This document shows positions 1 to 56,942 of a stretch of DNA of 56,942 nt, in pieces (positions within the stretch are counted from its first letter, which is position 1; each line of letters begins with the position of its first letter). A model generated the notes under the pieces. It saw only the letters and a program-made list of their open reading frames with translations, did not search any database and was not told the origin of the DNA. The stretch spans positions 1-56,942 of the forward strand of contig CAJFEE010000018.1 of the NCBI GenBank assembly GCA_904373265.1. Reading direction: 5' to 3'. This stretch comes from Candidatus Harrysmithiimonas galli. GTDB lineage: Bacteria; Bacillota; Bacilli; CAJFEE01. Position numbers and translations under genes: made by a program.

Positions 1-1
1 T

Positions 2-100
2 ATCTTCCAAACGGAAAATGCCGATAAAGCCCTAAAATACAGGCTATACCGACATTTACCAGCTTATGAAAAGATAATCAGAAATTTAGTAAGTTTTTAG
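2..100 (+). CDS. C-terminal end of an unidentified protein (partial)
   Basis: An open frame enters from the left edge and runs 32 codons to a TAG stop at 98-100. The peptide is basic and helical-looking, ending in YEKIIRNLVSF. Only the tail is visible, so no family can be named. The frame could be chance in a short stretch, but it has no internal stop and is followed by a gene-free gap before the next ribosome site. Confidence 0.35.
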   Translation: MFQTENADKALKYRLYRHLPAYEKIIRNLVSF

Positions 101-228
101 AGTAAAAACGCATGTTGATTTTTACCGAATTTTTATGTAACAGGGGCTATACTGATTAAAAAATGGCATGCTCAAAGTCAATAACTATGAGGCATTCTAA
201 ATGTAAACATCCTAAAGGTGGTGACAAA

Positions 229-660
229 ATGCAAGCATTACAATTTCGCATTCATGATTGGGTGACATTTAAATATGAGAAAAAACACATTTATACAATA
301 ACGGATATTTACATGGAAGGAGAAACATATACCGATTTGAAAAAACAGACGGTTTATGTATTTGAGCTGATTCGACAAAAAGATGGTTATCGAACGGAGG
401 CAGAACAGGAGGAACTGTGTTTGATACATCGACCACCGTTTTTACAACATTTAGCAATGACAAATTTTTATTTGGCTTTACGACAAAATTATGCGATATT
501 TCGTCCAGATATTCATCAAAAAACACAAAAGAAGCATGCGACTTCTATTGATGAATACTTAGATCAGTACAATGATTATAAAATATTATACGAATGGTTT
601 GGTGATAAGCAATATTATGAAAAAATGCAAAGTGTTTTAAAGAAAATAGAGCATATATAA
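229..660 (+). CDS. Hypothetical protein, 143 aa
   Basis: The frame is open from 163, but the ATG at 229 is chosen because AAAGGTGGT lies just upstream at the right spacing and the earlier residues look like non-coding translation. The product is about 143 aa, soluble, with no signal peptide or membrane segment. Its first half is rich in beta-forming residues (DWVTFKYEKK, then TVYVFELIRQ). Its second half is helical and Tyr-rich (DEYLDQYNDYKILYEWF). I do not recognise the family. The gene stands alone before an RluA-type pseudouridine synthase, separated by a terminator-like hairpin. Confidence 0.6.
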   Translation: MQALQFRIHDWVTFKYEKKHIYTITDIYMEGETYTDLKKQTVYVFELIRQKDGYRTEAEQEELCLIHRPPFLQHLAMTNFYLALRQNYAIFRPDIHQKTQKKHATSIDEYLDQYNDYKILYEWFGDKQYYEKMQSVLKKIEHI

Positions 661-713
661 ATATGGTTTAGCAGTAGATTTATTTTGATTTTTTGTTATG
701 ATAAAGAAGAGCG

Positions 714-745
714 GAGAATTTTTTGGAAATTCTCCCTCTATTCTT
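714..745 (+). terminator. Hairpin between the hypothetical gene and the RluA-type gene
   Basis: GGAGAATTT and AAATTCTCC form a 9-bp stem with a short loop, followed by a pyrimidine-rich run. It fits a weak intrinsic terminator for the 229-660 gene. It lies close to the RluA ribosome site, so it could instead be a leader hairpin. Confidence 0.45.
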
Positions 746-764
746 TTATAAAGCAGAGGTTTTT

Positions 765-1691
765 ATGCGAAAAATACATGTGACGATTCCTAACAATTTT
801 CATCATATGCAGTTGGGGCATTTGTTTCAAAATGGATTGCGGTTAAGCAAAAAACAAGTTCATCTATTGCGGATGACGCAATCTTGTAAAAGAAACGGCA
901 GCCCGATTTTATTTACTGATCAAATTTGTGCCGGAGATGTACTGGAGATTCCGGTTTTTGAAAAGGAAAAGTATTATGATCCGAAGATGAAAAATTTTTC
1001 AATTCTATATGAGGATGACCATGTGCTTGTGATTGATAAACCAAGCGGGCTCAAGGTACATCCAAATGAACGGATGGATGCAGCTTTGACTCTTTGCAAT
1101 GGGGTTGCTGATTATTTGCAAAGAACGAATCAGGTGATAGATGTGCGCTATATTCACCGTTTGGACGAGCATACAAGCGGTACAATTTTATTTGCTAAAC
1201 ATGCTTATGCACATACGATTTTAGATCGACATTTATCGGAGCGTAAAATAAAACGTACATATATTGCTCTATGCAAGGGTGTGTTTACACAAAAAAGAGG
1301 AACCATCCGAGCGCCTTTGGGGAAAGTAAATGGCAAGAAGCAAGGTGTTGTGAAAAATGGTCTGCATGCAATTACACATTATCGGGTGTTAAAACAAGGA
1401 CATCTGTTATCCTTGGTGCAATTTGAATTGGAAACAGGGCGGACACATCAAATCCGCGCACATGCTGCTTATCTTGGACATCCAATCTGTGGAGATGATT
1501 TATATGGTGACAGAGATGATAGATTTACCACACAAATGTTGCATGCTTTTCGCTTGACATTTTTTCATCCTTTTTCATTGGCAAGACAAACCGTTGAGGC
1601 AGCTTTTCCGAAAGCTATGGTAGTGGCTGCTGGGACAAATGGATTTGGTGCTTTAAAGAGTGGTGATATATATGATGAAAAAAATATTTAA
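765..1691 (+). CDS. RluA-family pseudouridine synthase
   Basis: This enzyme would convert specific uridines in rRNA or tRNA to pseudouridine in the cytoplasm. The diagnostic motif HRLDEHTSG lies at about residues 131-139, with the catalytic Asp in HRLD. It is preceded by the usual YEDDHVLVIDKPSG strand and followed by KRTYIAL and the ETGRTHQIRAH block seen in the RluA/RluD branch. The ATG at 765 follows AGAGGT; an earlier in-frame ATG at 723 lies inside a hairpin. The 308-aa length is normal. The C-terminus (about 20 residues past AFPKAM) is not conserved, and the stop overlaps the start of the potassium transporter gene, suggesting translational coupling. Which RNA site is modified cannot be read from sequence. 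Confidence 0.93.
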   Translation: MRKIHVTIPNNFHHMQLGHLFQNGLRLSKKQVHLLRMTQSCKRNGSPILFTDQICAGDVLEIPVFEKEKYYDPKMKNFSILYEDDHVLVIDKPSGLKVHPNERMDAALTLCNGVADYLQRTNQVIDVRYIHRLDEHTSGTILFAKHAYAHTILDRHLSERKIKRTYIALCKGVFTQKRGTIRAPLGKVNGKKQGVVKNGLHAITHYRVLKQGHLLSLVQFELETGRTHQIRAHAAYLGHPICGDDLYGDRDDRFTTQMLHAFRLTFFHPFSLARQTVEAAFPKAMVVAAGTNGFGALKSGDIYDEKNI

Positions 1692-3006
1692 TAAATTATT
1701 TGATCTTGGACCGCCGCGTTTTATTGTGGTTTCATTTTTATTTGTGCTTTGCATTGGTGTGCTTTTATTAAATTTACCATTTAGTACAAAAGCAGATTTG
1801 CCGTTTATGGATTCGGTTTTTTTGGCAACGGCTTCACTAACGGTAACTGGTTTAACAACTGTTGATTTATCACAAACTTTAACCCCGTTTGGTTTTATTA
1901 TTGTTGCACTTCTTGTCCAAATTGGGGGAATTGGGATTATGAGTATTACTGCTCTTGTATTTATTATTATGGGCCGTAAAATCGGGTTACAACATCGGAT
2001 GGTTTTGCAGCAAACTTTAAATGTAAATACGGTTGGCGGTGTCATTCGGTTGGCGAAATACATTGTTATTTTTGCGCTGAGTGTTGAGGGTATTGCATTT
2101 ATTTTGCTTTGTTTTCGTTTTATCCCAGAATATGGTTTTGCAGAGGGCATTTTTTCTGGATTTTTTCATGCGATAACGGGTTTTAATAATGCTGGTCTTT
2201 CCACATGGTCGGATAATTTAACACGATATGTCAGCGATCCATATGTTTGTCTTATTATGACAACACTTGTCATAATTGGAGGGCTGGGGTTTACAGTGGT
2301 TTTGGATCTATATCATCATCGCAAGAAGTTTAGATTTAGCCTGCATACGAAGTTAATGATATGGGGAACGTTGATTGTAAACGGAGTTGCCACGATTATT
2401 ATTTTTTTGATGGAAAAAAGCAATATGGCCACGCTTGGCGGCTTATCAATTTTTGACCAATGGATGGCTTCATATTTTCATGCGATTGTTTCAAGGACAG
2501 CTGGATTTAATACAGTGCCGATTGAACAGATGAATGCCTCGACCTTGATGGTTATTATGGTATTAATGTTTATTGGTGCTGGTAGTGGTTCAGTTGGCGG
2601 TGGAATTAAACTGACAACGGCAATTGTTATTCTTGCAGCAGTAATAGCCTATTTGCGTGGGAAGGATAAGGTCGTTTTGTTTCGGCGTACCATAAGCAAT
2701 CGCAATATTTTAAAAGCGTTGGCAACAACGACACTATCGGGAGTATCCATTGTTTTGATGATTATTATTCTCAGTTTAACGGAATCGGGTGTGCGGCTGA
2801 TGGCGATTGTTTTTGATTCGGTTGCTATTTTTACAACAGCCGGCTTTAGCATTGGGATGATTATGAACTTATCGTTAATGGGTAAGCTGCTCGTTTGTTT
2901 TCTGATGTTTTTTGGGAAAATTGGACCGCTGACGTTTGTATTTATGTTTTCCAAAAAATCCGATGCCAAAATTCGTTATCCAGAGGAAGATATCTTAATC
3001 AGTTAA
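1672..3006 (+). CDS. ktrB: KtrB/TrkH-family potassium uptake transporter
   Basis: Membrane subunit of a Ktr/Trk potassium transporter of about 444 aa. Four pore-loop repeats carry the selectivity-filter glycines: TVTGLTT (residues about 57-63), AITGFNNAG, SRTAGFNT and FTTAGFS. They are spaced by paired hydrophobic helices, as in the MPM-fold superfamily. The length and lack of long loops favour KtrB over TrkH. Tandem ATG codons at 1672 and 1675 both follow an AGTGGTG ribosome site inside the preceding gene. The regulatory KtrA/TrkA RCK partner is not in this window. A constitutive TTGACA promoter starts just after the stop and belongs to the next gene. Confidence 0.92.
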   Translation: MMKKIFNKLFDLGPPRFIVVSFLFVLCIGVLLLNLPFSTKADLPFMDSVFLATASLTVTGLTTVDLSQTLTPFGFIIVALLVQIGGIGIMSITALVFIIMGRKIGLQHRMVLQQTLNVNTVGGVIRLAKYIVIFALSVEGIAFILLCFRFIPEYGFAEGIFSGFFHAITGFNNAGLSTWSDNLTRYVSDPYVCLIMTTLVIIGGLGFTVVLDLYHHRKKFRFSLHTKLMIWGTLIVNGVATIIIFLMEKSNMATLGGLSIFDQWMASYFHAIVSRTAGFNTVPIEQMNASTLMVIMVLMFIGAGSGSVGGGIKLTTAIVILAAVIAYLRGKDKVVLFRRTISNRNILKALATTTLSGVSIVLMIIILSLTESGVRLMAIVFDSVAIFTTAGFSIGMIMNLSLMGKLLVCFLMFFGKIGPLTFVFMFSKKSDAKIRYPEEDILIS

Positions 3007-3013
3007 AAATAAA

Positions 3014-3042
3014 TTGACAGCTTTGAATTTGAAGAGTATACT
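3014..3042 (+). promoter_or_regulatory. Sigma-A promoter for the Mn riboswitch leader
   Basis: TTGACA (3014-3019) and TATACT (3037-3042) are separated by exactly 17 bp. It lies just after the ktrB stop and about 30 bp before the conserved start of the riboswitch. Confidence 0.75.
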
Positions 3043-3069
3043 GTAAGTGTCATTAATAGTATAGTAAAA

Positions 3070-3217
3070 TTTCTAAAGGGGAGTAGCGTCAGGAGTTAAA
3101 TCCTGAAACAAAGTCGTCAATACGTGAGTGTAAGAGCTCTCCGGCTTTGTTGGCAAAAGTGCTTAGCAAGACCTTTACCTAGTATTTTTGAATATTGGGT
3201 AGAGGTCTTTTTATTTT
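3070..3217 (+). promoter_or_regulatory. yybP-ykoY manganese riboswitch with terminator
   Basis: The leader contains the conserved AAAGGGGAGTAGCG block (from 3075) and, at the 3' side of the aptamer, GCAAGACCTTTACC (3166-3179). These two L1/L3 elements are diagnostic of the yybP-ykoY class. That class binds Mn2+ in a known four-way or three-way junction fold. The second element is also the 5' arm of a terminator: AAGACCTTTACCTA pairs with the segment ending AGAGGTCTT before a T run (3168-3217). The two structures are mutually exclusive, so Mn2+ binding should stop the terminator forming and switch the downstream TerC-family gene on. Family and genetic context agree. Confidence 0.93.
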
Positions 3218-3240
3218 GAAAAAAAAAGGATGGGAGAAAA

Positions 3241-4023
3241 ATGGACATATCATTTTTAGTAGAATATGGAGTTGTATTGGTTGTACTTGTTGTTTTGGAA
3301 GGGTTACTTGCAGCGGATAATGCAATGGTTATGGCTGTAATGGTTCGGGAATTGCCACATGAAAAACAGAAAAAAGCATTGTTTTACGGTTTATTAGGTG
3401 CTTTTATACTGCGTTTTGGAGCATTGTTTGCCATTTCACTTTTGGCAAATATTTGGCAGGTACAGGCAGTGGGGGCTGCATATTTGGTATTTTTGGCATT
3501 ACATTTTCTGGTCCGAAAATATGTTGTGAAAAAAGCAGAAGTGCATGAAAAAGAACAAAAAGCTTCCCCAAATTTTTGGTGGACAGTGGTAAAAGTTGAA
3601 CTATCAGATTTGGCTTTTGCGATTGATTCAATTTTAGCTGGTGTAGCTTTTGCGATCACATTGACGCCAACAGGTTGGGCAACGATTGGCGGCATGGATA
3701 TTGGTCAGTTTGTGGTTGTATTTCTTGGCGGATTTATCGGTGTGGTGATTATGCGTTTTGCAGCAAATGGATTTATTAAGCTGTTGGCAGCACGCCCAGG
3801 TCTAGAAACTGGAGCATTTTTAATTGTTGGCTGGGTTGGTGTAAAATTGGCTGTTATTACACTTTGTCATGAAAGGGTTGGTGTTCTACCACATGATTTT
3901 GCACATTCTACATTATGGACAATGATTTTCTGGGCGGTTATGATCTGCATTGCTGTTTCAGCATGGTTTTTCTCAGGAAAAGAAGCGGTGAAAAAAAATA
4001 AAAGTAAAAATTTTTCACAATAA
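3241..4023 (+). CDS. TerC-family membrane protein (YkoY type), probable Mn2+ exporter
   Basis: Integral membrane protein of 260 aa with about seven to eight hydrophobic helices. The two acidic TerC motifs are present: EGLLAADNAMVMA in the first helix and ELSDLAFAIDSILAG near residue 120-135. The carboxylates probably coordinate the metal. In Bacillus, YkoY and related TerC proteins export Mn2+ and help metalate secreted enzymes. The manganese riboswitch directly upstream makes Mn2+ the likely substrate here. The ribosome site is GGATGGGAG before ATG 3241. It is monocistronic in appearance, and the next gene has its own strong ribosome site. Confidence 0.9.
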   Translation: MDISFLVEYGVVLVVLVVLEGLLAADNAMVMAVMVRELPHEKQKKALFYGLLGAFILRFGALFAISLLANIWQVQAVGAAYLVFLALHFLVRKYVVKKAEVHEKEQKASPNFWWTVVKVELSDLAFAIDSILAGVAFAITLTPTGWATIGGMDIGQFVVVFLGGFIGVVIMRFAANGFIKLLAARPGLETGAFLIVGWVGVKLAVITLCHERVGVLPHDFAHSTLWTMIFWAVMICIAVSAWFFSGKEAVKKNKSKNFSQ

Positions 4024-4097
4024 ACTGGTTTGAAAGGAGATTTTGTGGTATATGTTAGGAAGGAGGTTAGAATTTTCAATAGAAGGAGTTGAATAAA

Positions 4098-4838
4098 ATG
4101 GAAAAAAGAACAACCAATCCGGTATTTCGACATCAGGTTCGTAAAGCAGACTTTGTACAATATGGTAAACAAATGACGGTTTCAGGAACAGTTGGTAAAA
4201 CAGCGATTTTATTATTGGTGTTGATAGTGGCTTTTGCCTATACATGGATGACAACGCAAGATTGGTCATACAGCCAGTTGAATTCATTTATGACATTTGC
4301 TGGAATTGCAACATTTATTCTGGCATTGATTTCTGTATTTGTACCGAAGATAACTCGTTATACAGGTATTTTGTATGCAGCTTTGGAAGGTGCATTTTTA
4401 GGCAGTTTCACATATTTTGTCAATCAGTCCTATCCGGGGATTGCGCTGCAGGCTGTTTTAATTACGTTTGCGGTTTTTTTCACGATGTTGGTGTTGTTTG
4501 TGACCCGATTGGTTCGGGTAACAGAATCTATGCGAGCCATCATTATGGGTGCAACATTTGGGATTATGATTTTTTATTTGATCAGTTTTGTTTTGGATCT
4601 ATTTGGTGTTTCGATTCCTTTGTTCACAAGTTCTTCTTTATTGTCAATCGGTTTCAGTCTTTTTGTTGCTGGCATTGCAGCTTTCGGATTTTTGATTGAT
4701 TTTGATAATGTTGAACGAATGAGTCAATCAAATATGCCGAAATATTATGAATGGTATGGAGCGTTTGGGATTCTTGTTTCTTTGGTTTGGTTGTACATTG
4801 AAATTTTGAATTTGTTGATGAAGTTAAAAGACCGCTAA
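4098..4838 (+). CDS. Bax inhibitor-1/YccA family membrane protein
   Basis: About 246 aa with seven hydrophobic segments. It begins MEKRTTNPVF, typical of the bacterial BaxI_1 branch, and contains IDFDNVERM near the end of helix 6. The acidic Asp pair there corresponds to the pH/calcium latch described for bacterial BI-1 homologues such as YetJ. A role in calcium leak or membrane stress is family knowledge, not shown here. The start is ATG 4098 with GAAGGAG 9 nt upstream; a TTG at 4089 in the same frame is too close to the ribosome site. It sits 75 bp after the TerC gene and may share its transcript. Confidence 0.85.
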   Translation: MEKRTTNPVFRHQVRKADFVQYGKQMTVSGTVGKTAILLLVLIVAFAYTWMTTQDWSYSQLNSFMTFAGIATFILALISVFVPKITRYTGILYAALEGAFLGSFTYFVNQSYPGIALQAVLITFAVFFTMLVLFVTRLVRVTESMRAIIMGATFGIMIFYLISFVLDLFGVSIPLFTSSSLLSIGFSLFVAGIAAFGFLIDFDNVERMSQSNMPKYYEWYGAFGILVSLVWLYIEILNLLMKLKDR

Positions 4839-5263
4839 ATTAAGATGAGAATTTTTATAAAGATAAAAGATTGAATGGTTTGTGATCATTTATGTCTGAA
4901 TAATGGGATAAAAATTTGGTTGTGGTAAATTAGGGATTTAGAGAAGTTGAAAGAGAATGTATGTATGTGCTTGGCATAGGATATGATTATATTCATCAAT
5001 AAAAAATAATGGTTTCAGAATATTTTTTAGGTTAACCCGAAAGTCGATGCTGTATGTGTCAGATGTCGATTTTCGGGAGTTTTTATATATGTTGGTAAAA
5101 ACATGTGGTAAGATAATTGACAGTGAACCATTGGTAGAAATGAATTGTACATAATCAAATGAGTATGTGATATTTGTTAAAGCCATTTTAGATTTAGATG
5201 TGAAAGTAGCAGGTAAATGAATAAAAACATATACAAAAAATCATTGAAGCAATAGGGATAGGA
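4839..5263 (+). other. Gene-free stretch with one terminator
   Basis: AT-rich DNA with stops in all frames. The one clear element is the hairpin at 5036-5088, described separately. I see no conserved coding segment or RNA gene here. Confidence 0.5.
5036..5088 (+). terminator. Intrinsic terminator after the BI-1 gene
   Basis: CCCGAAAGTCGA pairs with TCGATTTTCGGG across a loop of about 18 nt and is followed by AGTTTTTATAT. It lies about 200 bp beyond the BI-1 stop and probably ends that transcript. Confidence 0.65.
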
Positions 5264-5473
5264 ATGTCAGTTGGTGATTTCTTAGTTGCTATTTCTGATG
5301 CGGCGGATGATGATAAAAGATGCTATGCTGCATTGGAAAGTCTGTCGAACATGCAATATCCAGCTCAAATGCAAATTACTACATGCAGGTATTTATGGCA
5401 GTCAGGTAATTTAAACCATCATGCCTATATTATAGAAAATATGTACTGGGTTGTAGGATCAAATATTGTGTAG
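5264..5473 (+). CDS. Small hypothetical ORF, 69 aa, doubtful
   Basis: The frame begins ATG after GGGATAGGA, a weak ribosome site, and an in-frame stop lies about 40 bases upstream. The peptide (DFLVAISDAADDDKRCYAALE at its start) is acidic, then Tyr- and Gln-rich. No family is recognisable. Codon use is less biased to AT-ending codons than in real genes nearby. It converges on the minus-strand membrane ORF at 5459-5884 and overlaps its end. It may be real, a fragment, or chance. Confidence 0.3.
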   Translation: MSVGDFLVAISDAADDDKRCYAALESLSNMQYPAQMQITTCRYLWQSGNLNHHAYIIENMYWVVGSNIV

Positions 5474-5884
5474 GTGATTTGTTAGATATGAAACAAATGA
5501 AAAAACTCGGATAAGGTTGGCTGCAAATAATAGGGTTATAATTGATATTAGACCAATATATTTTTTTATGTTTTTCATTTCCCCTTTTGTTAATAAGGCA
5601 ATAAAAATTAAAGAAACAAACATGAATATACAAATTCCCCATGACATATCTATATTTTTCGTATAGGACTGAATCAAAAGCATCTGCAAAGAGTTATCAA
5701 TGGGAATGTAAAAGTTTTGGGTGTTTATCATGCCGCTTGTTACAATGAAATACTCACTGGTTTCAGTCATTGAATATGTACCAGGCTTAATATGAAAAAC
5801 AAAAGCCATTATCATAAGAAGGATAAACAAAAAGGATGAAATGATAGCAGATATCATCAAAGAATTTTTTTCATTTTCAATCAC
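5459..5884 (-). CDS. Small membrane protein resembling an exosortase/archaeosortase core
   Basis: This 141-aa protein has an N-terminal membrane helix (residues about 9-31), an extracytoplasmic loop, and two or three further helices. The C-terminal half aligns by eye with exosortase/archaeosortase proteins. NIDMSWGICIF sits where those have a (E)ACSG(L/I) motif, and FAANLIRVFSF sits where they have (L)ANxxR(V/I). Family knowledge says the catalytic triad is Cys, Arg and a later His. Here the Arg is present, but the expected Cys is Ser and only nearby His residues close to the C-terminus could serve. It may be a degenerate sortase, a truncated one, or an unrelated membrane protein. No sorting-signal target is seen beside it. 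Confidence 0.45.
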   Translation of the reverse strand: MIENEKNSLMISAIISSFLFILLMIMAFVFHIKPGTYSMTETSEYFIVTSGMINTQNFYIPIDNSLQMLLIQSYTKNIDMSWGICIFMFVSLIFIALLTKGEMKNIKKYIGLISIITLLFAANLIRVFSFVSYLTNHLHNI

Positions 5885-6383
5885 TACTTTCTTAGTTTTT
5901 TGTATAGAATATCATATTTTTATAAAGGGAATAGAGGTGTTATTCTTATTTTGTCCACATTACGAATTCAAATATAAGGAATTTGATGTGTTAGTTATTT
6001 TAAAAAAACTTTCTTGAAAATTTTTCTGTTATTGAAAAGTTTATGATTGAAATATGTCAGATATTTTTTCTAAATTCTTATAATATAATCATAAGGGGTT
6101 TTATGTCATTTGGGGTGTATTTCCAATGGAATGCTATGCATTTTTATTGGTGAGAGGAAAATGATGTGCTATATATGCTGGGTACAGTTATTGTCTAAAG
6201 CCAAACATTTATAAAGAAAATGAAAGGTAAAATTTATAGCGGCAGAAAAAATTTATAAAATTGTTATATAACAATAGCCAGCTATAAAAAGAATATAGTA
6301 TGATAATATTGTAGGACAAATTGTTTTTACAAATATGAAAGTGTAATAAATTTTTGATAGGTTCATTTAGAGGAGGAATTCAT
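5885..6383 (+). other. Gene-free AT-rich region upstream of lutA
   Basis: There is no credible ORF. The stretch holds the upstream region shared by the minus-strand membrane ORF and the lut operon. It includes a perfect 16-bp palindrome (6260-6275, listed separately) and an AT-rich region likely to hold the lut promoter, although no canonical -35/-10 pair stands out. Confidence 0.5.
6260..6275. promoter_or_regulatory. Perfect palindrome, candidate lut operator
   Basis: ATTGTTATATAACAAT is a perfect 16-bp inverted repeat about 110 bp before the lutA start. In Bacillus the lut operon is repressed by a GntR-family regulator (LutR), and such dimeric regulators bind short palindromes. No regulator gene is next to the operon, so the assignment rests on position and symmetry only. 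Confidence 0.45.
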
Positions 6384-7124
6384 GTGAAGGTGCATTTATT
6401 TACACAATGTATTGTGGATATGTTTTATCCGAATGTCGGAATTGCTGCTGTAGAAGTATTAGAAAAACTAGGTTGTGAGGTTATGCTTCCTGAAACACAG
6501 GTTTGCTGTGGTCAGCCATTATCCAATTCTGGTTACATAAAAGATGCAAAGAAATCATTTAAAAATATGATTCGGGCCTTTGAAGATGCTGAGATTGTTG
6601 TTTCTTTGTCTGGTTCTTGTGCCTATGCATTGACAGAGTATCCACATTTATTGGACGATGAGCCAGAATGGAAAAATCGTGCAGAGGCTTTAACAAAGAA
6701 AACTTATGAATTTACGGATTTTCTTGTGAATGTATTAAAAGTAGAGAATATTGGAGCGAAATTTCCAAAGAAAGTCACTTTCCATAAATCTTGTCATGCA
6801 ACTCGATTATTAGGAATTAGAGAGCAACCATTGCGTTTGCTTAATCATGTGGAGGGGTTGGAGTATATTGAGCTAAAAGAGGCAGAACGCTGCTGTGGTT
6901 TTGGCGGAACTTTTTCCGTTAAAATGGGAGATATTTCTGCGTTGATGGTAGATGAAAAGGCGCAGACTGTGATTGATTCTGGAGCAGATGTGCTAACAGG
7001 AGTTGATTGCGCATGCTTGTTTAATATTGAGGGGCGCTTAAAACGTTTGAAAGATGAAGGGAAATTAAATCGAGACATTGAAGTGCTGCATATTGCAGAA
7101 ATCTTAAATCAAACTTGTTCATAG
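6384..7124 (+). CDS. lutA: Lactate utilization protein A (CCG-domain Fe-S protein)
   Basis: Subunit of the LutABC iron-sulfur complex, which oxidises L-lactate to pyruvate. The 246-aa protein has two cysteine-rich CCG motifs, QVCCGQP at about 40-46 and ERCCGFGG at about 169-175. These bind a [4Fe-4S] or heterodisulfide-reductase-like cluster. The start is taken as GTG 6384, 7 nt after AGGAGG, giving the usual start MKVHLFTQC; an upstream ATG in frame lies before the ribosome site and is rejected. It is followed 13 bp later by lutB. The length matches Bacillus LutA (about 238 aa). Confidence 0.95.
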
Positions 7125-7137
7125 GAGGAAGAGACAT

Positions 7138-8568
7138 ATGGCTTTAAAAATCTCAAACGAACCGTTTCAACAAAGATTGAAAAAAAGCATTGGTGATGAT
7201 TTTAAGAAGGGTGCAATTTCTCAGGCACAAGATGTGATTAATGGTCGTCGTCGTTTGCGTGTAGAAGAAGTTGGAAATTGGGAAGAATGGCGTGACTTAT
7301 CAGAAAAAATTCGGAAACATACTTTGCAAAATTTGGATTATTATTTAAACATGTTTTGTGAAAATGCAGAGAAAAATGGGACACATGTCTATTTTGCAAA
7401 AACAAAAGAAGAAGCCAATCGTTATATTCAATCCGTTGTGGATAAGAAAAATGCAAAGAAAATCGTCAAATCCAAATCAATGGTGTCTGAAGAAATAGAT
7501 GTTAATCATGTGTTAAAAGAGATGGGGTGTGATGTGACGGAAACCGATTTGGCAGAATGGATTTTACAAGTAGATGATTGGGATGTACCATCACATATTA
7601 TTGTTCCTGCTCTTCATAAAGACCGCAATCGGATTCATGAAGTATTTACCAAAAATGCTGGATATACAGGGACAAATGATCCGACAGAAATGGCCAAATT
7701 TGCACGTGAGAAACTGCGTGAGAAATTTCTTGAGGCAGATGTTGGGATTACCGGATGCAATTTTGGAATTGCTGAAACCGGATCTGTATCTCTTGTTACA
7801 AATGAAGGTAATGGACGTATGGTTACAACGGTTCCGAAAACACAGATTACATTAATGGGGATGGAGCGTTTAATTCCAACGTTTGAGGAATTTGAGGTGT
7901 TGGTAGGAATGCTTGTTAGGAGCTCGGTTGGTACGAAAATTACAAGTTATGTTTCAGTAACGACCGGACCAAGAAAATCAGATGAAGTGGACGGACCAGA
8001 TGAGTTGCATGTCGTCATTTTAGACAATGGTCGTTCAAAGATTTTACAGTCAGAATTTCAATCTATGCTGCAATGTATTCGTTGTGGTGCCTGTTTAAAT
8101 ATTTGTCCAGTTTATCGACATGTTAGTGGACATACTTATGGTTCGATTTATTCTGGTCCTATGGGAGCTGTGTTGACACCACTTTTGGACGGGTACGAAA
8201 CCAATAAAGAATTGCCATATGCCTCAACTTTATGCGGTGCTTGTTCTGAAGTTTGTCCAGTTAAAATTCCGCTGCATGAGTTGCTGTTAAAGCATCGTCA
8301 GATCATCGTCGAGCAAGAAGGAAAGGCTCCACTTATGGAATCGATTCTTTTTAAAGGTGCCGGCATGTTTTTAAGTAAACCAGGTGTATATGATTTTGGA
8401 ACAAAACTGGCACCATCATTTATGAAACTGATGAGTAAAGATGGGAAGATTACAAAAGGCTACGGGATGATGAACGCATGGACCGATTCCAGAGATTTGC
8501 CCGTTATGAAAAAAGAAAAGTTTCGTGATTGGTTTGAAAAACGTAAAAAAGGAGGCAGTCAGCGATGA
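7138..8568 (+). CDS. lutB: Lactate utilization iron-sulfur protein B
   Basis: The central electron-transfer subunit of LutABC, 476 aa. An LUD domain fills the first 300 residues ([20 protein letters not shown] is its signature). A ferredoxin-type module follows, with [12 protein letters not shown] starting at residue 313 and CGACSEVCP at residue 366, enough for two [4Fe-4S] clusters. A C-terminal tail of about 80 residues is normal for LutB. The ribosome site GGAGGAAGAG precedes ATG 7138. Its stop overlaps the lutC start by 4 bases. Confidence 0.96.
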
Positions 8569-9284
8569 AAAACGAACGGGAGCAATTTTTGAGAAATGTT
8601 TCTGAGGCGTTGGGACGTACAGCTTTGCCTAAAAATGTTGTGAAACCCGATTGGAGAGGGGATGTACAGCACCAATATATGAAGGGATGTACGCAAGAGG
8701 AAATTGTTGAGGCATTTAAAACGCAGTGCCAAAATTTGACTTTAAAGCTTTTTGAAACAACACCAGAGAAAATCAAAGAAACGATGCGTTCGGTTATTCA
8801 AGAATATGGTGGTGGATCCGTGATTTATGCCGATGATGAGCAGTTTGTTTCTTATGGTTTAGAAAACATGTTTCAAGAAATGGAAGATCGGCATGAGGCA
8901 TGTTTTGTGAAATGGGAAGCTAAGCAAGGGAAGGAGAAAAATATTGAAGCGGCTCAGAATGCAAATATTGGCATTACATTTGCTTCCATGGGGTTGGCAG
9001 AAAGCGGGAGTATTTTGCAAAAGTCATCGTCTGGCTGTGGGCGTTCGGTTAGTCTGCTTCCCATTACACATATTGCGTTGATTCATAAAAGTGCGATCGT
9101 TCCACGAATGACACAAACCGCTATAAGATTGCGAGAACAGTTTGCCAAAAACCAAGAAAACTTTCCAAGTAATTTAACGTATATTACAGGTCCTTCAAAT
9201 TCAGCAGACATTGAAATGGTTCTTGTAGTCGGTGTGCATGGTCCAGTTCATGTGGCATATATTTTAATTGATGATCTGGTATAA
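8565..9284 (+). CDS. lutC: Lactate utilization protein C (LUD domain)
   Basis: Third LutABC subunit, 239 aa, essentially a single LUD domain. It contains [15 protein letters not shown] and the C-terminal signature [13 protein letters not shown] followed by GVHGP, as in LutC/YkgG proteins. Its ATG overlaps the lutB TGA, so the two are translationally coupled. The ribosome site GGAGGCAG lies inside lutB. It should act with LutA and LutB in lactate oxidation at the cytoplasmic side of the membrane. Confidence 0.95.
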
Positions 9285-9299
9285 GAAAAGAGGATGAAA

Positions 9300-9501
9300 A
9301 TGCCATATGTAGATATAAAAATTACAAACAAGGGTGTGACATCTGAAAAAAAGCTCAATTGATTCAAGGTGTGACCCAGTTCCTTGCAAATGGATTGGAA
9401 AAAATCTGGAAACAACAGTTGTTGTCATGGATGAAATAGATACGGATAATTGGGGTATCGCTGGCGAGACTGTTATTGCACGTAGGAAAAAAGGGATGTA
9501 A
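9300..9501 (+). pseudogene. 4-oxalocrotonate tautomerase-like gene with two frameshifts
   Basis: Starting at ATG 9300 the frame reads MPYVDIKIT, the classic tautomerase start with catalytic Pro-2. It hits TGA after 20 codons. Shifting frame at an A7 run (about 9349) gives AQLIQGVTQFLANGLEK, and shifting again at an A6 run (about 9402) gives NLETTVVVMDEIDTDNWGIAGE, which matches the rest of the family. Each break is cured by one added A. It is either a recent pseudogene or a product of homopolymer sequencing error. It follows lutC by 15 bp and would be the last gene of that operon. Confidence 0.8.
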
Positions 9502-9999
9502 TCTCATAGAAACAAGTTGAATGCTTGTATAAAAATAGATTTATTTGAATAAAGCGGCGCTTTTGTGACCTAGGAAGATTTGGTTTACAAAAGCGCTTTT
9601 TATGTTTTTTATGAAATACTTATTTGTAAAGTATTAAGGAAAATACATAGATTTGCAATCATCAAAGCATATTGAATTATATTAAAAAATATTTTTAATT
9701 ATATTACCTTTTCCATTTATCGTTTCAGGACAAATTGGATGAGACAAAAATGCTGGTAGGTAAAAGGAATGGATCGTAAAATGTTCCTAGTATTTATTAT
9801 GTAAAGCTGTATCGAATGATATAAAATAAATGCGTAAAAATGTTACCCTATCTAGAAGAATCATATGGAGAGAAAGACTATAGATCTGCAGTTTCTCCCA
9901 GAAAAGGGATACATTGTTACGTATGATTTTCATGTCAGTTCTTTTTGTCCCAATTTTATGATATTGTCTTGTTTTATATTTATTTGAAAGTGATGGATT
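9502..9999 (+). other. Gene-free stretch between lut operon and radical SAM gene
   Basis: Two converging transcripts end here. Apart from the terminator at 9551-9606, I see no coding or structured signal. The 9610-9990 portion is AT-rich with stops in all frames. Confidence 0.5.
9551..9606 (+). terminator. Terminator of the lut operon
   Basis: GCGCTTTTGTGACC pairs imperfectly with GGTTTACAAAAGCGC across a short loop, followed by a T run. It is placed 50 bp after the tautomerase pseudogene and just before the convergent radical SAM gene. Confidence 0.75.
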
Positions 10000-11739
10000 T
10001 CACAGGATTGGATCTATACAGTATTTTAGTATCTTCCCGATTATTGGATGATATACAATACAATAAAATTGTTGCTTCATTTTGATTTCTTTATTTTGCA
10101 TCCAATGGACTAAGTCAATTTCAGCATGTTCAATTTGTGTATGTTTTTTTAAATCAAAATTTTTGTTAGGTAAAATCTGATCGGCAGCTAAATGCATAGA
10201 AAGCTTGTCTAAAAGCAATTTTTTCTCTTCTTTTGTCAATGTTAAAGTCTTCAACCGTTTGGGTTTATACTGATAATGGTCATAGTAATCTAACAGCATA
10301 ATGGTTTCCAAAGGGATTCGATGATTTGGTGCGTAACTGTCAATGAAGGTAAGTAGCCGTTGGAATAAATCAAAATGTTGATGTCCAATTGTACTCCATT
10401 TTTGCTTATGCCAAAATGCTCCGAATGAGTAGAAAAAATCCCAAGCGTTTTTAAATAGGAAATCAATACAATAGATCACACTTTGTCTGAGTTTTCCACT
10501 GTTCCAATATTTTTCCAGCACATCTTCTGTCTGTTTCATTTTTAAGAGATCATCAAATGAAAGGACATCGTTGGAAATGATTTCATACGGTGGAAAATCA
10601 GCATACACATAATGATGTTGATCTGCTTTATTGCGCAGCGGTGTACCTCGCAACATTTTTAAAAAGCCAAACTGTAGCTCAGCAGGCCGAAGAGCAAATA
10701 CATCGTTAAAAGTTTTTTGGAATCTTGTATAGTCCTCTTGTGGTAACCCGGCAATTAAATCCAAATGTAAATCAATTTTTCCTCCGCTTTGGATGCGCAA
10801 AATATTGTTGCGCAGTGTCTCAAAATTTTGATGGCGGTTTACGAGCTGATTGGTTGGATTATGCGTGGATTGAACTCCAATTTCAAAACGAAACAACCCT
10901 TTTGGTGCGTTTTGGTTTAAATAATCAATGACCTCTGATTTCATAATATCTCCAGTAATTTCAAATTGAAAAACATTTCCAGGACGATGATGTTCAATTA
11001 AAAATGAAAAAATATCCAGTGCATGCCGAATATTTGTGTTAAAGGTACGATCCAAAAATTTGATTGTTTTTGCTCCGCTTTTAATCAGAAAAAGTAACTC
11101 TTGTTTGCGCTCATTCATATCAAAAAAGCGGACGCCTTGTTCTGTAGAGGACAGACAAAAATGGCAGTTAAATGGACATCCGCGGTTCGTTTCAAAATAT
11201 ACAATTCTTTTGTCGAGATTTTCGATATCCTCAACAAATCGATATGGACTTTTTAGCTGTTTGACGTCAACTGGCGGACGTTTCCCAGTTCGGTGAAAAA
11301 CATTGTTTACATCTCGGTAAACAATACCTCGTACATGTGAAAGCGGTTTATGATCAGACAATGCCTGAACAATTTCAGAGAATGTAATTTCTCCTTCTCC
11401 TTCAATAATGATGTCAATGCCTTTTTCCTTTTCTAACCACTGTTCACCATCAAAGCTGACTTCTGGACCACCAAGAATGATTTGGATTTGTGGTGCCGCT
11501 TTTTTTATGATATGCACGGTTTTTAAAATCAATTCAATGTTCCATAAATAACAGCTAAAGGCGATCACTGTCGGTTTTTCAGTTAGGATTTTTGCTGCAG
11601 CATGAAAAACAGGATCTTTAATTGTGAATTCTATAATTTTTGCATCCATTGAATGATTTTGTAAATTGGCTTTTAAATAGCGTAATGCCAAATTCATATG
11701 TATAAATTTTGTATTATAAGTACATAGAATAATTTTCAT
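10000..11739 (-). CDS. B12-binding domain radical SAM protein (DUF4080 type)
   Basis: A 579-aa protein. Residues 1-140 form a B12-binding Rossmann-like domain: MKIILCTYNTKFIHMNLALR, then ILGGPEVSF. A radical SAM core follows with the cluster motif NRGCPFNCHFCLSS (CxxxCxxC) near residue 190. The C-terminal 200 residues resemble DUF4080, which is found in this class. Family members use cobalamin and S-adenosylmethionine for methyl transfer or rearrangement of unknown substrates. It is transcribed alone and divergently from the oxidoreductase operon. The ribosome site GGAAAGGTGG lies upstream of the start on the minus strand. Substrate cannot be inferred. Confidence 0.88.
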   Translation of the reverse strand: MKIILCTYNTKFIHMNLALRYLKANLQNHSMDAKIIEFTIKDPVFHAAAKILTEKPTVIAFSCYLWNIELILKTVHIIKKAAPQIQIILGGPEVSFDGEQWLEKEKGIDIIIEGEGEITFSEIVQALSDHKPLSHVRGIVYRDVNNVFHRTGKRPPVDVKQLKSPYRFVEDIENLDKRIVYFETNRGCPFNCHFCLSSTEQGVRFFDMNERKQELLFLIKSGAKTIKFLDRTFNTNIRHALDIFSFLIEHHRPGNVFQFEITGDIMKSEVIDYLNQNAPKGLFRFEIGVQSTHNPTNQLVNRHQNFETLRNNILRIQSGGKIDLHLDLIAGLPQEDYTRFQKTFNDVFALRPAELQFGFLKMLRGTPLRNKADQHHYVYADFPPYEIISNDVLSFDDLLKMKQTEDVLEKYWNSGKLRQSVIYCIDFLFKNAWDFFYSFGAFWHKQKWSTIGHQHFDLFQRLLTFIDSYAPNHRIPLETIMLLDYYDHYQYKPKRLKTLTLTKEEKKLLLDKLSMHLAADQILPNKNFDLKKHTQIEHAEIDLVHWMQNKEIKMKQQFYCIVYHPIIGKILKYCIDPIL

Positions 11740-11833
11740 AAATTTTTTCCACCTTTCCTAAAAAAATTTTCCTAAAAAGTGTATCATATTTTATCGTATA
11801 AATCTTTAATTGTTATATTACAAAAAAATAGTT

Positions 11834-11890
11834 GCTGTTATCGAAAAAAGAAATGTTCAATACTGAACAATTGTATAACAGCATTTTTTT
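11834..11890 (+). terminator. Nested hairpin with T run in the divergent region
   Basis: GCTGTTAT (11834-11841) pairs with ATAACAGC (11875-11882). Inside, TGTTCA (11854-11859) pairs with TGAACA (11864-11869). Seven Ts follow. It has terminator form on the plus strand, yet no gene lies upstream on that strand for 2 kb. It may insulate the operon promoter or end a short RNA. Confidence 0.55.
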
Positions 11891-11949
11891 GGAAGTTATA
11901 GTCAACAAGTCATTTAAAAGAAATACTACTTTAGAATAAGTTTAAGTGG

Positions 11950-11978
11950 TTGACAGTAAAGATGCCAGCCTTTAAAAT
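11950..11978 (+). promoter_or_regulatory. Sigma-A promoter of the 2-oxoacid oxidoreductase operon
   Basis: TTGACA (11950-11955) and TAAAAT (11973-11978) are spaced by 17 bp, about 90 bp before the start codon of the gamma-delta subunit gene. Confidence 0.7.
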
Positions 11979-12068
11979 GACGGTGAAGCTTTTTTTATTT
12001 TACATGAAATTTTTCAAGAAAAAATGCACGAGATGCTTAAAAGATAAATCAATTGAGGGGGGAAAACC

Positions 12069-13085
12069 ATGTCAATTTTACCAAAAAAAAATGCGCTCGG
12101 TTTTTATGAAATTCGTTTGGAATCCATTGGTGGGTTGGGGGCAAATTTGGCAGGAAAAATGCTTGCAGAAGCAGGTGTTCTAGGTTCGGGGTTAAACGGT
12201 TCGAACTTTTCTTCCTACGGATCTGAGAAGAAAGGTTCACCAGTGAAATCTTTTGTTCGTTTTTGTGATCCAGATGTGGAAATTCGTGATCACAGTCCGG
12301 TAGAAGAGCCAGATGTGATTGGTGTTTTTCATGAACATTTGTATAAAATGATTGATGTTGTAAGCGGTTTAAAATCAGACGGAATTGTTTTGGTCAATTC
12401 AACACGCCAAGCAGATGAAATTCGTGCTGATTTAAAGATTGAAACTGGAACATTAGGAGTAGTAGATGCTTTAGGTATAGCAGTTGAAGAAAAAACAAAA
12501 GTAAACACAGCAATGCTGGGAGCATTATTTCGGGTTTGTGATTTTCTAGATCCAGAAGTTATGCGCAATGTAATCCGTAAAACTTTTGGTAAAAAATATC
12601 CACATTTGGTCGATGCGAATATTCGCACCTTTGATCGAGGGTTCGATGAAGTGCAGTTTACTTCATATTGTGCACCAACAGAAGGAGAATCCAGAAGATT
12701 TACCATACAGACGACGACAACCGGTTATGAAAATCAAGCCATTGGCGGTGTAATGCCTGCTGCAAACAGTGTTTTAAAAGATTTAAGTGGATCACGTCAA
12801 GGTTTTTTGCCAGAATATCGAGCAGAAAAATGTATTCACTGTGCTTCTTGTGATAATGTTTGCCCAGATTTTTGTTTTGTATGGCAAAGTGGTGAGGATA
12901 AGCGTGGTAGAAAACAAATGTTCTTACAGGGAATTGATTACCAATATTGCAAAGGATGTTTGAAATGTGTTGAGGCTTGTCCAGTTGAAGCATTGGTCAG
13001 TTTACGTGAAACAATTGGATATGCCAAACAACATCGTGTAGAGCATAATTTTTCATTAAAAGAAGGTGAGGTGCTTCGCTCATGA
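12069..13085 (+). CDS. 2-oxoacid:ferredoxin oxidoreductase, fused gamma-delta subunit
   Basis: A 338-aa protein. Residues 1-190 are the gamma domain: RLESIGGLGANLAGKML, then GSNFSSYGSEKKGSPVKSF. The C-terminus is a two-cluster ferredoxin (delta) domain with CIHCASCDNVCP and CKGCLKCVEACP. It should pass electrons from the TPP-bound intermediate made by the alpha-beta subunit to ferredoxin. The ATG at 12069 follows GAGGGGGG. Its TGA overlaps the ATG of the next gene. Substrate preference is set by the partner, which is of pyruvate type. Confidence 0.92.
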   Translation: MSILPKKNALGFYEIRLESIGGLGANLAGKMLAEAGVLGSGLNGSNFSSYGSEKKGSPVKSFVRFCDPDVEIRDHSPVEEPDVIGVFHEHLYKMIDVVSGLKSDGIVLVNSTRQADEIRADLKIETGTLGVVDALGIAVEEKTKVNTAMLGALFRVCDFLDPEVMRNVIRKTFGKKYPHLVDANIRTFDRGFDEVQFTSYCAPTEGESRRFTIQTTTTGYENQAIGGVMPAANSVLKDLSGSRQGFLPEYRAEKCIHCASCDNVCPDFCFVWQSGEDKRGRKQMFLQGIDYQYCKGCLKCVEACPVEALVSLRETIGYAKQHRVEHNFSLKEGEVLRS

Positions 13086-15352
13086 CTTGTGAAAAATTTG
13101 AACAAGTTAAAACATTTGAATCTGGAAATGAAATGGCAGCAATGGCCGCTGCACAAATAAATTATCATCTTATGGGATATTTTCCGATTACACCATCCAC
13201 AGAGGTTGCCCAATATTTAGATGCAATGAAAACACGAGGCGAACATGAGATCCAGTTGATTGCTGCAGACGGAGAACACGGCTCAGCAGGGATTTGTTAT
13301 GGTGCTGCGGTTGCCGGAGCACGTGTAATAAACGCAACAAGTGCAAATGGTTTACTGTATATGATTGAGCAATTGCCTGTGCAATCTGGTACCCGTTTTC
13401 CAATGGTGATGAATTTGGTCACACGATCTGTTTCTGGACCGTTAGATATTCGTGGTGATCATTCGGATTTATATTATGCATTGAATACTGGATGGGTCAT
13501 TTTAACTGCATCGACTCCCCAAGCTGTATATGATATGAATATTATGGCATTAAAAATTGCAGAGAATGCCAAAGTTCGTTTGCCAGTTATTGTTGCATAT
13601 GATGGATTTTTTACTTCACATCAAAAGCGTGTTGTATATCATTTTAAAGAACGTGAAGTTGTTCAAAATTTTGTTGGGAAAACACCACCTCAAGGTTATC
13701 CAAATGCGTCTAATCCAACAAAACCTGTAACAATTGGTGGTCATATGAATGGTGATGACTTACTGAACAATCATTATCAGCAATCTGAAGCGATGTATCA
13801 TGCACATGAAGTATTCCAAGAGGTTGCGAAACAATATGAAGAAATTTCAGGTCGTAAATATGAGGTTTTAGATTTGTACCAAATGGAAGATGCGGAATAT
13901 GCTTTGTTTTTATTAAATTCAGCTGCCGAAAGTGCAAAGGATATTGTAGATCAATTACGTCAACAAGGCATTAAAGCTGGTGTCATTCGTCCGAATTTGA
14001 TTCGTCCGTTCCCGCAAAAGGAAATCCGCACAGCTTTAAAGAATGTAAAAGGACTGTTGGTTGGTGAGCGAGCAGATTCTTACGGTGCGCATGGCGCAAA
14101 TTTAACTTCTGAAGTGAAAGCAGCACTTCAAGATGATAAAGAAAATCAAACCATTGTTTTGAGTCGTGTATTTGGTCTAGGTGGAAAAGATTTTTACCCA
14201 GAGGATGCAAAAGCATTTTTTGATTTGGTGATTGAGGCAGTTGAGTTAGGATATGCAAAACAGCCATTTGACTATTATGGAAGGGTTCCAGGTAAGAAAA
14301 CCATTGTAACAGAAAATGTTTTTCCGGTACAAAGTGGTGTTTATAACTCTGGGCTCATTCAAGTGACACCAGATGAGAAGACAGGTCAGTTGAAGGTGAA
14401 GCTTCCACCTTTACGTACATTAACGGAGAAGCCGAAACGTCTGGCACCAGGACATGGTGCATGTCCTGGTTGCGGAATTATGCCAGCTTTAGAATTGTTT
14501 TTTAAAGGTATTGAAGGTGATATTGTTGTTTTGTTCCAAACGGGGTGTGCTTATGTGGTAACCACAGCATATCCATACAGTTCTCATAAGCAAACGATGA
14601 TTCATAATTTGTTTCAAAATGGTGCGGCAACTTTATCTGGTACGTTGGAAGCATTTTTAGAAATGAAACGTCGTGGAGAAATTGAAGTTTCTGATGATCT
14701 AACCTTTGTTATGGTTACTGGTGACGGTGGAATGGACATCGGTATGGGAGCAGCGATTGGAACAGCACTTCGCAATCATAAACTGATTTTACTTGAGTAT
14801 GATAATGAAGGCTATATGAACACAGGGAGTCAGATGTCTTATTCTACACCACTTGGTCACATGACTTCAACAACCGGTGTAGGAAAGGCTCAGCAAGGAA
14901 AGACTTTCCAGCATAAGGATACAGTGCAAATTTTTGCCGCCACACATATTCCATATGTGTTTACAGGTACAGAGGCTTTTCCGCAGGATTTATTGAAAAA
15001 AGCTGCTAAGGCACAATGGTATGCACAAAATGTAGGCATGGTGTATGGAAAGCTTTTGATTACTTGTCCGCTCAACTGGAAAACACCAGATGAAATTGGT
15101 ACAGAAGTTGTTCGTACAGCTGTAGATTCCAATTTCTTTCCATTGTATGAAATCGAAAATGGAATTACAAATTTAACCTATATTCCAGAGGAAAAGGGGA
15201 AAAATGTTCCAGTTACCGAATGGTTAAAATTAATGGGAAAAGCAAAACATTTGTTAAAACCAGAAAATGCACATTTGCTTATGGAGTTTGAAACAGAAGT
15301 CAATCGCCGTTATGAGAAAATTAAAGCAAAGCACGAGCATCCGTTGTTATAG
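13082..15352 (+). CDS. 2-oxoacid:ferredoxin oxidoreductase, fused alpha-beta subunit (pyruvate type)
   Basis: A 756-aa fusion. The alpha half (about 1-400) starts with GYFPITPSTEVAQYL and has the pyruvate-enzyme signature GDHSD around residue 125. The beta half carries CPGCG (about residue 462) for its cluster or TPP site. It also has the TPP/Mg motif GDGGMDIGMGAA followed by YDNEGYMNTGSQ, which is characteristic of pyruvate synthases. With the gamma-delta subunit it should decarboxylate pyruvate (or a close 2-oxoacid) to acetyl-CoA and reduced ferredoxin. The beta cluster has fewer cysteines visible than classic PorB, and most iron-sulfur capacity is in the partner. A terminator follows. Confidence 0.92.
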   Translation: MTCEKFEQVKTFESGNEMAAMAAAQINYHLMGYFPITPSTEVAQYLDAMKTRGEHEIQLIAADGEHGSAGICYGAAVAGARVINATSANGLLYMIEQLPVQSGTRFPMVMNLVTRSVSGPLDIRGDHSDLYYALNTGWVILTASTPQAVYDMNIMALKIAENAKVRLPVIVAYDGFFTSHQKRVVYHFKEREVVQNFVGKTPPQGYPNASNPTKPVTIGGHMNGDDLLNNHYQQSEAMYHAHEVFQEVAKQYEEISGRKYEVLDLYQMEDAEYALFLLNSAAESAKDIVDQLRQQGIKAGVIRPNLIRPFPQKEIRTALKNVKGLLVGERADSYGAHGANLTSEVKAALQDDKENQTIVLSRVFGLGGKDFYPEDAKAFFDLVIEAVELGYAKQPFDYYGRVPGKKTIVTENVFPVQSGVYNSGLIQVTPDEKTGQLKVKLPPLRTLTEKPKRLAPGHGACPGCGIMPALELFFKGIEGDIVVLFQTGCAYVVTTAYPYSSHKQTMIHNLFQNGAATLSGTLEAFLEMKRRGEIEVSDDLTFVMVTGDGGMDIGMGAAIGTALRNHKLILLEYDNEGYMNTGSQMSYSTPLGHMTSTTGVGKAQQGKTFQHKDTVQIFAATHIPYVFTGTEAFPQDLLKKAAKAQWYAQNVGMVYGKLLITCPLNWKTPDEIGTEVVRTAVDSNFFPLYEIENGITNLTYIPEEKGKNVPVTEWLKLMGKAKHLLKPENAHLLMEFETEVNRRYEKIKAKHEHPLL

Positions 15353-15909
15353 TTTATTCTCTTTTGATATTTATCAATAGTAGTAAGTAACAGGCTCTCA
15401 ATAGAATTGGTAAAGATTCATATTGGGAGCTTTTCATTTTATATGCCTAGCCATCTTGGTTGGCTATTATGTTTATTTAATAAATAAATTCAAATACATG
15501 GTGTCTGATAAAATCATCTATTTTATGTGGACAGGGAAAATATATTCCTTGAATTGTGCCAAGGAAGCCTTTTGTAAAAGGGACGACTGATGGTTGTTTT
15601 GAATTCGTTGATTTGATATTTGTGGTATAAAAGATTATTGATTTGAAACATTTTTGTATATGCGTTTATTATAGAGTCCTTTTTGATTTGATTGGTAGAA
15701 GTTGCCTTTTTGTTATTTAGTATGGGAAATGAAAGATAGAGTCAATATGTAGTCATTAGATTATGGATATTTTATGAAATACCTAATGATCAAACGATTT
15801 TTTTCAAAGAAAAAATGATTTTCACGTTTTTTGGGACATGATATACTCACAATGTATAAAGAGAAATATTTATGATAACCATTATTCTTGAAGGAGGATA
15901 ACGGAAGAA
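15353..15909 (+). other. Gene-free stretch before the Moco operon
   Basis: After the terminator at 15394-15440 there is AT-rich DNA with no convincing ORF. A TATACT hexamer at 15842-15847 could be the -10 of the moa operon promoter, but the -35 is poor. I see no molybdenum cofactor riboswitch pattern. Confidence 0.5.
15394..15440 (+). terminator. Terminator of the oxidoreductase operon
   Basis: GCTCTCAATA (15394-15403) pairs over 10 bp with TATTGGGAGC (15421-15430), followed by TTTTCATTTT. Confidence 0.8.
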
Positions 15910-16416
15910 ATGAGTGTATTGGAGCATAGAGAAGAGGCACCAAAAGCGGTGTGCTGTATGGTTGTAACGGTTTCAGATACAAGGACGAAAGAAACCGATA
16001 AAAGTGGACAAGCTATGAAGCAGCTTTTGGAGTGTACTGGGCATCAGGTTTTGGAATGGAAGATCGTTAAGGACGAAAAATCTCAGATTGAACAAGTGCT
16101 TTATGCTGGTGTGGAAAATCCACAAATTGATGCGATCTTATTTAATGGTGGAACGGGGATTTGCAAACGAGATGTAACCATTGAAACGTTGCGTAGACAT
16201 TTTGAAAAGGAAATGCCGGGTTTTGGAGAAATTTTTCGTTTTTTAAGTTATACAGAAGATATCGGCAGTGCAGCTATTCTTTCACGAGCAACAGCCGGTG
16301 TGGTGAATGGAACCATTATTTATGCGACGCCAGGCTCAACGGGTGCAGTTAAGTTGGCAATGGAGAAGTTGATATTGCCAGAATTGCCACACAGCGTTTA
16401 TGAGTTGAGAAAATAG
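15910..16416 (+). CDS. moaB: Molybdenum cofactor biosynthesis protein MoaB/MogA family
   Basis: A 168-aa single-domain protein. It has the MPT-binding motif FNGGTGICKRDVT in the middle and ATPGSTGAVKLAME near the end. It acts in the molybdopterin adenylylation step or an alternative Mog role. Length fits Bacillus MoaB (about 170 aa). GGAGGATAACGG precedes the ATG at 15910. It heads a tight five-gene operon with moaE, moaD, moaC and a moeB/thiF gene, spaced by 11 bp or less. Confidence 0.93.
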   Translation: MSVLEHREEAPKAVCCMVVTVSDTRTKETDKSGQAMKQLLECTGHQVLEWKIVKDEKSQIEQVLYAGVENPQIDAILFNGGTGICKRDVTIETLRRHFEKEMPGFGEIFRFLSYTEDIGSAAILSRATAGVVNGTIIYATPGSTGAVKLAMEKLILPELPHSVYELRK

Positions 16417-16427
16417 GAGGATGGAAG

Positions 16428-16895
16428 ATGAAAAATTATGAAATTGTTTCCGATCCGATTTGTATTGAAGCGGTTACAAAGAAGGTTATGTGCCCTACAG
16501 CGGGTGCCGTTACAACCTTTATTGGAACTGTTCGTGAATTTACAAAGGGTAAGCAGACCCTATATTTAATTTATGAAGCGTATCAAGAAATGGCGGAAAA
16601 AAAGTTATGTCAAATCGGCAAAGAGATTCAGGAAAAATGGTCAGAAGCGAAGGTTGCTATTACCCATCGTATTGGACGTTTGGAAATCGGTGAGATTGCG
16701 GTTGTAATTGCGGTGAGTACTCCGCATCGTAAGGATGCTTATTTAGCAAATGAATATGCCATTGAGCGAATTAAAGAAATTGTACCAATTTGGAAAAAAG
16801 AACATTGGAAGGATGGGCAAATATGGATTGGTGATCAGCGAGAGCAAGTTGCCTATCCGACTGGGAAGCCAGAGGAGGATTTGTTACATGGTTAA
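16428..16895 (+). CDS. moaE: Molybdopterin synthase catalytic subunit MoaE
   Basis: A 155-aa protein that, with thiocarboxylated MoaD, converts cyclic pyranopterin monophosphate to molybdopterin. Conserved features are AGAVTTFIGTVREFTKG near residue 25, YEAYQEMAEKK, HRIGRLEIGE, and the C-terminal WKKEHWKDG with the catalytic Lys. The ribosome site is AGGAGG before ATG 16428. The last codons overlap moaD by 8 bases, so both synthase subunits are translated together. Confidence 0.95.
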   Translation: MKNYEIVSDPICIEAVTKKVMCPTAGAVTTFIGTVREFTKGKQTLYLIYEAYQEMAEKKLCQIGKEIQEKWSEAKVAITHRIGRLEIGEIAVVIAVSTPHRKDAYLANEYAIERIKEIVPIWKKEHWKDGQIWIGDQREQVAYPTGKPEEDLLHG

Positions 16896-17121
16896 AATAT
16901 TGTGGTTTGCCCATTTAAGTGAGGCAGTTGGAAAAAGAGAATTGGAAATTGAAGTGGCAGGAATGACAGTTGCTGCATTGAAGAAGCAATTGCAAGAGCA
17001 GTACCCAGATTTGGTGCTTGAGCATGTTTTAACAGCAGTGAATGAGGAATACGTCGCAGATGACATGGTATTGGATAATGGAGATGTCGTTGCGTTTATT
17101 CCACCAGTTAGTGGAGGATGA
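16888..17121 (+). CDS. moaD: Molybdopterin synthase sulfur carrier subunit MoaD
   Basis: A 77-aa ubiquitin-like protein that ends in the required Gly-Gly (PPVSGG). That terminus is adenylated by MoeB and converted to a thiocarboxylate. The ATG at 16888 follows AGAGGAGG inside moaE; an upstream frame from 16750 is open but only mirrors moaE. Length is normal. It lies 4 bp before moaC. Confidence 0.95.
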   Translation: MVKILWFAHLSEAVGKRELEIEVAGMTVAALKKQLQEQYPDLVLEHVLTAVNEEYVADDMVLDNGDVVAFIPPVSGG

Positions 17122-17125
17122 TTAA

Positions 17126-17647
17126 ATGACTGAATTTACCCATTTTAATGAAGAAGGTCGTGCAAAAATGGTTGATATTTCTCCAAAATCAGAAACAATT
17201 CGGATGGCTATTGCTGCTTCAAGTATCGTTGTGTCACATGAAATTTATAATGGAGTTCAGTCTGGGCGTATGAAAAAGGGAGATGTTTTGGCAGTAGCAC
17301 AGGTTGCGGGGATTATGGCGGCTAAAAAAACTTCCGAAATTATCCCGATGTGTCACCCAATTTTGTTAAATGGAGTCAATATTTCTTTTAATTGGAATCA
17401 GGCAACAGATGGTTTTTATGAGCTTAAAATTCGAGCAACGGTTAAAACAAAAGGAAGTACTGGAGTTGAAATGGAAGCTTTAACTGCAGCTTCAGCGGCA
17501 GCTCTGACGGTTTATGATATGTGTAAAGCAATTGATAAAGGAATGATTATTGGACCAACCTACCTGTTGCATAAATCTGGTGGAAAAAATGGGGACTATA
17601 ACCGAGACAATTTTGAATGGACCTGTAAAGGATCAGGTGAAAAATGA
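17126..17647 (+). CDS. moaC: Cyclic pyranopterin monophosphate synthase MoaC
   Basis: A 173-aa enzyme that makes cPMP from the MoaA product. It contains [21 protein letters not shown] (about residues 56-76), with the metal and substrate His of [18 protein letters not shown], and AIDKGM. The radical SAM partner MoaA is not in this window, so it must be encoded elsewhere. The C-terminus ([15 protein letters not shown]) is the typical active-site loop. Its TGA overlaps the next ATG. Confidence 0.95.
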
Positions 17648-18666
17648 TGCATACGCGATATTCACGTCAGATTTTGTTTGCACCGATTGGTGAAGCAGGA
17701 CAGAAAAAGCTGATGCGTGCTTCCGTTTTAATTGTTGGTGCGGGTGCGCTTGGTTCGTGGGCGATTGATATGCTGGCAAGAGCTGGTGTCGGAAAAATGA
17801 AAATTGTCGATCGAGACTATGTGGAAGAAAGCAATTTACAGCGTCAGCAACTATACAGTATGAAGGACGTGGAGCAGAAGTTACCTAAAGCTGTTGCTGC
17901 TAAAGCACGTGTTTTACAGATTAATCCTTCTGTTGAGATAGAGGAATATGTCATGCATGCAGATGCGTCGAATTTAGAGCCGCTTGTTCAGTCGGTTGAT
18001 TTGATTTTGGATGGAACAGATAATTTTGACACACGTTTTTTGATCAATGATTTGGCCGTGCTTCATAAAAAACCTTGGATTTTTGGTGCATGTCTCGGTT
18101 CGTATGGGTCAACCTTGACTGTGATTCCAGGTGTGACACCTTGTTTACAATGTCTGATTCGTTCAGTTCCGATGCAGACGATGACTTGTGACAGTATGGG
18201 TATCATTTCACCAGCTGTTGGGCAGGTTGTTGTTCATCAAGTCACTGAGGCAATAAAAATTTTGTTGGGGCAGACAGATGCGCTTCGAAATACGTACTTA
18301 TATTTTGATTTATGGAATCATGAGCAAATGTCCATAAAAATATCTAAAGCAAAAATGGAAGATTGTGTCACTTGTGGAACCGTACCGACCTATCCTTTTT
18401 TACAGTTTGAAAATCAAACAAAAACCAGTGTGCTTTGTGGACGGGATACGGTACAGATTCGACCACCACAAGCACTCAGTTTTTCTACAGAGGAAATTGT
18501 TAAACGCCTTACAGAATTGTCTTATCATGTATCCGATTATCGACATTTAATAACTGGAGAGAAGGATAACGAGAAGCTTGTCATTTTTCCAGATGGACGT
18601 ATGCTATTACATGGTACAAAAGATATTGAGAAAGGGAAAGCTATTTTTCAAAAAATATTTTTATAA
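17644..18666 (+). CDS. moeB: ThiF/MoeB-family adenylyltransferase
   Basis: A 340-aa E1-like enzyme that should adenylate the MoaD C-terminus. ATP-binding motif [13 protein letters not shown] is at about 30-42, followed by the DxxxSNLQRQ variant ESNLQRQQL. Two zinc CxxC pairs are visible, PCLQC and CVTCG. Beyond residue 255 a small extra domain contains [10 protein letters not shown] and a [11 protein letters not shown] strand, a tail seen in Bacillus-type ThiF/MoeB proteins in place of a rhodanese domain. ThiF function for thiamine cannot be excluded, but operon position supports Moco synthesis. A long terminator hairpin follows. Confidence 0.88.
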
Positions 18667-18696
18667 TTTAAAATCAGTATTTCCTGTTGTTTATGA

Positions 18697-18765
18697 AACA
18701 TTAAAAACTTGTAAATGATATAAAGGCTTGTATTTTATATCTACGAGTTTTTAATGTTTTTGTTT
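18697..18765 (+). terminator. Long terminator hairpin after the Moco operon
   Basis: AAACATTAAAAACTTGTA pairs over 18 bp (one G-T wobble) with its complement ending at 18757. A second inner stem GATATAAA/TTTATATC extends it. A T-rich run follows. Confidence 0.85.
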
Positions 18766-18891
18766 TTGGAAAATTTGGTTTTTATTTGGACATGTATATA
18801 AAATAAAACAATGGTCACTATAAATTTATTTTCAATCAAGATATAATGAAAATGAATGATAAAAATGCTAAAGAGAAGCGGAGTGAAAAAT

Positions 18892-19749
18892 ATGCTAAAA
18901 GAGTTTGACAAAACGATGGAAAAAATTGTATTTTATGGAAAATGGCTGTATGTTGTAAATGAGATGCGCCATTATGAGGATTTTACATTGAAACAATTTG
19001 ATGGTATGCTGCGGGATATAGAATTTGAATTGGAAACAACCATTTTAGATGAGGAAAATGAAGCCTATTTTGAAACACAGCGTTTTTTGGAATTGGCTGT
19101 ATTGAAGGTTAGTGACTTAATAGAGGCCATTACACAGCTTCAAAGTTGTTCATCAGATTCAGAAGAATACCATACATTATATTATTATATGGCTAATATT
19201 TATATAGATTTGCTTTATAAAGATCAGAAAAGAAGCGAAGAATCTCTACAGCTTATTGATTTAAAATGGATGGTAAATGATAAATTGAGCGTATATGATA
19301 TCAATTTGGATGGTATTGTATTGGAAGCACCAGATGAAGTCGAAATTGTACAGGTTTGGCTAGAGGATGCTTTTTTACAATTATCCAAGGAAAGACAGCA
19401 AGTCTATTATATGGAAATGGCAGATCGAATCAAGCATGTTAATATTGTCCATTCATGCGAAAAATACAATTTGGATTTATTTAAAGCTGTCAATATTATT
19501 AATAAATTCAAACAATCTATTGGATCATGGTTGGATCAATTGGAAAAAGGGAATGCAGATTATGCATTAAAGGCAGATGAATTTTCCAAAGCATTTCTTT
19601 CCATCTTTTTGAATTATCCTGAGTATTTAAGAATTTCCGAGTTGAATTTCATGATAAAATGGATGATAAAATTTTTGGTAGAGGAAAGAAAAAAATTACA
19701 GCATGGTTTTATTTATTTGCCGCATCCGTTGGTTCAGAAACGTGGTTGA
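18892..19749 (+). CDS. Hypothetical protein, about 285 aa, acidic and helical
   Basis: The frame is open from 18856, but ATG 18892 is preferred because GCGGAGTG lies before it. The protein has no signal peptide or membrane segment and reads as nearly all helix, rich in Glu, Leu and aromatic residues (for example DEENEAYFETQRFLELAV). A second half contains KERQQVYYMEMADRIKHV and a Trp pair near the end. I do not recognise it. Its TGA sits inside the -35 box of the promoter that reads toward argS, so it ends just as the next transcript begins. Confidence 0.65.
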   Translation: MLKEFDKTMEKIVFYGKWLYVVNEMRHYEDFTLKQFDGMLRDIEFELETTILDEENEAYFETQRFLELAVLKVSDLIEAITQLQSCSSDSEEYHTLYYYMANIYIDLLYKDQKRSEESLQLIDLKWMVNDKLSVYDINLDGIVLEAPDEVEIVQVWLEDAFLQLSKERQQVYYMEMADRIKHVNIVHSCEKYNLDLFKAVNIINKFKQSIGSWLDQLEKGNADYALKADEFSKAFLSIFLNYPEYLRISELNFMIKWMIKFLVEERKKLQHGFIYLPHPLVQKRG

Positions 19750-19775
19750 CAAAGCTTTCTGCTTTATGCTAGAAT
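19746..19775 (+). promoter_or_regulatory. Extended -10 promoter upstream of argS leader
   Basis: TTGACA (19746-19751) and TAGAAT (19770-19775) are 18 bp apart, with a TGC extension immediately before the -10. The -35 overlaps the stop codon of the upstream hypothetical gene. Confidence 0.75.
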
Positions 19776-19777
19776 TC

Positions 19778-19995
19778 GATGTATTGAATAGATGATCCAT
19801 AAAAAAGCGGAAGAAATACCTTTGCTCTGGAAAGCTTACCGCTAAGAAGTGGTTCTGGAGATTGACAATGCATTTTGTGCAATCAATATGCAACAACAGC
19901 TTTGACGTAAGAGGGACTCAGGTTAAAATAAAAAGAGCCGTACTGCAAATGATGCTTTGTTTCTTTTTGTTTTAAGAGTCTCTTTTCTTTTATTG
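19778..19995 (+). ncRNA. Candidate structured leader or small RNA upstream of argS
   Basis: From the strong promoter about 220 nt of untranslated RNA precede argS. Local stems include AGCGG/CCGCT (from about 19806) and ATTG...CAAT enclosing GCA/TGC (about 19861-19887). AAGAGGGACTC (from about 19909) pairs with GAGTCTCTTTT (about 19976-19986), followed by TTTTATTG, like a terminator. No T-box antiterminator motif GGUNACCGCG is present, so this is not an ordinary T-box. It could be an attenuator or a free RNA such as a 6S-like RNA; I cannot tell which. Confidence 0.4.
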
Positions 19996-20015
19996 ATTGT
20001 TTTTAGGAGGATATG

Positions 20016-21701
20016 ATGAAAACTTACTATGCTGATGTACTTTCCAAGGTTTTATATGAACATTTATCACATGAAAAAATTGTACAGTTGATTGAAACGC
20101 CAAAATATGAGACACATGGGGATTTGGCTTTTCCGTGTTTTGAACTTGCTAAGGTGCTGAAAAAATCACCAGTTCAAATTGCGAATGAGCTAGTTGAGCA
20201 AATTCATTCAGATATATTTTCCAAGGTGGAGGCTGTCGGTCCATATGTAAATGTATTTCTTAACCGCAAAGAAATTTCTATTCCTATAATCGAAGAAATT
20301 TTACAAAAAAAGGAAAAATATGGCTCTTCTATAGAAGGAAAAGGACAAACCATTGTTGTGGATCTTTCCTCGCCAAATATTGCCAAACCATTTTCTATGG
20401 GGCATTTGCGTTCAACTGTTATTGGCAATTCCATTTGTCAAATTGCGCAAAAAGTTGGTTATCAAACTGTTGGAATCAATCATTTGGGTGATTGGGGTAC
20501 GCAATTTGGAAAATTGATGTATGCGTATTTAACCTGGGGTGATGAGGCTAAGGTAAAAGCTTCACCCATTAAAGAGCTAAACAAACTATATGTATATTTT
20601 CATGAGATGGCACAAGACAATCCAGCACTTGAGAATGAAGGACGCATATGGTTTAAAAAATTAGAAGAAGGCGATGAAGAAGCGACACGTTTGTGGACAT
20701 GGTTTCGTGAAGTTTCCTTGAAGGATTTTCAAAGAATTTACGATTTGCTTGATGTGCAATTTGATTCCTACAATGGAGAAGCATTTTTTAATGATAAAAT
20801 GGATGATGTAGTTCGTTTATTGGAAGAAAAAAACTTGCTTATCGAGTCAGATGGTGCAAAGGTTGTCGATTTATCTGAATATAATCTACCGCCATGCCTG
20901 ATCAAAAAATCAGATGGAGCTACTTTGTATGCAACGCGAGACTTGGCGGCTGCAATCTACCGTCAAAATACGTATCATTTTAGCCAAGCTATCTATGTGG
21001 TTGGCGGCGAGCAAGCGCTTCATTTTCAACAATTTTTTCATGTACTTGAAAAAATGGGATATGATTGGGTCAAAGGTATGAAATATGTCCCATTTGGCTT
21101 AATGATGAAGGATGGCAAAAAGATGTCCACCCGTAAAGGAAAGACCATTCTTTTAGAAGAAGTGTTACAAGAGGCCATTGGTCTTTCTAAGAAAAATATT
21201 CAAGAGAAAAATCCGGATTTATCCAATGCAGATGAGGTGGCACGTCAAGTTGGAGTTGGTGCTGTCATTTTTCATGATTTAAAAAACGAACGTACCAACA
21301 ACTGTGAGTTTTCTCTGGAAAGCATGTTGAAGCCTGAAGGGGAAACTGGACCATATATCCAGTATACGCATGCACGTGCCTGCTCGATTTTGCGAAAATC
21401 TTCGATTGCTTTAGATAAAATTCATTTTAATGGATTAACAGACGACTATTCTTGGACGATAATTAAGCTCCTAGAGCAATTTCCGGAAATTATTTCTCGT
21501 GCTTTTCATCGCTATGAACCGTCTGTTATTAGTAAATATTTATTGGATTTGGCACAGAGTTTTAATAAATACTATGGACAGGTTCGGGTTCTTGAAGTAG
21601 ATGAACAGATACATTCTAGACTAGCTCTACTGGTTGCAGTTGTGACAGTATTGGCAGAGGGTTTGCGTCTTTTAGGAATTCAAGCACCACAAGAAATGTG
21701 A
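20016..21701 (+). CDS. argS: Arginine-tRNA ligase
   Basis: Class I synthetase of about 561 aa that charges tRNA-Arg. The HIGH-type motif is SPNIAKPFSMGHLRSTVIG at about 118-136. The KMSKS region reads KMSTRKGKTI at about 370. The N-terminal Add1 domain (1-110) and C-terminal DALR-type anticodon domain, including the ETGPYIQYTHAR block, are present. Tandem ATGs occur at 20013 and 20016; the second is 5 nt from AGGAGG and is preferred. The C-terminus ends LLGIQAPQEM, as usual. A T-box leader for leuA begins right after it. Confidence 0.96.
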   Translation: MKTYYADVLSKVLYEHLSHEKIVQLIETPKYETHGDLAFPCFELAKVLKKSPVQIANELVEQIHSDIFSKVEAVGPYVNVFLNRKEISIPIIEEILQKKEKYGSSIEGKGQTIVVDLSSPNIAKPFSMGHLRSTVIGNSICQIAQKVGYQTVGINHLGDWGTQFGKLMYAYLTWGDEAKVKASPIKELNKLYVYFHEMAQDNPALENEGRIWFKKLEEGDEEATRLWTWFREVSLKDFQRIYDLLDVQFDSYNGEAFFNDKMDDVVRLLEEKNLLIESDGAKVVDLSEYNLPPCLIKKSDGATLYATRDLAAAIYRQNTYHFSQAIYVVGGEQALHFQQFFHVLEKMGYDWVKGMKYVPFGLMMKDGKKMSTRKGKTILLEEVLQEAIGLSKKNIQEKNPDLSNADEVARQVGVGAVIFHDLKNERTNNCEFSLESMLKPEGETGPYIQYTHARACSILRKSSIALDKIHFNGLTDDYSWTIIKLLEQFPEIISRAFHRYEPSVISKYLLDLAQSFNKYYGQVRVLEVDEQIHSRLALLVAVVTVLAEGLRLLGIQAPQEM

Positions 21702-21736
21702 TTCTTTTGTTTTGGAGAAAATCTGTTCTGAAATGA

Positions 21737-21765
21737 TTGTAATTTTATCCAGTTTCCGATATAAT
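21737..21765 (+). promoter_or_regulatory. Promoter of the leuA T-box leader
   Basis: TTGTAA (21737-21742) and TATAAT (21760-21765) are separated by 17 bp, placing the RNA start about 20 bp before the first T-box stem. Confidence 0.6.
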
Positions 21766-21771
21766 GGGAAC

Positions 21772-22062
21772 CAAGTAATAGGTTTAAAATACAAGAATAA
21801 GGAGTAGTAAAATATTTTCTGGATAAAAGAGAGCTGTTGGTTGGTGCAAAACAGTCCAGAGAGAATTTGAACTCGCCTTGGAGTAGTCATTCTGAAATGA
21901 AAGTAGGAGTGAACGGGAACTTGCCGTTATAAAAGTATCATACCATTTATGTATGAGATTTGAGTGCATATTATAATAATATGAATTAGAGTGGTACCGC
22001 GTAAGACAGTAGTCTTTCGTCTCTATAATAAAGAATAGAGACGAGAGGCTTTTTATTTTGTT
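21772..22062 (+). promoter_or_regulatory. T-box leader (probable tRNA-Leu, specifier CUC)
   Basis: The hallmark AGAGTGGTACCGCG lies at 21988-22001. Upstream are an AGTA motif (about 21804) and an apical GGTG loop bounded by CTGTT and AACAG. A specifier segment TTGAACTCGCC (about 21869-21879) follows, in which CTC is the likely codon (Leu). The terminator at 22012-22062 has stem GTCTTTCGTCTCTAT with ATAGAGACGAGAGGC and a T run. Uncharged tRNA-Leu should favour antitermination and switch on the isopropylmalate synthase. The specifier call fits the downstream gene, but the stem I fold was done by eye. Confidence 0.88.
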
Positions 22063-22099
22063 TGTAGGAATAAACAAAGAAAATAGGGGGATAAGAAAG

Positions 22100-23761
22100 A
22101 TGAAAAATGTAGAGAAGTATCAAAGAAATTATTTTATGCCACCTGAAGCGAGTTTTAAATGGGTAGAAAAAGAATATATTGATCATGCTCCGATTTGGTG
22201 CAGTGTAGATTTACGGGATGGCAATCAGGCTTTGGTTGTACCGATGAGTTTGGAACAAAAAATTCATTTTTTTCGATATTTGGTAAAAGTTGGATTTAAA
22301 GAAATTGAAGTCGGATTTCCAGCAGCTTCTGAAACGGAATATGTTTTTTTGCGGACATTGATTGAGGAGAATATGATTCCTGATGATGTAACCATCCAAG
22401 TATTGACACAGGCACGTCCGCATATTATTGAGAAAACTTTTGAGTCGTTACAAGGAACAAAAAGTGCCATCGTCCATTTGTATAATTCTACTTCTTTGGC
22501 GCAAAGAGAGCAGGTATTTAAAAAATCCAAAGAAGAAATTAAGGAAATTGCAGTGTCTGGGGCAAAAATGTTGAAAGAGTATGCTGAGAAAACGGAAGGG
22601 AATTTTCGTTTTCAATATTCACCAGAAAGTTTTACTGGGACGGAAATTGAGTATGCGCTAGATGTGTGCAATGCAGTTTTGGAGGTTTGGAAGCCGACTG
22701 CCAATAATAAAGTGATTATTAATTTGCCAGCGACGGTTTCCATGTCAATGCCACATGTGTATGCCAGCCAAATTGAGTATATGAGCGAGCATCTCAATTA
22801 TCGCGAAAATATTTACTTATCTGTTCATTGTCATAATGATCGTGGCTGTGGTGTTGCAGATACAGAGCTTGGATTATTGGCAGGAGCAGATCGAGTAGAA
22901 GGAACACTTTTTGGAAATGGTGAACGAACCGGAAATGTTGATGTGATTACACTTGCTTTAAATATGTATTCACATGGTATTGATCCGAAATTGGATTTTT
23001 CCAATGTTCCTGAAGCGATTCAAATTTATGAAGAAGTAACCCATATGAAAGTCAGTGATCGTCAACCGTATAGTGGAAAGCTTGTTTTTGCGGCGTTTTC
23101 TGGTTCACATCAGGATGCGATTGCCAAAGGCATGAAATATCGAGAAGAAACGGGTACGGATAAATGGACTGTTCCATATTTGTTGATTGATCCGCAAGAT
23201 ATTGGTAGGGAATATGAAAGTGATGTGATTCGTATCAATAGTCAGTCTGGTAAAGGAGGAATCGGCTATTTACTGGAACAAAATTATGGAATTTTGATGC
23301 CAGCAGAAATGCGAGAAAATTTTGGCTATATTGTAAAAGATGTATCTGATCATGAACATCGGGAATTGATGCCAAGTGAAATTTATGATTTATTTATAAA
23401 AACCTACGTGAATATTTTGGATCCATGGTCACATGTGAAAACAACTTTTGAAAGAAACGGTATTTTTAAAGCAAATGTACAAATTAAGACGGCATCTGGA
23501 GAGGAAAAAATCATTTTTGGGGAAGGTAATGGCCGTTTAGATGCGGTATTTCATGCACTGAAAATTCATATTGGTTTAAATATGAATATTTATACGTATA
23601 AGGAGCACGCACTGGAGCAAGGCTCGACCTCAAAAGCCATGGCATACGTTGGGATTCAAACTGAGGATGGTCATGTTGTTTGGGGTGTAGGAGTGCATAA
23701 TGATATTATTGAGGCATCCATTCAAGCTTTGTTTAGCGCGATTAACAAAATGAAAGGATAA
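22100..23761 (+). CDS. leuA: 2-isopropylmalate synthase (long LeuA2 type)
   Basis: A 553-aa enzyme of leucine synthesis that condenses acetyl-CoA with 2-oxoisovalerate. The catalytic TIM barrel has the metal-binding start WCSVDLRDGNQALV (about residues 30-43), GFPAASETEY, and SVHCHNDRGCG with the two His ligands. GNGERTGNVD lies near residue 277. The C-terminal 130 residues match the LeuA dimer regulatory domain where leucine feedback occurs. Length and N-terminal extension fit the fungal/actinobacterial long form also found in some Bacillota. ATG 22100 follows AGGGGG. The T-box upstream gives transcription control by leucine supply. Confidence 0.93.
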   Translation: MKNVEKYQRNYFMPPEASFKWVEKEYIDHAPIWCSVDLRDGNQALVVPMSLEQKIHFFRYLVKVGFKEIEVGFPAASETEYVFLRTLIEENMIPDDVTIQVLTQARPHIIEKTFESLQGTKSAIVHLYNSTSLAQREQVFKKSKEEIKEIAVSGAKMLKEYAEKTEGNFRFQYSPESFTGTEIEYALDVCNAVLEVWKPTANNKVIINLPATVSMSMPHVYASQIEYMSEHLNYRENIYLSVHCHNDRGCGVADTELGLLAGADRVEGTLFGNGERTGNVDVITLALNMYSHGIDPKLDFSNVPEAIQIYEEVTHMKVSDRQPYSGKLVFAAFSGSHQDAIAKGMKYREETGTDKWTVPYLLIDPQDIGREYESDVIRINSQSGKGGIGYLLEQNYGILMPAEMRENFGYIVKDVSDHEHRELMPSEIYDLFIKTYVNILDPWSHVKTTFERNGIFKANVQIKTASGEEKIIFGEGNGRLDAVFHALKIHIGLNMNIYTYKEHALEQGSTSKAMAYVGIQTEDGHVVWGVGVHNDIIEASIQALFSAINKMKG

Positions 23762-23810
23762 AATCATTTCGTCATATCAAGGTTGGAACAACCCCTTCCT
23801 CTAAAATAAA

Positions 23811-23853
23811 AAAGCCAGTGAAATTTTACGATGAGTAAAATTTCACTGGCTTT
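23811..23853 (+). terminator. Terminator after leuA
   Basis: AAAGCCAGTGAAATTTTAC and its exact complement GTAAAATTTCACTGGCTTT form a 19-bp perfect stem with a 5-nt loop. It can act on both strands. Confidence 0.9.
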
Positions 23854-23929
23854 GATGGTTTTCACAATAAAATATGGGTCACTTCTGAATGGGATTAAAG
23901 TATACCACCACAAAATTTTATCTGAAAGA

Positions 23930-24970
23930 AGGGCCCTTATGTTTAAAGATTGTAAATGAATTTTTGTTTTTAGATTTAGAAATGAATTACAAAATAATGA
24001 TATTGCTTTTCACGTACATCATTTAGCTGAAAATATTCCACAAGAATATGCAAACCATTTCTGTAAAATACGGGTTGTCTTGCCTACCAATCCCGCCTGA
24101 TGCTAAAAATGATTTGATGTGCTTATATATCTATCAGTCTTTTCCGTACCCATTGGTAAATCGAAGTCTTGTTACAAGACAGTATCCACATGATGTGGTT
24201 GACACAGGGTTACGAATCAAGTTACCACATGATGGCTCGGTTTGGCGTGCAACCTGAAGTCATAAAACCAATTTGCCAATGTTTTGTCTAATTTTGTTGC
24301 CAACTCGTGCAAGAAATAGTCATTGACCAACAAGCCATTTTTATGGATGGCATAAAGATCGAGACGCATGCGAATCAATTTTGCATTCGTATGGAAGAAA
24401 TCCTCTGAGAAATATTATAACGGATGAATTGAAAAGTCAAATCAACTTTACAATGAGTTATTGGAAAAAGAAATCATACCCGAAATAAAAAGAGAAAATA
24501 AAGAAGAATTAACACTTGAAAAACTCACTCAAATGGTTCAAAAAGTAGATGATGTGGTTTGTGAATGAGGTCAAAAATAGATGAAACATTAGATGTACAA
24601 GAACGAAACGTATTACGAAATGAATGGGGATTTCCAAAGTAAGTACGAAAAAAATTACTAGATTCTATCGTAAGAAAACAGAAATATCAAAGAGACTTTG
24701 AAATCTTTGGCACATGAAATAGCTATTTAAAGATGGCTCCTGATGTGGTATTGATGCAAATGAAAGATGATGATATGAAAAAGTGGTCAATTGAAAGCTG
24801 GCTATCATGTATAAATTATAGCAGCAGGTCAATATGGACTTACTTATAGTCTATTTTTGAATCCAATGGACATATGTACATGAATCCCGTTCTTAGATGA
24901 AATTGAACATGCTCAATTTCACTTTTTTCGTTATTTAAAGTTAGTTATGTCCCAATCTCCTTTTCTTTGA
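23930..24970 (+). pseudogene. Decayed IS1182-family transposase
   Basis: Frame-by-frame reading recovers the IS1182 transposase in order, broken by many frameshifts and stops. The pieces are LNYKIMILLF and AENIPQEYAN at the start, then a MMLKMILCAY-like piece with later QEIVIDQQAIFMDGIKIETHAN (about 24310-24380). The catalytic-region piece MKDDDMKNGQLKAGYHV comes at about 24760-24810, then NPMDIC and a tail reading FLDEIEHAQFHFFRYLK. Intact members are about 450-560 codons. No terminal inverted repeats or target duplication were recognised. It is an old, non-functional insertion between leuA and metH. Confidence 0.8.
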
Positions 24971-25097
24971 TCCAGCTAAAAGACATACAACTTTCATGCT
25001 TTTTTCCGTTTTATTTTAGTAAATATATATTGTGAAAATATGAATTTTTTCATAAGTGATAAGAGCTTGTAATCTATTTCATTAAAATACTTTTTGT

Positions 25098-25125
25098 TTG
25101 ACATTTGTTTCATGTATACTAATAG
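25098..25125 (+). promoter_or_regulatory. Candidate metH promoter
   Basis: TTGACA (25098-25103) lies 16 bp before TAATAG (25120-25125), with an overlapping TATACT at closer spacing. No S-box, cobalamin riboswitch or T-box pattern is seen between the insertion remnant and metH. Confidence 0.45.
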
Positions 25126-25176
25126 CAATTACAAATTTTATCAATGAAAGAAGATTATTGGAAAGGAATTTTACAT

Positions 25177-28100
25177 ATGCAGAAGCGAATGGATATCACG
25201 GAAATGATGAAAAAACGAATTTTGGTTTTAGATGGTGCCATGGGAACAATGCTGCAGCAAGCTGCCCTTTCAGCTACAGATTTTGGTGGTGAAGCTTTTG
25301 AAGGATGCAATGAATATTTGAATTTGACGCGACCGGATGTCATTCGTGAAATTCATAAAAAATATTTTTTGGCTGGTGCGGACATTGTCGAAACAAATAG
25401 TTTTGGTGCAACACCATTGGTGCTGGATGATTTTGGTTTGGGACATTTGGCTTATGATATCAATAAAAAAAGTGTGGAGCTGGCAATAGAAGCAAGAAAA
25501 GAGGTAGAAACAAAAGATTCTCCGAAATATATCGCAGGTTCGATTGGTCCGACAACAAAAACTTTATCTGTTACAGGGGGCATTACTTTTGATGAACTGG
25601 TAAATCATTTTCGAGTTCAAATAGAAGGCCTGGTAGATGGAGGTGCCGATATACTGCTTGTGGAAACGAGTCAGGATTTATTAAATGTCAAAGCAGCCTA
25701 TTTGGCGATTAGGCAGGTGTTTAAGGAAAAGCAAGTTCAACTTCCGATTATAATTTCGGGAACAATTGAGCCGATGGGCACAACGCTGGCTGGACAAAAT
25801 ATTGAAGCATTTTATTATTCGGTTGAACATATGAAACCGATTGCCGTTGGACTAAATTGTGCGACTGGACCAGAATTGATGAAGGAGCATCTGCGTACAT
25901 TAGCCGAACAATGTCGATTTGGTGTTAGTTGTTATCCGAACGCAGGTTTACCAGATGAGGATGGGCATTACCATGAAACACCAGATTCATTAGCAAGAAA
26001 GCTTTCAGATTTTGCCAAACAAGGTTGGTTGAATATTGTCGGTGGATGTTGTGGAACAACACCAGCACATATTCAAGCAATTCGGGCAGCTATAGATCAA
26101 TATCCACCAAGAAAAATTGATGCAGTGGCAGTTCCTTCTCACCATATCTCCAATATTGAACCGCTGGCTTATGATTTTTCTATGCGTCCGCTTTTAGTTG
26201 GAGAGCGTACCAATGTGATTGGTTCACGGAAGTTTCGGGATTTAATTGCAAATGAAGAATATGAAGAAGCATCAGAAATTGCACGGAGACAGGTAAAAAA
26301 TGGAGCACATGTGATTGATGTTTGTCTTGCCAACCCAGATCGCAATGAAAGCTATGATATGCAAAATTTTATGCCTCATATTGTAAGAAAAGTAAAGGTT
26401 CCAATTATGGTTGATTCAACGGATCGAACAGTTGTAGAGGTGGCTCTCAAATGCATTCAAGGAAAGTCTATTATTAACTCTGTAAATTTGGAAGATGGAG
26501 AAAAACATATGTTATCCATTTTACCACTTGTGCAAAAATATGGCTGTGCGCTTGTTGTCGGTACCATTGATGAACAAGGTATGGGTGTGACATGGGAAAG
26601 AAAGCTGGAAATTGCCAGACGCAGCTATGATCTGCTTGTTTGTCAAAACGGTCTCAGCCCAAGTGATCTGATTTTTGATCCGTTGGTTTTTCCAGTTGGA
26701 ACGGGAGATGTGCAATATACAGATGCTGCACTTGAAACGGTGAAGGGGATTCAAGCAATAAAAAAAGAATTTCCGGATTGTTTAACGGTTTTGGGACTGT
26801 CCAATGTGTCGTTTGGGTTGCCAGGTGTTGGACGTGAGGTGCTGAATTCTGTATTTTTATACCACTGCACAAAAGCAGGTTTAGACTATGCCATTGTGAA
26901 TACTGAGAAACTTATGCGTTATGCATCCATTTCTGCTGAGGAGATCGCCCTTAGTGAAAACCTTTTGTTTCAAAATAGTGAGGAAAATTTGGCGAAGTTT
27001 ACAAACTTTTACCGAGAGAAAAAAAGAGAAGAAAAAGAAGTTGTCAGCAATCTTTCATTAGAAGAACGTCTGATGCAAAATATTGTTGAGGGAACAAAGG
27101 AAGGGTTGTCTGAGGATATTGCACTTGCTTTACAAAAATATGCTGATCCGTTGGATATCATTAATGGACCATTAATGGAGGGGATGAATCAGGTTGGTAA
27201 GCTGTTTAATGACAATCAGCTAATTGTTGCTGAAGTTTTACAAAGTGCCGAGGTGATGAAAGCGGCAGTTGCCTTGTTGAAACCCCATATGCCAAAAAAT
27301 GTTTCTGTATCCAAAGGAAAGATGCTTATTGCAACGGTTAAAGGTGATGTGCATGACATTGGAAAGAATTTGGTATCCATTATTTTAGAGAACAACGGCT
27401 TTGATGTTGTAGATCTGGGTATTAAGGTGACCTCTCAAGAAATTATTGAAGCAGTGCAAAGAGAAAACCCAACCTGCATTGGTCTATCTGGTTTATTGGT
27501 AAAATCTGCTCATCAGATGGTTGCTACAGCAAGTGATTTAAAGGCAGTTGGAATTGATATTCCAATTCAAGTTGGCGGTGCGGCTCTAACCAAAAAATTT
27601 ACAAAAACACGAATTGCACCAGTTTATGATGGCTTGGTTTTGTATGCCAAAGATGCAATGGAAAGTTTACAGCTTGCCAACCAATTACATACACAAAAAG
27701 GAAGAGCAAAGCTGGAAGTGGAGTGGAGATCGAAGATACAGGTTGAAGATGCTCCTATATTAAATATGAAAAATGATGAGAATGTACCATCATTTGAAAA
27801 AACGATTGAAAATGAGTCCGTTCGGATTCCACCTGACACGCGTCCACATTTAATCAAAAATTATGATTTTCGGCAGATTGTACCATATATCAATATGCAG
27901 ATGCTTCTTGGGCATCATTTGGGTTTGAAAGGAAAGGTGGAAGAATTGCTGGCTGCAGGAGATAAGAAGGCACTTCAGCTAAAGATATCCGTAGATGAGA
28001 TGATTAATCGGATTTGGCGTGATCATTTATTGGATTGTCATGCGATTTATCAATTTTTCCCTTGTCAAAGTGATGCAGATGATTTGCTGATCTATAATCC

Positions 28101-28614
28101 AAAAAAACCAAATGAGATTTTGGAAACTTTTCATTTTCCACGGCAGAAAAAGGAGCCATTTCTATGTTTGAGTGATTATGTACATGAACGGTCATCAGGT
28201 ATCGTGGATTATGTTGGGATGTTTGTGGTAACAACTGGAAAGCGCGTGATACAGACTGCTACACAGTTTAAACAGAACGGAGAGTTTTTGAACAGTCATT
28301 TGTTGCTTTCCATTGCATTGGAGGGAGCAGAGGGATTTGCTGAATTGGTTCATCAAAGAATGCGTGATCAATGGCAGATTGGTGATGCATCAGATTTGAC
28401 GATGAAAGATCGACTACATGGAAAGTATATTGGTCAAAGATTTTCCTTTGGTTATCCAGCTTGTCCAGATCTTGCTGATCAAGAAAAGTTATTTCGGTTA
28501 TTGAAGCCTCAGCAGATAGATGTTTCTTTAACAGAAGGACATATGATGCACCCAGAAGGTTCGGTTTCCGCCATTGTATTTGCTCATTCCAAAGCGAGAT
28601 ATTTTACAGTGTAA
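25177..28614 (+). CDS. metH: Cobalamin-dependent methionine synthase
   Basis: A 1145-aa four-module enzyme that transfers methyl from 5-methyl-THF to homocysteine via methylcobalamin. The homocysteine domain has zinc ligands in GLNCATGP (Cys 228) and GGCCGTTP (Cys 291/292). The pterin domain starts near residue 340 with VGERTNVIGSRKF. The B12 cap and binding domains hold KGDVHDIGKN with His 726 as axial ligand. The C-terminal reactivation domain contains RFSFGYPACPDLADQ (about residue 1088) for AdoMet-driven reductive repair. Many anaerobe MetH proteins lack this last domain, so its presence is notable. The ATG at 25177 follows AAAGGA; an earlier ATG at 25144 lacks a ribosome site. Confidence 0.96.
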   Translation: MQKRMDITEMMKKRILVLDGAMGTMLQQAALSATDFGGEAFEGCNEYLNLTRPDVIREIHKKYFLAGADIVETNSFGATPLVLDDFGLGHLAYDINKKSVELAIEARKEVETKDSPKYIAGSIGPTTKTLSVTGGITFDELVNHFRVQIEGLVDGGADILLVETSQDLLNVKAAYLAIRQVFKEKQVQLPIIISGTIEPMGTTLAGQNIEAFYYSVEHMKPIAVGLNCATGPELMKEHLRTLAEQCRFGVSCYPNAGLPDEDGHYHETPDSLARKLSDFAKQGWLNIVGGCCGTTPAHIQAIRAAIDQYPPRKIDAVAVPSHHISNIEPLAYDFSMRPLLVGERTNVIGSRKFRDLIANEEYEEASEIARRQVKNGAHVIDVCLANPDRNESYDMQNFMPHIVRKVKVPIMVDSTDRTVVEVALKCIQGKSIINSVNLEDGEKHMLSILPLVQKYGCALVVGTIDEQGMGVTWERKLEIARRSYDLLVCQNGLSPSDLIFDPLVFPVGTGDVQYTDAALETVKGIQAIKKEFPDCLTVLGLSNVSFGLPGVGREVLNSVFLYHCTKAGLDYAIVNTEKLMRYASISAEEIALSENLLFQNSEENLAKFTNFYREKKREEKEVVSNLSLEERLMQNIVEGTKEGLSEDIALALQKYADPLDIINGPLMEGMNQVGKLFNDNQLIVAEVLQSAEVMKAAVALLKPHMPKNVSVSKGKMLIATVKGDVHDIGKNLVSIILENNGFDVVDLGIKVTSQEIIEAVQRENPTCIGLSGLLVKSAHQMVATASDLKAVGIDIPIQVGGAALTKKFTKTRIAPVYDGLVLYAKDAMESLQLANQLHTQKGRAKLEVEWRSKIQVEDAPILNMKNDENVPSFEKTIENESVRIPPDTRPHLIKNYDFRQIVPYINMQMLLGHHLGLKGKVEELLAAGDKKALQLKISVDEMINRIWRDHLLDCHAIYQFFPCQSDADDLLIYNPKKPNEILETFHFPRQKKEPFLCLSDYVHERSSGIVDYVGMFVVTTGKRVIQTATQFKQNGEFLNSHLLLSIALEGAEGFAELVHQRMRDQWQIGDASDLTMKDRLHGKYIGQRFSFGYPACPDLADQEKLFRLLKPQQIDVSLTEGHMMHPEGSVSAIVFAHSKARYFTV

Positions 28615-30001
28615 AAAATAAAGAAGGCTAAGAAAAGAGATTGAAATACAAAATTATGTGTGAAAACGTCTTCTTTTTCATGGATAATAGGAAGTTTGTT
28701 TCCATATTTCATGTGTTTTTTAGATGTGTAAACGTTTTTACACATCTTTTATATCATTTGATACTTTTTTCCATGATTATGGAAAAAAGTATACAAAGGA
28801 ATTATGTCTAGTTAAGATAGTTCCTATTAGAAGGCTGCATTATGTACTTTATCCATGAGGAAACATTAAAAAGGGTCTGTACTACAAAGAATTTTTTTCT
28901 GTAATAAGAACGTTCTTTGACGATATATCTTCGTTTTGCAATTATCATATAACAGAAGTTTGAATAAATGAAAAAGGATATAAAACAGCATAAAGATAAA
29001 TTGGAACAGGCGAGAAACGAACCCTCGAATTTCACCAGATCTTCAAGTATATCTATAAGGATAATGTAAATGGCACCAGCTAAGAACGTTTTTTGAAATG
29101 GTTTGCTAAGGATCAAACGGAGTAAAGAGAACGGACAGAGTTTGTTAAAGCAAGGTTCGCCTGTGTTCATATTTATGGGTAGAGCAAGATTGGATTTGAT
29201 GGTGTTACTACCATCATTTGAAATGATGTGGGAATTGAATCATTCCCTTCGAATTGTTAACAAATTTGTAAAGAGAACCATTGTTTATGCGTCAGATAAA
29301 CTTAGTGGACATTGCCAATAAAAGATACCAATCATTTAGAATTTCATTAGAGGCTCCTCTCTATCAAATGAGAACCAAACCATTCACATGAAATGGTAAA
29401 GAAAAAGAAGGGTATAGCCAAACACTATTATAAACATCTATATTACTTCCTGATCAATACTCAAGGCAACAACAAGAATTTTAAAATCAATTGTAAACCA
29501 TCGTAAAACCATTTATCTTGTAAAAAGGTATTTTAAAATAGCCTCATTCATATATTTCAATATTAGTTGCACCTTTTATAATTTTAATGAAATGCTAGTA
29601 TTTCTGTTCCAAAAAGAAAAATGTATAAAATAACATAGACAGTATACAAGCTGCATAAAAATTATAAATCAAATGGGTTTTGAAAAACTGCATTCTGATC
29701 CGTCCTGAACCAGACTATAAATTTAACCATATTGTATAATAAGAGATGCTTTTGCTGCCTACATAAACAAATAAAATGATAAGAAAAATGAAAGAATAAG
29801 CTAGAAGTATGCCAAAAGACCCAAAAAAAATGTACGAAAATCGTCAAAACCAAATTGTTTTACAATGAAAATAAAAAATTAGGATGCAAGTTGTTTCTAG
29901 TTGATGGTATAATGAAGAATATTAGTGTATAATTTTTGAACAAAGCTAAAGGATAGTTTTGTTTGTAGAAGCAGGACAGAAATAGAGGAGTGGAATGATT
30001 T
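28615..30001 (+). other. 1.4-kb region without a recognisable gene
   Basis: It begins with the metH terminator (28722-28755). From about 28800 to 29530 the DNA has short broken frames on both strands, including a 72-codon plus-strand piece at 29103-29321 ending KRTIVYASDKLSGHCQ and a 120-codon minus-strand frame. None resembles a family I know. The pattern suggests decayed coding or mobile DNA. The rest, to 30001, is AT-rich; a TATAAT at about 29909 may serve motA. Confidence 0.45.
28722..28755 (+). terminator. Terminator after metH
   Basis: AGATGTGTAAA pairs perfectly with TTTACACATCT across a 3-4 nt loop, then TTTATAT. Confidence 0.85.
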
Positions 30002-30778
30002 ATGGATTTAGCTACGGTAGTTGGGTTAGTTGTAGCATCAGTTGGGGTATTTGTTGGAATGATCCTTAAAGGTGTGTCGGTAGCAGTACTTTGGAATCCG
30101 GCAGCTTTATTGATTATTATCGTTGGAACCATCGGTGCAGTTATGATTGCTACGCCACTAAGAGATATTAAAAAGGTCGGAAAATATTTGAAAATTATTT
30201 TCACAGATAAAAAGACAATGGAAATTCATGAACTAATTGAAAAATTTACTGAACTTTCAGAGGTTGCGAGAAAAGATGGATTGCTTGCACTTGAAGCAAA
30301 GGTTAATGATATTGAAGATGAGTTTATGAAATCCGGTTTGATGTTAGCCATTGATGGTCAGTCTCCAGAATTTATTCGGGATGTATTGGACGAAGAAGTC
30401 GGTGCGATGGAAGAACGTCATTCAAAAGGTGCAACCATTTTTTCACAGGCCGGTTCATATGCGCCGACATTAGGAGTGTTGGGGGCGGTTATCGGTTTGA
30501 TTGCTGCATTGAGTGATTTATCTGATACAGGTGCCGTTGCACATGCAATTGCAGCTGCATTCGTTGCGACTTTTTATGGGATTTTTACTGGATATGTGCT
30601 GTACCATCCATGGTCAAATAAATTAAAGCAAAAATCCGCACGTGAAATTTTGGAGAAGCAATTAATTATTGAAGGCATTTTATCTGTTTTGGAAGGTCAA
30701 CCTCCTAGACTGATTGAACAAAAGCTTCGTGCATACTTACCATCAGAAGAAAGAAGACGATTGAACGAAGGTAAATAG
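30002..30778 (+). CDS. motA: Flagellar motor stator protein MotA
   Basis: A 258-aa inner membrane protein of the H+ or Na+ stator. There are four membrane helices: residues about 5-23, 30-50, and a pair at about 150-200 that include the conserved LGVLGAVIGLIAALSD. The large cytoplasmic loop between helices 2 and 3 carries the charged residues that contact FliG. GGAGTGG lies before ATG 30002. It is paired with motB 21 bp downstream. No other flagellar genes are in the window, so the stator pair is unlinked from the main cluster here. Confidence 0.92.
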   Translation: MDLATVVGLVVASVGVFVGMILKGVSVAVLWNPAALLIIIVGTIGAVMIATPLRDIKKVGKYLKIIFTDKKTMEIHELIEKFTELSEVARKDGLLALEAKVNDIEDEFMKSGLMLAIDGQSPEFIRDVLDEEVGAMEERHSKGATIFSQAGSYAPTLGVLGAVIGLIAALSDLSDTGAVAHAIAAAFVATFYGIFTGYVLYHPWSNKLKQKSAREILEKQLIIEGILSVLEGQPPRLIEQKLRAYLPSEERRRLNEGK

Positions 30779-30798
30779 TAAAGGAGCAGGTGTTGATT

Positions 30799-31542
30799 AT
30801 GGCTAAGAAAAAAAAGAAAAAAGCTGGAGGACATGTTGACGAATCATGGCTGTTGCCATATTCGGATATGCAAACTTTGCTTTTGGCGTTATTTATTGTA
30901 CTGTATGCCAGTAGTACAGTCAGCTCGGAACGATTGCAAAGTATGGCGGATGCATTTAATATTGTATTTAGTGGTGGAACGGGTGTGATGGAGTATCCCA
31001 ATCCAGTTGAAGAAATACCATTGGAAAATGAAGGTAAAGGTTCTGAACAAACGATACTGTCTACAAGTGATCAAACTGTGAAAAATACAGTGAATACATT
31101 GGAAGCACGTGTTTCTGATTATATTGAGGAAAATGATCTGGACTCGAAAATTCATGTAACCAAAACTGAAGAAGGTCTTATGTTGCAAATTGAAAGTGAA
31201 GTGTTGTTTGATTCCGGAAGTGCAGTTGTTCGAGAGGAAAATCGTATCATTGCACGCCAGATTGCAGAGATTATCAATATCAATCCGCCAGTTGCAGTAA
31301 AAGTAACCGGGCATACAGATAATGTTCCGATTTCTAATGCCAAATATAAAGATAACTGGTATTTATCTGTAGACCGTGCGGTAAATTTTATGTCCATTAT
31401 GCTTGAAGATAAAAACTTGGATCCAGGTAATTTTAGTGCTACCGGTTATGGAGAGATGAGACCAGTTGCTTCAAATGATACGGCAGAAGGCAGACAAAAA
31501 AATCGTCGTATAGAGGTTTATATTCAACCACAACCAGAATAA
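30799..31542 (+). CDS. motB: Flagellar motor stator protein MotB
   Basis: About 247 aa. A Lys-rich N-terminus precedes one membrane helix with the ion-carrying aspartate in LLPYSDMQTLLLALF (Asp 23). The C-terminus is an OmpA-like peptidoglycan-binding domain with TGHTDNVPISNAKYKDNWYLS and RRIEVYI. The start is uncertain: ATG 30799 is 12 nt from AAGGAG, while TTG 30793 or GTG 30790 are nearer. It anchors the MotA ring to the wall. A terminator follows directly. Confidence 0.92.
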   Translation: MAKKKKKKAGGHVDESWLLPYSDMQTLLLALFIVLYASSTVSSERLQSMADAFNIVFSGGTGVMEYPNPVEEIPLENEGKGSEQTILSTSDQTVKNTVNTLEARVSDYIEENDLDSKIHVTKTEEGLMLQIESEVLFDSGSAVVREENRIIARQIAEIININPPVAVKVTGHTDNVPISNAKYKDNWYLSVDRAVNFMSIMLEDKNLDPGNFSATGYGEMRPVASNDTAEGRQKNRRIEVYIQPQPE

Positions 31543-31553
31543 AATATTGACAG

Positions 31554-31597
31554 GCTCTCAGAATGTAACAAATTTATACATTTCTGAGAGCTTTTTA
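31554..31597 (+). terminator. Terminator of motAB, shared with the convergent gene
   Basis: GCTCTCAGAATG pairs with CATTTCTGAGAGC, followed by TTTTTATTG. It reaches the last codons of the minus-strand CPBP gene. Confidence 0.85.
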
Positions 31598-32224
31598 TTG
31601 TTTTATTTCAAGTGGAAATAATAAAAGTAATAACAGATCGAAAATCCAATGTGAAATAAGTGGAAACCATAAATTTTTTGTTTGGATATATAAGTATCCC
31701 CAAAATATACCTCCAATGCATCCTGCTAAAATCAACAGTGGTGAAACAGAGAAGAATAGAGGAAGACAATAAAGAAAAGTTGCATATCCAATTGCCATTT
31801 GTTTTTTGAAATTTTGAGCTTGAAAATAACCTTGAATTAGACCACGCCAAAGTATTTCCTCTGCTGGAATAACCAATAAAAATAGGAAAATCCAGTTTTG
31901 AAGAGTAACAGGTTGTAAGGTTGTATAAAGCAAAGTTATCTGTGTTTTTGTCCAATCAGAGAAAAATACTGAAAGCAATAGATTCCCAAATAAAAATAAA
32001 GTATAGAATAATATACCCAATAAGATAGCAATTAAAAGTTGTTTGAGAGAAAGCATTTGAAAATGTTTTCGAATCAATGGATAACATACAATAATGTAAA
32101 AAATGGATATTCCAGGTAGAAAAATCCAGAAATTCTCTGTATTTATATGGATATAAGCAAAAACAATAACAGAAACAATACATAGAATCGTAAATGAGAT
32201 GGTATATTTTGGTGTATTTTTCAT
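31595..32224 (-). CDS. CPBP-family intramembrane metalloprotease-like protein
   Basis: A 209-aa protein with about six hydrophobic helices. Motif 1 is present as PAEEILWRGLIQ (EExxxR), and motif 3 as SHWIFD (HxxxD) near residue 193. Motif 2, normally FxxxH in the intervening helix, is not found; the segment reads YCLPLFFSVSP. Family roles are CAAX-type or bacteriocin-immunity proteolysis, and the missing His raises doubt about catalytic activity. It is a single gene on the minus strand, convergent with motAB. The ribosome site AAAGGACG precedes its start. Confidence 0.8.
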   Translation of the reverse strand: MKNTPKYTISFTILCIVSVIVFAYIHINTENFWIFLPGISIFYIIVCYPLIRKHFQMLSLKQLLIAILLGILFYTLFLFGNLLLSVFFSDWTKTQITLLYTTLQPVTLQNWIFLFLLVIPAEEILWRGLIQGYFQAQNFKKQMAIGYATFLYCLPLFFSVSPLLILAGCIGGIFWGYLYIQTKNLWFPLISHWIFDLLLLLLFPLEIKQ

Positions 32225-32791
32225 CTGTAATCGTCCTTTTGGAATTTTATTATATTTATATGTCTACAATTCTTGGTATAAATTTTTATTTTAAATAGAA
32301 TAATGTTTATTTTATTATTTATATTGGTTTAAATAAAATATTTGTTTTATAAATAAGATAAAAGTATAAAATAGAAAATCAATAGTTTTTTATCATTGAT
32401 TTGTAGAATAATCATAATGATTTTTGATTTAGTCATAATAAATGATTTAGTCTTCCAATCATGTATTTTAAATAACTGTGAGATTGTATTGTTTCTATTA
32501 TTGGTATATTGATTCTTTTTTAATTTTTAAAATATAACTCGGAATGATATTTTATATAAATAATAAAAATATTTTGATAAATTTATATTTTTACTATGAT
32601 TTCTATAAAAGTCAGTTCTGTTCCTTTTTTAGAAGATTTGTTATAAATGACTTTAAAAAATATTTTTGTTTTAGAGTTTTGTACATCAATTTTTGGGGCT
32701 CAATTAAAGTTTTTATTGTCTTTTGTGTTGAGTTTATTATTTAAAAATATTATATAGCATATCTAGCTCTTCAATTTTGTGCAAGCTTATT
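32225..32791 (+). other. Very AT-rich gene-free stretch
   Basis: About 560 bp, visibly richer in A and T than the rest of the window. The few open frames (for example 32544-32744, plus) are Phe/Ile/Lys/Asn strings expected from composition. I see no hairpin terminator for deoD, no RNA gene and no coding signal. Confidence 0.5.
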
Positions 32792-33505
32792 TTATATTTG
32801 GATTTGAATGGCTGTTTCCAGTGCAATTTCTATCATATCAGTAAATGATGTTTCACGTTCGTTTGCATCTGTTTCTTCGCCAGTGAAAATATGGTCACTG
32901 ACTGTTAAAATGGTTAAGGCGCGGACATGGTGTTTATTTGCTAGTGTGTATAAGGCGGTTGTCTCCATTTCTACTGCCAGCACATTATATTCCCCAAGCT
33001 GTTTTACATTGTCCATGTGATCACGATAAAAGGAATCAGCGGTGAGTACATTTCCAACATGAATATTTTTTTGCTTTTGTGATGCAATTTCATATGCCGT
33101 TTTAAGCAAGGTAAAATCAGCAGTTGGAGAAAAATGAAAGCCTGGTGCAATTTGTGTGGTAAAGGCAGAATCTGTAGAAGCGGTCATTGCCAAAACCAAA
33201 TCACGAATATGTATTTTTTCTTTAATACCACCACATGTTCCAACACGAATCAAATTTTTTGTACCGTAAAATTGAATCAATTCATTGATATAGATCGCTG
33301 TGGAAGGAATCCCCATTCCTGTTCCTTGAACGGAAATTTTTTCACCGCGAAATAAGCCGGTAAACCCATACATGCCGCGGATTTTATTGTAACAGACAGC
33401 ATCGGTTAAAAAATGTTCTGCGATAAATTTTGCACGCAGTGGATCTCCAGGTAATAAAATGGTTTCTGCAATTTCGCCAGGTTTGGCATTAATATGAATA
33501 CTCAT
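32792..33505 (-). CDS. deoD: Purine-nucleoside phosphorylase, DeoD (hexameric) type
   Basis: A 237-aa enzyme that cleaves purine (deoxy)nucleosides to base and (deoxy)ribose-1-phosphate. Signature elements are [14 protein letters not shown] near residue 18, [24 protein letters not shown], and [12 protein letters not shown]. The catalytic Asp is in TVSDHI near residue 204. Length matches Bacillus DeoD (233 aa). It is separate from a second, trimeric-type enzyme encoded at 45997. AAGGAGATG lies before its start on the minus strand. Confidence 0.96.
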
Positions 33506-33635
33506 TTGAACATCTCCTTAATTTTATTTATTTTTATCGTATCATAACTGTACTTTTGAAAGCAAAGTTCTATTTTTCTAGGTGAAAGAAAAGCAAAAAA
33601 TTGGTTATCTTAGGATATAGAGAGGCGGGACAAGT

Positions 33636-34517
33636 ATGAGACTTTTTAAAAAGTGCTTATTTCACCTTTGTCTGATTTCATATTTTTTTCATTTTAGCGG
33701 AATCTTACCACCAGATAACTATGTAGTTTCCCAAAAAATATATACACCCTATTTAACAGTGAAATTTTTGAATGTTGGACAAGGAGACAGCATTATTATC
33801 CAATTTCCAAATGGAAAATGTTTACTCATGGATGGTGGACCAAGAGAATCAAGTGAAGCTGTTTTAAATGGATTGATTGAACTTGGAATTCAAAAAATTG
33901 ACTATTTAATTTGTACACATCCGGATATTGATCATATCGGAGGGTTGTTAGATGTTGTTCGTTCTGTTCCGGTTGGACAGGTGTACGACAGTGGAAAAGG
34001 CTATGACACGCGTGCTTATTTGGAATATATTCGTTTAATTCATGAGAGAAATATTCCGTTTTCGATTATTCAAGAAGGAGATGTTTTACCATTTGATTCA
34101 GAGGTTACCGTTCAAGTTTTAAACAGTGGGCAGGGGAAGATTTTTAATAATCATGCAGGAATTGTACTTTGGGTAAAATATAAAGCATGTGAATTTTTAT
34201 TTACGGCAGATGTGGAAAAACATATAGAAAAGCGTCTGATTCGAAAATATTTGTTGGATGTAGATGTATTAAAGGTTGCCCATCACGGTTCTAAGTCTTC
34301 TACATCAAAAGCGTTTTTGGAGAAAATTCGCCCATCCTATGCAGTTTTATCGTATGAAAAAGGGAATCCATATGGACATCCACACCGCTCTGTTTTAAAA
34401 AGGCTAAAGCAAAATAAAGTTCAATGGTTTGAAACTGCGCGAGATGGCGACATTGATATGAAAACAGATGGATATCGTTTATGGATTGAAGGAGAGAAAA
34501 TGTCAGTAAAGAGATAA
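33636..34517 (+). CDS. Secreted metallo-beta-lactamase-fold hydrolase, ComEC C-domain-like
   Basis: A 293-aa protein. Residues 1-30 form a signal-like hydrophobic segment (FKKCLFHLCLISYFFHF). The MBL fold follows: KFLNVGQGDSIIIQFPNG, then metal-binding THPDIDHIGG (His 95), LFTADVE and VAHHGSKSSTS near the end. This is the pattern of the ComEC/Rec2 C-terminal nuclease-like domain as a stand-alone exported protein. It would act outside the membrane, perhaps on DNA or phosphodiesters; substrate is unknown. GAGGCGGG lies before the ATG. It has no competence gene beside it. Confidence 0.85.
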   Translation: MRLFKKCLFHLCLISYFFHFSGILPPDNYVVSQKIYTPYLTVKFLNVGQGDSIIIQFPNGKCLLMDGGPRESSEAVLNGLIELGIQKIDYLICTHPDIDHIGGLLDVVRSVPVGQVYDSGKGYDTRAYLEYIRLIHERNIPFSIIQEGDVLPFDSEVTVQVLNSGQGKIFNNHAGIVLWVKYKACEFLFTADVEKHIEKRLIRKYLLDVDVLKVAHHGSKSSTSKAFLEKIRPSYAVLSYEKGNPYGHPHRSVLKRLKQNKVQWFETARDGDIDMKTDGYRLWIEGEKMSVKR

Positions 34518-34697
34518 GTATGATTTGCAGCTTATCTGTGTAAAAATTAGAAATGTATGATGTGGCATATTTGCAATGCAGTGATTAGAAAGCCATTACA
34601 AATTATTTCTGCTTTTTCACATAAAATATTTGTGGATTTTATATCAAATTGAGTAAAATAAAGTTATACATTTTATTTTGGGAGAGGGAGGATCTTT

Positions 34698-35582
34698 ATG
34701 AAACAAATAATTGGTTTTATCGGTACAGGTGTAATGGGTGCCAGTATGGTACGAAATTTATTGCAGGCAGGTTACACAGTTTATGTATACAATCGTTCAC
34801 CAGAAAAGGCACAGGCATTGACGACTTATGGTGCTGTGTTTTGTGAAACGATAGCGGAACTTACGATACAATCAGATATTGTAATGACAATGGTTGGTTA
34901 TCCGCAAGATGTGGAATCTATTTATTTTCGTGCAGATGGGATTTTTGCCAACTGTAAGTCTGGTGCCATATTCATTGATTTTACCACTTCAACACCAACG
35001 CTTGCCAAGAAAATTTATGAAAAAGCAAAGGAAATTGGTGCAGCGGCATTGGATGCTCCAGTGTCCGGTGGGGATATTGGAGCCCAAAATGCCACTTTAA
35101 CCATTATGGTCGGTGGTGATGCAGATATTTTTGCCAACTGTAAACCGATTTTTGAAGTGTTGGGAACGAATGTCCAACTGCAAGGAGGTGCCGGGGCTGG
35201 ACAACATACAAAGGTTGTAAATCAAATCGCAGGATTTGGGAATTTATTGGCGATGGTAGAATGTATCTTTTATGCGAAAAATGCGGGTTTAGATCCAAAA
35301 AAAGTGTTAAGCAGTATTTCTACAGGTGCTTCGGCAAGCTGGGCTTTAACCAATTTAGCACCACGTATTTTAAACAATGATTTTGAACCGGGATTTTTTA
35401 TTAAACATTGTATGAAAGATATGCGGATTACTTTGGAAGAAGCAGAAAAAATGCAAATTTCTTGCCCAACTACGAAATTGGCCTATCAAATGTTTGAAGA
35501 TATGGATTTGGAAAATAAGGGGGAATATGGTACACAAGCTTTATATCGATATTATGAAGCAAAATTTCAAGAGAAAAAATAA
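34698..35582 (+). CDS. NAD(P)-dependent beta-hydroxyacid dehydrogenase
   Basis: A 294-aa enzyme of the 3-hydroxyisobutyrate/tartronate-semialdehyde family. The Rossmann motif GFIGTGVMGASMVRNLL is at residues 5-21, with YNRSPEKA next. That favours NADP because an Arg-Ser follows the second strand. The substrate motif DAPVSGGDIGAQ lies near residue 120, and the catalytic Lys is in GQHTKVVNQI near 170. GGAGAGGGAGG precedes ATG 34698. Exact substrate is not readable. The gene is alone, with a gene-poor stretch after it. Confidence 0.88.
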   Translation: MKQIIGFIGTGVMGASMVRNLLQAGYTVYVYNRSPEKAQALTTYGAVFCETIAELTIQSDIVMTMVGYPQDVESIYFRADGIFANCKSGAIFIDFTTSTPTLAKKIYEKAKEIGAAALDAPVSGGDIGAQNATLTIMVGGDADIFANCKPIFEVLGTNVQLQGGAGAGQHTKVVNQIAGFGNLLAMVECIFYAKNAGLDPKKVLSSISTGASASWALTNLAPRILNNDFEPGFFIKHCMKDMRITLEEAEKMQISCPTTKLAYQMFEDMDLENKGEYGTQALYRYYEAKFQEKK

Positions 35583-35973
35583 TTTACAATGGCAAAAATC
35601 TGATGTATAAAATCATTCATTGGTTAAAAATGGACAACTGAACATGTTCCTTTTTAAGCAAGATCATTTGAATTATAAAGTTGGATTTGTATGAAAAAGA
35701 CATAATTTTTAAGTAGAGTAAATTATAATTTGCATAAAATATAATGCGTGATATGATAAGCCCAGTATGAAAAAGTCGTATAGGAATGGTTTCTGGTGTT
35801 TATATTTTGATTGCTGATGCAATGTTTTTTGTATTGATTTGAGTTCAATCGAATTTTTTCCGGTTTGAACAGAAAGTGAGTGTTTTAATATCGTTTGGTA
35901 AAAAAACAAATCTTCTTATAATTTTTTGTTTCAAATGAAACATAAAATACAACCGCTGAAAAAGCGGGTGTAT
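35583..35973 (+). other. Gene-free stretch between convergent genes
   Basis: About 390 bp with no credible ORF; a minus-strand frame at 35709-35909 has no ribosome site or family match. The aminotransferase terminator lies at its right edge (35944-35976). Confidence 0.5.
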
Positions 35974-35976
35974 TTA
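35944..35976 (-). terminator. Terminator of the aminotransferase gene
   Basis: AAATACAACCGCT and AGCGGGTGTATTT form a 13-bp stem with a 7-nt loop; reading on the minus strand, TTTTATG follows. Confidence 0.75.
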
Positions 35977-37122
35977 GGATAGAACAAGTTCGATGGCATC
36001 ACAGGCTTTTTTTATGTTCTCCAATGAATTGGCAAAACTGAAGCGCATATAGCCTTGCCCATAAGGGTCAAAAGCTGTACCCGGTGTAGCAGCAACTTTA
36101 GCATTTTCCAGTAGCCATAGAGCAAAATCAAAGCTATTATTTGAAAATTTTGTATGATTGGCAAATAAATAAAAAGTACCGGCTGGTTTATTGACAGTAA
36201 AGCCGATTTCTTGTAATCGTTCTGCCAAATAAAAGCCACGTAATTGGTATTCAGCACACATTTTTATGCTATCATGAATTCCATTTGTTACAGCGGACAA
36301 TGCAGCAGCTTGCGAAATTGTGCAAGGGCAAGTAATATGATACTGCTGTGCTTTTATGGCTTGTTGAATAAATGTTTCTGGACCGAGTAAAAATCCAATT
36401 CTCCATCCAGTCATGGCATGAGATTTAGATAAACCTTGAATAATAATAGATTGTTTCCGAACTGTTGGAAAATGTCCAATTGAAACATGTTCAGCTTGGA
36501 AGCAAATTTCACTGTAAATTTCATCAGAAATAATCCAAATATTTTTATGCTCTATTGTTGATATAAGACATCGCATTTCTTCCTTGGTTAGTGCTGTTCC
36601 AGTTGGATTGTTTGGATATGGTAACACAATAATTTTTGTTCGGTTTGTTATGGCATTTTGCAATGTATCAGGTGTCAGTTTAAAGTTTGTTTGGCTTGTA
36701 TCAATATAAATGATTTTCGCACCGCACATCTGGACAATTGGTGCATAGCCAGGATAAATTGGTGCGGGAATAATGACTTCATCTCCAGGTGTTAGGATTG
36801 TTTGAAATGCGGTGTGCAGTGCTTGTGTTGCTCCATGTGTAACAAGAAGTTCAGTTTCTGGATGGTACTCAAGTGCATATTTTTTTTGAAAATATTTTGC
36901 AGCAGCCTGCCGGAGCTCGGGTTTTCCACCATTTGGTGTATATGCGGTATCATTGTTTTTAATTGCATGTATTGCAGCTTGTTTTATATGTTCTGGTGTA
37001 TGGAAATCAGGTTCGCCAATGGTCAGATGAATAGCCTCTGGTATTTGTTTGGCGATGGCTGTAAATTTTCGTATACCAGAAATTTGTATGTTTTTTAGGT
37101 TGGGGTTAAGATTTATATGCAT
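35974..37122 (-). CDS. PLP-dependent class I aminotransferase (PatA-like)
   Basis: A 382-aa fold-type I aminotransferase. The N-terminal substrate gate reads TIGEPDFHTPEHI. NPTG is present as YPNNPTGTALT near residue 174, with ISDEIYSE following. The PLP lysine is in GLSKSHAMTGWRIGF near residue 235, and the C-terminal Arg is in YMRFSFA. It resembles PatA/N-acetyl-diaminopimelate and aromatic aminotransferases, which act in lysine synthesis or amino acid turnover; the exact substrate is uncertain. It reads leftward, away from cheV, and starts from an AAGGAGTT ribosome site. Confidence 0.9.
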   Translation of the reverse strand: MHINLNPNLKNIQISGIRKFTAIAKQIPEAIHLTIGEPDFHTPEHIKQAAIHAIKNNDTAYTPNGGKPELRQAAAKYFQKKYALEYHPETELLVTHGATQALHTAFQTILTPGDEVIIPAPIYPGYAPIVQMCGAKIIYIDTSQTNFKLTPDTLQNAITNRTKIIVLPYPNNPTGTALTKEEMRCLISTIEHKNIWIISDEIYSEICFQAEHVSIGHFPTVRKQSIIIQGLSKSHAMTGWRIGFLLGPETFIQQAIKAQQYHITCPCTISQAAALSAVTNGIHDSIKMCAEYQLRGFYLAERLQEIGFTVNKPAGTFYLFANHTKFSNNSFDFALWLLENAKVAATPGTAFDPYGQGYMRFSFANSLENIKKACDAIELVLS

Positions 37123-37296
37123 ATATGATAACTCCTTTTGTGAAAAATAGGTAAATATATTATAAAATATTGTACAAAAGTTTTATAGACACGTATAGTT
37201 TCATGAATTATTTTATAAAATAACTTTTAAAAATGAAAGGTTAAATTTATAATAGAGATGGAATACAAGAGTATTAGGAAAAAGGAGTGTGGCGAG

Positions 37297-38199
37297 ATGG
37301 TTGAAAATGAAATCTTATTGGAGTCAGGTACAAATGAATTGGAATTTGTGGAATTTGGTATCGGGGAATCTCGTTTTGGAATTAATGTAATTAAAGTGCG
37401 TGAAATTATTAATCCAGCTGAAATTACGCCTGTTCCAAATTCTCATCCATGTGTGGAAGGGATTATTGATATTCGAGGTGAAGTATTGCCAGTTGTGGAT
37501 ATTGCAAAAGCTTTAGGATATCCGCCATCCAAAAACCCAAAGAATGATAAATATATTATTTCAGAGTACAATCAAAATAAAATAGTTTTTCATGTACATT
37601 ATGTAACACAGATTCATCGGGTAACATGGAATCGAATTGAAAAACCTTCAGATATTTACCATGGCTCAAAATCACAAATTATCGGTTTTGTTCGGATTAA
37701 TTGTAATATGGTGCTGCTTTTAGATTTTGAAAAACTGATGTTTGAAATTAATCCAGAAATCGGAATTAATGTTGATGATGTGAAAAAATTGGGTACGAGA
37801 AAAATTTCAATGAAACAAATTTTGGTCGCAGAGGATTCTGTTTTTTTACGTCAGTTAATTTCAGAAACAATGGAGGAAGCAGGCTATAAAAATGTTTTGA
37901 TGTTTGAAAATGGAGAAGAGTTGTGGAAATTCTTGAAAAATATGGAGCAGAATACACCAGAAAAATTGCAAGAGATCAGCCTAATTATAACGGATATTGA
38001 GATGCCGCAAATGGACGGTCATGCATTAACCAGAAAAATTAAAGAAGATCCAAATTTACAGCAGCTTCCAGTAATTATTTTCTCTTCTTTAATTACACCA
38101 GACTTACGTCATAAAGGGGAGACAGTCGGTGCAAATGCGCAAATTAGTAAGCCGGAAATTGCAGAACTTGTAAAGAGAATTGATGAAATGCTTTCATAA
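37297..38199 (+). CDS. cheV: Chemotaxis coupling protein CheV
   Basis: A 300-aa protein. An N-terminal CheW domain (about 1-160: FGINVIKVREI, then VEGIIDIRGEVLPVVD) is fused to a response-regulator receiver domain (about 180-300) with the phosphoacceptor Asp in ITDIEMPQMDG. It couples receptors to CheA, and its phosphorylation tunes adaptation. ATG 37297 is 9 nt after AAAGGAG; an earlier in-frame ATG at 37258 is not preceded by one. It is unlinked to other che genes here. A long hairpin follows. Confidence 0.95.
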   Translation: MVENEILLESGTNELEFVEFGIGESRFGINVIKVREIINPAEITPVPNSHPCVEGIIDIRGEVLPVVDIAKALGYPPSKNPKNDKYIISEYNQNKIVFHVHYVTQIHRVTWNRIEKPSDIYHGSKSQIIGFVRINCNMVLLLDFEKLMFEINPEIGINVDDVKKLGTRKISMKQILVAEDSVFLRQLISETMEEAGYKNVLMFENGEELWKFLKNMEQNTPEKLQEISLIITDIEMPQMDGHALTRKIKEDPNLQQLPVIIFSSLITPDLRHKGETVGANAQISKPEIAELVKRIDEMLS

Positions 38200-38230
38200 C
38201 CAACTTTTTTGACAAAAATCGAAATAAAAG

Positions 38231-38327
38231 CTCTAGGATCCGATGCTTTTGGCAATGATACCGAGAAATAAGGTTTTCACATTCCGGTTTCGTTGCCAAT
38301 AAAGCATTTACAATCCTAGAGTTTTTT
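38231..38327 (+). terminator. Long imperfect hairpin after cheV
   Basis: CTCTAGGAT pairs with ATCCTAGAG at the ends. Inward, ATGCTTT pairs with AAAGCAT, TGGCA with TGCCA, and an ACCG-containing segment with its approximate complement, giving about 37-nt arms and a T run after the right arm. It serves as the cheV terminator and perhaps more, since it is much longer than needed. Confidence 0.7.
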
Positions 38328-38369
38328 GATTGTTTCAGATAAGTGGAATTTGAATGTTTATCTGAATAT

Positions 38370-38720
38370 TTACTTAACGGGTTGCAGGTAGTAGTTTTCT
38401 GTTGAAGTATATTGAATTGGTTCAACAACGGGAACTGGATAAGGATATGGATACGGATATGGTTGTGGGTAGGGCTGTGGTGGATAGGCAGCAGGATAGC
38501 CACCACAGTATTTTCCATAGCAATGATGATTGTTGTTTCCAATTGCGTAGCCGCCTACGCCGCCAAGTAAAAGTCCACCAACAAATGGAAGCAAACCAAA
38601 TCCCCAAAAACGTTCATCTGTATGATATGGTGATCCAATTTGTTCATGTGATGTTTCCTGATTTCTGCTGTAGTAAGGGTTGAATGTTGTACAATTGTGA
38701 TATGGAATGTATGGTTGCAT
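38370..38720 (-). CDS. Gly-rich membrane/Pro-Tyr-rich repeat protein, 116 aa
   Basis: The first 45 residues are polar. Next is a hydrophobic Gly-rich segment, GFGLLPFVGGLLLGGVGGYA, able to span or associate with a membrane. A CYGKYCGGYPAAYPP linker follows, with two cysteines, then a run of Pro-Tyr dipeptides (PQPYPQPYPYPYPYP). Similar small proteins in spore formers are surface or coat-associated, but no function is established. On the minus strand GAAAGGAG lies 9 nt before its ATG, so translation is likely. It overlaps no other gene. Confidence 0.7.
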   Translation of the reverse strand: MQPYIPYHNCTTFNPYYSRNQETSHEQIGSPYHTDERFWGFGLLPFVGGLLLGGVGGYAIGNNNHHCYGKYCGGYPAAYPPQPYPQPYPYPYPYPVPVVEPIQYTSTENYYLQPVK

Positions 38721-38820
38721 TTGCTGAAACTCCTTTCATTTGTCATCATCTTAGTTTATGAGGCAAAATAAAAAATGCGCATGTTTTTGAAAAATAAATT
38801 CATAGGAAAGAGGGGATAAA

Positions 38821-39192
38821 ATGTCATTTCAAATATTATGTTGGGTTTTTGTTCTTGGTGGTTTGGGAACTATAATACGGTATGGATTCCAAAATATGGA
38901 TTTTTTAGATGCAGCAATTGAGCTGTTATTTATTAATGGTTTTGGCAGTTTTTTTATAGCTGGAATTTATCGTCTTAATCCACAAAATTTGGCTTGGAAA
39001 ACTGGATTAACGGTAGGATTTTGTGGTGGATGAACTACAATGTCTGCTTTTTCGGCAATATGTGTCCAAATATTTGAGAATCAGAGTTTGGCGGTCTGTT
39101 TACTCTATATGATGGTACATATTGCTTTTGGCTTATTTGCCTGTTGGTTCGGATATGGCTTGTTTTGTCGTGAAAGGAGAAATGGTATGTGA
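38821..39192 (+). pseudogene. crcB: CrcB-type fluoride channel gene with an in-frame UGA
   Basis: The frame starts at ATG 38821 after GAAAGAGGGG and reads as a full CrcB/Fluc subunit of about 123 codons, except for a single TGA at 39031-39033 (codon 71). Before it comes LGGLGTIIRYG and the conserved INGFGSFF. Directly after GFCGG the TGA replaces the residue before TTMSAFS, the pore motif; Phe or Leu is usual there. The remaining helices are intact to the final TGA. It overlaps the second crcB start. Point mutation (for example from TTA) is the simplest explanation; readthrough is possible. Confidence 0.8.
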
Positions 39193-39557
39193 TCTTATTG
39201 TTTATTTCAGGCGGTTTCGGTGCATTATTTCGTTATGCCTTTTCATTTTGGCTGTTTCGTTTTCATTTGTCTAAGAAAATACAGGGTTTTGTAACAGTAA
39301 CGATTAATGGTATCGGATCATTTGCTTTAGGACTCTGTGATGCCACTCTTGAGGCGGCTTCAATCTACCTGTTTTTGTCTGTTGGATTTCTTGGAGCATT
39401 TACAACATTTTCATCTTTTAGTTATGAAGCCTTACAACTGTTTTTCCAAAAGCGATATGTGCAGGCTGTGTGCTATGTTTTGTTTACTGGTTTGTTTTGT
39501 ATGATGGCTTATCTATGTGGATATCATTGTTTAATGTATGGAAATCGTACGATTTGA
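39189..39557 (+). CDS. crcB: CrcB-type fluoride channel subunit (second copy)
   Basis: A 122-aa protein with four membrane helices. It begins at GTG 39189, overlapping the end of the first crcB frame. Motifs: GGFGALFRYAFS, TINGIGSFALG with the conserved Asn, and GFLGAFTTFSSFSYE with the pore Phe and Ser/Thr residues. Fluc channels work as antiparallel dimers; where two genes are adjacent they usually form a heterodimer. Because the first copy carries a stop, this subunit may have to work alone or not at all. No fluoride riboswitch is visible upstream. Confidence 0.9.
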   Translation: MILLFISGGFGALFRYAFSFWLFRFHLSKKIQGFVTVTINGIGSFALGLCDATLEAASIYLFLSVGFLGAFTTFSSFSYEALQLFFQKRYVQAVCYVLFTGLFCMMAYLCGYHCLMYGNRTI

Positions 39558-40485
39558 ATCTTATAAAAATGGTTCTGGCTGCTTAAAGGTAAGGAAGAAT
39601 ACGGTTTATGTACTTTCTTAAAATAAAAATTCGTTTTAGATCCGTTTTAAATCCATCTTTATATAAAATGGTGTATCTAGTGATAGTTTTGTTTCATTAA
39701 ATATATATAGGAAAATGATTGGTTTGATCCATTCTATGTTTTTGGTTTTTGATTGGATGGGGATTTTTAACTGAATCTGCGTAAAATTTTCCACTTATAG
39801 TATGGTTGGATGAGTAGTTTGGCAATCAAGGAACGGATCATAAATATAAGGTAAGTATCTCTTATAAAACAACCGAAATATATGAATTTAAAATTGAATC
39901 AATATTTTTTGTTATATCTATAAAGTCTATAGTCTAATTATTGATAATGAAATTTTGAGTTGATAAAAAACAAAAATTGATTTTGGCATGAAATTGAAAT
40001 TTTCCAGAAATGGTTTCTTATAACCAACTCATTCTCATCTTGAAATGAATATCAAAAATGGCAAGAAATCGCCCAAAATTTGAGCATGGGTTTGTCCTAT
40101 GTATTATCATTGAGTACTCAATGTCAGAGAAAAATATTTTGACTTAAGACCGTGCATTCGTATAATTGCTAAAAATATAAATCATAGGAATAGGAACGAC
40201 AAGATCGCTTGATTCGTAAGAGCAAAACCCCTCTGTTTGTCCCAAATACCAAACTAGTTTGCACGCTTTTTAAGTGAATCTCATTTCAAGCGTTAAGAAC
40301 TGTAAAGTTTAGTCAAGTGATAAGTCGTTCATGCTTTAGTAATGGTTATGTTTTTTGATTTATTTTTTTATTTGTAGTAAGAATTTTAATGAAATAAAAA
40401 TATGGATAAAAAATGATGGGAACTTGGATGGGAAACTGTTTTTCTTATCATAAATATTTTATGCCAGACTGGTTTGTGCATAATT
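39558..40485 (+). other. 930-bp region without a recognisable gene
   Basis: Short broken frames occur on the plus strand, such as a stretch around 40055-40130 reading EYQKWQEIAQNLSMG. No frame is long, and no start or family is clear. The region 40190-40270 is locally less AT-rich. It may hold decayed genes. I see no terminal repeats or RNA gene. Confidence 0.45.
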
Positions 40486-41325
40486 TTAGCTATATACTTG
40501 AAATTCAAATTGTGTAATGCTTGGAGGCACAAGAAAACGCAAAGGAATTCTTGTTGTTCCGACTCCTGTATTTACATATAATTGTGAATTTTGTTTGACT
40601 AATTCATACTTTCCTTCAGTAAAAACTTTGGCACCAATCGGACGGATCCACGCACCTAAAAACGGAAACTGGATTTGACCACCATGGCTATGTCCAGCAA
40701 GTATAAGATCTGCAACATTTTGTGATAATTCCAAAGCAAAATCGGGCTCATGTGCCAACAAAATTGTGTATACGTTATCATTTTTTGGTGTATGGAGTAA
40801 TTTATAATCCGGTTGTCCTAGAATCATATCATCAATTCCGACAAATGTAAGGGTCTTGTTTTTAATTTCAAACGAGGTGGAATGATTTCTCAGCAGTTGA
40901 AAATTGCTATTTTCCATAATATGCGTATACATACGCGTTCCGTTTCCGCCATGGTCATGATTTCCAAAAATTGCCAATTTACCATAATGAGCTTGGATGG
41001 ATCCAAGTAATTCAACTAAGACATCTTCATACATAAATTGATTTGGGTTGTCGATCAAATCTCCCGTAAAAATAACAAAATCAGCTTTGGCTTGGTTAAT
41101 TTGTTCAACAATTTTTTTTAATTGTTTTTGTTCCTTTTCATTTTTGACATGTGTATCGCTGAATTGAATGATTTTAAGTGATTGAATAGATGTATGTTTT
41201 TGTGGAATTGGGATTGTAATATGTTCCCATTTTAATTGTTTTGGTTCAATGAAAGCGGCATAAATTATAAAGAGAAGCAGCATTAAAATAAGGGCTGTAC
41301 CTATTTTTGTATATTTTTTTTTCAT
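40486..41325 (-). CDS. Membrane-anchored metallophosphoesterase (YkuE/YaeI type)
   Basis: A 279-aa protein with an N-terminal membrane anchor (residues about 9-26). A calcineurin-like phosphoesterase domain follows, in which all five motifs are visible: QFSDTHV, TGDLID, FGNHDHGG, LAHEPD and GHSHGGQIQ. The dimetal site is therefore complete. Homologues such as YkuE and YaeI act at the membrane, for example on UDP-diacylglucosamine or other lipid phosphates; the substrate here is open. It is a single gene on the minus strand with AAGGAGATC upstream. Confidence 0.92.
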   Translation of the reverse strand: MKKKYTKIGTALILMLLLFIIYAAFIEPKQLKWEHITIPIPQKHTSIQSLKIIQFSDTHVKNEKEQKQLKKIVEQINQAKADFVIFTGDLIDNPNQFMYEDVLVELLGSIQAHYGKLAIFGNHDHGGNGTRMYTHIMENSNFQLLRNHSTSFEIKNKTLTFVGIDDMILGQPDYKLLHTPKNDNVYTILLAHEPDFALELSQNVADLILAGHSHGGQIQFPFLGAWIRPIGAKVFTEGKYELVKQNSQLYVNTGVGTTRIPLRFLVPPSITQFEFQVYS

Positions 41326-41491
41326 TAAGATCTCCTTTTTTCAATCTTTTTGTATATTTCGTTAAATGTTATGTGACTTTTGTCACTTTGCTTGTGCTTC
41401 AATTGGTGGTACATTCACAAGATAGCATAATCTATGATAATATTTACCTATTAAGATTGCAAATTATTTTATTGAAAAGCGAGGAAAGTAA

Positions 41492-42667
41492 ATGACGCAA
41501 AACATAAAAATTAAATTTGAACCGATAGTGAGTTTAGATGAAATGCGTGTGGTCGGATTTCAAATCCTTTCGGATGATAAGGAAATTTTTATTTATCATG
41601 AAGATCAATCGAATGAGTGGGCGCGTTTAATTGGTTTATATCAACAAATATTTCAACAATGTTTACAAGATCCGATTTTTTTGGTGAATCAATCAATGCT
41701 TTATATCCCAGTTGATGCCAATGCTCTGGTTGTAGATTTTGGAGAAATTTTTTTGGAGGAACTTTTAGCCTTTCACAAAAGAGGAATGCCGTTTGATAAA
41801 ATGGTAATTCAAATTAAGGAAGAGATGTTTACAGGTGATGTTGAAAATTTATATTATTTGATTCGTTATTATCGAACATATGGTATTTTATTTGCAATTG
41901 ACCATCATGATATGGGAAAGAGTAATATTGAGACGATTCGCTTGCTTAGACCAGATATTTTAAAAATCAATTTATCAAATCAAAAAATTCAAGCTTATCC
42001 ACTTGAATCACAAGATTTACTATCGATTTTATCTTTATTGATGAGAAAAATCGGGACAACCATTTTGTTTGATCAAATTTGCTCAGATATTCATTTATAT
42101 AATGCATGGAAAAATAATGGTCGTTATTTATCAGGAGATTATATTTTCCCGGCTGTTGATAAAATGGCAGATGCACAAAAAAGTTTAGATTACATTCAAA
42201 AGGACTTGGCCGATTTTGTTTTTCGCGAAAATAAAAGGTTGTCACAAGTTTATGCAATGAATCAAATCTTTAATGAGAAATGCAAGCGGATTTTTTCACA
42301 TCGTTATCAAACAAGAGAATTTGATGCATGGTTTGAACTCTTATTGAATGTATTTAAAGATTGTGTTTATCGCATGTATTTTGTGAATGGAAATGGTGTT
42401 CAAATTTCTGGAAACTATGTGACAAAATCAGAAGGGAAATGGGAAAAGGCTGACAGATATATTGGAAGGAATTGGAGTTTTCGTCCATATTTTTTGGAAA
42501 GCATTGCTAAATTAAAATATGAAAAACGTGGAAACCTATCGGATATTTATGCGGATTTGAAATCCAAAAATTTTATTCGAACGTTTTCTTATCCAATTGA
42601 TGATGAAACTTTTTTGTTCATGGATTTAAACTTAGAATATTTGTATGAGAATGATTTGTTACTATAG
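41492..42667 (+). CDS. Degenerate EAL-domain protein, YkuI-like
   Basis: A 391-aa protein. Residues 1-240 follow the EAL phosphodiesterase fold, with key positions changed. FEPIVSLDEMRVVGFQIL stands where YQPIVxxxxxxxxGYEAL is expected, and IQIKEE replaces the E of the EITE motif. IDHHDMGKSN replaces IDDFGTGYSS. The residues after about 250 match the PAS-like C-terminal domain of Bacillus YkuI. It is therefore probably catalytically dead and may bind c-di-GMP or another ligand as a sensor. It starts ATG 41492 after GCGAGGAAAG. Gene-free DNA follows for 800 bp. Confidence 0.82.
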   Translation: MTQNIKIKFEPIVSLDEMRVVGFQILSDDKEIFIYHEDQSNEWARLIGLYQQIFQQCLQDPIFLVNQSMLYIPVDANALVVDFGEIFLEELLAFHKRGMPFDKMVIQIKEEMFTGDVENLYYLIRYYRTYGILFAIDHHDMGKSNIETIRLLRPDILKINLSNQKIQAYPLESQDLLSILSLLMRKIGTTILFDQICSDIHLYNAWKNNGRYLSGDYIFPAVDKMADAQKSLDYIQKDLADFVFRENKRLSQVYAMNQIFNEKCKRIFSHRYQTREFDAWFELLLNVFKDCVYRMYFVNGNGVQISGNYVTKSEGKWEKADRYIGRNWSFRPYFLESIAKLKYEKRGNLSDIYADLKSKNFIRTFSYPIDDETFLFMDLNLEYLYENDLLL

Positions 42668-43494
42668 AAGACCTGATTGATTAAAACATTTTGAGTTGCC
42701 AAAAAAGTAAAGGGAAGTTTTTGAGAAAGTATTTACTAGGATCTAATATTTTTACATTTTATATGTATTGTATTCCGGGTTTTTATAAAAGTAAAAAATT
42801 TATAAAATGTTGACCAATCAATAAAATGGCAGAGTTGGGATAAAAAAACAGAAGTTCTGATTAAAAAACATTGGGATTGGATCAAAAAGTAAGAATGAAT
42901 TCCTTGTTTTTTGTTCGTTTTCCTTAGATGGCTGGCAATTCTATTACAAAACATTGGTCTAGCTTGTTCCTTTTTCTTTATAGGAGATTTACCTATGCAA
43001 AAGTTCTGGGAAAATGGATTTCCATCAGACTGTTTTGGTAAAAAACACTTATGTTTTAGCTATACTTAAAAATATTATGTATTGCAAACTGGTTTGAGAT
43101 TTCAAGCATAGTTTTATTGGGAGAAGTATCATCTTACACTTTGGAATTCAAAAGCAATTGTTGAATTTTTATTTATATTTTGAAAATCAGCAATCAGAGC
43201 CTGGTCTTTTACAAGAAAAGGTGTAGTAAAAGATTTGTGCTTAAATATTATATATTTTTCCGAATCTTACTTTAGTTATATCATTGATTTCAATAGGGAT
43301 TTGCTGTGCTGCAAAATAAGTCTTGGCTTGTTTAAATGCTAGACAGTTGTTTTGTGTATTTTATTGAATCATTTTGTATATCTTCCATTTTCAGTGTTGA
43401 AACATTAAGTAATGTTTTTATTTTGGCATGTTGTTTGGGCAGATTGAATAAAAATAAAGAAAATGAGCAACGCTGGAACATGGGGAGGTGCAGT
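42668..43494 (+). other. 830-bp region without a recognisable gene
   Basis: In B. subtilis, fur precedes yqzK-xerD; here no Fur-like sequence can be read. Short frames exist, for example MQKFWENGFPSDCFGKKH from ATG 42994 after AGGAG, ending after 24 codons. Later pieces such as EKYHLTLWNSKAIVEFLF hint at decayed coding. I cannot assign them. Confidence 0.4.
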
Positions 43495-43707
43495 ATGAAA
43501 GAAAGTAGTTTGGAGTTTATAAAAATCAGTTTGTTTTTTCTTACATCCATCTTATTTTTTTTATATGGGTTTACGACTTATGAAAGGTATATACAAATGA
43601 ATCGAATGATTGACGGTGAACAAGAGGTTATGGCTAGCGAATCTCAGATTGACAAAAAAAATGACAGTCCGTCACGTTTGCAAATTTTTTTTGAATACGG
43701 GGAGTAG
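43495..43707 (+). CDS. Small membrane protein, YqzK/DUF4227-like
   Basis: A 70-aa protein with one membrane helix (FIKISLFFLTSILFFLYGF, about residues 8-26), an aromatic YERYIQMNRM segment, and a short charged tail. The ATG at 43495 follows GGGGAGGTG. It ends 5 bp before xerD. Bacillus yqzK (DUF4227) encodes a small one-helix protein at the same place, with a similar FFLYG-Y helix. The call rests on position and shape, not on strong sequence identity. Confidence 0.7.
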   Translation: MKESSLEFIKISLFFLTSILFFLYGFTTYERYIQMNRMIDGEQEVMASESQIDKKNDSPSRLQIFFEYGE

Positions 43708-43712
43708 AGAGA

Positions 43713-44612
43713 ATGATGGAGGAAGCTTTAAAGGATTATTTACATTATTTGCGTGTGGAAAAACAACTAGCAAATAATACGATTTGTTCATATGAACGAG
43801 ATTTAAAAAAATATATTGCATTTATGACTAAAATCGGGTTGACACATCCATCTCAAATTGAAAAACTGCATATTTTACGTTTTATTGAACAGATGCGTTC
43901 AGAAGGGAAATCGGATAAAACTTGTGCAAGATATGTGTCTGCTATTCGTACTTTTCATATGTTTTTGTTTCAAGATGCAGTGGTTTTTGCTAATGTAACT
44001 GAGAACCTGATTTTACCGAAAGTGAAGAAAAAGTTGCCAAAAGTTTTGAGTGTGCAAGAGGTTGATATGTTGCTTGATTATTTGGAGCAAGGAGCAGATA
44101 TTGTTAGCATTCGGAATCGAGCCATGATTGAGCTTTTATATGCAACGGGTATGCGTGTGACAGAATTAATCAACTTAAATGTTGATCAAGTTCATTTAAC
44201 GATGGGGTTTATTCGATGTATTGGAAAAGGGAATAAGGAGCGGATGATTCCAATCGGACAGTTGGCAAATGAGCGATTGTCAGATTATTTACAAAAAAGT
44301 CGCCCAGAGTTGTTAAAGAAATCTCCAAAAAACTCGGATGCTTTGTTTTTAAATCAACGTGGTAATCGTTTGACGCGTCAAGGGATTTGGAAATTATTGA
44401 ATGAATTTGTTCAAGCAGCAGGGATTACCAAAATGATTAGTCCGCATACACTTCGGCATTCATTTGCAACACATTTATTGGAAAATGGAGCCGATTTGCG
44501 ATCTGTACAAGAATTATTGGGACATGCTGATTTATCAACAACCCAAATTTATACACATGTAACAAAAAAGAAGATGACAGATGTTTATAAAAAATTTCAT
44601 CCACGTGCATAA
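43713..44612 (+). CDS. xerD: Site-specific tyrosine recombinase XerD
   Basis: A 299-aa recombinase that resolves chromosome dimers at dif with XerC. The N-terminal SAM-like core-binding domain covers about 1-90. The catalytic residues are all visible: Arg 148 in ATGMRVTEL, Lys in GKGNKER, HTLRHSF with His and Arg, LGHADLSTTQ with His, and Tyr 280 in QIYTH. It lies directly before deoB as in Bacillus (ripX-drm). Tandem ATGs occur at 43713 and 43716. It is a housekeeping gene, not part of a mobile element. Confidence 0.95.
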   Translation: MMEEALKDYLHYLRVEKQLANNTICSYERDLKKYIAFMTKIGLTHPSQIEKLHILRFIEQMRSEGKSDKTCARYVSAIRTFHMFLFQDAVVFANVTENLILPKVKKKLPKVLSVQEVDMLLDYLEQGADIVSIRNRAMIELLYATGMRVTELINLNVDQVHLTMGFIRCIGKGNKERMIPIGQLANERLSDYLQKSRPELLKKSPKNSDALFLNQRGNRLTRQGIWKLLNEFVQAAGITKMISPHTLRHSFATHLLENGADLRSVQELLGHADLSTTQIYTHVTKKKMTDVYKKFHPRA

Positions 44613-44684
44613 ACTTTAATTGAAATACATATTTATATCTGTTTTTTCATAAAATGATACAATCAGATTTTTTAGGAGGCATAT

Positions 44685-45863
44685 ATGGCATCATTTCAAC
44701 GTGTTTTTTTAATCATTTTGGATTCAGTAGGAATTGGAGAAATGCCGGATGCAGCACAATATGGTGATCGAAATGTTCATACGCTTGGACATGTTGCCAT
44801 ACAAAAGGGCGGACTTTATATGCCTACGATGCAAAAGCTAGGCCTTGGAAATATTGTTTCGATTCAAGGGGTTTTACCACAAAAGCATCCGATGGCTTAT
44901 TATGCCAAAATGGCGGAGGCTTCAAATGGAAAAGATACAATGACTGGTCACTGGGAATTTATGGGTTTAAAAATTTCCAAGCCGTTTCAAGTGTTTCCAA
45001 ACGGATTTCCAACAGAACTATTGGAGGAACTCAGTGAAAAAACTGGTCGAAAGTTTCTTGGAAATAAACCAGCAAGTGGTACAGAAATTTTAAAAGAGTT
45101 GGGAGATATTCACGTCCAAACCGGAGCACCAATTTTGTATACTTCTGCAGATAGCGTTTTACAAATTGCTGCACATGAAGAAGTTGTGCCACTTGAAGAG
45201 CTGTACCAGATTTGTGAAATTGCTCGTGAGCTTACTTTAAAAGATGCCTATAAAGTTGGTCGTGTTATTGCCCGTCCATTTATTGGAATGAACGGAAGTT
45301 GGACGCGTACTTCCAATCGGCATGATTATGCGTTAAAGCCTTTTGAAAAAACAGTGATGAATACATTAAGTGAAAGTGGATTTTCGGTTATTGCAATTGG
45401 AAAAATCAATGATATTTATGATGGAGAAGGTGTAACTCGATCCATCCGTACCACATCAAATATGGATGGAATGGATCAAATAATTTCAGTAATCAAAGAA
45501 GAATTTACTGGCTTGGTATTTTTAAATCTTGTAGATTTTGATGCAATTTACGGTCATCGCAGGGATTCAATCGGTTATGGTGATGCGTTAGAGGCTTTTG
45601 ATCAAAGATTGGCGGAGTTTTTACCACTTTTACAAAAAGAAGATCTGCTCATTATTTCTGCTGACCATGGAAATGATCCAACTGCACCAGGAACCGATCA
45701 TACAAGAGAATATGTACCGCTTCTTGTATACAGTCCTTCATTTATAAAGGGGGGACCCCTTGATTTGCGTCAAAGTTTTGCGGATGTTGGTGCAACCATT
45801 GCTGAAAATTTCCAAGTTACATTACCTAAAAATGGTCAAAGTTTTTTAAAATATTTAAAATAA
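44685..45863 (+). CDS. deoB: Phosphopentomutase
   Basis: A 392-aa alkaline-phosphatase-superfamily enzyme that interconverts (deoxy)ribose-1- and -5-phosphate, linking nucleoside breakdown to the pentose pathway. The metal and phospho-site motif [13 protein letters not shown] is at about 9-21, with [10 protein letters not shown] near residue 85 holding the phosphothreonine. [11 protein letters not shown] lies near 285, and [18 protein letters not shown] near 325. TAGGAGG precedes ATG 44685. It is followed by two nucleoside phosphorylase genes that feed it. Confidence 0.97.
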
Positions 45864-45996
45864 TTATGTTGGTATACGTCCTTGATTGCACTTATTTTAA
45901 TAAATTACTGTGTTTGTGTGTCAAGCGATCTACCGGATGAAATAAAATAAACCTGTTTTTCGTTTGATTGGTTAGTGAAATGAAGGGAGAAAAAAG

Positions 45997-46836
45997 ATGG
46001 AAAGTACTTTGTATAAAGAAGCCGTGCAATTTATTCAAGAAAAGATAACCATAAAGCCTAAAATCGGATTAATTTTGGGGTCCGGTTTGGGAGTTTTGAC
46101 CGATGAGATGACAGATTGTGTAACGATTCCTTATGAAACCGTTCCCCATTTTCCACGTGCAACGGTTGAAGGGCATGCTGGAGAATGGGTAATTGGAAAG
46201 TTAAGCGGAATCGATATTGCAGTCATGAAGGGACGGTTTCATTTTTATGAGGGACATCATCAAAAGCAAGTAACGTTTCCAGTTCGAGTAATGAAATATT
46301 TAGGTATCCGAAATTTAATTGTAACCAATGCAGCAGGTGGCATTCATCCCAATTTTTCAGCGGGGGATTTTATGCTGATTACGGATCATTTAAATTTAAT
46401 GGGAACCAATCCATTAATTGGTCCAAATGATGATCGGCTTGGTCCAAGATTTCCTGATATGTCAGAAGTGTATTCTTTACAGCTGCGGATGATTGCCAAA
46501 CGAGCGGCACAAGATTTACAGATTCCGTTGCAAGAAGGTGTCTATGCGGCAATGGTGGGACCAGTATATGAAACGCCTGCTGAGGTGCGTATGATAGCGA
46601 CTCTTGGTGGTGATGCAGTCGGAATGTCCACTGTTCCAGAGGCAATTGTAGCCAATCATTCTGGCCTTTCGGTTTTAGGTCTTTCTGTGATATCCAATTT
46701 AGCGGCAGGGATCCAAAAAGAAAAACTTTCTCATCAAGAGGTCATGGAGACAGCTAAACAAGTCAGATCCAATTTTATTCAACTGATAAAGAAAATTGTT
46801 TTTGAGATTGGAGAGAAAACCGATGAGAATGGTTGA
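45997..46836 (+). CDS. punA: Purine-nucleoside phosphorylase, trimeric type
   Basis: A 279-aa enzyme that phosphorolyses guanosine and inosine. Motifs: LILGSGLGVLTDE (about residues 26-38), GRFHFYEGH near 86, VTNAAGGIHPNF near 113, YAAMVGPVYETPAEVRM near 190, and VGMSTVPEAIVA, where the purine-site residues lie. Position between deoB and the DacF/SpoIIA block matches Bacillus pupG. It is distinct from the hexameric DeoD at 32792. The last codons overlap the pyrimidine-nucleoside phosphorylase start. Confidence 0.96.
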   Translation: MESTLYKEAVQFIQEKITIKPKIGLILGSGLGVLTDEMTDCVTIPYETVPHFPRATVEGHAGEWVIGKLSGIDIAVMKGRFHFYEGHHQKQVTFPVRVMKYLGIRNLIVTNAAGGIHPNFSAGDFMLITDHLNLMGTNPLIGPNDDRLGPRFPDMSEVYSLQLRMIAKRAAQDLQIPLQEGVYAAMVGPVYETPAEVRMIATLGGDAVGMSTVPEAIVANHSGLSVLGLSVISNLAAGIQKEKLSHQEVMETAKQVRSNFIQLIKKIVFEIGEKTDENG

Positions 46837-48127
46837 TCTAATTCAGAAAAAACGGGATGGCTACAATCTTACGGCTCAAGAAATTCACTGGATGATTCAA
46901 AATTATACACAGTCAAAAATTCCGGATTACCAAATGAGTGCATTTGCAATGGCTGTGTTTTTTCAAGGGATGTGTGATCGAGAAAGTACTGACTTGACAC
47001 AAGCAATGATCGAATCCGGCAAACAAATTTCACTAGAGCAAATTCAGGGAATAAAAGTGGATAAACATTCAACTGGAGGAGTTGGTGATACTACAACACT
47101 TGTGCTTGCACCGCTTGTTTGCGCTTGTGGTGCTCCAGTTGCAAAAATGAGTGGGCGAGGACTGGGATATACCGGAGGTACGATTGATAAACTTGAATCC
47201 GTTCCAGGCTTTCATACAGAGCTTACCAATGAACAATTTATTCAATTGGTAAATACCAATCAGATTGCGATTATTGGACAAAGTACAGAGCTGACACCAG
47301 CAGATAAAAAACTTTATAGTTTGCGAGATGTAACGGCAACAGTTGATTCAATTCCTTTAATTGCCAGCTCGATTATGAGTAAAAAAATTGCAGCTGGTGC
47401 TGATGCCATTGTATTGGATGTGAAGGTCGGTTCTGGTACATTTATGAAAACGGTTAAAGATGCGAGAAGTCTGGCTCGTTTAATGGTTGCAATTGGAAAA
47501 GGTGTCGGAAAAGATATGGTTGCTATATTGTCTGATATGAGTCAGCCGCTTGGTAATGCGATCGGTAATGCGCTTGAAGTAAGAGAAGCCATTGCAACCT
47601 TACAAGGAAAAGGACCAGAGGATTTACGGCAACTGTGTTTTGTCTTGGGAGCACATATGTTGATTTTAAGCAAGCAGGCAAATACAATCAAAGAAGCGGA
47701 ACAAATGCTTGCAAAAGCAATTTCTTCTGGAAAAGCATTGGAAAAATTCCAGCAATTTATTTCTGCTCAAGGGGGAGATGCTTCCATTGTTGATCACCCA
47801 GAAAAGTTGCCTGTAGCAAAATATGTTTATGAAATTCGAACGAAAAGGTCAGGGTATATTCATAAAATATTACCAGAATCTGTTGGAATGGCTGCGATGA
47901 TGTTGGGGGCTGGACGGAAAACGAAGCAATCTTTAATTGATTTATCAGTTGGTCTAGTTTTACAAAAGAAGGTAGGAGATTTTGTTTCTAAAGGGGAGAC
48001 ATGGATTCAGGTATTCAGCCAAAATTCAGAAAATCCAGAGATAGATGCCTTACTTTCTGACAGTCTTTTGATTGATTCTTCTCCTATACAAAAAGGAAAT
48101 CCATTTATTTATGAATTTATACAATGA
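46823..48127 (+). CDS. pdp: Pyrimidine-nucleoside phosphorylase
   Basis: A 434-aa enzyme that phosphorolyses thymidine and uridine. It begins MRMVDLIQKKRDG, the typical start of this family. The signature VDKHSTGGVGDTTTLVLAPL lies at about 80-99, with KMSGRGLGYTGGTIDKLE near 110 and KKIAAGADAIVLDVKVGSG near 183. The ATG at 46823 overlaps punA by 14 bases and follows GGAG. It is not in the Bacillus xerD-drm-pupG cluster, so it has been added to the operon here. A terminator follows. Confidence 0.95.
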   Translation: MRMVDLIQKKRDGYNLTAQEIHWMIQNYTQSKIPDYQMSAFAMAVFFQGMCDRESTDLTQAMIESGKQISLEQIQGIKVDKHSTGGVGDTTTLVLAPLVCACGAPVAKMSGRGLGYTGGTIDKLESVPGFHTELTNEQFIQLVNTNQIAIIGQSTELTPADKKLYSLRDVTATVDSIPLIASSIMSKKIAAGADAIVLDVKVGSGTFMKTVKDARSLARLMVAIGKGVGKDMVAILSDMSQPLGNAIGNALEVREAIATLQGKGPEDLRQLCFVLGAHMLILSKQANTIKEAEQMLAKAISSGKALEKFQQFISAQGGDASIVDHPEKLPVAKYVYEIRTKRSGYIHKILPESVGMAAMMLGAGRKTKQSLIDLSVGLVLQKKVGDFVSKGETWIQVFSQNSENPEIDALLSDSLLIDSSPIQKGNPFIYEFIQ

Positions 48128-48166
48128 TTTCTAAAAATCCGAATGTGATTCATTTAGCAAAAATAT

Positions 48167-48205
48167 AAAAAATCCATATTTTAGAATAAATATGGATTTT
48201 TTATA
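48167..48205 (+). terminator. Terminator after pdp
   Basis: AAAAATCCATATTT pairs with AAATATGGATTTTT across a 6-nt loop. It is near symmetrical and may also serve the convergent small gene. Confidence 0.85.
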
Positions 48206-48225
48206 TACAGTTCATTTAAATCTTT

Positions 48226-48450
48226 CTAATAAACAGCGTTTGCAGCAATCAAAACGCTTTCATAAGCTGCTTGCATATTGGGTTCACTACCAAAAAGTTT
48301 TACATTGTATTTGTAAGCCCCCAACACTTCAAGTTTTACTTCGTCCCACGTGTTCCGCCCAAGCATTTCATCCATTTTTTTTGCATCACTTAAACGGTTA
48401 TAAGCCCATTTTTCCAGCTTTAAAATTTCTGGGCTTTTATGCTCTTCCAT
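48226..48450 (-). CDS. Small hypothetical protein, 74 aa
   Basis: The minus-strand ATG at 48450 is preceded by GGAGGAATTTAAAA. The product MEEHKSPEILKLEKWAY... is helical, highly charged and without cysteines. Its centre reads KKMDEMLGRNTWDEVKLE and its end is hydrophobic. No family is recognised. It lies between pdp and tRNA-Ala, in the interval where Bacillus has none, and may be sporulation-related, but nothing in the sequence shows it. Confidence 0.65.
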   Translation of the reverse strand: MEEHKSPEILKLEKWAYNRLSDAKKMDEMLGRNTWDEVKLEVLGAYKYNVKLFGSEPNMQAAYESVLIAANAVY

Positions 48451-48560
48451 TTTTAAATTCCTCCTAAAAATAAATTTTAGCATTCATATTGGTTATGGAA
48501 TATTTTTCATATTTTCATTCGATATAGGTCTTTTTTACTATCTGAATGGAATAAAAAATA

Positions 48561-48633
48561 TGGAGAATAGCGGGTTCGAACCGCTGACCTTTTGGCTGCC
48601 AGCCAAATGCTCTCCCAACTGAGCTAATCCCCC
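48561..48633 (-). tRNA. tRNA-Ala (anticodon GGC)
   Basis: On the minus strand the cloverleaf closes fully. The acceptor is GGGGGAT with ATTCTCC, D arm TAGCTCAGTTGGGAGAGCA, anticodon stem TTTGG/CCAAA with loop CTGGCAG, and T arm with GGTTCGAACC. The anticodon is GGC, and the G3:U70 pair that marks tRNA-Ala is present. The discriminator is A; CCA is not encoded. Confidence 0.97.
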
Positions 48634-48666
48634 ATAGAATTTTAAAATATGCTTCATCGGAAAATA

Positions 48667-48695
48667 ATGATATCAAAAATTTGGCTTAGTTTCAA
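48667..48695 (-). promoter_or_regulatory. Promoter of tRNA-Ala
   Basis: On the minus strand TTGAAA (48690-48695) and TATCAT (48667-48672) are 17 bp apart, about 34 bp upstream of the mature tRNA. Confidence 0.6.
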
Positions 48696-48734
48696 GTGGA
48701 TTCTGATAGAATTTTATATTTTATTTCTCCTGGT

Positions 48735-48763
48735 GTATAGAAGATCTATTTTTGGAAAAAATA
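48735..48763 (+). promoter_or_regulatory. Sigma-F/G-type promoter before dacF
   Basis: GTATA (48735-48739) and GGAAAAAATA (48754-48763) match the sigma-F consensus GYATA and GGNNANANTR, with 14 bp between (15 is usual). It lies about 27 bp before the dacF start. Bacillus dacF is known to be sigma-F dependent. Confidence 0.65.
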
Positions 48764-48789
48764 GTATGTGAACCATTTTAGGAGGGATT

Positions 48790-49959
48790 ATGTTGAAACA
48801 AATTTTTGCATGTATATTTATAATTTACCTCACTTGTATGACAACTGTATACCCCGTATTTGCAAAAGAAAAAACGAATTCTTCTTTGCTTGCAAAAGAT
48901 GCCAAATCAGCCATTTTAATTGAACAGGAGACAGGACGGATTTTATTTTCCAAAAATGAAAATGAAAAATTGGCTCCTGCAAGTATGACAAAAATTATGA
49001 CAATGTTGTTGATTTTTGAAAAGTTGTATGATGGCAATTTAAGATTGGATGAAAAGGTTGCAGCGAGTAAATATGCAGCATCCATGGGCGGTTCACAAAT
49101 TTTCCTAGAACCAGGAGAAGAAATGACAGTAGATGAGTTGCTCCGTGGCATTGCTATTGCATCAGGAAATGATGCAGCTGTTGTAATGGCAGAACGGATT
49201 GCAGGAACAGAGGAAGCTTTTGTAGAGTTAATGAATCAAAAAGCAGCCGAGCTAGGATTAAAACATACGGTTTTTAAAAATTGTACGGGCCTTCCAACAG
49301 AAGGGCATGTATCAACAGCATATGATATGTCTGTTATCGCAAAAGAGCTATTAAAATATCAAGAAATCACAAAGTATTCCGGTTTATATGAAGATTATTT
49401 ACGTGAAGATACAGAAAAAAAGTTTTGGTTGGTTAATACAAATAAACTTGTAAAATTTTACTCAGGATGTGACGGGTTAAAAACTGGATATACAACTGAA
49501 GCAAAATATTGTTTAACTGCTACAGCTAAAAGAAATAATATGCGTGTTATAGGTGTTGTGATGGGGGCAGATACTTCAAAAATTAGAAATGCACAAATGA
49601 TGCAAATGTTGGATTATGCCTTTGGAAAATATGAAATGAAACAGATTTTGGCAACGGATCAAATGAAAGAAGAACTCCAAGTTGAGAAAGGGAAACAAAA
49701 ATATGTGACAGTTGTCAATCAAAAGCCGCTTTGTTTGTTGCAAGAAAAAGGAATAAAACATGAAAAAATGACACAAAGCATCCAAATTGATAAAAAGCTA
49801 GCAGCACCACTAAAAAAAGGAGAAAAGGTTGGAACTTTAACATTGAAGGAGGGAGGAAAAGTTGTTGCAACGGTGGATCTTGTGACAGAAAAAGCAGTTC
49901 ACAGTGCCAGCTTGTTTGACCTGTTTAAGCGTTCGACAGCCAATTTGCTTGGTTTATAA
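48790..49959 (+). CDS. dacF: D-alanyl-D-alanine carboxypeptidase DacF
   Basis: A 389-aa class S11 penicillin-binding protein that trims the terminal D-Ala of peptidoglycan stem peptides. The signal peptide covers residues 1-25 and ends VFA. Active-site motifs are SMTK with Ser 65 and Lys 68, SGN at Ser 125, and KTG at Lys 231. A C-terminal PBP5-type beta domain follows. The last 20 residues (SLFDLFKRSTANLLGL) form an amphipathic membrane anchor. In Bacillus it acts in the forespore on cortex peptidoglycan. GGAGGG precedes ATG 48790. Confidence 0.95.
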   Translation: MLKQIFACIFIIYLTCMTTVYPVFAKEKTNSSLLAKDAKSAILIEQETGRILFSKNENEKLAPASMTKIMTMLLIFEKLYDGNLRLDEKVAASKYAASMGGSQIFLEPGEEMTVDELLRGIAIASGNDAAVVMAERIAGTEEAFVELMNQKAAELGLKHTVFKNCTGLPTEGHVSTAYDMSVIAKELLKYQEITKYSGLYEDYLREDTEKKFWLVNTNKLVKFYSGCDGLKTGYTTEAKYCLTATAKRNNMRVIGVVMGADTSKIRNAQMMQMLDYAFGKYEMKQILATDQMKEELQVEKGKQKYVTVVNQKPLCLLQEKGIKHEKMTQSIQIDKKLAAPLKKGEKVGTLTLKEGGKVVATVDLVTEKAVHSASLFDLFKRSTANLLGL

Positions 49960-50022
49960 ACAAAAAATGTAGAACGTTGACTAGTTTTGCTTGTTGGAAG
50001 GAATGGTTGTTTTTTTGTTGAA
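49932..50022 (+). promoter_or_regulatory. Candidate Spo0A boxes and sigma-H promoter of spoIIA
   Basis: A perfect 0A box (TGTCGAA, minus strand) lies at 49932-49938 inside the end of dacF. TGTAGAA, one mismatch, follows at 49968-49974. A sigma-H-like pair AGGAAT (49999-50004) and GAAGAT (50020-50025) then leads to spoIIAA. Bacillus spoIIA is activated by Spo0A-P at a sigma-H promoter here. The -10 is weak. Confidence 0.5.
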
Positions 50023-50056
50023 GATTAGCGATAAGGTTTCATGAGGAGGAGAAAGT

Positions 50057-50410
50057 ATGGGATTGGCATGTGAAATGAGATGTAAAAATCGTGTTTTGAT
50101 TGTCCGAATGCAAGGTGAATTGGATCATCATACTGCAGAAAATTTAAGAGAAGAAATTATCCAGCAAAAGGAGTTGTCTAATTGTATTCATATTATAATG
50201 AATTTCCAAAATTTATCGTTTATGGATAGCTCTGGGTTAGGTGTTGTTTTTGGACGATTTAAACAGATAAGAAGTCAAGGAGGAGAATTGGTTGTTTGTT
50301 CCGTTCCACCTTCTATCCATCGAATTTTTGAAATGAGTGGATTATATAAAGTGGTTCCTTATGTAAATAATGAAGAAGCTGCTTTGGATTTTTTGGGGGT
50401 AACAAAATGA
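50057..50410 (+). CDS. spoIIAA: Anti-sigma F factor antagonist SpoIIAA
   Basis: A 117-aa STAS-domain protein. The phosphorylatable Ser 58 lies in FMDSSGLGVVFGRFK, exactly as in Bacillus. When dephosphorylated by SpoIIE it binds SpoIIAB and frees sigma F in the forespore. GAGGAGGAG precedes ATG 50057. Its last codons overlap spoIIAB by 4 bases, so the two are coupled. A sigma-H/Spo0A promoter candidate lies upstream. Confidence 0.97.
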   Translation: MGLACEMRCKNRVLIVRMQGELDHHTAENLREEIIQQKELSNCIHIIMNFQNLSFMDSSGLGVVFGRFKQIRSQGGELVVCSVPPSIHRIFEMSGLYKVVPYVNNEEAALDFLGVTK

Positions 50411-50850
50411 TGAATAATAAAATGTCCTTTACCATTTTGTCAAGAAGTGAAAATGAGCATTTTGCAAGAATTGTTGTGGCTGCTTTTATTGCACAATTGG
50501 ATCCAACTGTGGAAGAATTGACAGATATTAAAACATCCGTATCTGAGGCTGTAACAAACTGCATTATTCATGGCTATCGTAATGATCCGACACAAGAAAT
50601 TATCATAACTGTCGAACTTCGAGACGGTGAGGCATGGATATCGGTGCAGGATTTCGGTGAAGGAATCGAGGATTTAGCACAGGCTAGAATGCCGCTCTAT
50701 ACATCAAAGCCGGATTTAGAGCGCTCTGGGATGGGTTTTACTATTATGGAGAATTTTATGAATCATTTAACTGTGTACTCCATACCTGGAAAAGGTACAA
50801 CTGTTGAAATGGTAAAGGTATTTTCAAAAACAATCGCAGTTGTAAAATAA
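50407..50850 (+). CDS. spoIIAB: Anti-sigma F factor SpoIIAB
   Basis: A 147-aa GHKL-type kinase that binds sigma F and phosphorylates SpoIIAA. The ATP-binding boxes are visible: N box SEAVTNCIIHGYR, G1 box QDFGEGIEDL, and G2 box RSGMGFTIMENFM. Tandem ATGs (50407, 50410) overlap the spoIIAA stop. sigF follows after 13 bp. This partner-switch arrangement restricts sigma F to the forespore. Confidence 0.97.
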   Translation: MMNNKMSFTILSRSENEHFARIVVAAFIAQLDPTVEELTDIKTSVSEAVTNCIIHGYRNDPTQEIIITVELRDGEAWISVQDFGEGIEDLAQARMPLYTSKPDLERSGMGFTIMENFMNHLTVYSIPGKGTTVEMVKVFSKTIAVVK

Positions 50851-50863
50851 GGAGATTAGAACA

Positions 50864-51628
50864 ATGGATGTGGATGTGAAAAATAAAAGCGGACGTAAGG
50901 CGCTTCTGAAGGATGAAGAATTAAAAGAATTGATTCGAAAAAGTCAGTCAGGAGATCAACATGCACGAGACACCATTGTAGAAAAAAATATGCGCCTAGT
51001 TTGGTCAGTCGTTCAGCGTTTTTTGAACCGAGGCTATGAGGCAGATGATTTGTTTCAAATTGGCTGCATCGGTTTATTGAAATCTGTGGATAAATTTAAT
51101 TTAGCTTATGACGTGAAGTTTTCTACATATGCAGTTCCGATGATTATTGGAGAAATTCAACGTTTTTTAAGAGATGATGGTGCAATTAAAGTCAGCCGTT
51201 CGTTAAAAGAAACAAGCAATAAAATTCGACGAGTTAAAGAAACTTTTATGAAAGAGTCAGGGCAGATGCCAACGGTTCATGAATTGGCAGAAATACTTGA
51301 AATGTCACCAGAAGATGTGATTTTTGCAGAAGAGGGCGCACGTACACCCGCTTCTATTCACGAGACAGTTTATGAAAATGATGGTGATCCAATTACACTG
51401 TTGGACCAAATTGCAGATGTGTCTCAGGAAATTCATTGGTTTGAACATATTGCTCTATCTGAGGCCATTCAAAATTTGACCAAGCGTGAACAGCTTATTG
51501 TATATTTGCGGTATTATCGAGATCAGACACAGTCTGAAGTCGCTGAGCGTTTGCAAATTTCTCAGGTTCAAGTTTCACGTTTGGAAAAAAAAATTTTAAA
51601 ACAAATGAAAGCATATATGAGGTATTAG
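50864..51628 (+). CDS. sigF: RNA polymerase forespore sigma factor SigF
   Basis: A 254-aa sigma-70 family factor. Region 2 is GYEADDLFQIGCIGLLKSVDKF (about 55-76), followed by DVKFSTYAVPMIIGEIQRF. Region 3 begins VKETFMKESG, and region 4 ends with QTQSEVAERLQISQVQVSRLE, a helix-turn-helix that reads the -35. Length is that of Bacillus sigma F (255 aa). GGAG lies before ATG 50864. It directs early forespore genes including, probably, dacF here. A terminator follows, so no spoVA genes are attached. Confidence 0.97.
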   Translation: MDVDVKNKSGRKALLKDEELKELIRKSQSGDQHARDTIVEKNMRLVWSVVQRFLNRGYEADDLFQIGCIGLLKSVDKFNLAYDVKFSTYAVPMIIGEIQRFLRDDGAIKVSRSLKETSNKIRRVKETFMKESGQMPTVHELAEILEMSPEDVIFAEEGARTPASIHETVYENDGDPITLLDQIADVSQEIHWFEHIALSEAIQNLTKREQLIVYLRYYRDQTQSEVAERLQISQVQVSRLEKKILKQMKAYMRY

Positions 51629-52077
51629 TTTATGTGTGATTATGCTCCTTTTCAGATGACGGTTAAGCCGTACATTTTTTTAAAAGGAGCTATTTTTTTA
51701 TAAATTGAAAAAGATTGTATATGATTGTTATCGTTCAATGGTTTAGCTTTTATCGGGTAAGTTGAGATAAAAAATAGGTAGTTTGATTTGGAGATTTTCT
51801 CCTTGGTTTTGTTTTAACTATATGTAAAGTGATTCTTCCACTGTTTTTATTATATTGAATACGTGTCAATCTGTGAGTCTGTTACGCCTATCAAAAGATG
51901 AATTTTTATCTTAATATACGGGTGGTTTCTGTTGATTGGTTTGTCTCTTAAAAAAATTTAAAGCTAATAAAAAATGAAGCATAGATAAAAAGCGTAAAAT
52001 CTTTACACATACAACCGATGGTATTAATATAAATAGGGTATATTTCATAGACTTAATATTTTAGAAAGGTGAAGAAA
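51629..52077 (+). other. Gene-free stretch after sigF
   Basis: It holds the spoIIA terminator (51644-51700) and then AT-rich DNA with no ORF. A TTTACA at 52002 and AT-rich hexamers near 52025 may be the promoter of the LRAT-like gene, but the spacing is not canonical. Confidence 0.5.
51644..51700 (+). terminator. Terminator of the spoIIA operon
   Basis: GCTCCTTTT (51644-51652) pairs with AAAAGGAGC (51682-51690), with an inner ACGG/CCGT stem and a T run after. Confidence 0.85.
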
Positions 52078-52941
52078 ATGCATTATATAGGTTGTCAAAA
52101 AAAATTAGAACGTATTTTTCATTGTACAGAAGAGGAGGCAAAGAAAATAGGGATAGACCTTTCCTTGGACAATGAATTCTTGTTTAGTAAGGGATGTTTT
52201 CAGTTGGATTGCAGTTGGCCATTATTTCAAACTTTTGGTGAAATTTGTTTAAAGGGTAAAGAAGATACGACTTTGGTCCTACAAAACGGTAAAAGGATGC
52301 GATCATTATTTACGCCTTTTCAGGAAGTTCAAATTTTTGATGTGAATGCAGATGTTATATTTCAAAATGTAGTATTAACTGCTAATGAGCTGACAGAAAT
52401 TCGATTTTTCAATCGTGAGGAAGCTTTGCGTTGGGCAACTACAGTAGTGGATCGTACACAAATTCAGATGATTATTATGGACGAATTGGAAAAGGGATAT
52501 GTGGAAAGTATTGATCGTTACAATGTAAAAGGAATTTTAGAGCCAGGAGATCATGTTGTTGTTGATCGGATTTTATATACACATCATGGCATTTATATCG
52601 GGCATAATATGCTAATTCACTATTCAGGCGAGGGTGGTACCATTGGTGAAGTTGCTGAAATTCCACTGGATGAATTTGTAAAGAACGATGAGTTTTGGGT
52701 ATATAAGCATGAAAATCCATTTCCTAGAGAAAAAATTGTCCAGCGTGCCAAAAGTCGCCTACATGAAAATTTATACAATATGACATTTAATAATTGTGAG
52801 CATTTTTGTCATTGGTGTGTTACAGGTTATAGTTGGTCCAATCAAATTTATGTCGGTTCATTTTTGGGTCCAGCAGGGGTGATTATTGGTAAAGTTGTAA
52901 ATGAGGGAGACTATCCACGTTATACATTGAGTGATTTGTAG
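52078..52941 (+). CDS. LRAT/NlpC-P60-fold protein with unique N-terminus
   Basis: A 287-aa protein with no signal peptide. The first 150 residues are unrecognised, beginning MHYIGCQKKLERIFHCTEEEA. The C-terminal domain has the LRAT-like papain-fold pattern: PGDHVVVDRILYTHHGIYIG with His 169/170, HYSGEGG, and the Cys nucleophile in NNCEHFCHWC (Cys 240). Such proteins are thioesterases or acyltransferases in eukaryotes, while their bacterial roles are mostly unknown. A Gly-rich hydrophobic stretch near the end (GSFLGPAGVIIGKVV) may touch membrane. GAAAGGTG lies before ATG 52078. It is followed by an SPFH gene, 360 bp on, with no proof of shared transcription. Confidence 0.8.
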   Translation: MHYIGCQKKLERIFHCTEEEAKKIGIDLSLDNEFLFSKGCFQLDCSWPLFQTFGEICLKGKEDTTLVLQNGKRMRSLFTPFQEVQIFDVNADVIFQNVVLTANELTEIRFFNREEALRWATTVVDRTQIQMIIMDELEKGYVESIDRYNVKGILEPGDHVVVDRILYTHHGIYIGHNMLIHYSGEGGTIGEVAEIPLDEFVKNDEFWVYKHENPFPREKIVQRAKSRLHENLYNMTFNNCEHFCHWCVTGYSWSNQIYVGSFLGPAGVIIGKVVNEGDYPRYTLSDL

Positions 52942-53302
52942 AAAATTTTTTATGTGAGGATAGGTGAATCATATATAATATATATGAACATGGGTAAGTA
53001 TTTGTATCATTTCATAAATTATTTTGTATGTAAGAATAGGGAAAAAGATAGGCTTTCCTTGCGGATTCTGTATAATTATGGTTCTAGTTGTATAAAAATT
53101 TGGTGACTTTTGTTGTTCAGGTCATTTTTTTGGATGAGGTAGTAGAGGACTGTTTGATCGTTTCTTTATGATTTTGGTCAAAATCATCTTGCTTTTTTCG
53201 TTTGTTTGAGAAAAAGAATGGAATTTGTGAAGTTGTTGGGATAGGTTTTGGGTTTGTTTTGGGGTATACTTTGAGTATATAAAACTTGAAAGGTGGAGAA
53301 AA
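52942..53302 (+). other. Gene-free stretch before the SPFH gene
   Basis: About 360 bp of AT-rich DNA. It includes a TATAAT at about 53070 that may belong to the SPFH promoter, and minus-strand frames that only mirror noise. No terminator or RNA gene is evident. Confidence 0.45.
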
Positions 53303-54178
53303 ATGCGCGAAAAACAAGCTTGGAGCTTTAATGGTTTTATTGCAGTTATAGCCATTATTATTTTGCTGGGATTGGCGGTGATCACATTTTTAAACAGTTC
53401 AACCCCATTTGGGATTGCAATGTCAATATCTTCTCTTTTGTTTATGGTATTATGTATTGTACTCGCACTTATTTTATTGGCTGGTTTGGTCGTTTTACAA
53501 CCAAATGAGGCAATGGTTTTAACTTTTTTCGGAAAATATATGGGAACGATTCGCCAGGATGGTTTCTTTTTTGCAATTCCAGCATCGAAACGAAAAATTT
53601 CTTTACGTGTGCGAAACTTTAACAGTGAAACATTGAAGGTCAATGATGTTGATGGAAATCCGATTGAGATTTCGGCGGTTATTGTATTTCGGGTTGTAGA
53701 TGCGGCTAAAGCAGTGTTTGACGTAGACAGTTATGAAAGTTTTGTCCGAATTCAAAGTGAAACGGCACTTCGTCATATGGCTACAAAATATCCTTATGAC
53801 AGCCCGGATACAGGTGTTATATCTTTGCGCGGCAATACGGAGGAAGTTGCACAAGGCTTAGCACAGGAATTGCAAGAAAAACTTCGTGTTGCTGGTGTTC
53901 AGGTATTGGAGGCACGCCTGAACCATTTGGCCTATGCGCCGGAAATTGCTAGTGCAATGCTTCAACGTCAGCAGGCCAATGCCATTGTGGCTGCACGTCA
54001 GAAAATTGTTGAGGGTGCTGTTGGAATGGTGGATGATGCATTATCTTTATTAGAAGCGAAAAAAGTGATTCAGTTGACTGAGGAACAAAAAGCACAAATG
54101 ATTTCCAATTTAATGGTTGCCATTGTTTCGGAAAAAGGAACTCAGCCAGTGATGCAGGCAGGAAATGTGCAAAAATAA
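53303..54178 (+). CDS. SPFH/Band 7 membrane scaffold protein
   Basis: A 291-aa protein. Two N-terminal membrane helices (about 9-29 and 38-60) are followed by the SPFH domain (VVLQPNEAMVLTFFGKYMGTI onward, about 62-230). That domain includes a Glu/Ala-rich coiled region with AEQ-type ends (LEARLNHLAYAPEI, then QRQQANAIVAARQKIVEGA). Such proteins form oligomeric membrane microdomain scaffolds, sometimes with a protease or hydrolase partner. No NfeD or HflK/C partner is adjacent. GGTGGAG precedes the ATG. A mobile element starts just after it. Confidence 0.9.
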   Translation: MREKQAWSFNGFIAVIAIIILLGLAVITFLNSSTPFGIAMSISSLLFMVLCIVLALILLAGLVVLQPNEAMVLTFFGKYMGTIRQDGFFFAIPASKRKISLRVRNFNSETLKVNDVDGNPIEISAVIVFRVVDAAKAVFDVDSYESFVRIQSETALRHMATKYPYDSPDTGVISLRGNTEEVAQGLAQELQEKLRVAGVQVLEARLNHLAYAPEIASAMLQRQQANAIVAARQKIVEGAVGMVDDALSLLEAKKVIQLTEEQKAQMISNLMVAIVSEKGTQPVMQAGNVQK

Positions 54179-54259
54179 ACCATTGGTGTTACGAGGTTTT
54201 TAATGGTTGCTTTTCGTCTGGTGACGCAAAAGTGACCATTTTTATTCGAGCAATGCACA

Positions 54260-55405
54260 TTAAAGGAAAATGTCAAAAACCTTGATCCCCTCTATTAAAT
54301 CATCCATTTCTGTATGTGTATATTTATTTAACGTAACTCGTATATCGCTGTGACCTAACAATTTCTGCACCACATTTATATTCGTTCCTGATTGAACCAA
54401 AAGAGTAGCGAATGTATGGCGCAATCCATGGAAATTGAGATATGGGATAGGCGACTTTTTACAAAAATCATACCATTGTCTGTTAAGCCCTTTTAGACTT
54501 TGTGGTTGTCCAATTTCATTTGAAAAAAGAAAAGTGATATTGTTGCCATTCATATCCTTTTGTTGTTCCCAAAGTTCGCCCATAGAAAATTTCAGCTGTT
54601 TGATTTTAAATATATATTTTTTCAAATCATGCTCTACGATTGTGTTCATCGGAACAATTCTTCCTTTGCCATTTTTAGGCGACTGAAGAATTTTTTCGTT
54701 TGTATCTAATATTACTTGCAAATTTTTATTTACCGATATTGTTTTAGTTTTAAAATCTACATCTTCAATGCAGAGTGCCATAATTTCCCCTCGACGCAGA
54801 CCACATAATACAGCCAATTTGGCTTGTACATTTAACTTTTCTGTAGCGTTATTTTCTAGCTCGCGAATTAAAATTTTAACTTGTTCTTTTGTATAATGCT
54901 GTATTTCTCGTACTTGCTTTTCTGGCTTTCTGTTCTTTACTTTTTTGGCTGGATTACTGTCAATAACTTCCCATTCTTTTGCCCGTTCAAAGATGCTTTT
55001 TAACATTGAATGTTTTTTATCTAATGTTCTTCTTCCGGCATTTTCTTCTGCTTCAAAGAATTTTTCAATGTGTAGCGGTTTTATTTTTTTCATTTCCATT
55101 CCTTTAAAGAAATTTAAAACTCTACCTTCATTTTCTTTGTACAAATTTTGTGTACTTACTTTAAGTGTTTTTAAGTACAGTTTTTTGAAGTGTTCTTCAT
55201 AAAATGTTTCAAAACTTATACCGTCTAGGTCCATTGTTTTTGTGTTTCTAACTTCAACCTCCAACTCCGTAATAGCCTTTTTGAGCGCACGCTCCGATTT
55301 TGCTGTTACGGTTTTTGTTTTTCTTATGCGTTTTCCATTATCGTCGTATCCCAATTCGACGTATATTTTGTATTTATTTTCTCCGATTTGTTTGTAGCTT
55401 GCCAT
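54260..55405 (-). CDS. int: Tyrosine integrase of a prophage-like element
   Basis: A 381-aa site-specific recombinase. The N-terminal AP2-like/arm-binding domain (GENKYKIYVELGYDDNGKRIRK) and the core-binding domain (about 65-160) are followed by the catalytic domain. Arg is in GLRRGEIMAL; Lys is probably in NGKGRIVPM. HGLRHTFATLL and LGHSDIRVT give the His-Arg-His set, and Tyr is in NKYTHTEM. The start is ATG 55405, just after GGAGTAATTAAC; a longer frame to 55471 lacks this. The attachment site should lie to its left, between 54179 and 54259, but I cannot see a repeat. hicB lies 70 bp upstream. Confidence 0.93.
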   Translation of the reverse strand: MASYKQIGENKYKIYVELGYDDNGKRIRKTKTVTAKSERALKKAITELEVEVRNTKTMDLDGISFETFYEEHFKKLYLKTLKVSTQNLYKENEGRVLNFFKGMEMKKIKPLHIEKFFEAEENAGRRTLDKKHSMLKSIFERAKEWEVIDSNPAKKVKNRKPEKQVREIQHYTKEQVKILIRELENNATEKLNVQAKLAVLCGLRRGEIMALCIEDVDFKTKTISVNKNLQVILDTNEKILQSPKNGKGRIVPMNTIVEHDLKKYIFKIKQLKFSMGELWEQQKDMNGNNITFLFSNEIGQPQSLKGLNRQWYDFCKKSPIPYLNFHGLRHTFATLLVQSGTNINVVQKLLGHSDIRVTLNKYTHTEMDDLIEGIKVFDIFL

Positions 55406-55474
55406 GTTAATTACTCCTTTCTTGGTGAAAAGGGAAGGGAAGAACAAAGTATATTTGTCATTCCTCTTCAAATT

Positions 55475-55873
55475 CTAATATAAATCCAACTTTTCTTTTA
55501 GTGCATCTTGAAGCACTTGAGAGAAATTCACACCTTGCTTTTCTGCTGTTGTGTTTAACCATGCCGGGATTGTTAATGTCTTTTTGACTGCTTTGCTATG
55601 GAATAATTTTCGGTATTCTAAGGTATCACATGATATTAAAGAGACAAATTCATTATCATTTGTTTTCACAGTTTTTATGTTACTTGGTAAAGGAATATCA
55701 CCGTTCATTTCTTCTATATCGTAAATCATTAAACACAATGCGTCTTGAGCTGCTTCCATGGCATCAGCAAGGTCATTTCCACAAGTAAAACATCCTTCAA
55801 TATCAGGAAATTTTACAGAATACATCCCACTTTCTTCCAATGTAAAAATTGCGGGGTAAACATATTTTGCCAT
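55475..55873 (-). CDS. hicB: HicB-family antitoxin
   Basis: A 132-aa protein with the partial RNase H-like HicB domain (MAKYVYPAIF, then FPDIEGCFTCGNDLADAMEAAQ) in the first 65 residues. A ribbon-helix-helix tail follows (KKTLTIPAWLNTTAEKQGVNFSQVLQDAL) for DNA binding. It should neutralise HicA and repress the operon. It follows hicA by 38 bp that contain a hairpin. GGAGGATTTAAAT precedes its start. It lies with the integrase on a mobile element, typical of addiction modules. Confidence 0.93.
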   Translation of the reverse strand: MAKYVYPAIFTLEESGMYSVKFPDIEGCFTCGNDLADAMEAAQDALCLMIYDIEEMNGDIPLPSNIKTVKTNDNEFVSLISCDTLEYRKLFHSKAVKKTLTIPAWLNTTAEKQGVNFSQVLQDALKEKLDLY

Positions 55874-55906
55874 ATTTAAATCCTCCTTTTATTTAGGTGA
55901 TGAGGT

Positions 55907-55925
55907 CGGGGCTATTTTAGCCCCG
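55907..55925 (-). promoter_or_regulatory. Hairpin between hicA and hicB
   Basis: CGGGGCT pairs with AGCCCCG across a 5-nt loop. The hicA stop lies in the loop. It lacks a T run, so it is not an obvious terminator and may set the toxin to antitoxin ratio by RNA folding. Confidence 0.45.
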
Positions 55926-56106
55926 CTTCTTTAAGAATGGATTCTAGAGTTCCGTTTGCAATTTCTTGTTTATCGTGTCTGCCTACTGAGAATAATTTAT
56001 TTGTTTTTGGACTGTACCATATTTCATGTCTTTTTCCCTCTCTGTGTATTCTGCATCCGTTTTTCTTTAGAATCTTTTTTAGCTCACAATACCTCAATCC
56101 ATTCAC
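55912..56106 (-). CDS. hicA: HicA-family mRNA interferase toxin
   Basis: A 64-aa double-stranded RNA-binding-fold toxin. It begins NGLRYCELKKILKKNGC and has the catalytic His 27 in EGKRHEIWYSP. It ends in the typical GTLESILKEAGLK. Toxin first, antitoxin second is the usual HicAB order. It cleaves RNA when HicB is lost. Promoter and operators lie directly upstream (56118-56146). Confidence 0.93.
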   Translation of the reverse strand: MNGLRYCELKKILKKNGCRIHREGKRHEIWYSPKTNKLFSVGRHDKQEIANGTLESILKEAGLK

Positions 56107-56117
56107 CTCTTGAATAT

Positions 56118-56146
56118 ATTATAACACGTATAAACACGTATGTAAA
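56118..56146 (-). promoter_or_regulatory. hicAB promoter with tandem operator
   Basis: On the minus strand TTTACA (56141-56146) and TATAAT (56118-56123) are 17 bp apart. The spacer carries a direct repeat, AACACGTAT on the plus strand at 56123-56131 and 56133-56141, 10 bp apart, one helical turn. It is a natural site for the HicB ribbon-helix-helix tail. Confidence 0.75.
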
Positions 56147-56173
56147 CAAAAATAGTGATATTCTCTTTTGTTT

Positions 56174-56187
56174 AGAACGTACGTTCT
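56174..56187. promoter_or_regulatory. SOS/LexA-box-like palindrome
   Basis: AGAACGTACGTTCT is a perfect 14-bp palindrome whose core GAACGTACGTTC fits the Gram-positive LexA site GAACRNRYGTTC. It lies upstream of hicAB and just downstream of the S24 repressor fragment, and may be the operator of the phage repressor or a host SOS site. Confidence 0.65.
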
Positions 56188-56205
56188 TATTTTGTTTATA
56201 AATAA

Positions 56206-56222
56206 AAGGGGAGCGACCCCTT
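56206..56222 (-). terminator. Terminator of the repressor fragment
   Basis: AAGGGG and CCCCTT form a stem with a 5-nt loop; on the minus strand TTATTTATA follows. It lies 24 bp beyond the repressor stop. Confidence 0.7.
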
Positions 56223-56245
56223 CATTTTTAAATAGCTTAGATAAA

Positions 56246-56700
56246 TTATTCAATTTCAAATCCATAAGGTGATATACAGCCTACATACTTGCCAATTATC
56301 CTGATGTCATCAAATTCTCCGTATTGTTGTTCCTCGTGTATTGGGTTATGGCTTAATGGTTCCAAAATCAATTTTTTACTGAAGCTGAATTTCAAAACCC
56401 TTTTAAGAGTTGCGTCGCCACCATTTATGAAAACCGCAGCTATTTCTCCAGTTTTGACATCATCTTGTTTTTGGAAGATTGCATAATACCCGTCTGGAAT
56501 AATTCTATCCATAGAATCACCATTTATCTTTAAGGCGAACATTTCTTCTGTATCAATTTTGTTGTCTAGCCAAGGACAAGCTATTTCTCCTATATCTTGT
56601 ATTGCTTCAAATGGGAGACCAGCAGATATAGAGCCATATATAGGTATGGTCGGTATGTTTATATCATCTAAATCTTCCCCTATTAGGGGCGGTGACGTAA
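56246..56700 (-). pseudogene. S24-peptidase phage repressor, N-terminus missing
   Basis: The open frame reads leftward from about 56700 and has the complete C-terminal half of a LexA/CI-type repressor. The cleavage site is Ala-Gly in GSISAGLP, the Ser nucleophile in NGDSMDRI, and the Lys in ATLKRV. The helix-turn-helix domain expected before it is absent, and within 40 bp the sequence becomes the tail of a serine recombinase gene. The first ATG in frame (56542) would make only 98 residues without the cleavage site. It is probably interrupted by the second element and inactive as a repressor. Confidence 0.85.
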
Positions 56701-56722
56701 GAAAACATTTATGTGAGAGAAT

Positions 56723-56744
56723 CGGCGTAGTTTAGGCTACGCCG
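56723..56744 (-). terminator. Hairpin at the end of the serine recombinase gene
   Basis: CGGCGTAG and CTACGCCG form a perfect 8-bp stem with a 6-nt loop holding the recombinase stop. It marks the end of the incoming element. Confidence 0.65.
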
Positions 56745-56942
56745 GTTTTCTTTTCTTTTAGGGCTGCTTGGGATTGCTCCCTTGCTTCCTCAAAATCAAA
56801 TGCACCAATGAAGTTATAGACGATCTCAATTTCTCTGACCTTAATGCGCGGCTCGTTCTCGTCCGGCGTGTAAACCTCGGAGATATAAATTTTCTCCACA
56901 AACTCCCGGAGAACAGAGGCGTCAAGCTGCTGCATATCGGTG
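56732..56942 (-). CDS. Large serine recombinase, C-terminal DUF4368 end (partial)
   Basis: The frame enters from the right edge and gives about 69 residues to TAA. The peptide LDASVLREFVEKIYISEV, then EIEIVYNFIGAFDF, matches the DUF4368 tail of large serine recombinases that move conjugative or mobilisable transposons (TnpX/TndX-like). The catalytic domain is outside the window. Base composition is clearly more GC-rich than all DNA to its left, a sign of recent transfer from a different host background. Confidence 0.85.
   Translation of the reverse strand, partial: TDMQQLDASVLREFVEKIYISEVYTPDENEPRIKVREIEIVYNFIGAFDFEEAREQSQAALKEKKTGVA

Follow-up and report, generated by a model that had tools for sequence, protein, structure and literature searches.

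At the right-hand end of the DNA analysed here (the window: a stretch of 56,942 bp that is the complete contig C18 of a 2.7-Mb genome in 59 contigs), the genes of a tyrosine-integrase element adjoin the C-terminal half of an S24 repressor gene, and the DNA then passes, near the contig end, into the last part of a gene for a large serine recombinase (LSR). The question raised by this arrangement, and answered in the affirmative by an earlier note, is whether a second mobile element has landed in the repressor gene of a first. It is considered probable that a multi-targeting ICE of the TndX/TnpX type has inserted in the linker region of the S24 repressor of a resident prophage-like element.

The resident element

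The left part of the region contains the following features:

54151..54179 (+): attL of the resident element, a 29-bp direct repeat (100% over 29 bp) overlapping the 3' end of an SPFH/band-7-like gene
54260..55405 (-): tyrosine integrase of the resident element (Pfam PF00589, 8e-28, and PF14659; PHROG integrase, 3e-67)
55475..55873 (-): HicB-like antitoxin (PF15919, 4.5e-13)
55912..56106 (-): HicA toxin (PF07927, 2.6e-15)

That the int/hicAB element is real, as had been proposed, follows from the perfect direct repeat found on both sides of it, at C18:54151-54179 and at C32:1766-1794; the match between the two has an E of 4.4e-8, against 0.28 for the runner-up in the genome. The two copies are the att sites of this tyrosine-integrase element, attL on C18 and attR on C32; the gene ending at attL precedes the integrase gene, which itself adjoins one of the two repeats. 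Positions 1-1765 of C32 would then form the right end of the resident element, with a DUF6414 gene, and the sequence to the right of 1795 is host flank. Since the end of the LSR element is located beyond attL, away from the host gene, the LSR element is most likely nested within the tyrosine-integrase element. With int, hicA and hicB beside it, the S24 fragment lies where a lysogeny module would be expected to have it.

How the contigs between C18 and C32 are arranged is not fixed, because the left edge of C32 (its first 225 bases) consists of a repeat that stands at the end of C2, C31 and C24 as well. This repeat of ~220 bp at four contig ends (L109:1-225, L137, L108 and L157), 91–96% identical among its copies, encodes the tail of a protein (...DVGKTQTHVSVMFAANSSRYGEVVEWLKEKGIRYDVE) with no Pfam or PHROG match. 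The stretch of the resident element that separates C18 from C32 is not assembled. Phage structural contigs (C36 and C39) are present in the genome; C36 was ruled out as the lost remainder of this element by its own integrase and by an HTH protein followed by an ImmA-like gene. As a separate observation, the 3' region of hicB has an 80%-identical fragment on contig C28 (L013:624-807).

A repressor without its DNA-binding half

Next to hicA lies the fragment on which the question turns:

56246..56685 (-): C-terminal half of an S24 (LexA/CI-like) repressor (Pfam, PHROG, alignment)

The S24 peptidase domain is complete, with PF00717 matched over profile positions 1–116 of 116 (E=4.7e-21; 56,246–56,686 on the minus strand), and the PHROG match is "transcriptional repressor" (2e-23). 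The alignment reveals that the Ala-Gly cleavage site (ISAGLP), the serine of GDSM and the lysine of ATLKR are all kept. The frame remains open as far as the junction, and its first in-frame start codon, at 56,542, falls within the S24 fold, none being found before it. Five intact relatives have 74–109 residues ahead of the first securely aligned column, so the fragment is devoid of the HTH and the linker, that is, of about 75–110 N-terminal residues. As no N-terminal HTH lies upstream of the junction, this is half of a repressor rather than a repressor, in agreement with the earlier description of an S24 C-terminal half deprived of its DNA-binding half. The remnant does not possess a start codon and, as a whole domain, is dead. 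Homology to the repressor at the protein level is secure only up to about 56,657. Searches of genomes, viral contigs, phages and plasmids returned no relative of the S24 half above about 43% identity, and neither an intact allele nor an empty site was found in them.

The end of a serine-recombinase element

To the right of the fragment, four further features complete the window:

56658..56685 (no strand): zone holding the insertion crossover, CCCC-TATTA, beside the element end (five-junction alignment, limit of protein homology)
56686..56709 (no strand): conserved 24-bp end of the LSR element, GGGGCGGTGACGTAAGAAAACATT (comparison with relatives)
56723..56744 (no strand): terminator-like hairpin overlapping the LSR stop (kept in relatives with two-sided base changes)
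56732..56942 (-): 3' end of an LSR gene with DUF4368, cut by the contig end (PF14287, 3.7e-11)

The tail of an LSR with distinctly higher GC, reported previously, was confirmed on both counts. PF14287 scores 43.5 bits against a cut-off of 25, and the GC content of the tail is 47.4% versus 35.3% for the contig, and among 210-bp windows 3 of 1,135 have a GC content as high. The gene is present over its final 69 codons, with the stop at 56,732, and neither the frame nor the element end shows stops or decay. Only 257 bp of the inserted element (56,686–56,942) are contained in the window.

The position of the change needed correction: it had been placed at about 56694–56722, yet the end of the LSR element begins at 56,686, which is 8–36 bp further left, because this end includes about 45 non-coding bases, namely the hairpin and the terminal motif. 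The exact crossover base lies somewhere in 56,658–56,685. The DNA past the stop codon is common to a 50%-identical recombinase of Vescimonas fastidiosa (AATGTTTTCTTAmGTCACCGCCCC). This terminus pattern occurs once in the window and never in shuffled sequences, and once in the genome itself with up to 3 mismatches allowed; with 3 mismatches, it occurs in 3 of 398 genomes of the phylum. Besides the Vescimonas ICE, its carriers are two further genomes of the phylum (G658 and G609) and one IMG/VR contig. In Vescimonas, the IMG/VR contig and G609, it is situated just downstream of the end of a DUF4368-type recombinase gene, and likewise in the short stretch available from G658.

On its other side, the terminus of these four relatives borders a barstar region, AbiEi/AbiEii genes, the 3' flank of an alpha-L-fucosidase gene and the 3' end of a FAD-binding reductase gene, and in none of the four an S24 gene. 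Thus, five junctions have five different flanks, and the terminus is found in unrelated target sites. Since the far-side neighbour differs in every case, the block represents the end of a recombinase element, and the boundary is a genuine mobile-element end, with the same 24-bp terminus after DUF4368 LSR genes in four unrelated contexts. A stem-loop between the LSR stop and the terminus is present in all five sequences, with two-sided pair changes (T-A/A-T, C-G/T-A and G-C/A-T), and segments containing it have folding z-scores between -2.8 and -7.3. The IMG/VR contig (6.9 kb; L070:1846-5959) carries three tandem serine recombinase genes and adjoining AbiE genes together with the same terminus.

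Nature of the inserted element

Most LSRs of a multi-targeting clade, which includes the TndX-like subfamily, are reported to carry DUF4368 (PMC10083194). By homology, the inserted element would be an ICE. The closest comparison is offered by two nested ICEs on pMM35_01 of Vescimonas fastidiosa:

NZ_AP023416.1, about 605.7–606.1 and 661.2–662.6 kb (L188:41372-46568; L189 about 35,750–36,090): Vescimonas nested-ICE loci

The outer ICE, of ~101 kb, encodes VirD4/VirB6/VirB4 of the CD1115/CD1112/CD1110 type, a relaxase, MobC and TnpW, and its two ends are imperfect inverted repeats; the left-end consensus of the element, as in Vescimonas, is AAGAGCGTTGACATAGGAAAACA. The recombinase that matches the one in the window is the C-terminal part of a TnpX-like gene. 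A reading of it as the last member of a tandem set was rejected, since the gene has been interrupted by the inner ICE, which itself carries four to five recombinase genes. The nesting thus leaves the outer element without a working recombinase of its own. On its two sides, the outer ICE is flanked by the same 23-nt tRNA 3'-end sequence in opposite orientation (L190:26,200-26,260; L066:4219-4267), a match that, taken together with the element ends, reaches 49 nt at 86%, which suggests inverted half-sites or a past inversion.

In the genome under study, the remainder of the LSR gene, expected to encode Resolvase, Recombinase and zinc-ribbon domains, was on no contig searched, and a profile search with PF03432 detected no relaxase; the body of the element is therefore absent from the contigs covered. 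Its loss in binning or assembly is likely, as the contigs of G658 and G609 also stop close to the terminus (within 124 and 361 bp, respectively). Two candidates were discarded on the way: contig C59 (3.4 kb), which contains a recombinase fragment and was considered as the continuation, has a degenerate recombinase frame that is not at a contig end, and the right end of C9 (L184), where the N-terminal part of an ArdA-like gene continues in frame as the C-terminal portion of a tyrosine integrase, is the deletion scar of another conjugative element, unrelated to this one.

The repressor's HTH half was found neither near the 23 HTH_3 hits nor in the contig-end stretches of the genome, and a fuzzy scan for either end of the element detected no second end in ~0.7 Mb of partly overlapping stretches, made up of the contig-end stretches and the 1.5 kb surrounding each of the HTH_3 hits and leaving out seven small contigs (C47–C51, C55 and C58). 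The proposal of a mobile element landed in a prophage repressor stands as regards the element end and the resident element, its ICE component is suggested by homology, and the far half of the repressor with the second junction was not recovered.

How the junction may have arisen

In the preferred scenario, a conjugative element of the Tn4451/Tn5397/Tn1549-like group, with a DUF4368 recombinase at its right end, would have entered the repressor gene, the LSR recombining its attP with a loosely specified attB there. The S24 half would have been left by the element's right end, and the HTH half would lie beyond its left end. The loss of S24 dimerisation and self-cleavage may leave the resident element derepressed, or non-inducible by SOS should the HTH half still bind; an insert the size of an ICE may also hinder packaging of the resident element. 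Of this chain, the sequence directly shows the LSR tail with the element end, the cut-off S24 frame and both att copies of the resident element.

An unlikely, though not far-fetched, alternative is that the LSR element inserted in or near the repressor and that later deletion or decay removed the HTH half, most of the element, or both, leaving a scar. It would account for the rest of the recombinase, the PF03432 relaxase and the HTH half all being missing from the searchable sequence, and such scars exist in this genome, as shown by decayed DUF4368 tails on C4, C6, C8 and C34 and, weakly, at 29,250–29,348 of the window. However, the recombinase frame and the element end at the junction are intact and free of stops, and the contigs of G658 and G609, which also end in or beside the recombinase, point to a gap in assembly or binning. 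The degenerate DUF4368 tails themselves may possibly be scars of earlier elements; among those in L015, L016, L018 and L019, most are weak or contain stops, and the one in L015 is intact with the remaining recombinase missing.

A chimeric join made by the assembler or by binning, in which the recombinase tail does not truly adjoin the repressor half, is very improbable. The join lies 257 bp from the contig end, at a marked rise in GC, and the other parts of the inserted element are absent from the assembly; nevertheless, it falls at a conserved natural end of a recombinase element, as in four independent sequences, an end that a random chimera would not respect. Finally, it is very unlikely that the S24 half stands alone or belongs to the cargo of the recombinase element, encoding an S24 protein devoid of HTH with nothing interrupted: although its frame stays open as far as the recombinase stop, it has no start codon ahead of the catalytic part and lies on the resident-element side of the terminus, by hicA, hicB and int. 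Since the element end has different neighbours in each of its four relatives, none with an S24 gene, the half-repressor is not standard cargo; standard cargo was the finding that the earlier note had named as fatal to its proposal.

Returning to the insertion of an ICE in the repressor, LSR excision is conservative, so the split state could in principle revert. It is nonetheless very doubtful that excision serves here as a reversible switch, with the repressor split when the ICE is integrated and the HTH and S24 halves rejoined, restoring repression, when it is excised; no sign of regulated excision is seen in the sequence. If such a switch did operate, control of the prophage would be tied to ICE excision.

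Mobile elements nested in one another have been described before, as have promiscuous DUF4368 recombinases, and a promiscuous recombinase family can be expected to give rise to such nesting; this locus is a plausible new instance of it. The literature searched contained no description of an ICE inserted in the repressor of a prophage. The locus shows, at base level, one end of a probable serine-recombinase ICE of the multi-targeting type and yields a 24-bp terminal signature, with its hairpin, that can be put to use. It also offers a plausible example of a resident element whose control gene was disabled by an ICE, and is thus relevant to how these ICEs alter the prophages that share a Firmicutes genome with them.

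Comparison with known systems

The CI/LexA-like S24 repressors of Firmicutes phages have the S24 fold, the Ala-Gly cleavage site and the Ser/Lys pair in common with the fragment, at about 37–43% identity (the relatives compared were from a Secundilactobacillus plasmid-borne prophage-like element, staphylococcal phages and a gut phage contig). Unlike them, the fragment is devoid of the HTH domain and linker (about 75–110 residues). In the case of gin in gerE of Bacillus cereus, a serine-recombinase element likewise splits a regulatory gene that excision could restore, although excision of gin is developmentally programmed and no regulated excision is evident at the present locus (PMC5595907).

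The outer Vescimonas ICE (about 561.2–662.6 kb of pMM35_01) is similar in its LSR tail, which is 50% identical, and in its terminal motif, identical at 23 of 24 positions, but differs in lying by a tRNA gene, in its GC content of 51–55% and in having its own recombinase gene split by another ICE. Lastly, the copy described here, seen over 257 bp at its right end, has in common with the Tn4451/Tn5397/Tn1549-like ICEs with TnpX/TndX-type LSRs a recombinase at the right end reading toward that end, a DUF4368 C-terminus, a conserved terminal sequence and unrelated integration sites (PMC10083194).
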